Positions 1 to 32,997 of a stretch of 32,997 bases of DNA are shown here, piece after piece. How positions within the stretch are numbered: position 1 is the stretch's first letter; each line of letters begins with the position of its first letter. The position numbers and the translations under genes are program-made. The notes beneath the pieces were generated by a model that searched no databases, was not told the DNA's origin, and was given only the letters and a program-made list of their open reading frames with translations. Source of the stretch: Enhydrobacter aerosaccus (lineage in GTDB: Bacteria; Pseudomonadota; Alphaproteobacteria; Reyranellales; Reyranellaceae); assembly GCA_903839865.1 (NCBI GenBank), contig CAIMEE010000092.1:1-32997 (forward strand), written 5' to 3'.

Positions 1-38
1 AGCAGCGCAAGAGCAGACAGGAGAAGCAGGCGTCGCAT
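1..38 (-). CDS. 5' end of an exported protein gene (partial)
   Basis: On the minus strand an ATG at 38-36 opens MRRLLLLSALAL and the frame runs off the left edge. The short Arg-Arg start followed by an unbroken Leu/Ala run is the beginning of a Sec-type signal peptide, so the product is probably exported. A purine-rich GGAAAGG lies just upstream of the ATG as a ribosome binding site. Only about 12 residues are visible, so the mature protein cannot be identified. The gene is divergent from the TIM-barrel gene at 133, with about 95 bp between the two start codons. Confidence 0.6.
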   Translation of the reverse strand, partial: MRRLLLLSALAL

Positions 39-104
39 GGACGGGACCTTTCCGTGGCGACCCCCGGGAACCGAGGGAACAGAGCGACGGGATGACCGCT
101 CATA

Positions 105-123
105 ATATCCCGAAACGGGATAT
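105..123. promoter_or_regulatory. Perfect 8-bp inverted repeat, operator candidate
   Basis: ATATCCCG, spacer AAA, CGGGATAT: a perfect dyad ending 9 nt before the ATG at 133. It lies between two divergent start codons and has the length and symmetry of a dimeric repressor site. It occupies the place where a Shine-Dalgarno sequence would be, and no good one is visible there. A bound protein, or an RNA hairpin, could therefore block expression of the downstream gene. The cognate regulator is not in the window. The dyad is seen directly; its function is inferred. Confidence 0.5.
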
Positions 124-132
124 GATACGGAC

Positions 133-972
133 ATGAATCATAAATTTCGCGGGCTCGCGCTTCACACCTGGACGGTCGACACGACACCCCTCGACGGCGC
201 GATTGCCGCGGCGAAAGCCGCGGGCTTCGATGCGGTCGAATTGCGCTGGGTCGATTTCAAGCGCTGCGAGGAACGCGGCCTGTCCAACGCGGCGGTGCTC
301 GATCTCGTGCGCGCGGGCGGCTTGCCGGTCAGCGCGATGGGTGTCGAGTACGGCTGGATCTTCTCGAGCGGCGCGGAGCGTGAACGTCTGTTCGGCAATT
401 TCAAGCTGGCCTGCGAGAACGCGGTGGCGCTGGGCTGCGACATGATGATGAGCGCGATCGGGCCGGGCGAGGCGCCGGTCGAGGAAGCCGTCGCCAACAT
501 CCGCCGTGCCGGCGAGATCGCCGCCGCCCATGGGCGCAAGCTCACGCTCGAATACCAGTTCCAACATCCGGTGGTGCGGACCCTCGACATCCTGCGCGAC
601 CTGATCGCCAGAGCAGCTCAAGGGGCGGGGCAGAAGAACGTGGGCCTTCTGCTCGACGCCTATCACCTGCAGCGCGGCGGACGGCCGGGCCGCGGCTTCG
701 AGGACGTGCCGGGCTCGGAGATCTACTACGTCCAGTTCAGCGACGTGCCCGGTGCCCCGCCGCCCAGCCTGCCGCCGGTCGATCGCCTGCCGCCGGGCAA
801 GGGCGTGGTGCGCTGGAGCGATCTCCTGCAGCTGCTCGCGGCCAAGAACTATGAAGGGTATCTGTCGTACGAAGCACCCAATCCGGCGCACTGGGCGCGG
901 CCCGCCGTGGAGACGGCGACCGAAGGAGCCGCCGCTGCTCGCCGCGCGCTGGCCGAGGCCTTCCGCGGATAG
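133..972 (+). CDS. Sugar phosphate isomerase/epimerase-like TIM-barrel protein
   Basis: A 279-residue cytoplasmic protein of the AP_endonuc_2 (xylose isomerase-like) TIM-barrel superfamily. Strand/helix alternation is regular. Candidate divalent-metal ligands fall at the expected strand ends: Glu140 in LTLEY, Asp175 and His178 in LLLDAYH, Asp204 in QFSD, and Glu247 in LSYEAP. Members isomerise or epimerise sugars and polyols, or act in catabolism of inositol or hydroxypyruvate; the substrate cannot be read from the sequence. The length suits the family. The ATG at 133 follows the dyad at 105-123, which suggests regulated expression. It is monocistronic by spacing, 216 bp before the next gene. 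The fold is secure and the reaction is not. Confidence 0.85.
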   Translation: MNHKFRGLALHTWTVDTTPLDGAIAAAKAAGFDAVELRWVDFKRCEERGLSNAAVLDLVRAGGLPVSAMGVEYGWIFSSGAERERLFGNFKLACENAVALGCDMMMSAIGPGEAPVEEAVANIRRAGEIAAAHGRKLTLEYQFQHPVVRTLDILRDLIARAAQGAGQKNVGLLLDAYHLQRGGRPGRGFEDVPGSEIYYVQFSDVPGAPPPSLPPVDRLPPGKGVVRWSDLLQLLAAKNYEGYLSYEAPNPAHWARPAVETATEGAAAARRALAEAFRG

Positions 973-1188
973 GCAAGCCGCTTGCACTTTGGGCGTGAAC
1001 CGAATCGACGGTAACCGCTCGATCATCGCTCGACCAACTTCACGCCCTTCCAGTCATCATCATTGAAGCCTTGAGGGCGCTTTCCAGCCAATACCCAACG
1101 GCAATTCGAACATGCCTCCTCCCTCTCTTCACGCTGTGCTAGGCTCTTTGGCAAGCGCTCGCAGAAGTGCGGGACAAGGGGGCGGTGC

Positions 1189-1968
1189 GTGTTCGGTCAG
1201 GATATCTGGGTACTCGCGCTCGGCCTGGGCGCAGGGCTGGCGTGCGGCTTTCTGAATACGGCCGCCTCGTCTGGCTCAGCGGTTTCGCTGCCGATCCTTA
1301 TGCTGGTCGGACTGGATCCGGTCTCCGCCAACGCCACCAATCGCATTCCCGTGCTGATCGGCGCCATCTCGGCGAGCGTCAGCTTCCACAGCAAGAAAGT
1401 GCTCCCCTGGGGACTCGCTGCCAAGGTGAGCGCCCCTGCCGCGGCCGGCAGCATTGCGGGTGCGATCCTGGCCGAACTGCTGCCGTCGCGGCAACTCGGC
1501 CTCGTCATCACGGCGGCAGTGCTGATTGCGCTGGTGCTGCTCTTCACCAAACTCAAGCAGGCCATCGAGAAGGCAAGTGCCGACACGACGCGGTACGGCT
1601 GGCGAGAAGCCGCGATCTTCTTCGGCATAGGGGTATGGCTGGGCTTCATCGTCCTCGACGGCGCCACCTATCTCCTGCTGGCGCTGACCCTCGCCGTCGG
1701 CCTTCACCTCACCCCGGCCAACGCCATCAAGAGCGCCGTGCTGGTGCCGACGACGCTGGTCGCGATGATCGTGTTCGCTTACCGGGGCGACATCAACTGG
1801 ACGCTCGGCGCCATCATGGGCGTCGGCAGCATCGTGGGCGCCAATCTTGGCGCGCGCCTTGCGACGGCGCCGCAGGCGCGCCGCTACGTGTTCTGGCTGC
1901 TGGTGCTCGTGATATCTGCCGAACTGGCGCACCTGTTCTGGCACTATGCTTTCAAGACGCACGGCTAG
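1189..1968 (+). CDS. TauE/SafE (DUF81) family permease
   Basis: A 259-residue integral membrane protein with about eight hydrophobic segments and almost no soluble domain. It has the small-residue-rich repeat halves typical of the TauE/SafE family, with N-terminal GLACGFLNTAASSGSAV and a similar stretch in the second half. Known relatives export sulfite, sulfoacetate or related organic anions; the substrate here is unassigned. The GTG start at 1189 is chosen because ACAAGGGGG lies a few bases upstream and the hydrophobic N-terminus begins at once. The MFS gene at 2000 follows after 31 bp, so the two are probably cotranscribed, giving a two-transporter unit. Confidence 0.85.
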   Translation: MFGQDIWVLALGLGAGLACGFLNTAASSGSAVSLPILMLVGLDPVSANATNRIPVLIGAISASVSFHSKKVLPWGLAAKVSAPAAAGSIAGAILAELLPSRQLGLVITAAVLIALVLLFTKLKQAIEKASADTTRYGWREAAIFFGIGVWLGFIVLDGATYLLLALTLAVGLHLTPANAIKSAVLVPTTLVAMIVFAYRGDINWTLGAIMGVGSIVGANLGARLATAPQARRYVFWLLVLVISAELAHLFWHYAFKTHG

Positions 1969-1999
1969 TCCGGGCGCGGGGTTCGGGGGAAACGACACG

Positions 2000-3271
2000 A
2001 TGCAACAGACCAACGCAAGCCGCGTCATCGCCGCCGGCGCCATCGGCAACGTGCTCGAATGGTACGACTTCGCGATCTACGGCTACTTCGCCGCCTCGAT
2101 CGGCCGCGCGTTCTTTCCCAAGGAAGACCCGGTCGCGCAGGTGCTGTCGGCGTTCGGCATCTTCGCCGTGGGCTATCTGATGCGGCCGATTGGCGGCGCG
2201 CTGGTCGGCCATATCGGCGACAGGTTCGGGCGGCGGTCGGCCCTTACCTTTTCCATCGTGGCCATGGCGATCCCGACCTTCCTGGTCGGCGTGCTGCCGG
2301 GCTACGCGGTGCTGGGCGTCGCGGCGCCGATCGTGCTCACCCTGCTGCGCATGATCCAGGGCCTGTCGGTCGGCGGCGAATACACGACCTCGGTCGTCTT
2401 CATGGTCGAGCATGCGCCACCGGGCCGGCGCGGGCTGATCGGCGCCATGGCCTGCTGCGGCGCGGTCGGCGGCCTGGTCATGGGCTCGGCGACGGGAGCC
2501 CTGCTGGGGTCCATCCTGTCGGCTGACGAGATGGCGCGCTGGGGCTGGCGCGTTCCGTTCCTGATGGGCCTGGTGGTCGGTCTCGCCGGCCTCATCCTGC
2601 GCCGTCACATCAAGGACGAAGCGCCCGCCGCCACAGGCAAGGCGCCGTTCGGCGAGACAGTGCGCAACAATTTCCCGCTGCTGCTCAAGCTTGCGGGACT
2701 GTCCGTCTTCAACTCGGTCGGCTTCTATCTACTCTTCGTCTATATCGTGAACTGGCTGCAGATGGCCGACGGCATCGCGCCCCAGCACGCGCTCGAGATC
2801 AACACCGTCAGTATGCTGGTCCTGCTGCCCTGCATGATCTTCATGGGCGCGTTGTCCGACAAGATCGGCCGCAAGCCCGTCCTGCTGGCCGCCACACTGC
2901 TTGCCTTCGTCACGGCGGTGCCGCTGTTCTGGCTGATGCATCACGATCACGCCGGCCTGGCCCTTCTGGGCCAATTGGGCTTCGTCCTGTCGGTGGGCAT
3001 GTTCCTGGGCACGCAGCCCACCATCATGGTCGAAGAGGTGCCGGCGGCGATCCGCTGCACCGCCGTGGCGCTGGGCTACAACGTGACCCTGGGCGTAATC
3101 GGCGGCGTAAGCCCGATGATGGCGACCTGGCTGGTACACCGGACCGAGAACCAGCTCAGTCCGGCGTTCATGATCATGGTCGCCGCAGCAATCTCTTTCG
3201 CGGCCATCCTGACATTCCGTGACCGCAGCAAGGTGCCTCTCGACGAGAAAGCAGAGACGTCGCCAGCCTAG
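2000..3271 (+). CDS. MFS transporter, metabolite:H+ symporter (MHS) type
   Basis: A 423-residue, twelve-helix inner-membrane transporter. NVLEWYDFAIYGYF (residues 17-30) is the signature start of the MHS family (ShiA, ProP, KgtP, CitA relatives), and RPIGGALVGHIGDRFGRR (about 62-79) carries MFS motif A between helices 2 and 3. A second motif-A-like DKIGRKP follows helix 8. The family imports organic acids, betaines or shikimate with protons; which one is not evident. The frame is open from 1946, but the ATG at 2000 is preferred: GGGGGAAA lies about 10 nt upstream, and the extra 18 residues would overlap the preceding gene. It follows the TauE/SafE permease closely. Confidence 0.88.
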   Translation: MQQTNASRVIAAGAIGNVLEWYDFAIYGYFAASIGRAFFPKEDPVAQVLSAFGIFAVGYLMRPIGGALVGHIGDRFGRRSALTFSIVAMAIPTFLVGVLPGYAVLGVAAPIVLTLLRMIQGLSVGGEYTTSVVFMVEHAPPGRRGLIGAMACCGAVGGLVMGSATGALLGSILSADEMARWGWRVPFLMGLVVGLAGLILRRHIKDEAPAATGKAPFGETVRNNFPLLLKLAGLSVFNSVGFYLLFVYIVNWLQMADGIAPQHALEINTVSMLVLLPCMIFMGALSDKIGRKPVLLAATLLAFVTAVPLFWLMHHDHAGLALLGQLGFVLSVGMFLGTQPTIMVEEVPAAIRCTAVALGYNVTLGVIGGVSPMMATWLVHRTENQLSPAFMIMVAAAISFAAILTFRDRSKVPLDEKAETSPA

Positions 3272-3419
3272 AGGCTAACCGAAAATGCCGGAGGGAGCGC
3301 AGAAGCCAGGTTAAGGCCAACCATCGCAGAGCTTTCAGACGCAAAGCCCACGAGCGCAAAAGAGTTTTGCAACACTATCGGCCCCTGGCGGACTTGGCGG
3401 CATGCCATCGCATCTTCGG

Positions 3420-4406
3420 CTATTCGATCACCTCGTCGGCACGCGCGAGGATCAACGGCGGCAACGTGACACCAAGCTTGCGCGCCGTGCCGGTGTTGAC
3501 CGCGAACTCGTACTTGGTCGGCGCCTGGGCGGGCAGGTCGCCCGGTTGCGCGCCTTTTAGGATGCGATCGACGTAGGTTGCCGTCTGACGATAGATGTTC
3601 ACCGTGTCGGGCCCAAAGGTCATAAGCGCTCCGGCGTCAGCATAGGACCGGAAGATCGAGATCATCGGCAGCTTTGCGGCGAGTGCCGCGGCAGCCACCA
3701 AGGCCCTGTGCTGCAAGAGGAAAGGATCCGAGGGTGCGACTAGACTCGCACCTGGATCCTGGGCGATCAGGCGGATCGCGGACGTAATATCGCTCGGTTC
3801 GCGCAGCTCAACACGCGCGAGCTTGATCTTGGGCAATCCCGGCAGGCTTTCGGCCGCCTGCAGGATCGACGGGTAATAGGGCGTGTTGACCGGATGATGG
3901 ATGAACGTCGCCCGCTCGGTCGTGGGGACGGCTTCCTTCATGAGCTGCAGCCATTTGCCGATCAGCGTCACGTCCCAGAAGGTGAAGCCCGTGATGTTGC
4001 CTCCCGGTCGCGCCAAGCTCTTGATGTAGCCTAGGCCCACCGGATCGACCGCGAGCATGAAAACGACGGGGATCGTCCTGGTAGCGTGGTAGACCTCGTC
4101 GAGCGCGGGCGTGCTATTGACGACGATCAGGTCGGGCGCGTCGGCCACGAAGGCTGAGACGTAGTCGCGGATGCGCCTTGCATCTCCCGCACCGAACTTC
4201 ACGTCGAGATGGATGTTGCGGCCCTCGATCCAGCCCAAACTCGTCAGGCTCTCACGTAGGCCATTGATGCGCGCTTGGCCTTCCGGGTCTTGCTCGCCCG
4301 TGGACACCAGCACGGCGACACGGCGGATCTTCTCCTGCGCGCGACCGAGCGAGGGTCGTACAAGTGCCCCCGATGCGGAAGCGATAAGGAGAGCGCGTCG
4401 TTTCAT
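3420..4406 (-). CDS. ABC transporter substrate-binding protein (ABC_sub_bind family)
   Basis: A 328-residue exported protein. Residues 1-23 form a signal peptide: MKRR, a hydrophobic stretch, and a cleavage site near GRA-Q. The body starts with VAVLV and has the GLRESLTSLGWIEGRNIHLD block found in the ABC_sub_bind (TrpX-like) family, followed by a conserved DPVGLGYIKSLARPGGNITGF stretch. Such proteins bind small aromatic or amino-acid-like ligands in the periplasm. No permease or ATPase gene is adjacent, so it is an orphan, a frequent arrangement for this family in alphaproteobacteria. It lies on the opposite strand to the preceding MFS gene and is separated by 97 bp from selD, which points the same way. 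Confidence 0.85.
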   Translation of the reverse strand: MKRRALLIASASGALVRPSLGRAQEKIRRVAVLVSTGEQDPEGQARINGLRESLTSLGWIEGRNIHLDVKFGAGDARRIRDYVSAFVADAPDLIVVNSTPALDEVYHATRTIPVVFMLAVDPVGLGYIKSLARPGGNITGFTFWDVTLIGKWLQLMKEAVPTTERATFIHHPVNTPYYPSILQAAESLPGLPKIKLARVELREPSDITSAIRLIAQDPGASLVAPSDPFLLQHRALVAAAALAAKLPMISIFRSYADAGALMTFGPDTVNIYRQTATYVDRILKGAQPGDLPAQAPTKYEFAVNTGTARKLGVTLPPLILARADEVIE

Positions 4407-4503
4407 CCGGAAAGCCTATCACGCAGGCGGCGAAGCTCAACCGGACCCGGGAGCAGACACGCTCGAGCCCGTCCAAGCGTACGCCTGCTTGTGACTGCGC
4501 GGC

Positions 4504-5550
4504 CTAGATGATCTTGATGCCCGGCGTGCCGGCTTCGGCGTGGCCGATGACCTGCGCCGCGGGATAGCCGGCGGCGCGGATCGTCTCGACGATCTCGTTC
4601 GCCTTTTCCGGCGCGACGGCGACCAGCAGCCCGCCCGACGTTTGCGGATCGCTGAGCAGATGGCGCTGCCAGTCGGGCAGGCCCGCAGGCAGGCTGACCT
4701 GCGCGCCGTAGCTGTCCCAGTTGCGATGCGACGCGCCGGTCACGAAGCCCTGCTGCGACAGCGACGCCGCCTCGGTGAGGAGCGGGATGTCCCGGGCGTT
4801 GATCTTGATCGAGAGCTTCGAGCCGCGCGCCATCTCGAGCCCGTGGCCCAGCACGCCGAAGCCCGTCACGTCGGTGATGGCGTGTACGTCCTTGTTGCGG
4901 GCGAGCGCCGTGCCGATCTTGTTGAGCAGGGTCGTCGTGGCGATCATCTCGGGATAGCCTGCGGGCGGCAGCGCGTTCTTCTTGATGGCGGCGGAGTAGA
5001 TGCCGACGCCGATCGGCTTGGTGAGGATCAGCGCGTCGCCCGGTTTGGCATCGCAGTTGCGGCGCACTTCGCTGGGCTTGCAGATGCCGATCACCGCCAG
5101 GCCGTAGACCGGCTCCGGGCAATCGATCGAATGGCCGCCCGCGACGGGAATGCCTGCCGTCGCACAGACCGCCGCGCCGCCCTTCAGGATCTCGCGCACC
5201 ATCTCGTTGGAGATCTTGCCGATCGGCATGCCGAGGATGGCGAGCGCCATGATCGGCTTGCCGCCCATCGCATAGACGTCGGAGATCGCGTTGGTCGCGG
5301 CGATGCGGCCGAAGTCGTACGGATCGTCGACCATCGGCATGAAGAAGTCGGTGGTGGCGATGACGCAGGTCTCGTCGTCGATCTGCCAGACCGCGGCATC
5401 GTCGGAATTCTCGGTGCCGACCAGCAGCTGCTTGTACGGCGCCATCATCGGCTGATCGGCCAGCAGCTCCTGCAGCACCGCGGGCGCGAGCTTGCAGCCG
5501 CAGCCGCCGCCGTGCGCGAGACTGGTCAGTCGGACTTGGGGGGTGCTCAT
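4504..5550 (-). CDS. selD: Selenide, water dikinase (selenophosphate synthetase)
   Basis: A 348-residue SelD. It makes selenophosphate, the selenium donor for selenocysteine and 2-selenouridine, from selenide and ATP in the cytoplasm. The N-terminal glycine-rich loop [11 protein letters not shown] holds Cys17 and Lys20, matching the catalytic pair of the E. coli enzyme; this is the cysteine form, with no in-frame TGA. ATP/metal-binding acidic stretches DDAAVW and [20 protein letters not shown] follow, then AGGHSID and the C-terminal [12 protein letters not shown] block of the AIRS/PurM fold. The ATG at 5550 has a strong GGAGG seven bases or so upstream. No selA, selB, selU or tRNA-Sec gene is present here, so its partner pathway lies elsewhere in the genome. 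Confidence 0.95.
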
Positions 5551-5602
5551 GGGTTCCTCCGTGTATTGCCTCTAGCTTAGCCCGCTGCACCGGCCCAAGC
5601 TA

Positions 5603-5986
5603 ATGCCCGTGTCGCAGAGCAAGGCCATCAAGCCCATTGGGAAGAAAGCAAAACTGGCGTGGCTGGTGTTGCTTCTCCTTGTGCTGGCGGCTGTAGCCGA
5701 AAGAGAACTGCGGCCATCGCCAACTTTAAGCCGTGAAGATGTGCTTTCCAGTGCAGAGTCAGCATTCGCTTGGGCGCTAAAGGATGGCTTTTTCAAAGAT
5801 CGGCATTTGCAGCGATCGGCCTTCGAGCAAGGATCAATTCAAGATGGCGAAGTGCATGTCAGCTATTTCCGACTGATCGAGAGCCCTGATCAGGCGGTAC
5901 TAGTTTCCATCGGCAAGGATGGCTCGCCGAAGGTGCATGGATGGGGTGCCTTCCCGCCTGGATTAGTGAAGCGTCAAGGTGACTGA
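5603..5986 (+). CDS. Small membrane-anchored protein of unknown function
   Basis: A 127-residue protein I do not recognise. A basic N-terminus (KAIKPIGKKAK) is followed by a single hydrophobic helix at about residues 19-34, so it is probably an inner-membrane protein with a periplasmic C-terminal domain of about 90 residues. That domain is mixed alpha/beta in appearance (SREDVLSSAESAFAWALKDG, then HVSYFRLIESPD). Codon use is visibly less G/C-biased at third positions than in selD or ettA, which hints at acquisition by transfer or relaxed selection. It is divergent from selD with 52 bp between starts. The ribosome binding site is weak, and an alternative GTG lies six bases downstream. Confidence 0.55.
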   Translation: MPVSQSKAIKPIGKKAKLAWLVLLLLVLAAVAERELRPSPTLSREDVLSSAESAFAWALKDGFFKDRHLQRSAFEQGSIQDGEVHVSYFRLIESPDQAVLVSIGKDGSPKVHGWGAFPPGLVKRQGD

Positions 5987-6183
5987 ACTCTACAGAGCCG
6001 ACCTTCAAGCGGGCCAACGATATGTCGTCAGTAACGACCGTAATAGGTGATCAGCCGCGACGCGCCTAGGGTGGGCACATGTTCGTTGATCAAAATATCC
6101 GTCGTCCCGACAGGAGCTGCGCACAGCGCGGCGAAGTGGAGGGGCCTGTTTTGGGCCTGGCAATGATGATTTCGCCGCTGCGC

Positions 6184-6224
6184 ACCGGAGCCTGCCCCGA
6201 GGGCTTCCGAGGGGGTGCTCCGGT
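6184..6224. repeat. GC-rich imperfect hairpin
   Basis: ACCGGAGC at 6184-6191 is complementary to GCTCCGGT at 6217-6224, and an inner CCCC/GGGG pair (6195-6198 with 6211-6214) extends the stem around an internal bulge. No T-run follows on either strand, so it is not a classical intrinsic terminator. Its position downstream of two converging transcripts would fit a transcript-end structure. Confidence 0.4.
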
Positions 6225-6295
6225 CGGGAGGACGGTCTAGTGGGTTACCTGCAACTGCCGTGCACGCACGTGCGCGGCTGGTCGGATGTTTACCG

Positions 6296-6312
6296 GGTGT
6301 TTATTAAACACC
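6296..6312. repeat. Perfect AT-rich 8-bp dyad
   Basis: GGTGTTTA, one central T, TAAACACC. It is a compact perfect palindrome in otherwise GC-rich DNA. A related but imperfect TTTATTGAAC element follows at about 6446. It could be a protein-binding site; no function is known. Confidence 0.4.
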
Positions 6313-6323
6313 ACTCGCACCCG

Positions 6324-6402
6324 CTCGCGAGGGGCTCGCGAGTCCTCGCGAGGAATGGGCTTCGTTGCAGGCAGGCCAGCGTTTGGGGGCAATCCTCGCG
6401 AG
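6324..6402. repeat. Four copies of palindromic octamer CTCGCGAG
   Basis: CTCGCGAG occurs at 6324-6331, 6335-6342, 6345-6352 and 6395-6402. Each copy is self-complementary, and neighbouring copies can also pair with one another. The first three are separated by only 3 and 2 bp. The cluster sits within 150 bp downstream of the ettA stop codon. Spacing is too short and irregular for CRISPR. Confidence 0.5.
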
Positions 6403-6470
6403 CCGCGCATTTTTCGCGTCGCGCGAGGCGTCTCGTCTACCGGCCGTTTATTGAACGGGAAGGGTCCCGA

Positions 6471-8147
<1,677 letters not shown>

Positions 8148-8219
8148 GGCCGCCTTTTAGCGATCCCCCACCCTCAATTCAATCTGTCGTCAATTCAACG
8201 TGTCGCCTAGGATGGGCTC

Positions 8220-8771
8220 ATGAACATCGACGCCATTAAAATCGGGTACAATCCACCCGAGGACGTGAACACCATCATCGAAGTCCCGATCGGCGGCGAG
8301 CCGATCAAGTACGAGATGGACAAGGCGGCGGGGACGCTGGTCGTCGACCGGTTCCTCTACACGCCGATGCGCTATCCGGGGAACTACGGCTTCGTGCCCC
8401 ATACGCTGTCCGAGGACGGCGACCCGATCGACGTGCTGATCGCCAACACGCGGCCGATCCTGCCGGGCGCGGTGATGAACGTGCGCCCGATCGGCGTGCT
8501 CAAGATGGAGGACGACGGTGGCGGCGACGAGAAGATCATCGCCGTGCCCACGTCGAAGATCACGCTACGGCACGTCAACGTGAAGAGCTACGCCGACCTG
8601 CCGGAGATCACGCGCCAGCAGATCGAGCACTTCTTCCTGCACTACAAGGACCTCGAGCCCGGCAAGTGGGTAAAAATGCAGGGCTGGGGCGGCGTCGAGG
8701 AGGCGCGCAAGCTGATCACCGATGCGATTGCCCGCGAGAAGAGCGCACGGGCGAAGGCGAAGTCGGGATGA
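8220..8771 (+). CDS. ppa: Inorganic pyrophosphatase, family I
   Basis: A 183-residue soluble enzyme that hydrolyses pyrophosphate to phosphate, drawing biosynthetic reactions forward. The family I signature EDGDPIDVL is present, with Asp66, Asp68 and Asp71 corresponding to the Mg-binding D65/D67/D70 of E. coli PPase. The [13 protein letters not shown] and [10 protein letters not shown] blocks are also canonical. The length is usual. The frame ends in an ATGA overlap with the next gene, a receiver-MarR regulator, so the two are translationally coupled, an uncommon partner for ppa. A direct repeat TCAATTCAA (8174-8182 and 8190-8198) lies in the short promoter region shared with ettA. Confidence 0.96.
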
Positions 8772-9598
8772 GCAAGCCTGCCGGCGAGGCCCGGTCGGTC
8801 GGACCGATCGATGTCCTCGTGGTCGACGACGACAGCGCCATCCTGGACGAGCTGACCGATTCGCTGTCGCGGGCCAAGCTCACGTGCCATGCCGCCGGCG
8901 ACGGCTGGGGCGCGCTGAAGCTTCTGGCCGACGGGTGGCGCCCGGCGGTCGTCGTTTCCGACCTGCACATGCCCGAGCTGAACGGCCTCGAGTTCGCGGG
9001 GCACATCAATGCGCTTCCCGACCGGCAGCGGCCCGAGATCATCTTCGTGAGCGGCGACGCGGGCTTCGACGATGCCGTCCAGGCGATCCGGCTGGGCGCC
9101 CGCGATCTCCTGACCAAGCCGATCGACGGGCCGCGTCTCATTCGCGCGGTGAAGTCGGCGCTGCTCGGCCGCCAGGTGCGCCACGGCGAGCTTCCGGCCG
9201 CGCCCGCGGAAGAGAAGAAGAAAGAAGAGCCAAATCCACCGCAGCCCACTTCACCCCAGAGGCGCCGCGCGACGCTCGACGACCTGCGTGCGGTGCGCAA
9301 GGTGAGGGACCGGCATTTTCCGACCGAGCTGTTTTCCGACCCGTGCTGGGAAATGCTGCTCGATCTCTACGATGCCCAGCTCGACGAGGCCGAGGTCACG
9401 GTCTCGAGCCTGGGGGCCGCCTCGGGTGTGCCGCTCACGACAGCGCTCCGTCGCATGGACGTACTGCAAAAACATGGCTTCATCGAGCGCCTGGTCGACC
9501 CCGACGATCGGCGGCGGACCATCGTGCGGTTGAGCGCAACGGGCCTGGCGGCGGTCGAAAAGTTCTTCGACAGCTATGCGCAGCGGCTGAAGCGCTGA
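8768..9598 (+). CDS. Response regulator with MarR-type winged-helix output
   Basis: A 276-residue cytoplasmic regulator. Residues 14-135 form a CheY-like receiver with acidic pocket Asp20/Asp21, phospho-acceptor Asp65 in [13 protein letters not shown], Ser95 and Lys117 in LLTKPID. A charged, proline-rich linker (about 138-168, run of E and K) leads to a winged helix at about 185-276. Its wing, [16 protein letters not shown], is the classic MarR hairpin, preceded by a recognition-helix-like [23 protein letters not shown]. The receiver plus MarR combination is unusual; most response regulators use OmpR, NarL or Fis outputs. The ATG at 8768 overlaps the ppa stop, and a longer upstream in-frame start inside ppa is rejected. 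It probably takes phosphate from a nearby kinase. Confidence 0.85.
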
Positions 9599-9671
9599 TT
9601 TTCGGGGGTTTTGTTTCCGATCTGGATGCGATCGGCCGTGCGTCGCGGGGCGGCGCTGTCATATTCCCGCC

Positions 9672-10112
9672 GTGACAAACTTAAGCACCCTGCTCGAAAC
9701 GGACCAGGCCCAGTGCGACGTTCTCGTGGTCGAGGACGATCCGGTTCAGGCCGAGGAAATGGTCGGCTTCCTGGGCCGCGCCGGTCTCGTCGTCGAGGTC
9801 GCCCCGGACGGCGCGCATGCCATGCGCATGGCCGAGATCCTGAAGCCGCGGGTGGTCGTGCTCGACTACAACCTGCCCGACATGACCGGTGTCATCGTGG
9901 CCGAGCGCCTGAAGCTGCTCTCGCCGGACATCGCGGTCATCATGATGTCGGGCCGCATCGGCGGCCTTTCCGAGAACGTGCTGAAGCAGCTCGGCATCTC
10001 GGTTTTCGTCAGCAAGCCCGTGCCGCTGACCGTCCTGCGCCAGGCGGTGCAGGGCCTCGTCACAGCGTCGAAGGGTGCCCCCGCGCCGGCTCCCGATTCG
10101 CCGCGTCCTTAA
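9672..10112 (+). CDS. Single-domain response regulator (CheY-like)
   Basis: A 146-residue protein that is almost entirely one receiver. Asp22/Asp23 form the acidic pocket (VVEDDP), Asp65 is the phospho-acceptor (VVVLDYNLPDMTG), Ser93 is in MMSGR, and Lys115 is in VSKPVP. The last 15 residues are Ala/Pro-rich with no output domain. Such stand-alone receivers act as phosphate shuttles or bind a partner protein. The GTG start at 9672 is the only start that keeps the whole fold. It lies 73 bp after the receiver-MarR gene and upstream of the large histidine kinase, and may serve as an intermediate in the same relay. Confidence 0.85.
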   Translation: MTNLSTLLETDQAQCDVLVVEDDPVQAEEMVGFLGRAGLVVEVAPDGAHAMRMAEILKPRVVVLDYNLPDMTGVIVAERLKLLSPDIAVIMMSGRIGGLSENVLKQLGISVFVSKPVPLTVLRQAVQGLVTASKGAPAPAPDSPRP

Positions 10113-10197
10113 GACCAAGCCGGCAACAATAGAAAGAGCGACAGCGGGGCTCGGGTCTGGGGGGGCCGTGGGGAGCCGCGCCATCGCTCGTCGACCT

Positions 10198-10896
10198 TCA
10201 GCCTCGTGTCTGGGGAGAGCTTTCCGCCGTGGGAGGGCGGGAAGGGCTGGAGGTCAATTGGGAGTCCGGGGTCGATGCCGTGCGCTTCGAAGGGGGCAGG
10301 CTCACGAGCCAGCGGATGTCGGGGAACTGGCGGCGCGCCGACATGTAGAAGCTGATGCCGTCGCCTTCGGTGAAGCCGACCGGCGAGATGATGACCAGCG
10401 GCGCTGCATCGCGGTCGGTGACAACGGCCAGTGCATCGCGTGCCTCGCTCAGGGTGCGGCAGGCGCCCACCCTCTCGCCGCGCGCGGCAAGGCGCAGCGC
10501 GATCGCGCGGCGCAGACGGTCGTCGGGTTCGATCAACAGGACGTCGAGTTTCGACATCTTGCGCGGAGCGGCGGGACGCGAGGGACGGACCGAGACCTTC
10601 TCCAGCCAGTCGGACAGCCACTCGAGATCGCGGTCGTGCGGCAGCGGAATCCAGTTCGCGGCCGGGAACCGTGCGCCGACCTCGGCACGGAACTCCGCAC
10701 CGCCGCGGCGCAGCAGGTTCTCCGCGACGATCACGGCGTGGGGTGCATCGGACTTGTATTTGATGAAGTGAACGATCTCGCGCGCCTCGCCGATCGTGTC
10801 GCTGATCGTGACCCGGTGGCCGCAGTGTGTGAGGTGCTGGCCTATCGCCACGCGGCGGCGGGCATCGCCCTCGACCAACAGAATATCCATTCCCAT
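10198..10896 (-). CDS. Tandem degenerate receiver (pseudo-receiver) protein
   Basis: A 232-residue protein with two receiver-like halves. Half 1 (about 3-100) begins MDILLVEGDARRR, but the acceptor position is Glu59 (VIVAEN). Half 2 (about 115-200) begins LDVLLIEPDDRLRR, but the acceptor position is Ser171 (VIISPV). Neither half has the usual acceptor Asp, so phosphorylation is unlikely; Glu59 could mimic a phosphorylated state. The second half stops after strand 5 and runs into a Ser/Pro/Thr-rich tail of about 35 residues, so it may be truncated or frameshifted. The ATG at 10896 is preferred because GGGAG lies six bases upstream. It is divergent from the histidine kinase and may be an adaptor for it. 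Confidence 0.65.
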   Translation of the reverse strand: MGMDILLVEGDARRRVAIGQHLTHCGHRVTISDTIGEAREIVHFIKYKSDAPHAVIVAENLLRRGGAEFRAEVGARFPAANWIPLPHDRDLEWLSDWLEKVSVRPSRPAAPRKMSKLDVLLIEPDDRLRRAIALRLAARGERVGACRTLSEARDALAVVTDRDAAPLVIISPVGFTEGDGISFYMSARRQFPDIRWLVSLPPSKRTASTPDSQLTSSPSRPPTAESSPQTRG

Positions 10897-11160
10897 CCGT
10901 CGCTCCCGCAAATCAGTCCGGAAATATTTTGTCCGTTTTTTTTCTTAGAGCGGGTGACGAAAGACTAGGCGCATTCCAAAAAGCCGCACCGCCTATCCAA
11001 TCCATTTCGGCAGGATTCACCTACGCTCCGCAGGTCCAATCGATCCGCTTTGGCAGGATCGCTTCCGGCGGCACGTGGAGCCCGGTTTTGTCAGAGGAAC
11101 TGCGCATTTTTTCTGTCTCCGGACATGATAACGTGGGCGTCAGCAGGGAGACCTGATCCA
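10897..11160. promoter_or_regulatory. Divergent intergenic region, pseudo-receiver / histidine kinase
   Basis: About 260 bp between oppositely oriented start codons. It must hold the promoters of both the pseudo-receiver gene and the histidine-kinase operon. Visible are a T-run (about 10934-10945) and an imperfect direct repeat, TTCGGCAGGATTC near 11005 and TTTGGCAGGATCG near 11050. The kinase ribosome binding site GGGAG is at 11146-11150. No clear -35/-10 pair could be assigned. Confidence 0.35.
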
Positions 11161-14100
11161 GTGACGACGCTTTCCGATGGCATCGAAGCCGACGGTGCCG
11201 TGCCGACGGGCGGACGGGCAGCGGTGTTGCGTTCGCTCCCGGCCCAGGTTCGCCTGGCTATGGGCCGGCGCGGCGTGTGGTTCGCGGCGGCGGCGGTCGT
11301 GGTCGGCTTTCTCTGCATCGTGGCGACGTTCGTGGTTATCGCGGTGTCGCTCGAGACCGCGGAGATGGCGTTCCACCGGCGCAAGGCGTCGGAGATCTCC
11401 CTGCTCGACCAGAGCTACCGCGAGCTGATGCGCAACCTCAACACGCGCTCTGCCGGTCTCACTGCGACAGAAGGCACGGAATTTCCCGTGCGCCGGGCGT
11501 GGGCCGCGGCGCGGGCATCGATGGACGCGATCTGCGACAGCCTCGACCGGGAGGCCTCCAACTTCGACACGTTCCTCGGAATCTGCGCCGACAGCACCGC
11601 GTTGCGCGGGCGCTTCGACGCCGAGATCGCCGCCTTCGATCCGCCCCGTCGAATGATCGATCGCGAAGTGCTGGCCGAGGCGCTGCTTCTGTCGGGCCGG
11701 ATCAACGAGGCCGGCGTTGCCGCCACGCGCGAGAACGATCAGCTGGTAAATCGCATGGCGCACGATTATTCGCGCGCCCTGGTCGTGCTGACGCTCGGCA
11801 CGATCGGCTTCACCGGTGCGGGCCTGGTACTGATCTTCCTCGTCGGACGCACCTCGATGCTGCATCACGCCGAGTGGCGGCGCGCACAAGCCACCACCGA
11901 GATCATGCAGGAGAAGCTCGACGCGCTGCCTGCCGGCGTCGTGCTCTACGACCAGGACGAGCGGCTGGTCATGTTCAATCAGGCAGCCGCCTCGATCTCT
12001 CCTGCCCTGGCAGACCCCGACGGGATTGGCAGCACCTATGCCGAGCGGGCGTACGAAACGCAGCGCCGAAACGAGGCTGCGGGCATCCCGACGACCGTGA
12101 GCGCCGAGGATTCGATTGCGCGCTTCCGCAGCAAGGGTACCGCACACGTGCGCCGCACCCCCGACGGTCGCTGGATCGAATGGTTGGACAAGGCAACGGC
12201 GCGCGGCCGCACGGTGGGCCTGCGCGCCGACGTGACGGCGCTCAAGGAGCACGAGCTGCATATCGAGCGTGCGCGTGCGGAATACCAGTCGCTGGTCGAT
12301 TCGCTCTCGGATGCGGTCTACGCGGTCGACATGAACGGCCGCCTGACGTTCGTGAGCGCCGCCGCCGCCGATCTCTTCGGCACGCCGGTCGCCGAGCTTT
12401 TCGGCAAGAGCCTGCGCGAACTGATCGCTCCCGAGGATCTCGACAGGGCATTGCAGAGTGCCCGCGATTTCCTCATCTCGGCGGACAACGGCGTGCGCAG
12501 CATCCAGCTCCGTATCATGCGGGCCAGCGGCGAGATCCGCCACGTCGAGGTACGCTACCGCAAACCTGTCGCCGGCGGCAGCGACGAGGTCGTCCAGGTC
12601 GGCGTGATCCACGACGTCACCGAGCGCGTCGAGTTGATGGGCGCGCTGCAGCGGCAGGTCGAGAAGGCGGAAGAGGCGCGCGCGCTCCTGCAGGAGACGC
12701 TCGACGCGCTGCCCGCCGGTGTCGTTCTCTACGACAGCGACGAGCGCGTGATGATGTTCAACAAGGTCGCGGTTTCCATTACCCCCGGCCTGGCGCAGCC
12801 CGACATAGTGGGCCACACCTTCGCCGATCTGGCGCGCGACAATTCCCGCCGTCTCCAGGCTGCGGGCTACGCCCCGCTCGACGTCGATGCGGCGGTCAGC
12901 CGCTTCCGGCAAAAGGGTGCGCAGGGACAGCGGCAGACAATGGATGGACGCTGGATCGCCTTCTCCGCGCAAGCGACGCCCAGCGGCCGCACTGTCGGGC
13001 TTCGGGTCGACGTCAGCGAGATCAAGAACCGCGAGCTCGAGGTCGATCGTGCGCGCGCGGAGTACCAGGCGCTGGTCGATTCCCTGTCGGACATGGTGGT
13101 CAAGATCGACATCGACACCGGCGAATTCACCTTTGCGAGCGCCGCCGCCGGCGACCTGATGGGCGTGCCGCCGGAGAAGCTGCTCGGTGTCGACGTCCGG
13201 GACTTCATCCATCCCGAGGACGGGCACCTGGTGCTTCCGCTGGTGCGCGCCGAACGGCTGCGCTCCGACAGCGGGGTGCGCCGCGCGCAATTCCGCATGC
13301 GCCGCGCCGACGGCAGCGTCCGCCATGTCGAGGTCGGTTTCCGCAAGATGCCGCAAGAGGCGGGTCGCACGCTGATCACCGGCGTTTTCCGCGACGTCAG
13401 CGAGAGCGTGGAGCTGGCGCGGCGGCTCGAGGAGGAGACGACGCGGTTGCGTTCGATCGTGGAGTCGAGCGGCGCACTCGTGCTGCTGACCGATCCCGAT
13501 CTCAGGATCCTCATGGTCAATCGCGAGTTCCGCACCTTCTGGGGGATGGGCGACATCGACCTGGTCGGCCACTCGGTCGTAGACACGATTGGAACCGGCC
13601 TGGATCCGAAAACGCTCGGCAGCTGGCTTGCCGGCGAAAGTACCGAGCCGGTGCGCTACACGCGTATCCGACGCGACTCGCAAGGCCGCCAGCGGCGGCT
13701 GAGCGTGACCGGCCGGCCGATCGCCGATGAAGCCGGCGTCGTGCGCCAGATCGTCTTCCTGGGCGTCGACGACACCGAGCGGCGCGACGCCGAGCAGGCG
13801 CTGTTCGATTCCGAGCGCATGGCGACGGTGGGCGAGATGGCGGCCACCATGGCGCACGAGATCGCCCAGCCGCTGCAGGTCATCAACCTCGCCGCAGGCT
13901 CCGCCCAGGACGAGCTGCAACAGGCGGTCGATGCCGGCAGTCCCGCCGATGCCGAGTATCTCGCGTCCAAGCTGGCGCGAATCGCGGCCCAGACGGAACG
14001 CGCCAGTCGTATCATCGGCGAACTGCGGTCGTTCGTGCGCGGCACGTCCGACGATGATCCGGTCGCCTTCGATCCGGTTGCGGCGGTGAGCGGCGCGGTC

Positions 14101-14523
14101 GATCTCACGCGCCACGCGCTTGCCCAGATGAAGGTGACGCTCACGTTGCCCGCGCCCGGCAGTCTGCCGCAGGTGATGGGCCACGTCGAAAGGGTCGAGC
14201 AGGTGCTCGTCAACCTGATCAACAATGCCCGCGATGCCGCAGCGCCAACGATCGATTTGAGCGCGGACGTCTTCCAGCGCGACGACCGTTGCTTTGTGCG
14301 CATCGTGATCGAGGACGGCGGACCCGGCATCGCCGTCGACGTGCTGGCGCGCCTGTTCGATACGTTCGTCACGACCAAGGCGCGCGGCAAGGGAACCGGT
14401 CTCGGTCTCCGCATCTGCCGGCGCATCGTCGAAGAGATGGGCGGCTCCATTTCCGCCACCAATCGGCCGGAGGGCGGCGCGCGATTCGAGATCCTGCTGC
14501 CGGCCGCCACGGGCGCGTCCTGA
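11161..14523 (+). CDS. Multi-PAS transmembrane sensor histidine kinase
   Basis: A 1120-residue inner-membrane sensor kinase. TM1 lies at about 39-63, a periplasmic helical region at 64-205, and TM2 at about 206-229. Five PAS-like domains follow: about 250-363, 374-490, 511-620, 634-750 and 762-875. Domains 1+2 and 3+4 are repeats of each other at a 780-nt period. HisKA has phospho-acceptor His899 in AHEIAQPLQ. The ATPase has N-box Asn1018/Asn1022, DGGPGI from Asp1052, and GKGTGLGL near 1077-1083. There is no receiver at the C-terminus, so phosphate must go to a separate regulator, probably those at 8768 or 9672. GTG at 11161 is chosen for its GGGAG ten bases upstream; the frame is open from 11050. 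It heads a four-gene operon. Confidence 0.9.
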   Translation: MTTLSDGIEADGAVPTGGRAAVLRSLPAQVRLAMGRRGVWFAAAAVVVGFLCIVATFVVIAVSLETAEMAFHRRKASEISLLDQSYRELMRNLNTRSAGLTATEGTEFPVRRAWAAARASMDAICDSLDREASNFDTFLGICADSTALRGRFDAEIAAFDPPRRMIDREVLAEALLLSGRINEAGVAATRENDQLVNRMAHDYSRALVVLTLGTIGFTGAGLVLIFLVGRTSMLHHAEWRRAQATTEIMQEKLDALPAGVVLYDQDERLVMFNQAAASISPALADPDGIGSTYAERAYETQRRNEAAGIPTTVSAEDSIARFRSKGTAHVRRTPDGRWIEWLDKATARGRTVGLRADVTALKEHELHIERARAEYQSLVDSLSDAVYAVDMNGRLTFVSAAAADLFGTPVAELFGKSLRELIAPEDLDRALQSARDFLISADNGVRSIQLRIMRASGEIRHVEVRYRKPVAGGSDEVVQVGVIHDVTERVELMGALQRQVEKAEEARALLQETLDALPAGVVLYDSDERVMMFNKVAVSITPGLAQPDIVGHTFADLARDNSRRLQAAGYAPLDVDAAVSRFRQKGAQGQRQTMDGRWIAFSAQATPSGRTVGLRVDVSEIKNRELEVDRARAEYQALVDSLSDMVVKIDIDTGEFTFASAAAGDLMGVPPEKLLGVDVRDFIHPEDGHLVLPLVRAERLRSDSGVRRAQFRMRRADGSVRHVEVGFRKMPQEAGRTLITGVFRDVSESVELARRLEEETTRLRSIVESSGALVLLTDPDLRILMVNREFRTFWGMGDIDLVGHSVVDTIGTGLDPKTLGSWLAGESTEPVRYTRIRRDSQGRQRRLSVTGRPIADEAGVVRQIVFLGVDDTERRDAEQALFDSERMATVGEMAATMAHEIAQPLQVINLAAGSAQDELQQAVDAGSPADAEYLASKLARIAAQTERASRIIGELRSFVRGTSDDDPVAFDPVAAVSGAVDLTRHALAQMKVTLTLPAPGSLPQVMGHVERVEQVLVNLINNARDAAAPTIDLSADVFQRDDRCFVRIVIEDGGPGIAVDVLARLFDTFVTTKARGKGTGLGLRICRRIVEEMGGSISATNRPEGGARFEILLPAATGAS
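11908..13440 (+). repeat. Internal duplication of a PAS-PAS module
   Basis: Inside the histidine kinase gene, unit 1 begins near 11908 and unit 2 near 12691. Matching landmarks are LDALPAGVVLYD-x-DER with MFN in the first domain of each unit, and ARAEYQ-x-LVDSLSD in the second (12271 and 13051, exactly 780 bp apart). The offset at the unit start is 783 bp, so one codon has been gained or lost since the duplication. Divergence is considerable, so the event is old. Confidence 0.8.
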
Positions 14524-14529
14524 TCCGGC

Positions 14530-15342
14530 ATGACGATGCTCACCGCCAGCCTGCCGATGTACAATCTGCCCGAGATGCGGCCCCGGAATGCCGCCTTCTG
14601 GGAGGCCCTCGCTGACGAGCTGCGCCGCGACGGTCGCAGCGACCTGCCAGCGGGCCTGGGCTTCGCGGGCGGTCCTGTTCCGGACCTGATCGAGAAGAAT
14701 GTCTTCTTCACGCAGACCTGTGGCTATCCGCTGCAAACCATCTATCGCGGCCAGTACCGGCTGCTCGGCGTGCCGAGCTACGACGCGCCGGGCTGCCGTC
14801 CTGCGAAGCACTGTGCCTTCGTCCTGGTGCACAAGGATTCCCCCTACGAGAAGCCCGAGGATCTGAAGGGCACGGTCTTCGCCTTGAACAGCCGCCACTC
14901 CAATTCCGGCATGAACCTGCCGCGGCTGCTGTTCGCCCGGCTCGCCGGCGGGAAGCCGTTCTTCAAGTCGGTCGTCGAGACCGGCGCGCATCCGGTCAGC
15001 ATCGCCCGTGTCGCCTCGGGCGAACTGGATTGTGCCTCGATCGACTGCATGACCTACGCTTTCTTCAAGGACCATCGGCCCGAGGTCGTGGCCTCGCTCC
15101 GCGTTCTGGGCGAGACGCCTGAAAGCCCGGCCATTCCCTTCATCACCTCTAGCGCCACGCCGGCCGAGGAAGCCCAGCGCCTGCAGGCGGCTCTCTTGCG
15201 CCTTGCTGCCGATCCGGCCCGCCGTCCCGTTCTCGATGGTCTGCGGCTGCGCACCATCACGATGCCCGACCCGGCGGCCTATGTGGCGCTACTCGACTAC
15301 GAGCGCCAGGCGGCGGAGCTCGGCTACCCGGAGCTTGCCTGA
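14530..15342 (+). CDS. PhnD/SsuA-like substrate-binding protein, cytoplasmic form
   Basis: A 270-residue protein of the PhnD/SsuA/transferrin-type binding fold. Family marks are the start ASLPMYN, FTQTCGYPLQT, a GVPSYDAPGC block, EDLKGTVFALNSRHSNSGMN, ETGAHPVSIARVASGELDCASIDCMT and LPFITS-like AIPFITSS. Exported relatives bind phosphonate, phosphate or sulfonates for ABC import. This one begins straight in strand 1 with no signal peptide and no lipobox, so it should stay in the cytoplasm. It starts 6 nt after the histidine kinase stop and ends 2 nt before the TPR gene. That coupling suggests a ligand-sensing partner rather than a transporter part. A second ATG lies two codons in. Confidence 0.75.
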   Translation: MTMLTASLPMYNLPEMRPRNAAFWEALADELRRDGRSDLPAGLGFAGGPVPDLIEKNVFFTQTCGYPLQTIYRGQYRLLGVPSYDAPGCRPAKHCAFVLVHKDSPYEKPEDLKGTVFALNSRHSNSGMNLPRLLFARLAGGKPFFKSVVETGAHPVSIARVASGELDCASIDCMTYAFFKDHRPEVVASLRVLGETPESPAIPFITSSATPAEEAQRLQAALLRLAADPARRPVLDGLRLRTITMPDPAAYVALLDYERQAAELGYPELA

Positions 15343-15344
15343 AC

Positions 15345-17045
15345 ATGGATCGCTTCAACCTCGGCGCCCACACGCGGAAGATCCGCACGACCTCGGCCGA
15401 GGCGCAGCGCTGGTTCGATCTCGGCCTCAACTGGTGCTTCGGCTTCAACCAGGAAGAGGGCGTGAAGTGCTTCTACAGGGCGCTGGAGTTCGATCCCAAG
15501 TGCGTGATGGCGCACTGGGGCATCGCGTACGGCTCGGGGCCTTTCTACAATCTCACCTGGCGCGACTTCGGCAAGGCCGAGGCCGACCGTTTTGCCAAGG
15601 TCGCGTTCGAGCATCTCCAGATCGCCCTGGCGCTGACTGAAGGTGCGGAAGAGGCGGAACGCCATCTGGTCGAGGCGCTGGCGAAGCGTTTCCAGCAGCC
15701 GCAAGGGGTTGAACCCGAACAGTTCGACAAATGGGACGACGACTACGCTGCCGCGATGCGCCGCGTGCATTTTCTCTTTCCCGACGACCACGACATCATG
15801 GCCCTGCTGGTCGAGGCGCTGATCACGCGCACGCCGCGCCGCCTGTGGGACATGAAGACGGGGCTTCCCGGCCGCAACGCAGACACGCTGGAAGCGGTGG
15901 CGTTGTGCGAACGGTCGGTGGCGATGACGGACGCGGCAGGGCAGCGGCCGCATCTCGCGATCCTGCACCTGCATATCCATGTGATGGAGATGTCGAACCA
16001 TCCCGAGGCAGCGATGCGGTCGGCGGATCGTCTCGCGACCCTGGCGCCCGATGCCGGCCACCTGAACCACATGCCGGGCCACATCTACGCGCTGTGCGGC
16101 GACTATGAGAAGGCGAAGATCGTGAGCGAGCGCTCGATCGAGGCCGACGACATGTATGCCGACTATGCCGGTTCGTACAATTTCTACGTGACGGCGCGCG
16201 GGCACGATCTCCACCTGATGATCCACACGTGCATGTTCCTGGGGCAGTATTTTCCCGCGCTCGCCGCCGCCGACAAGATCCGCGGAATCATGACCGAGGA
16301 CATCCTCACCATGAAGGATCGACCCAAGCTGGTCATGACCACCGAGGCCTACTACGGCATGAGGACGCACGTTCAGGTCCGGTTCGGCCGCTGGCAGGAG
16401 ATCATCGACCAGCCGCCGCCCGGCGATCCGCAGATCTACCGCGTCTCGACTCCGATGCATCATTATGCGCGCGGCATCGCCTTTGCGACACTCAAGGATC
16501 CCGTCGCCGCCGACCGCGAGCGCGTGCTCTTCCGCGAGGCCGTGGCGCGCATGCCGCCGGAGCAGAAGTTCCTCGGCAATTTCGCGCGCAACACGCTGGG
16601 CGTGGGCGAGGCGATGCTCGACGGCGAGGTCGAGTATCACCGGGGCAACTACGAACAGGCCTATGCCCATCTGCGCGAGGCCGTGCACCGCGACGACAAC
16701 CTCTTCTACACCGAGCCCTGGGCGTGGATGCATCCCCCACGGCACGCGCTCGCGGCGCTGCTGATGGAGCAGGGTCACTACGAGGAAGCCGAAGGCGTCT
16801 ATCGCGACGATCTTGGCCTCAGCAACCGCATCCAGCGCACCACCCAGCATCCCGACAATGTCTGGTCACTGCACGGGCTGGTCGAATGCTTGCAAAAGCG
16901 CGGCGAGAAAGAGGAACTGCCGGGCTTCGAGGCGAAGCTCGCCAAAGCGCTCGCCAAGGTCGACGTGCCGATCACCTCCTCGTGCATGTGCCGGACCAAG
17001 GTCTATCAGCCCGCCACCCAGCCCAAGGACTGCTGCGCGTCATAG
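15345..17045 (+). CDS. TPR-repeat protein with His-rich motif and Cys-rich tail
   Basis: A 566-residue soluble helical protein with tetratricopeptide-like repeats, for example FNQEEGVKCFYRALEFDPKCVMAHWGIAYG near the N-terminus and EYHRGNYEQAYAHLREAV late. Two conserved-looking blocks stand out: LHLHIHVMEMS (His208, His210, His212, Glu215) and DAGHLNHMPGHIY (His239, His242, His246). Their His/Glu spacing resembles a metal site. The C-terminus CMCRTKVYQPATQPKDCCAS has four cysteines in twenty residues. No signal peptide is seen. It is the third gene of the kinase operon, beginning 2 nt after the PhnD-like gene, and may scaffold or bind the same ligand or a metal. Function is unknown. Confidence 0.75.
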   Translation: MDRFNLGAHTRKIRTTSAEAQRWFDLGLNWCFGFNQEEGVKCFYRALEFDPKCVMAHWGIAYGSGPFYNLTWRDFGKAEADRFAKVAFEHLQIALALTEGAEEAERHLVEALAKRFQQPQGVEPEQFDKWDDDYAAAMRRVHFLFPDDHDIMALLVEALITRTPRRLWDMKTGLPGRNADTLEAVALCERSVAMTDAAGQRPHLAILHLHIHVMEMSNHPEAAMRSADRLATLAPDAGHLNHMPGHIYALCGDYEKAKIVSERSIEADDMYADYAGSYNFYVTARGHDLHLMIHTCMFLGQYFPALAAADKIRGIMTEDILTMKDRPKLVMTTEAYYGMRTHVQVRFGRWQEIIDQPPPGDPQIYRVSTPMHHYARGIAFATLKDPVAADRERVLFREAVARMPPEQKFLGNFARNTLGVGEAMLDGEVEYHRGNYEQAYAHLREAVHRDDNLFYTEPWAWMHPPRHALAALLMEQGHYEEAEGVYRDDLGLSNRIQRTTQHPDNVWSLHGLVECLQKRGEKEELPGFEAKLAKALAKVDVPITSSCMCRTKVYQPATQPKDCCAS

Positions 17046-17071
17046 AACATCCGGCGCATATCCGGCGGCTG

Positions 17072-18253
17072 ATGCTCTTCTTCGCGACGGTCTTCGTCGT
17101 CGAGGGTATCGGACAGGGCAGGGTCGGCATCGTCTTCCAGCCGATCAGCTTCTACCTCAAGGAAACCGGCTGGACGCCGCTCGACGTCACGGCTTATCTC
17201 GCGCTGCTCAACTTCCCCTGGGTGATCAAACCCGTCTTCGGCCTCGTCTCCGACTTCGTGCCGCTGTTCGGCTACCGGCGCAAAAGCTATCTCGTCATTG
17301 CGAGCCTCGTCGCGGCGGTCTCCTTCGGCTGGATCAGCCGGCTGAGCGACCCGGCCGAGATCGCGCCGCTCTTCCTGCTCACCGCCTACGCGATGGCGAC
17401 CGCGAGCACGCTATGCGGTGCGCTGCTCGCGGAGAATGGGCAAAAGTACGGCCTCAGCAATGCCTTCGTGAGCCAGCAGTGGCTGTGGTTCTACATCGCT
17501 GTCATGGCGAGTTCCTTTGCCGGCGGCATACTGATCCAGCAGTTGGGTGCCCAAGACGCCTTTCAGGCTTCCGCGGCGATCGCCGCGATCGCGCCGGTGG
17601 CGATGCTGCTGGCCACGCTTTACCTGCTCGATGAAGAGAAGACGCCGATCAACCGGACGGAATTGCTGCGCACGCTGCGGAGTGCAATCGCGGCGCTGAC
17701 CTCGCGGAGGCTTTACCTGGCCGCGGCATTCCTGTTCCTGTACGCGTTCGCGCCCGGCTTCGGCACGCCGCTCTACTACCACATGACCGACGGGCTGAGA
17801 TTCTCGCAGTCCTACATCGGCATCCTGGGTTCGATCGCGTCGGCGGGATGGATCGCGGGGGCTCTGATCCATCGCTTCTTCCTGCAAGCCATGAGCACGC
17901 AGCGTCAGCTCTATCTCAGCATCGTTGTGGGCACGCTGTCGGCCGCGTCGTTCCTGCTGCTGAGCGGTGAGGTTTCGGCTGCGATCGTGAACTTCGCCAA
18001 CGGTATCGCGCTCATGATCGCGACCATCTCGATGCTCACGCTCGCCGCGGACTTCTGCCCGAGCCGTGCGGAGGGCTTTGCGTTTGCCGGGCTGATGTCG
18101 GTGATGAATTTGGCGGACGTCTTTTCCGCAAACGTCGGCGCCTTCCTCTACGACAAGGTTTTCGACAGCAACATGGCACCGCTTATCATCGTGTCCGCGG
18201 CCTCGACGGCGGTCTGCGTCGTCCTGATCCCGCCGCTCCGGCTGCCGCGCTGA
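17072..18253 (+). CDS. BT1-like MFS transporter
   Basis: A 393-residue polytopic membrane protein with about twelve hydrophobic helices. The stretch at about 53-74 (KPVFGLVSD, then PLFGYRRKSYL) is characteristic of the folate-biopterin transporter (BT1) branch of the MFS. The substrate need not be a pterin; bacterial relatives are mostly uncharacterised. The start is uncertain. ATG at 17072 begins in the first helix and is 26 nt after the TPR stop; a GTG at 16982 would add 30 residues overlapping the TPR gene. It is the last gene of the kinase operon. It converges on the dialkylglycine-decarboxylase-like gene, with 3 nt between stop codons. Confidence 0.8.
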   Translation: MLFFATVFVVEGIGQGRVGIVFQPISFYLKETGWTPLDVTAYLALLNFPWVIKPVFGLVSDFVPLFGYRRKSYLVIASLVAAVSFGWISRLSDPAEIAPLFLLTAYAMATASTLCGALLAENGQKYGLSNAFVSQQWLWFYIAVMASSFAGGILIQQLGAQDAFQASAAIAAIAPVAMLLATLYLLDEEKTPINRTELLRTLRSAIAALTSRRLYLAAAFLFLYAFAPGFGTPLYYHMTDGLRFSQSYIGILGSIASAGWIAGALIHRFFLQAMSTQRQLYLSIVVGTLSAASFLLLSGEVSAAIVNFANGIALMIATISMLTLAADFCPSRAEGFAFAGLMSVMNLADVFSANVGAFLYDKVFDSNMAPLIIVSAASTAVCVVLIPPLRLPR

Positions 18254-18256
18254 GGG

Positions 18257-19522
18257 TCAGGCGACGACCCGGGTGATCGCCTTGTCGAGCAGAGCGAGAC
18301 CCTCGTCGAGTTCCTCGTCCTTGACAATCAGCGGCGGGGCGATGCGCATCGTGCCGCCTGAGGTCCCGGAGCGCACGATGTTGGCGGCCAGGCCCACATC
18401 CAGCGACGCCTCGGTGACGGCGTTGGAGATGCTGGTCGCATCGCGCCCGCCGACGGCCGTGAACTCGAGCCCGCGCAGCAGTCCGCGGCCGCGCACATCG
18501 CCGATGCAGGCATGGCGCTGCTTCAGCCGCAGCAGGCCCTGGGCAAGCTTCTCGCCGGCCACGCGTGCGCGTTCAATCAGCTTGTCGCGCTTCACGATCT
18601 CGAGGACCTTGAGGCCCACCGCCGCCGGCAGCGGGTCGTTCACGTGCGTGGTGTAGAAGAAGAAATTCCTTTCGTCGGCAACCTTGGCCACGCGGTCGGT
18701 GGTCATCACTGCCGACAGCGCCATGCCCGCGCCCAGGGTCTTGGAGAGCGTCAGGATGTCCGGAACGACGGCGTCGCGCTGGAAGGCGAACATGGTGCCG
18801 GTGCGGCCGAGGCCCGTCTGGGCCTCGTCGAGGATCAGCAGCATGCCGCGCCGTTCGCAGTGCTCCTTCAGGGCCGCGAGATAGCCTTCGGGCAGGTCGA
18901 TCACGCCGCCGCTCGACAGGATCGGCTCGCCGATGAAAGCCGCGAGATTGCCGGTGCACTGGCCGTCGATCTGCTCGAAGGCGTCGTCGAGTTCCTGCTT
19001 CCAGCTCACGCCGGCGAAGCGTGGCTTGTAGGCGTTGGGCGCGGGGATGGCGTAGTAGCCCGGCGCCATCGGGCCGACGCCCTGGCGGCCGACCTTGAAC
19101 GTCGCCGCGGCCGAACCCGCCGTCACGCCGTGATAGGACTTGGTGAAGGTCACGATCTCCCATTTGCCCGTGACGGTCTTGGCGAGCTTGATCGCGGCCT
19201 CGTTGGCCTCTCCGCCGGTCGACAGGAACATGGTCCTGGAAAGTTCGGGCTGTTCGGCCGAGAGCTGTTCGGCCAGCGCCACCACCGGCTCGGAGATCAT
19301 CGCCGAGAACAGATGATCGAGCGTGCCCGAGGCCTGTTTGACCGTGGCGTGGATTTCAGGATGCGAATGGCCAAGGATCGAGCTCATCTGGCCCGAGGTG
19401 AAGTCGAGCATCTTGTTGCCGCCGGAATCGTAGAGCCAGCAGCCCTCGGCCCGGACCGGCACGAAGCGCGCGAAGTCGCAGCCGTAGTGGAGAAGATGGC
19501 GGTTGGCACGCTCGTGGATCAC
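18257..19522 (-). CDS. 2,2-Dialkylglycine decarboxylase-like PLP enzyme (class III aminotransferase)
   Basis: A 421-residue class III (subgroup II) aminotransferase-fold enzyme that closely follows dialkylglycine decarboxylase from memory of that protein: DFTSGQMSSILGH, LDHLFSAMIS, FIGEPILSSGG, LDEAQTGLGRTGTMFA, TLSKTLGAG, TTHVNDPLPAAVGL and MRIAPPL. Lys261 should form the PLP aldimine, Asp232 contacts the ring nitrogen, Gln45 matches DGD Gln52 and Arg393 matches the substrate carboxylate Arg406. Tyr130 replaces DGD Trp138 (SYHGVT against SWHGMT), which may change the reaction. GTG at 19522 is supported by AGAGGTG upstream and by N-terminal alignment. It is divergent from the 144-residue gene at 19616. 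An omega-aminotransferase is the alternative. Confidence 0.85.
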   Translation of the reverse strand: MIHERANRHLLHYGCDFARFVPVRAEGCWLYDSGGNKMLDFTSGQMSSILGHSHPEIHATVKQASGTLDHLFSAMISEPVVALAEQLSAEQPELSRTMFLSTGGEANEAAIKLAKTVTGKWEIVTFTKSYHGVTAGSAAATFKVGRQGVGPMAPGYYAIPAPNAYKPRFAGVSWKQELDDAFEQIDGQCTGNLAAFIGEPILSSGGVIDLPEGYLAALKEHCERRGMLLILDEAQTGLGRTGTMFAFQRDAVVPDILTLSKTLGAGMALSAVMTTDRVAKVADERNFFFYTTHVNDPLPAAVGLKVLEIVKRDKLIERARVAGEKLAQGLLRLKQRHACIGDVRGRGLLRGLEFTAVGGRDATSISNAVTEASLDVGLAANIVRSGTSGGTMRIAPPLIVKDEELDEGLALLDKAITRVVA

Positions 19523-19615
19523 GGGACACCTCTGCACAAAGTCAGCGCCACCTTTGCACAAGGACGCGCGCCAGCCCACAATCAACCGGGCTAAGCTGCC
19601 GTCAAAGAGGGTTTT

Positions 19616-20050
19616 GTGATTACCGATACCGAACTGCGAGACCTGCGTGCTGTCGCGGGGACGATGATTCCCGCAAATGCCGGGCGTAAATTGCCCGGCG
19701 CCGACGATCCCGCCATCCAGGCCGACATCGTCCGGACCGTGGGGCGCGACCTTCCGCGGGTAAAGGAAGCGATCGCCGCGATTGCCACGAAGGCGGGCGG
19801 TGGTTTCGCCGCTCTGGACGTTGATCGGCGGGAGGCGCTGATCAACGACTACTACGCTGGCAAGAGCGCGCCGGCCGTCACCCTGGGGCGCGTGATCCTG
19901 GGCGCCTATTACCGCGATGACCGCGTGCTGACCTCTCTGGGCGTGGAACCGCGGGCACCGTTCCCCAAGGGTTTCACCGTGGAGCAGGGCGACTGGTCGC
20001 TGCTCGACGCCGTTCGCAACCGTCCGCAGTTGTGGCGCGATGACCGCTAA
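19616..20050 (+). CDS. Small partner protein of the GMC oxidoreductase (putative)
   Basis: A 144-residue protein without signal peptide or membrane helix. It is largely helical, with the features TELRDLRAVAGTMIP at the start and a C-terminal segment of GDWSLLDAVRNRPQLW type. Its gene overlaps that of the GMC oxidoreductase by 11 nt and has a good AAGAGG ribosome site before its GTG start. Small subunits paired with GMC dehydrogenases are known (gluconate 2-dehydrogenase subunit 3, sorbitol dehydrogenase small subunit); those usually carry a Tat signal, which is absent here. Assignment as a subunit or chaperone is inferred from the overlap and opening motif. Confidence 0.65.
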   Translation: MITDTELRDLRAVAGTMIPANAGRKLPGADDPAIQADIVRTVGRDLPRVKEAIAAIATKAGGGFAALDVDRREALINDYYAGKSAPAVTLGRVILGAYYRDDRVLTSLGVEPRAPFPKGFTVEQGDWSLLDAVRNRPQLWRDDR

Positions 20051-21644
20051 GGAAAAGGTCGATGTCCTGATCATCGGCGCCGGGGCCTCGGGCGCGGCCG
20101 TGGCGTGGAGCCTCGCTGAAACCAAGATGCGCATCCTTTGCCTGGAGCAGGGCGACTGGATCAAGTCCACCGAGTTTCCGACCAACGGCCGCGACTGGGA
20201 AGCGCGGCGCTATACCGACTTCGCGATCAGCCCCAATCATCGCGGGCGCGACACCGACTATCCGGTCAACGATCATGATTCGATCATGAAGGTCGCGAAC
20301 TTCAACGGCGTGGGCGGCGGCACGGTGATCTACACCGCCCACTGGCCGCGCATGCATCCGTCGGACTTCAAGGTGAAGTCGCTCGACGGCGTGGCCGACG
20401 ACTGGCCGGTCGACTACTGGGCGCTCGAGAAGTTCTTCGAGGAGAACGACCGCATGATGGGCGTCTCCGGCCTGGCCGGAGACCCGGGCGTGCCGCCGCG
20501 CCATCCGCCGATGCCGCCGATCCCGATGGGCAAGACCGGCACGAAATACGCGCAGGCGATGAACAAGCTCGGCTGGCACTGGTGGCCGTCCGATACGACC
20601 ATCGCCACGACCGAGTACGAGGGCCGCGCGGCCTGCATCAATCTCGGCCACTGCACGCCGGGCTGTGCGCAAGGCGCCAAGGCGAGCACGGATCTCACCT
20701 ATTGGCCGCTCGCCATCCGTGCCGGCGTCGAACTGCGCACGCGCTGCCGTGTGCGCGAGATCACGACCGGCCCCGACAGCATGGCGACCGGCGTCATTTA
20801 CTACGATGCGGAGGGCGTCGAGCACTTCCAGCCCGCCGAAGTCGTGATCGTCGCCTGCAACGGGGTCGGCACGCCGCGCTTGTTGCTGAATTCGGCGTCG
20901 GGCAAATTCCCCAACGGCCTCGCCAATTCTTCGGACCAGGTCGGGCGCAACCTGATGATGCATCCCTGGCCGATCGTCTCGGGCTATGTCGAGGAAATGG
21001 TGGACGGCGGGCGCGGTCCCATCACCTGCATGTGGAGCAAGGAATTCTACGAAACCGATCCGAAGCGCGATTTCGTGCGCGGCTATACGCTTCAGCTCGG
21101 CCGCGGCACTGGTCCGGCGACCCAGGCGATCGTGGGCGCCGCGGCGGGACACCTGCCGTGGGGCCGTGACCATCATCGCGCCTATCTCGAGCTGCTGGAT
21201 CACCGCGTCGGCATCGGCGTGGCCTGCGACGACCTGCCGGAGGCGCATAACCGGGTAACGATCGATCCCGCGCTGAAGGACAGCAGCGGCATTCCCGCGC
21301 CGCGGGTCGACTATACGATCGGCGAGAACACCCGGCGCATGATGGAACACGGCATCGCGCGCGCCGAGGAGATCCTGGCCGCGGCCGGCGCCAGGCGAAT
21401 CCATACCTCGCGCACCGAGCTCAACTATCCCGGCCATTTGCTCGGCACCGCGCGCATGGGCAAGGATCCGGAACGCTCGGTCGTGAACGAATGGGGCCGC
21501 AGCCACGACGTGAAGAACCTGTTCATCGTCGATGGCAGCGTGTTTGTCACCGGCGGCGGCGTGAACCCGACGTCCACCATCCAGGCCCTGGCGCTCTACA
21601 TCGCCGACCAGATGAAGCAGCGGCTGGCCAATCTCTTCGACTAG
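20040..21644 (+). CDS. GMC family FAD-dependent oxidoreductase
   Basis: A 534-residue glucose-methanol-choline oxidoreductase that oxidises an alcohol or sugar hydroxyl with FAD. The dinucleotide-binding GAGASGAAVA is at 13-22, followed by Glu at the end of strand 2 (LCLEQG). NGVGGGTVIYTAHWPR is the GMC signature 1 region, and NLGHCTPGCAQGAKAS is typical of the dehydrogenase branch. Catalytic His466 (NYPGHLLGTARMG) and Asn509 (GGGVNPTSTIQALALYIAD) are present. There is no signal peptide. No cytochrome c subunit follows, so the electron acceptor is unclear. The gene is coupled to the 144-residue partner. Its stop codon overlaps that of the convergent monooxygenase (CTAG at 21641-21644). Confidence 0.9.
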   Translation: MTAKEKVDVLIIGAGASGAAVAWSLAETKMRILCLEQGDWIKSTEFPTNGRDWEARRYTDFAISPNHRGRDTDYPVNDHDSIMKVANFNGVGGGTVIYTAHWPRMHPSDFKVKSLDGVADDWPVDYWALEKFFEENDRMMGVSGLAGDPGVPPRHPPMPPIPMGKTGTKYAQAMNKLGWHWWPSDTTIATTEYEGRAACINLGHCTPGCAQGAKASTDLTYWPLAIRAGVELRTRCRVREITTGPDSMATGVIYYDAEGVEHFQPAEVVIVACNGVGTPRLLLNSASGKFPNGLANSSDQVGRNLMMHPWPIVSGYVEEMVDGGRGPITCMWSKEFYETDPKRDFVRGYTLQLGRGTGPATQAIVGAAAGHLPWGRDHHRAYLELLDHRVGIGVACDDLPEAHNRVTIDPALKDSSGIPAPRVDYTIGENTRRMMEHGIARAEEILAAAGARRIHTSRTELNYPGHLLGTARMGKDPERSVVNEWGRSHDVKNLFIVDGSVFVTGGGVNPTSTIQALALYIADQMKQRLANLFD

Positions 21645-22954
21645 GCGGCGGGGCGGATCAGGCCGAAATGGTCGCGCAGCGTCTCGCCCTCGTAGGCGGT
21701 GCGGAAAAGTCCGCGCTTCTGCAGCAGCGGGATGACCTCGGCCACGAACACGTCGAGCATCGCGGGCAGCACGGGTGGCATGAGGTTGAAGCCGTCGGCG
21801 GCGCCGTCGTTGAACCAGTCCTCGATCAGGTCGGCGATCTGCTCCGGCGTGCCGGCGGTGGTGAAATGTCCCCGGGCGCCGGCGAGGTAGGCGAGCAATT
21901 GGCGCAGAGTCGTCTTCTCGCGGCGCACGAGACCGACGATCACTTCGGTCCGGCTGCGCGCCGCCTCGACCGTGCCGGGATCGGGAAAGTCGTCGGCGGT
22001 CAGCGTCCTGTCGAGCGGTAGGTGCGAGAAGTCGTGTCCGCCGAATCGTCCCGACAGCCGCTTGCGCCCGACCTCCGGGTCGGTGAGGTCGTTCAGCTCG
22101 CGCGCGATGCGTTTGGCCTCGGCTTCCGTCGACGCGATGACGGGGCTGAGGCCCGGCAGGATCAACGCCTGGTCCGCGGCGCGGCCTTCGGCCTTCACCA
22201 GTGACTTCAGGTCGGCGTAGAACGCCTGTGCCGTCGCCTTCTCCATCTGCGCGGTGAAGACGGCCTCGGCATGGCGGGCGGCGAAGCGGCGGCCGGTATC
22301 GGAGGAGCCCGCCTGCACGAACACCGGCCGGCCCTGCGGCGAGCGCGGCACGTTCAGCGGGCCCGCCACGCGGTAGTGCGTGCCGTCATGGTCGATGGCG
22401 CGGATCTTCTCGGCGTGTGCGTACTGACCGCTCGCGCGATCGTCGACAACGGCGTCGTCGGCCCAGCTGTCCCACAGCGCCGTGACGACCTTCACGAATT
22501 CCTCTGCCCGCTCGTAGCGGTCGGCGTGGCTGATCTGGCTGGTGCCGCTGTAGTTGCGCGCCGCGCCCACTGCCCACGAGGTGACGATGTTCCAGCCGAT
22601 GCGGCCGGCGCTCATGTGGTCGAGCGATGCGAACTGCCGCGCGAGGTTGTACGGCTCGGTGTAGGTGGTGGAGGCGGTGGCGATCAGCCCGATGCGGCTT
22701 GTCGAGACGGCGAGCGCGCCCAGCGTCGTGATCGGCTCCAGCCAGCTGCGGCCGGCATGCGCCACATCCTCGCCCAGGGTGAGCTGGTCGGCGAGGAAGA
22801 TCGAATCGAACAGGCCGGCCTCGGCCTTGCGAGCGAGGTCCTGGTAGTAGCGGATGTCGGTCAGCGCGAGTGGCGAGGCGGCCGGGTGCCGCCATGATGC
22901 CTCGTGATGCCCCCGGCTCTGGATGAAGAGGTTGAGGTGCAGCCGGCGCGTCAT
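21641..22954 (-). CDS. FMN-dependent monooxygenase, NtaA/SnaA/DszA family
   Basis: A 437-residue bacterial luciferase-like TIM-barrel flavin monooxygenase. Characteristic blocks are the start LHLNLFIQSRGHHEASWRHP, AEAGLFDSIFLAD, LEPITTLGALAVSTSRIGLIATASTTYTEPYNLARQFASLDHMSAGRIGWNIVTS and FVQAGSSDTGRRFAARHAEAVFTA. Family members use reduced FMN, supplied by a separate reductase, to oxidise nitrilotriacetate, pristinamycin IIB, dibenzothiophene sulfone and similar compounds. No flavin reductase gene is nearby. It starts 9 nt after the stop of the IlvD/Edd dehydratase gene on the same strand, so the two form an operon. The substrate cannot be told from sequence. Confidence 0.9.
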   Translation of the reverse strand: MTRRLHLNLFIQSRGHHEASWRHPAASPLALTDIRYYQDLARKAEAGLFDSIFLADQLTLGEDVAHAGRSWLEPITTLGALAVSTSRIGLIATASTTYTEPYNLARQFASLDHMSAGRIGWNIVTSWAVGAARNYSGTSQISHADRYERAEEFVKVVTALWDSWADDAVVDDRASGQYAHAEKIRAIDHDGTHYRVAGPLNVPRSPQGRPVFVQAGSSDTGRRFAARHAEAVFTAQMEKATAQAFYADLKSLVKAEGRAADQALILPGLSPVIASTEAEAKRIARELNDLTDPEVGRKRLSGRFGGHDFSHLPLDRTLTADDFPDPGTVEAARSRTEVIVGLVRREKTTLRQLLAYLAGARGHFTTAGTPEQIADLIEDWFNDGAADGFNLMPPVLPAMLDVFVAEVIPLLQKRGLFRTAYEGETLRDHFGLIRPAA

Positions 22955-22963
22955 GGTCGTGCC

Positions 22964-24829
22964 CTAGAAGGCTTTCTTGCTGCCGGCCCGGTGCTTGTTG
23001 CTGGGCGTGAAGCCCGAGCGCTTGGCCTCGCGTGGATCGCGCACCCAGACCTCGCGGTTGGGATGCAGTCCGCCGCCGCGGGTCGCCGGCACCGCGCTGA
23101 AGCGCGCACGATGCAGCAGGCGGGTATCGGCGATGCCGCAGTTGGGATGGATGCCGCCGTTGGCCGCGACTTCCTTGTCCCACGCCGCCTTTCGGCTTGC
23201 GTTGACGGCGGGATTCAGCAGCTGCGTGCAGTTGAGCTCGTTCTTGTTGAGGTCGGCCACGATCTCGTCGCCATTCTCGATCAGCGCGATGGGACCGCCA
23301 AGTGCCGCTTCCGGACCGACATGGCCGATCACCAGGCCAACCGAGCCGCCGGAGAAACGCGCGTCGGTCATCAGGGCGATGACGATGTTGCGCTCGCGGC
23401 AAAGCGTCGTGATGCGCGACGTCGGGTCCAGCATCTCGGGCATGCCCGGCGCACCGGTCGGGCCCTCGTAGCGCACGATCACGATGTCGTTGTTCTGGAA
23501 TTGCCCGGGCGTCTTCTCGAGCGCGTCGAGCAGATGCTGCTCGCCCTCGAACACGCACGCCCTGCCGCGGAAGATGTTGTTCTCGAGGCCGCCCTCGACG
23601 CCAGCGAGCTTCAGGATCGCGGAGAAGTCCGGCGAGAGATTGCCGCCCAGCATGCGCAGGCCGCCCGTCGGCTTGTAGGGCTTCTCGACGGGATAGACGA
23701 CCTTGCCGTCGGCCTTCTTGCTGCCAAGGCGTGCCACTTGGGCCGCGAGCGTCTCGCCGGTGCAGGTCATCACGTCGCCGTTCAGCAGGCCCGCGTCGAG
23801 CAGCTCGCGCACGATCACCTGGACGCCGCCGATGTTGTCGATGTCGACCATGGAGTATTTGCCGTAGGGGCGGGCATCGGTCAGCACCGGCACGACATGC
23901 TGGGAGAGGTGGTTGAATTCCTCCGGCGTCATGACGTCCTTCCAGAAGTCGGCGAAGCCCGCGGCACGCGCGATCTCCGGCGTATGCAGCACCACGTTGG
24001 TCGAGCCGCCGATTGCCATGGCGACGATCACGGCGTTGCGGATCGAATCGCGCACGACGATGTCGCGCGGCTTCAGGTCCTTGGCGATCATGTTCGCGAG
24101 ATGGCCGACCAATTCGGCGGCGAATTCGTTGGTGCGGCGCGGATCGTCCGACGGCGGCGCCACCATGTGCAGCGGCTGCATGCCGACCACGCCGATGAAG
24201 GTCTGCATGGTGTTGTAGGTGAACATGCCGCCGCAGCTGCCGATGCCGGGGCAGGCGTGGGAGGCGATGAGGTGGCGGAACGCCTCGTCGGGATTACCCG
24301 CGACCTGGTAGGCGCTCACGATATCGAGTGCCTCGCCGCTCTTCGGGTCATGGCCGGGATGGATCGGGCCGTCGGACATGATGATTGACGGCAGATTGTG
24401 CTCGAGCAGGGCCGCCAGCGTGCCGACCGGCGGCTTGTCGCAGGCCACGACCGCGATCGTGCCGGCGAGGCCCGTGGCGCTGAGATGCTCGCAGAGCGAA
24501 TCGTTGGTGACCTCGCGGCCGATCAGTGAGTAGCGCATCTCGCGCGTGCCGTTGCGGATGCCGTCGGAGGTGGCGATCGTGTACTCGGGCTGCACCAGGC
24601 GCAGCTTCATCTGGCCCGGCCCGTCGCCGACCTTGCTCTTCAGCTGGGCATGGATGGCGTCCACTTTCGACATGACGCCCAGGTAGCACTGGCTGTCGCC
24701 CTTGGTGCCGATGACGCCCACCGACGGCTCATGGATGAGGTCGGGGTTGGTGCCGAGCGCACGCGCCACGCCGATGGTTTGGGCCGAACGGCCAGGATGC
24801 CGGTCGATCAGAACAGAACGCGATTTCAT
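22964..24829 (-). CDS. IlvD/Edd family dehydratase (dihydroxy-acid or sugar-acid dehydratase)
   Basis: A 621-residue Fe-S dehydratase. Three cysteines sit where cluster ligands lie in this family: Cys48 (DSQCYLG), Cys130 (ACDKPP) and Cys199 (GSCGGMFTYNTM). Asp89 and Asp131 are candidate metal ligands, and Lys132 corresponds to the carbamylated lysine of 2Fe-2S members. The C-terminal DARFSGGSVGLVIGH carries the catalytic serine region. The ACDKPPVGTL and SQCYLG blocks differ from canonical IlvD (CDKTTP, CNMHL), so a sugar acid or other dihydroxy acid is as likely as the branched-chain pathway substrate. The ATG at 24829 has GAGGGG upstream; 22 upstream in-frame residues are rejected. It is cotranscribed with the NtaA-type monooxygenase. 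Confidence 0.85.
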   Translation of the reverse strand: MKSRSVLIDRHPGRSAQTIGVARALGTNPDLIHEPSVGVIGTKGDSQCYLGVMSKVDAIHAQLKSKVGDGPGQMKLRLVQPEYTIATSDGIRNGTREMRYSLIGREVTNDSLCEHLSATGLAGTIAVVACDKPPVGTLAALLEHNLPSIIMSDGPIHPGHDPKSGEALDIVSAYQVAGNPDEAFRHLIASHACPGIGSCGGMFTYNTMQTFIGVVGMQPLHMVAPPSDDPRRTNEFAAELVGHLANMIAKDLKPRDIVVRDSIRNAVIVAMAIGGSTNVVLHTPEIARAAGFADFWKDVMTPEEFNHLSQHVVPVLTDARPYGKYSMVDIDNIGGVQVIVRELLDAGLLNGDVMTCTGETLAAQVARLGSKKADGKVVYPVEKPYKPTGGLRMLGGNLSPDFSAILKLAGVEGGLENNIFRGRACVFEGEQHLLDALEKTPGQFQNNDIVIVRYEGPTGAPGMPEMLDPTSRITTLCRERNIVIALMTDARFSGGSVGLVIGHVGPEAALGGPIALIENGDEIVADLNKNELNCTQLLNPAVNASRKAAWDKEVAANGGIHPNCGIADTRLLHRARFSAVPATRGGGLHPNREVWVRDPREAKRSGFTPSNKHRAGSKKAF

Positions 24830-24893
24830 CAGGCCGCCCCTCGGAATAGACAAGGTAAGTGTAACTGTCGGTAAAACGCAGACTAGCGCGTAC

Positions 24894-24899
24894 ATTATA
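24894..24899 (-). promoter_or_regulatory. Possible -10 hexamer upstream of the IlvD/Edd gene
   Basis: Read on the minus strand the hexamer is TATAAT, a perfect consensus in GC-rich DNA, about 65 nt upstream of the ATG at 24829. No good -35 lies 16-18 bp further upstream. Repeated GTAA words (about 24855-24874) between it and the gene could be a regulator site. Confidence 0.3.
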
Positions 24900-24973
24900 G
24901 GCGGGCGGCCGTCGATTCGAGATGGCTTTCGCAGGTCGAGGCCTCAAAATGGCCGCAGGAACAGGGTGAGAAA

Positions 24974-26140
24974 ATGAGCGGAGTGGGTGCTGTAAAGACT
25001 GCGGAGATCGCCGCGCGCGTGGAGGCGTTCGTTCGCGACGTCGTCGTGCCCTATGAAAAGGACCCTCGTTGCGGCGATCATGGGCCGAGCGACGCGCTGG
25101 TGGCCGAGCTGCGCGAGAAGGCCCGTGCAGCCGGCGTGCTGACGCCGCACATCCTCCCCGACGGCAGCCACCTCTCCCAGCGCGAGACGGCGACCGTCCT
25201 GAAGGCGTCGGGACTGTCGATCCTGGGACCCGTGGCGGTGAACACGATGGCGCCGGACGAAGGCAATATGTACCTGCTGGGCAAGGTCGGCAGCCCGGAG
25301 ATGAAGGAACGCTTCCTGAAGCCGATGGTCGAGGGCCGCGCGCGCTCGGCCTTCTTCATGACCGAGCCCGCGGGCGAGGGCGGCGCCGGCTCCGATCCCT
25401 CGATGATGCAGACGACGGCGGTGCAGGACGGCAATCACTGGGTGATCAACGGCCGCAAGACGTTCATCACCGGCGCACATGGTGCCAAGGTCGGCATCGT
25501 CATGGCCAAGTCCAAGGACGGCGCCTGCATGTTCGTGGTCGACCTTCCCGATCCCGCGATCCGAATCGACCGCGTGCTCGAGACCATCGACAGTTCCATG
25601 CCGGGCGGCCACTCGGTCGTGACGATCGAGAACCTGCGCGTGCCGGCCGACCAGATGCTGGGTGAGAGCGGCGCGGGCTTCACCTATGCGCAGGTGCGCC
25701 TCAGCCCGGCGCGGCTGTCGCACTGCATGCGCTGGTTCGGCGCCACCAAGCGCGCGCACGAGATCGCCACGGACTATGCCGTGAACCGCAAGTCGTTCGG
25801 CAAGCTGCTGATCGACCATGAAGGCGTGGGCTTCATGTTGGCCGACAACATGATCGACCTGAAGCAGGCCGAGCTGATGATCGACTGGTGCGCCGACGTC
25901 CTCGACACCGGCGTGCTGGGCACGGTCGAGAGCTCGATGACCAAGGTGGCGGTGTCGGAGGCGCTGTTCCGTATCGCCGACCGCTGCGTCCAGGTGATGG
26001 GCGGCACCGGCGTGTCGCGCGACACGATCGTCGAGCAGGTGTTCCGCGAGATCCGGGCCTTCCGCATCTACGACGGGCCGACCGAAGTCCACAAATGGTC
26101 GCTGGCCAAGAAGATCAAGCGCGACGCCCTGAAACCCTAA
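24974..26140 (+). CDS. Acyl-CoA dehydrogenase, ACAD10/11-like
   Basis: A 388-residue FAD-dependent acyl-CoA dehydrogenase. The middle beta-domain block FFMTEPAGEGGAGSDPSMMQTTA (FAD and substrate contacts) and C-terminal VMGGTGVSRDTIVEQVFREIRAFRIYDGPTEVHKW are clear. The position of the catalytic base in medium-chain enzymes (Glu of YEGT) is Asp367 in IYDGPTEVH, as in the ACAD10/11 branch, which acts on unusual or branched acyl-CoAs, including 4-hydroxyacyl-CoA forms. It is divergent from the IlvD/Edd operon with 144 bp between starts. GGTGAG precedes the ATG. A perfect hairpin at 26234-26254 lies downstream. No electron-transfer flavoprotein gene is adjacent. Confidence 0.9.
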   Translation: MSGVGAVKTAEIAARVEAFVRDVVVPYEKDPRCGDHGPSDALVAELREKARAAGVLTPHILPDGSHLSQRETATVLKASGLSILGPVAVNTMAPDEGNMYLLGKVGSPEMKERFLKPMVEGRARSAFFMTEPAGEGGAGSDPSMMQTTAVQDGNHWVINGRKTFITGAHGAKVGIVMAKSKDGACMFVVDLPDPAIRIDRVLETIDSSMPGGHSVVTIENLRVPADQMLGESGAGFTYAQVRLSPARLSHCMRWFGATKRAHEIATDYAVNRKSFGKLLIDHEGVGFMLADNMIDLKQAELMIDWCADVLDTGVLGTVESSMTKVAVSEALFRIADRCVQVMGGTGVSRDTIVEQVFREIRAFRIYDGPTEVHKWSLAKKIKRDALKP

Positions 26141-26233
26141 AAGATGACGCGGTGTGCACCGAAATCCTGGGACACCTCCGATGCCTATGGCATAAGGGTT
26201 TTTCGCGATTTGTACCGGATTCCGCCACCCCCG

Positions 26234-26254
26234 CCGCGCAAGAATATTGCGCGG
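26234..26254. terminator. Hairpin between convergent genes, terminator candidate
   Basis: CCGCGCAA (26234-26241), loop GAATA, TTGCGCGG (26247-26254): a perfect 8-bp stem followed by ATTTAA on the plus strand. It sits between the acyl-CoA dehydrogenase stop (26140) and the M20 peptidase stop (26273) and can serve both strands. The following T-run is short, so efficiency is uncertain. Confidence 0.55.
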
Positions 26255-26272
26255 ATTTAAGCCTTCTACCGC

Positions 26273-27694
26273 TTAAGCCTTGGGCCGCTCATGGTGGGCG
26301 GCGATCATGCGAGCCACCGCCATCGTGACCTTCTTGCCCGTCGGGATGTGCAGGAATTCGTTGGGGCCGTGCGCATTGGAATGCGGGCCCAGCACACCGG
26401 TGATCACGAACTGCGTGTTGGGAAACTTCTCCCCCAGCATGCCCATGAACGGGATGGAGCCGCCTTCGCCCATGTAGGCGGCCGGCTGGCCGAACGCCTC
26501 TTGCGACGCCTGCGTCACGGCCTTCTCCAGCCAGGGGGCAAGCTGGGGCGCGTGCCAGCCCGACTGGCCGTCGTTGCCGTTGAACTCGACGACCGCGCCG
26601 TTGGGCGAGTCCGATTCCAGCGCCTTCTTGACCGCCGCCACCGCGGCCTTGGCCTCGATCGTCGGCGGCAGGCGCAGGCTGAGCTTGGCGGTCGAATACG
26701 GCAGCAGCACGTTGCCGGCATTCTCCGGCGCCGGGTAGCCGTCCATGCCGATCACCGCGAGCTGCGGCCGCCACGTGCGGTTCAGTACCAGCTCGGCCTT
26801 CTCGTCGGCCATCGGCTGGGTGCCGCCCGCGAACGGGTAGCGGTCGATCACCGTCTCTCCCAGGACGGCGGCGGCCGCCTTGGCCTGCTCGATGCGCTGC
26901 GGCGGGATCTGTACATAGAGGTCCTGCAGCTTGATCGCGCCCGTCGCCTCGTCCTCGATGCGCGACAGCAGCTGACGCATCAGCCGGAACGACGAGGGCA
27001 CGATCCCCGACGCATCGCCCGAGTGCACGCCCTCGGTCAGCACACGCACGGTGAGCGTGCCCGACGCGACGCCGCGCAATGAGGTGGTGAGCCAGAGCCG
27101 GTCGTAGTCGCCGCAGCCGGAGTCGAGACAGACGACGAGCGAGGGGTTGCCGATGCGGTCGATGAGATGGTCGACGTAGAACGGCAGGTCGTAGCTGCCG
27201 GACTCCTCGCAGGCCTCGATCATGATCACCGAACGCGCGCGCGGCACGTTCTGCTCCTTGAGCGCGCGCAATGCGGCGAGGCAGCCATAGATCGCGTAGC
27301 CGTCATCGGCGCCGCCGCGGCCGTAGAGCTTGTCGTCCAAGCGCCGCGGGATCCAGGGCCCATAGCCCTCGAACCAGCCCTTCATCTCGGGCTGCTTGTC
27401 GAGATGACCGTAGAGCAGGACGGTGTTCTGGCTGTCACCTGGCACCTCGATGAAGATCAGCGGCGTGCGGCCCGGAAGGCGGACCACTTCCAGCGTCGCG
27501 CCGGGAAAGGCCGCGAGCTGCGGCCGCGCCCAGGCTTCCATCAGCTTGACGGCATCTTCCATATAGCCGTGCTCGACCCACTTGGGATCGAAGGCCGGCG
27601 ACTTGTTTGGGATGCGGATATACTCGGTGATCGAGGGCAGGATCGAGTCTTCCCAGAAGGTCTCGATGAAATTCTTGAGGCGCTGTGTGTCCAT
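26273..27694 (-). CDS. M20 family metallopeptidase (dipeptidase-like)
   Basis: A 473-residue cytosolic di-zinc hydrolase of the M20 family (carnosinase/CNDP/DapE-like). Metal ligands and catalytic residues are in place: His97 and Asp99 (YGHLDKQP), bridging Asp130 (GGADDG), general base Glu163 with Glu164 (ACEESGS), Asp191 (CLDSG) and His442 (NAHGPNEF). The dimerisation lid lies between, with TEGVHSGDASG. It cleaves a dipeptide or N-acyl amino acid; which one is unknown. No ribosome binding site of usual form precedes the ATG at 27694. Instead, the 98-nt interrupted palindrome begins 14 nt upstream of it. It is divergent from the flavin monooxygenase gene at 27877. Confidence 0.9.
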   Translation of the reverse strand: MDTQRLKNFIETFWEDSILPSITEYIRIPNKSPAFDPKWVEHGYMEDAVKLMEAWARPQLAAFPGATLEVVRLPGRTPLIFIEVPGDSQNTVLLYGHLDKQPEMKGWFEGYGPWIPRRLDDKLYGRGGADDGYAIYGCLAALRALKEQNVPRARSVIMIEACEESGSYDLPFYVDHLIDRIGNPSLVVCLDSGCGDYDRLWLTTSLRGVASGTLTVRVLTEGVHSGDASGIVPSSFRLMRQLLSRIEDEATGAIKLQDLYVQIPPQRIEQAKAAAAVLGETVIDRYPFAGGTQPMADEKAELVLNRTWRPQLAVIGMDGYPAPENAGNVLLPYSTAKLSLRLPPTIEAKAAVAAVKKALESDSPNGAVVEFNGNDGQSGWHAPQLAPWLEKAVTQASQEAFGQPAAYMGEGGSIPFMGMLGEKFPNTQFVITGVLGPHSNAHGPNEFLHIPTGKKVTMAVARMIAAHHERPKA

Positions 27695-27708
27695 GGCGCG
27701 AACTGTAC

Positions 27709-27806
27709 AGCATTGTCGCTTTCAATTGAATCAAGCCGTCGGCCCGGCACTGGCACCGCTTCGCTGTGAGAGCCGGGCCGACGGCCAGAGAGAAAGCGAC
27801 AATGCT
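27709..27806. repeat. 98-nt interrupted palindrome with 15-bp and 14-bp perfect arms
   Basis: The outer arms are 27709-27723 (AGCATTGTCGCTTTC) and 27792-27806 (exact reverse complement). The inner arms are 27735-27748 (GCCGTCGGCCCGGC) and 27772-27785 (exact reverse complement). An 11/6-nt internal loop separates the two stems, and a 23-nt apical loop closes them. The element fills most of the 182-bp gap between divergent start codons. It could be a very stable RNA hairpin in either 5' leader, a cruciform, or a small palindromic mobile repeat. Confidence 0.85.
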
Positions 27807-27876
27807 TCAAGCGCGGTGGCGGGCGCGGTCCAATGAAAGTAGTCTTTGGCGGCAATGTTGGGAGTGAAGGGGTGCG

Positions 27877-29145
27877 ATGCCAGTTGAAGTGATCGATACG
27901 CTCGTTGTGGGCGCGGGGCAGGCGGGCATCGCCATGAGCGAGCATCTCGGCAAGGCGGGCATTCCGCATCTTGTTCTCGAACGGCACCGCATCGCCGAGC
28001 GTTGGCGCTCCGAGCGCTGGGACTCGCTGGTGGCCAACGGTCCTGCCTGGCACGACCGCTTCCCGGGCATGGAGTTTCCCGGCGCGCATCCCGACGATTT
28101 CGTGCCGAAGGAAAAAGTCGCCGACTATTTCGTGGCCTACGCCGACATGATCAAGGCGCCGATCCTCTCCGGAGTGGAGGTGAAGAAGGTCGCCCGGCTG
28201 GCTGGACGGCCGGGCTTCCGTGCCGAGACGTCCAAGGGCGTGATCGAGGCGAGGAGCGTGGTCGTGGCGACTGGCGCCTTTCATCATCCGGTGATTCCTG
28301 ACCTGGTGCCGCGTGAGGCTGGCGTGACGCAGATCCACTCCAACGAGTATCGCAATCCGTCGCAGTTGGCGGCGGGGGCCGTGCTCGTCGTGGGCGCAGG
28401 CTCGTCGGGCGGGCAGATCGCCGACGAGTTGCTGCGCGCGGGCCGGCGCGTCTATCTTTCCGTCGGTCCGCACGCGCGGCCGCCGCGCGCCTATCGCGGG
28501 CGCGACTATTGCTGGTGGCTGGGCGTGCTGGGTAAGTGGGATGCGGCGGCGCCCAATCCCGGCGCCCAGCACATCACCATCTCCGTGAGCGGCGCGAACG
28601 GCGGCCACACGGTGGAGTTCCGGCGCTATGCCGCGCGAGGCATGACTCTTCTCGGCATGACCAAGGCGTACAAGGACGGCACCGTCACCTTCAGCCCGGA
28701 TCTCGCCGAGAACCTGCGGCGCGGCGACGCCGACTATATCTCCGTGCTCGACGAGGCCGACGCCTTCGCCGCACGCAACGGCCTCGACCTGCCGCAGGAG
28801 CCGGGGGCGCGGATCATCGATCCCGATCCCGCCTGCGTCACCGATCCGATCCTTGAGCTGAACCTAAAGGACGCCGGCATCACCACGATCATCTGGGCCA
28901 CGGGCTATGCGTTCGATTACGGCTGGCTGGAGGTCGGCACGTTCGACGAAGCCGGCAAGCCTAAGCACCAGCGCGGTGTCTCGACCGAACCCGGACTCTA
29001 TTTCCTGGGGCTGCCGTGGCAGTCGCGCCGGGGGTCGAGCTTCATCTGGGGCGTGTGGCACGATGCGCGCTATCTCGCGGACCAGATAGGGATCCAGCGT
29101 TCGTACCGGGACTACAACGAGTCCGTCAGCCGCGGAGCACGATAG
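27877..29145 (+). CDS. Flavin-containing monooxygenase (CzcO-like)
   Basis: A 422-residue FAD/NADPH-dependent monooxygenase of the FMO/CzcO type. FAD-binding GAGQAG lies at residues 12-17, with Glu at the end of strand 2 (LVLERH). The second Rossmann motif GAGSSG at 173-178 binds NADPH, and a late ATGYAFDYGWL block precedes the C-terminal helix. These enzymes hydroxylate soft nucleophiles (amines, sulfides) or perform Baeyer-Villiger reactions. The ATG at 27877 has GAAGGGG upstream. The RidA-like gene begins directly after the stop codon (29146), so the products are made together. That pairing suggests the reaction may yield a reactive imine or enamine that RidA hydrolyses. Confidence 0.88.
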   Translation: MPVEVIDTLVVGAGQAGIAMSEHLGKAGIPHLVLERHRIAERWRSERWDSLVANGPAWHDRFPGMEFPGAHPDDFVPKEKVADYFVAYADMIKAPILSGVEVKKVARLAGRPGFRAETSKGVIEARSVVVATGAFHHPVIPDLVPREAGVTQIHSNEYRNPSQLAAGAVLVVGAGSSGGQIADELLRAGRRVYLSVGPHARPPRAYRGRDYCWWLGVLGKWDAAAPNPGAQHITISVSGANGGHTVEFRRYAARGMTLLGMTKAYKDGTVTFSPDLAENLRRGDADYISVLDEADAFAARNGLDLPQEPGARIIDPDPACVTDPILELNLKDAGITTIIWATGYAFDYGWLEVGTFDEAGKPKHQRGVSTEPGLYFLGLPWQSRRGSSFIWGVWHDARYLADQIGIQRSYRDYNESVSRGAR

Positions 29146-29562
29146 ATGGCGCACCAGCGCATTCGAAAGTTCAATTCGAAGGACACCTATCCCGAGCAGA
29201 AGCTCGACAACGACTTCTGCCAGGCGGTGGTCACCCGTGGCGGCCGGACTGTCTGGCTCCGCGGTCAGTGCCCGCAGAACCTCGACGACGCCGTCAATCT
29301 CAAGAGCCACGATCCGGCCGAGCAGACCCACAAGGTGATGCAGAACATCAAGCAGCTGATCGAGGAAGCCGGCGGCACGATGGAGCATCTGGTGAAGGTA
29401 GTGGTCTACATCACCGACGTTCGCCACCGCGAGGCTGTCTATCGGACAATGGGCGAATACATCAAGGGCGTGCATCCGGTGTCGACCGGACTCGTGGTCC
29501 AGGCGCTCGCGCGGCCCGAGTGGCTTGTGGAGATCGACGGCACCGCGGTCATTCCGGACTGA
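29146..29562 (+). CDS. RidA/YjgF family imine deaminase-like protein
   Basis: A 138-residue Rid (YjgF/YER057c/UK114) domain protein. It has the expected alpha/beta trimer-forming fold with QNIKQLIEEAGGTMEHLVKVVVYITD and a C-terminal strand, LARPEWLVEIDGTAVI. Arg123 occupies the place of the catalytic Arg105 of E. coli RidA, which supports enamine/imine hydrolysis. The N-terminus is somewhat longer than in archetypal RidA, and the FNSKDTYPEQK segment differs, so it probably belongs to another Rid subfamily. It begins at the base after the flavin monooxygenase stop codon. Confidence 0.85.
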   Translation: MAHQRIRKFNSKDTYPEQKLDNDFCQAVVTRGGRTVWLRGQCPQNLDDAVNLKSHDPAEQTHKVMQNIKQLIEEAGGTMEHLVKVVVYITDVRHREAVYRTMGEYIKGVHPVSTGLVVQALARPEWLVEIDGTAVIPD

Positions 29563-29585
29563 TCTGGAGTCTCTTTGTTCATACT

Positions 29586-29607
29586 CCTCTCCCGAAGACG
29601 GGGGAGG
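29586..29607. terminator. Hairpin between convergent ridA-like and oxidoreductase genes
   Basis: CCTCTCCCG, loop AAGA, CGGGGGAGG: a 9-bp stem with one G-T pair, in the 61-bp gap between two convergent stop codons. It lacks a T-run. The sequence resembles the CCTCTCCC-GGGAGAGG palindromes scattered through many proteobacterial intergenic regions, so it may be a member of a dispersed family. Confidence 0.5.
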
Positions 29608-29623
29608 GTTATGAAAGGGAGAT

Positions 29624-30595
29624 CTAGCCCGCGAGAATGCCCTCGACGATTTGCTGCACGTCGAAGGCTTCCGCCAGGGTCGCGAGATGATGCGGCTCGC
29701 CGCGCGCGAGCTTCGCCACGCCCTCCAACTGCCGCTTGAGTGCGAGCGGCCGGGCCTGCGTGTTGGGCAAGGCCTCCGGCGAGCGTTGCCAGGTGCCGTC
29801 GGGTCGCCGCCGCTCGGCGATCGACCAGTCGCAAAGGCGCACGGCGCCCTTGTTGCCTTCCAGCATCCAGATGTTGTGATCGTCCTTGGTCGTCTGGCCC
29901 ACGGCGCCCGTGAGTGTCGCCGGCACCGTGCCGGCGCGAAGCGTGGCGGCGATGCGGCGCTCGGACTTGCCGGCGTCCGGGAAGGCTGCGCTGCCCTTCA
30001 GGTCCTGCAGCGGCCCGACGAGTCGTCGCGAGAGGAAGAGGAAATGCGAGACGACCTCGCGCGTGAAGCCGCCCTGCGCGGGCTTGTCGAGCCAGCCGGC
30101 CGCATCCGCCTGCCATGAGCGCGGCCATGTGGCGAAGCTCACCTCGATCTCGATGCGCTGCGGCGTGCCGATCTCGCCCGCCTCGATCCAGCTTCGAATT
30201 TCCGCCACCGCAGGAGAGGAGGCGAAGGGAAAGTTGATGGCGCCGCGATCGCCTGCCTCTGCCACGAAGGCGCGCGCATCGGCGACGTCGACGGCCAGCG
30301 GCTTTTCGCCGAAGAAACGCTTGCCCGCCGCCAGCGCCGCGCGGGCGTGACCGAGATGCGAGGCGGGCGGGGAGGCCACGTACACGCAATCGCTGGCGGC
30401 GATAATAGCCGCCGCATCGGCCAGGCGCGGCACCTGAGGGAAGGTCATTGCCATGCGCTGCATCGCGGCCGGCGCCGGATCCCAGATGCCGCAGGCGTGC
30501 AGCAGCTCTGGGTTCTGCTGGAGGATTGCAGTGAGCAACCGCTCGCCCATGATGCCGGCGCCGATGATGCCGATCGCAACGCTACTCTTTGCCAT
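29624..30595 (-). CDS. Gfo/Idh/MocA family oxidoreductase
   Basis: A 323-residue NAD(P)-dependent oxidoreductase. The nucleotide-binding GAGIMG is at residues 12-17, and the family hallmark Glu97-Lys98-Pro99 (FFGEKPLAVD) carries the catalytic-site lysine. The C-terminal half forms the open-sheet substrate domain, and the usual VASPPASH segment (about 73-80) is seen. Members oxidise inositol, sugars or related polyols, or reduce imines; the substrate is unknown. The start lies 13 nt downstream of the stop of the Bug binding-protein gene on the same strand, so the two are an operon. The link to a solute-binding protein suggests catabolism of an imported organic acid or sugar derivative. Confidence 0.88.
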   Translation of the reverse strand: MAKSSVAIGIIGAGIMGERLLTAILQQNPELLHACGIWDPAPAAMQRMAMTFPQVPRLADAAAIIAASDCVYVASPPASHLGHARAALAAGKRFFGEKPLAVDVADARAFVAEAGDRGAINFPFASSPAVAEIRSWIEAGEIGTPQRIEIEVSFATWPRSWQADAAGWLDKPAQGGFTREVVSHFLFLSRRLVGPLQDLKGSAAFPDAGKSERRIAATLRAGTVPATLTGAVGQTTKDDHNIWMLEGNKGAVRLCDWSIAERRRPDGTWQRSPEALPNTQARPLALKRQLEGVAKLARGEPHHLATLAEAFDVQQIVEGILAG

Positions 30596-30608
30596 GAACG
30601 TTCTGTCC

Positions 30609-31598
30609 TTACTCGAGCTTGATGTTGGCTTTGCGAATGACCTCGACGTAGCGGGCGGTATCCTCCGCCAGCACGCGCGAGAACTCCGCCGACGAGGTGG
30701 CGACGACGATCAGGCCGATGTCCGTCAGTCTTTGCACGATTTCCGGGCGGCGCACGGCTGTACGGTAGGCCTCCTCGATCCGTGCCTTGATGGGGGCCGG
30801 CGTGTCGGTCCTGATCGAGATGCCGAAATCGTTGCTCGCGCGGACGTTGGGATAGCCCACTTCCTTGAAGGTCGGGATATCGGGAAATTCCGGCATTCGC
30901 TCGGTATGGCTGAGGGCGAGGCCGCGGACCTGCCCGGAGAGGATGTACTGCCGGACGTCCGTCACGCCCAGGACCGACATCTGCAGGCGCTGCTCCAGAA
31001 GGTCGGCGATGATCGCGGGCGTCGCGCGATAGGGGACGTGTGCGAGATCGACGCCCGCGTCCATCTTGAAGAGCTCGCCGCCCAGATGCACCGACGTGCC
31101 GATCCCCGAGCTGCCGTAGGACCATTTGCCCGGCCGCGCCTTGGCGGCGGCGACGAACTCGGCGACCGTCTTGATGCCGAGCTGGCCCGGCACGCACAGG
31201 AGAGTGGGCCCGATGGTCAGCCGCGACAGCGGCGTGAAGGCGTCCATGGTAAAGGGAAGATTGGGCATCAGCAGCGAGATGATGGGATAGCTGCTGCCCG
31301 TGAACATCAGCGTGTAGCCGTCGGCCGGAGCCTGGGCCACATAGGCCATCGCCACCGTGCCGGTGGCGCCCGCGCGATTCTCGACCACGACCGACTGGCC
31401 GAGCTGCTCCGACACGATCGGCGCCAGCAGTCGCGACAGCACGTCCATTGAGCCGCCGGCGCCGAACGGCATCACGACGCGGATCGGCTTGCTGGGCCAT
31501 GGATCGGCCGCCCGCGCGCTGATGAGCGGCGCGCTCGCCGCGACGACACCGGTGCCGGCAGCCGCAAGCAGCTTGCGGCGCGTCATTCTGTCGAGCAT
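30609..31598 (-). CDS. Bug/TctC family solute-binding protein with Tat-like signal
   Basis: A 329-residue periplasmic binding protein of the Bug (TctC) family. An N-terminal MTRRKLLAAAGTGVVA stretch has a twin-arginine and a hydrophobic core, with a cleavage site near ARA (28-30); twin-arginine export is likely but lacks the full SRRxFLK consensus. The mature protein has WPSKPIRVVMPFGAGGSMD and VVENRAGATGTVA, both Bug hallmarks for binding carboxylated ligands. No TctA/TctB membrane genes are nearby, so it is an orphan, common for this family. GGGGAG lies about ten bases upstream of the ATG at 31598. It forms an operon with the Gfo/Idh/MocA gene. Confidence 0.9.
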   Translation of the reverse strand: MLDRMTRRKLLAAAGTGVVAASAPLISARAADPWPSKPIRVVMPFGAGGSMDVLSRLLAPIVSEQLGQSVVVENRAGATGTVAMAYVAQAPADGYTLMFTGSSYPIISLLMPNLPFTMDAFTPLSRLTIGPTLLCVPGQLGIKTVAEFVAAAKARPGKWSYGSSGIGTSVHLGGELFKMDAGVDLAHVPYRATPAIIADLLEQRLQMSVLGVTDVRQYILSGQVRGLALSHTERMPEFPDIPTFKEVGYPNVRASNDFGISIRTDTPAPIKARIEEAYRTAVRRPEIVQRLTDIGLIVVATSSAEFSRVLAEDTARYVEVIRKANIKLE

Positions 31599-31902
31599 CG
31601 CTTGTTCTCCCCGGACGGCTTGAAGATCGCCTTGTGCCGTGAACGATACTCGAATCCGGTTCGATCAAATAGTGTGCTCATGCCGCTCAACGCTCTCGAC
31701 CGCTTTCGCATTGCCGCTTCGGGGCAGAGGGACAATTTTGTATCGTCGGAGACGGGCCGCCCAGTCATTGGCTAGCGCGGAGACGAGGCAGGGGGAGACT
31801 GGCTCATCGTGCGTGTCGGAAGTGAAAGCTCGCGGCGGAATAGCTTCATAGGCGAGAAGCCACTACAGTAATTTTCGAAAAGCCGAAGTAAGGATTCGTC
31901 GA
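31599..31902. other. 304-bp divergent intergenic region
   Basis: Separates the Bug operon (minus) from the Glyoxalase_3-like gene (plus). It holds the GGGGAG site of the former and the AAGGA of the latter (about 31889-31893). The composition is less GC-rich than the genes. No convincing gene, repeat or promoter pair was found in it. Confidence 0.5.
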
Positions 31903-32748
31903 ATGAGCAGCGCGATTACGGGCATCAGCCATTGCGTTATTTGGGTTCGGGACCTGGAAAATGCCGGCGCTACCTACCGTCGTCTCGGCTTCAGCCTGTC
32001 TCAATATTATCTGCATCCCAAGACAGTCGGGACGGCTAACTACAATATGATGTTCGAGGACGATTACCTCGAGCTGCTGGTGCCGATCGAGAAGAACGAG
32101 CGCAACGCCGCGCGCTTTGCTCGCCTTGATGCGGAAGGCGACGGCTTAAAGGATCTCGCACTCGCCACCAAGAATGCCGATGCGGCCTACCAGACCCTGA
32201 AAGCCGCGGGCGTTGAGCCGCTGGCGGTGTTCGATCATCATCGACCGGAAGGCAACGACACCGCACGGTTCCGGTTAATCTACCTGCCGGCGCACAAGCT
32301 CTTGCCCGGCCTCGGCATCCACGTGAATCAACGCGTCACACCTGAGCTGATGTGGCGCGGCCAGAATCTCTCCCATGCCAACGGCACGCGCGGAATTGCC
32401 GGCTTGATCGGGGTTGCCGAAGATCCTGCCGAGATGGCGTTACCCTTTGCCAAGTTCTACGAGGTGCAGGCAAAACGCGCTGCAGACGGTAGTCTCACGG
32501 TCGCGGCAGGCAAGGCGACCTTGCGCTTCGTTACACCGGCATTGCTTGCGGATTTGTTCCCGGGCATTTCCTTCAAGCCCAAGGCGCCCTTCGTGGCCGC
32601 GCTGGAATTGTTCGTCGATGATCCGGCGAAGACAGAGGCGTTCCTGGCGAGCGCGGCGGTGCCCTGTCGGCGGGCACCCGATGGTGCCGTGGAGGTGCCA
32701 CCGCACGAAGCCTGCGGCGTGGCGCTGCGTTTTGTCGGGCGCCGGTAA
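31903..32748 (+). CDS. Glyoxalase-like (VOC superfamily, Glyoxalase_3 type) protein
   Basis: A 281-residue soluble protein with a vicinal oxygen chelate-like fold. The start ITGISHCVIWVRDLENAGATYRRLGF is a classic first VOC strand-helix unit with a metal-ligand-like His. A central FDDYLELLVP-type strand (here EDDYLELLVP) holds a candidate Glu ligand. The second half repeats the pattern more weakly (IAGLIGVAEDPAE, then ALELFVDDPAK). The overall pattern suits the Glyoxalase_3 family, whose function is mostly unknown. AAGGA precedes the ATG by about ten bases. It converges on the permease gene with 3 nt between stop codons. The reaction is not identifiable. Confidence 0.8.
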   Translation: MSSAITGISHCVIWVRDLENAGATYRRLGFSLSQYYLHPKTVGTANYNMMFEDDYLELLVPIEKNERNAARFARLDAEGDGLKDLALATKNADAAYQTLKAAGVEPLAVFDHHRPEGNDTARFRLIYLPAHKLLPGLGIHVNQRVTPELMWRGQNLSHANGTRGIAGLIGVAEDPAEMALPFAKFYEVQAKRAADGSLTVAAGKATLRFVTPALLADLFPGISFKPKAPFVAALELFVDDPAKTEAFLASAAVPCRRAPDGAVEVPPHEACGVALRFVGRR

Positions 32749-32751
32749 CCG

Positions 32752-32997
32752 CTATTTCAGGTCGAGAAAGCGGTCGAGGCCGACCAGCCGGTCAATTAGA
32801 AAGACGAGGACGACACTCAGGCTCATGAGCAAGACAGCCATGGCCGCCACCGTGGGGTCGTCGAAATCGCGAATGTAAGAATAGGCCTCGACCGGCAACG
32901 TGGTCGTGCGGGAGTTGGTCAGGAATACGGCGATCGAGAAATTGTCGATCGCCACCACGAACACGAAGATGCCGCCAGCCAGCAGCCCGTGACGAAG
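32752..32997 (-). CDS. ABC transporter permease, C-terminal part (polyamine type, partial)
   Basis: 81 C-terminal residues of a binding-protein-dependent ABC permease whose gene enters from the right edge. The frame is open to the last base. FVVAIDNFSIAVFLTNSRTTTLP and VEAYSYIRDFDDPTVAAMAVLLM match the end of PotC/PotB-like spermidine/putrescine permeases, where TLPVxxYSxI is common, followed by a last transmembrane helix and a short cytoplasmic tail. The ligand-binding protein and ATPase are presumably to the right, outside the window. Confidence 0.8.
   Translation of the reverse strand, partial: LRHGLLAGGIFVFVVAIDNFSIAVFLTNSRTTTLPVEAYSYIRDFDDPTVAAMAVLLMSLSVVLVFLIDRLVGLDRFLDLK

Follow-up and report, generated by a model that had tools for sequence, protein, structure and literature searches.

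A palindromic element between two divergent genes of Enhydrobacter aerosaccus is very probably a CTAG-targeting, IS630-type MITE

The window, by which we mean the whole analysed stretch of 32,997 nucleotides from Enhydrobacter aerosaccus, carries a large two-stage palindrome between two divergent genes, one for an M20 family peptidase (Peptidase_M20) on the minus strand and one for a flavin monooxygenase-like oxidoreductase (Pyr_redox_3 / FMO-like) on the plus strand. An earlier note on this DNA had named the same divergent neighbours, and the Pfam matches agree. The features of the locus are as follows.

27706–27809, plus strand (orientation by model R1, which scores 115.4 bits on the plus strand versus 67.9 on the minus strand): the whole putative mobile unit, 104 nt including the edge TA and CA
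27706–27707, no strand: left target dinucleotide TA (the empty site of genome G028 has a single TA inside CTAG)
27709–27723, plus strand: left outer arm, part of the terminal inverted repeat (exact complementarity)
27728–27732, plus strand: subterminal GAATC at positions 23–27 from the TA, as in IS630 ends (end comparison)
27735–27748, plus strand: left inner arm (exact-arm scan)
27749–27771, plus strand: apical loop of 23 nt, whose counterpart in many copies of genome G052 has nested small palindromes (sequence)
27772–27785, plus strand: right inner arm (exact-arm scan)
27792–27806, plus strand: right outer arm, part of the terminal inverted repeat (exact complementarity)
27808–27809, no strand: right target dinucleotide, decayed to CA; compared with the empty site there is an additional A after it (TA in 61 of 67 copies)
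26273–27694, minus strand: M20 family peptidase gene (context, outside the element; PF01546, E 7.3e-19)
27877–29145, plus strand: flavin monooxygenase-like oxidoreductase gene (context, outside the element; PF13738, E 6.3e-27; PF00743, E 7.7e-11)

The exact-arm check reproduced the geometry given in the earlier note: an outer stem of 15 bp (100% complementary) and a perfect inner stem of 14 bp, separated by an asymmetric internal loop of 11 + 6 nt and closed by the 23-nt apical loop. These two stems are the sole exact inverted repeats of the window whose arms measure 14 or more and whose loops span 3–80. Any repeat of this kind appeared in 11 of 200 simulated first-order Markov windows, and here two are stacked. 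Folded as RNA, positions 27700–27815 reach −66.2 kcal/mol (z −8.4), where shuffles average −36.6 (sd 3.5), and none of the 200 shuffles folds as well. The repeated unit extends 3 nt beyond the outer arms on each side, end dinucleotides included, so that its edge is 11 nt from the M20 ATG (27694), the distance from the outer arm being 14 nt, as previously reported. A scan of 27600–27950 for promoters and terminators found none. No protein was seen inside the element, and matches of model R1 measure 104–134 nt, which leaves no room for a transposase gene.

The earlier note proposed a search for the arms in the host genome and its relatives, and both the window's own genome and its genus proved to contain repeated copies. 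A DNA search of the own genome returned five further places with 76–93% identity to the window element. Contig C502 ends and contig C62 begins inside a copy, and since the two are identical across all 85 shared bases, we counted them as one; the genome thus holds six copies in total (C92, C62/C502, C89, C430, C10, and C397, the last from model R1). Built from 25 copies, R1 matched 10 of the 65 genomes of the window's genus, which GTDB places under Reyranella; NCBI taxonomy keeps Enhydrobacter apart from Reyranella. As R1 counts take both strands of a palindrome, distinct places were counted by eye among the matches listed, giving at least 60 in G052, 19 in G065, 17 in G057, 10 in G011, three each in G028 and G058, and one each in G001 and G066; G033 also has matches. 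Across the order R1 matched 10 of 76 genomes, all within the genus, and none of the 11 outside it, where a genus-built model with strict filters and 52–61 candidates scored per genome may miss distant copies. The contig-end fragment L004 of the L002 copy was left out of all copy sets, the 27-nt match L015 out of the first alignment, and L018, the core of which is inverted relative to its outer stem, out of alignment A1. In this G057 copy (L018:1478–1581), the inner hairpin is inverted with respect to both the outer stem and the internal loops. Three short forms (L251, L311, L324) keep the outer stem and have mostly or wholly lost the inner hairpin.

An exact-pattern scan of the genome collection returned 76 stretches, many from the same carriers and others from Bradyrhizobium and other alphaproteobacteria; some (L166 and L188, for instance) appear to be chance hits. 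Loci from many Bradyrhizobium genomes (e.g. L139, L161, L200) hold a shorter hairpin that shares the left end CTAGAGCGCGATGACTTTTCTTCGAATC. In Bradyrhizobium and other alphaproteobacteria a second palindrome, GAGCATGATC...GATCATGCTC, comes after the shorter hairpin; in loci such as L139, L161 and L200 it is given as GAGCATGATC...GATCATGCTCTAG. A distant-mode search of the plasmid collection gave no match, and a search of the open-access literature showed no description of this element among the papers listed.

The edges of the aligned copies read C-TA-AAGC...GCTT-TA-G. TA is present at the left edge of 50 of the 67 copies and at the right edge of 61, C precedes the element in 59, G follows it in 50, and the full CTA...TAG frame is found in 30. 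We compared 24 joined-flank sites with the 65 genomes and inspected 20 junction-spanning places for nine copies, mostly from the top of the matches listed. None of the 20 contains the element, and each aligns across the junction. For five copies, nine of these places align at the TA: those of the window copy in G028, L003 in G028, G001 and G066, L107 in G065, G003 and G016, L097 in G011, and L028 in G053. Eight of the nine read CTAG and the G053 place GTAG, whereas four of the nine copies lack a clean CTAG junction (L119, with TGA in five relatives, and L086, L013 and L096, which are blurred). At the window locus G028 has both flanking genes (92.5% identity over 1,139 bases and 89.9% over 1,593 bases) and only CTAG where the element would be, its empty site being ACTC-TA-GCGCGG. 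The single TA found at such empty sites in relatives indicates that insertion duplicates the TA; at the right junction of the window copy, which has one extra base and CA in place of TA, this duplication is imperfect. A CTAG-like target is also that of IS630 itself.

The ends of the element point to the same family. DDE_3 transposases were found in five of the ten carriers (G011, G028, G052, G057, G033) and in none of the other five (G000, the window genome; G001; G058; G065, despite at least 19 copies; G066). We searched for ends at 45 DDE_3 loci, drawn from the DDE_3-positive carriers and four other genomes. Pairs of RAGC ends were recognised at 12 of them, ten by terminal similarity and two (L049, L298) by motif; 29 loci yielded no end pair, and four (L285, L286, L297, L301), which are not counted among the 12, have TA-bounded pairs of other sequence without the RAGC/GAATC pattern. 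In all 12 IS630-family elements with RAGC ends, several of which are near-duplicates (L283, L290, L294, L298), GAATC occupies positions 23–27 at exactly one end. The null set comprised 472 TARAGC words, from which those similar to the end of the element itself had been excluded. GAATC stands at these positions in 11 of the 472, and eight of the 11 are IS ends, so that the remainder is 3 of 464. Of 66 distinct copies of the element, 35 have an exact GAATC at the left end and 44 have it when a loose match is allowed. The TA-RAGC...GAATC pattern is hence common to the element and to IS630 elements of the same genus; the window copy has GAATC in place and begins with TACAGC instead of TARAGC.

One of these IS630 elements, L049 in the carrier G057, encodes an intact transposase of 313 amino acids (NCBIfam IS630, 212.8 bits against a cut-off of 100; DDE_3 present) and has its GAATC end on the side of the transposase start. 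The best letter match between an IS end and the element is 23 of 30, at one end of the Bradyrhizobium element L291, i.e. in another genus. Shared ends show kinship of the ends and not identity of the partner. The exact terminal 14-mer of the element is present in five of the ten carriers (G011, G058, G065, G052, G057), and the matches inspected are small elements, short forms and lone ends. Two neighbouring elements at G052:C46 aside, the matches inspected include no facing pair spaced by about 1 kb, and in the ten carriers we saw no autonomous element with the exact 14-mer. An autonomous element with matching ends in the same genome would help to name the partner, but a MITE may have lost its partner and need not have one.

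The element is thus short and free of genes, with terminal inverted repeats, a TA duplication, a CTAG-like target and IS630-like ends. Because of the single-TA empty sites, the TA edges and the GAATC shared with IS630 ends, we consider it very likely to be a non-autonomous IS630-type MITE that targets CTAG, duplicates TA and was probably moved in trans by an IS630-family transposase. This agrees with one of the alternatives listed in the earlier note, a small palindromic mobile repeat.

The first possibility raised in the same note was an RNA form that could control translation of the M20 gene, and this reading has to be weighed against the pattern of covariation. In alignment A1, changes on both sides were found at 15 of 36 pairs and in 51 cells, as opposed to 7.7 and 12.7 in shuffles, and pairing was lost when the partner was slid; in the outer helix 93.1% of cells are paired (25 copies). 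The arms hence stay complementary through double changes, and the loss of complementarity and the uniqueness of the arms that the earlier note would have held against a functional structure are not what the copies display. RNA selection should favour G-U pairs over A-C mismatches, however, and a DNA palindrome should not. After the lower-scoring strand of each palindrome had been dropped (136 rows reduced to 68, of which 66 are distinct), the outer stem, counted over 14 pairs as the fifteenth is mostly unpaired, had 13 G-U and 12 A-C pairs with 53 double changes (57 with the fifteenth pair), and the inner stem 8 G-U and 10 A-C pairs with 78 double changes; the copies being related, these events are not independent. 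As G-U is no commoner than A-C in either stem, the palindrome seems to be kept as DNA rather than RNA, and we read its covariation accordingly. The outer stem is accounted for by the terminal repeats. For the complementarity of the inner stem we propose quasi-palindrome template switching, a process treated in the available text of PMC3820800.

A cis-acting hairpin in the M20 leader would fit the very stable fold, the strong covariation of pairs, the position of the unit 11 nt upstream of the M20 ATG and the 63 G-U pairs of the apical part. The unit lies beside many unrelated genes, however, two gene starts flank only 6 of its 67 copies, the locus in G028 does without it, and no Rfam family matches at gathering score (the best are 27.1 bits against 140 and 25 against 50). 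Together with the balance of G-U and A-C, this makes control of M20 translation highly improbable. The M20 gene does lack a visible Shine-Dalgarno sequence, as had been noted, but none was seen by eye in the element-free G028 either, so the element is not the cause. A REP or REPIN-like repeat moved by a Y1 (RAYT) transposase, which the earlier note had also raised, would likewise be palindromic and often found at gene ends, and Y1 transposase matches occur in seven of the ten carriers. Yet the TA duplication at CTAG and the IS630-like ends are foreign to that reading, the 104-nt unit is outside the 20–40 bp of REPs and shows neither GTAG nor CGTC ends except for GTAG formed as TA-G at some right edges, and three carriers have no Y1 match, namely the window genome, G057 (at least 17 copies) and G065 (at least 19 copies); we give it next to no credence.

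The surroundings of the copies raise a different question, i.e. whether an element of mobile origin has been domesticated, its hairpin now being kept for stabilising or ending mRNAs. A home-made gene caller put 11 of the 67 copies inside a called frame and 2 next to a contig edge. Of the others, 25 have a 3′ gene end on one side and a 5′ end on the other, 23 have 3′ ends on both sides, and 6, like the window copy, have 5′ ends on both. In 32 of the 67 copies the edge TA falls within the stop codon of a gene, the element itself supplying the new stop; at 35 such edges the resulting stops are TAA (29), TAG (5) and TGA (1). This placement and the lasting complementarity of the stems speak for a 3′-end role. 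However, stop codons also account for 19 of the 64 other CTAG words in these loci, so that the choice of target combined with the loss of intragenic insertions explains much of it; the counts depend on the home-made caller, the window copy has no terminator-like T-run, and matches are confined to 10 of 65 genomes. We regard domestication as unlikely, and the IS630-type MITE remains the reading that we carry forward.

Copies of the MITE in G052 have a feature of their own. There, 22 of 60 listed places are 130–134 nt long. Of 12 long copies that were read, 11 have variants of GGCGCGATGGCCAACCATCGCGCC in the apical loop and L093 has AGCGCGATGACTATGGTCATCGCGCT at the 5′ side of the loop. Four copies (L316, L319, L326, L327) carry both kinds of insert, i.e. 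up to two small palindromes per apical loop, and three (L315, L317, L328) a third kind in the left internal loop; nested small palindromes were noted in the loops of L093, L313, L315–L317, L319 and L326–L328. L122 has CTAG at the first insert position without an insert. No insert was observed within a stem, and CTAG-like words are also located in loops. The second kind occurs at eight places in the G052 genome, all nested at one position and none free-standing; in seven genomes searched its pattern was otherwise found only in G011, at one place that does not look nested in this element, and in none of the remaining five. For the first kind, a script classed 15 of the 16 distinct places as nested, and the sixteenth looks nested too, although this kind was sought only in retrieved loci, which are biased to nested copies.

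The nested-hairpin habit is unusual and is found in one relative, G052. It is possible, if doubtful, that the family grows in this way, with small palindromes that bear scarcely more than the terminal signal entering CTAG words in the loops of larger elements, new stems piling up in old loops and template switching then equalising the arms, and that the stem-in-stem of the window is an old product of such growth. Three kinds of palindrome at three loop positions and the vacant CTAG of the L122 loop suggest as much. In G052 the second kind is never free-standing, however, which leaves room for a single entry of each kind followed by copying along with its host; moreover, CTAG-like words are located in loops anyway.

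Comparison with described repeats places the element among known kinds. The closest parallel is RUP, the repeat unit of pneumococcus, which the available text of PMC2229807 and PMC3049150 links to IS630-Spn1 and presents as a non-coding, intergenic element of about 107 bp with IS630-like terminal repeats and a TA target, also found inserted into one another along with BOX and SPRITE elements. The present element, compared by description only, differs in being G+C-rich, a palindrome over nearly its full length, alphaproteobacterial and directed to CTAG. Correia/NEMIS and ERIC elements are likewise small non-coding repeats with TA ends and long stem-loops (PMC2229807) but occupy other hosts, and the available portion of that review names no IS partner for them, whereas the present element matches IS630 ends. 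The GTAG/CGTC REPs, Br-REP1 and Br-REP2 resemble it as extragenic palindromes of alphaproteobacteria, located partly in 3′ regions; according to the accessible parts of PMC3733652 and PMC5082802 REPs measure 20–40 bp, with CGTC stems of 8–9 bp and loops of 4–5 nt, as opposed to the 15- and 14-bp stems, 23-nt loop and TA duplication seen here. The cyanobacterial MITE Nezha, also compared by description only, was assigned to ISNpu3-like elements by its terminal repeats in the accessible part of PMC3049150.

We propose the following model for the history of the element. An IS630-family transposase supplied in trans would bind the terminal repeats and move the element, probably by a cut-and-paste route. 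Insertion would take place at CTAG, and repair of a staggered cut would duplicate the TA. The outer stem would be kept by virtue of both ends carrying the recognition sequence, and one arm of the inner stem would be copied from the other by template switching. In the window genome the borrowed IS630-type transposase was probably active at an earlier time and not at present. The element would have landed 11 nt before the M20 start codon, and an effect on that gene, if there is one, would be a side effect.

The element is hence a new family of a known kind and not a dedicated RNA switch, and a striking intergenic structure is explained as a mobile element, not a regulator. Strong covariation among dispersed copies need not mean functional RNA, as DNA palindromes can yield the same, and the count of G-U versus A-C pairs is a simple control for RNA discovery. 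Furthermore, the empty sites, the intact IS630 of a carrier and the nested forms of G052 make both transposition in trans and nested growth testable.
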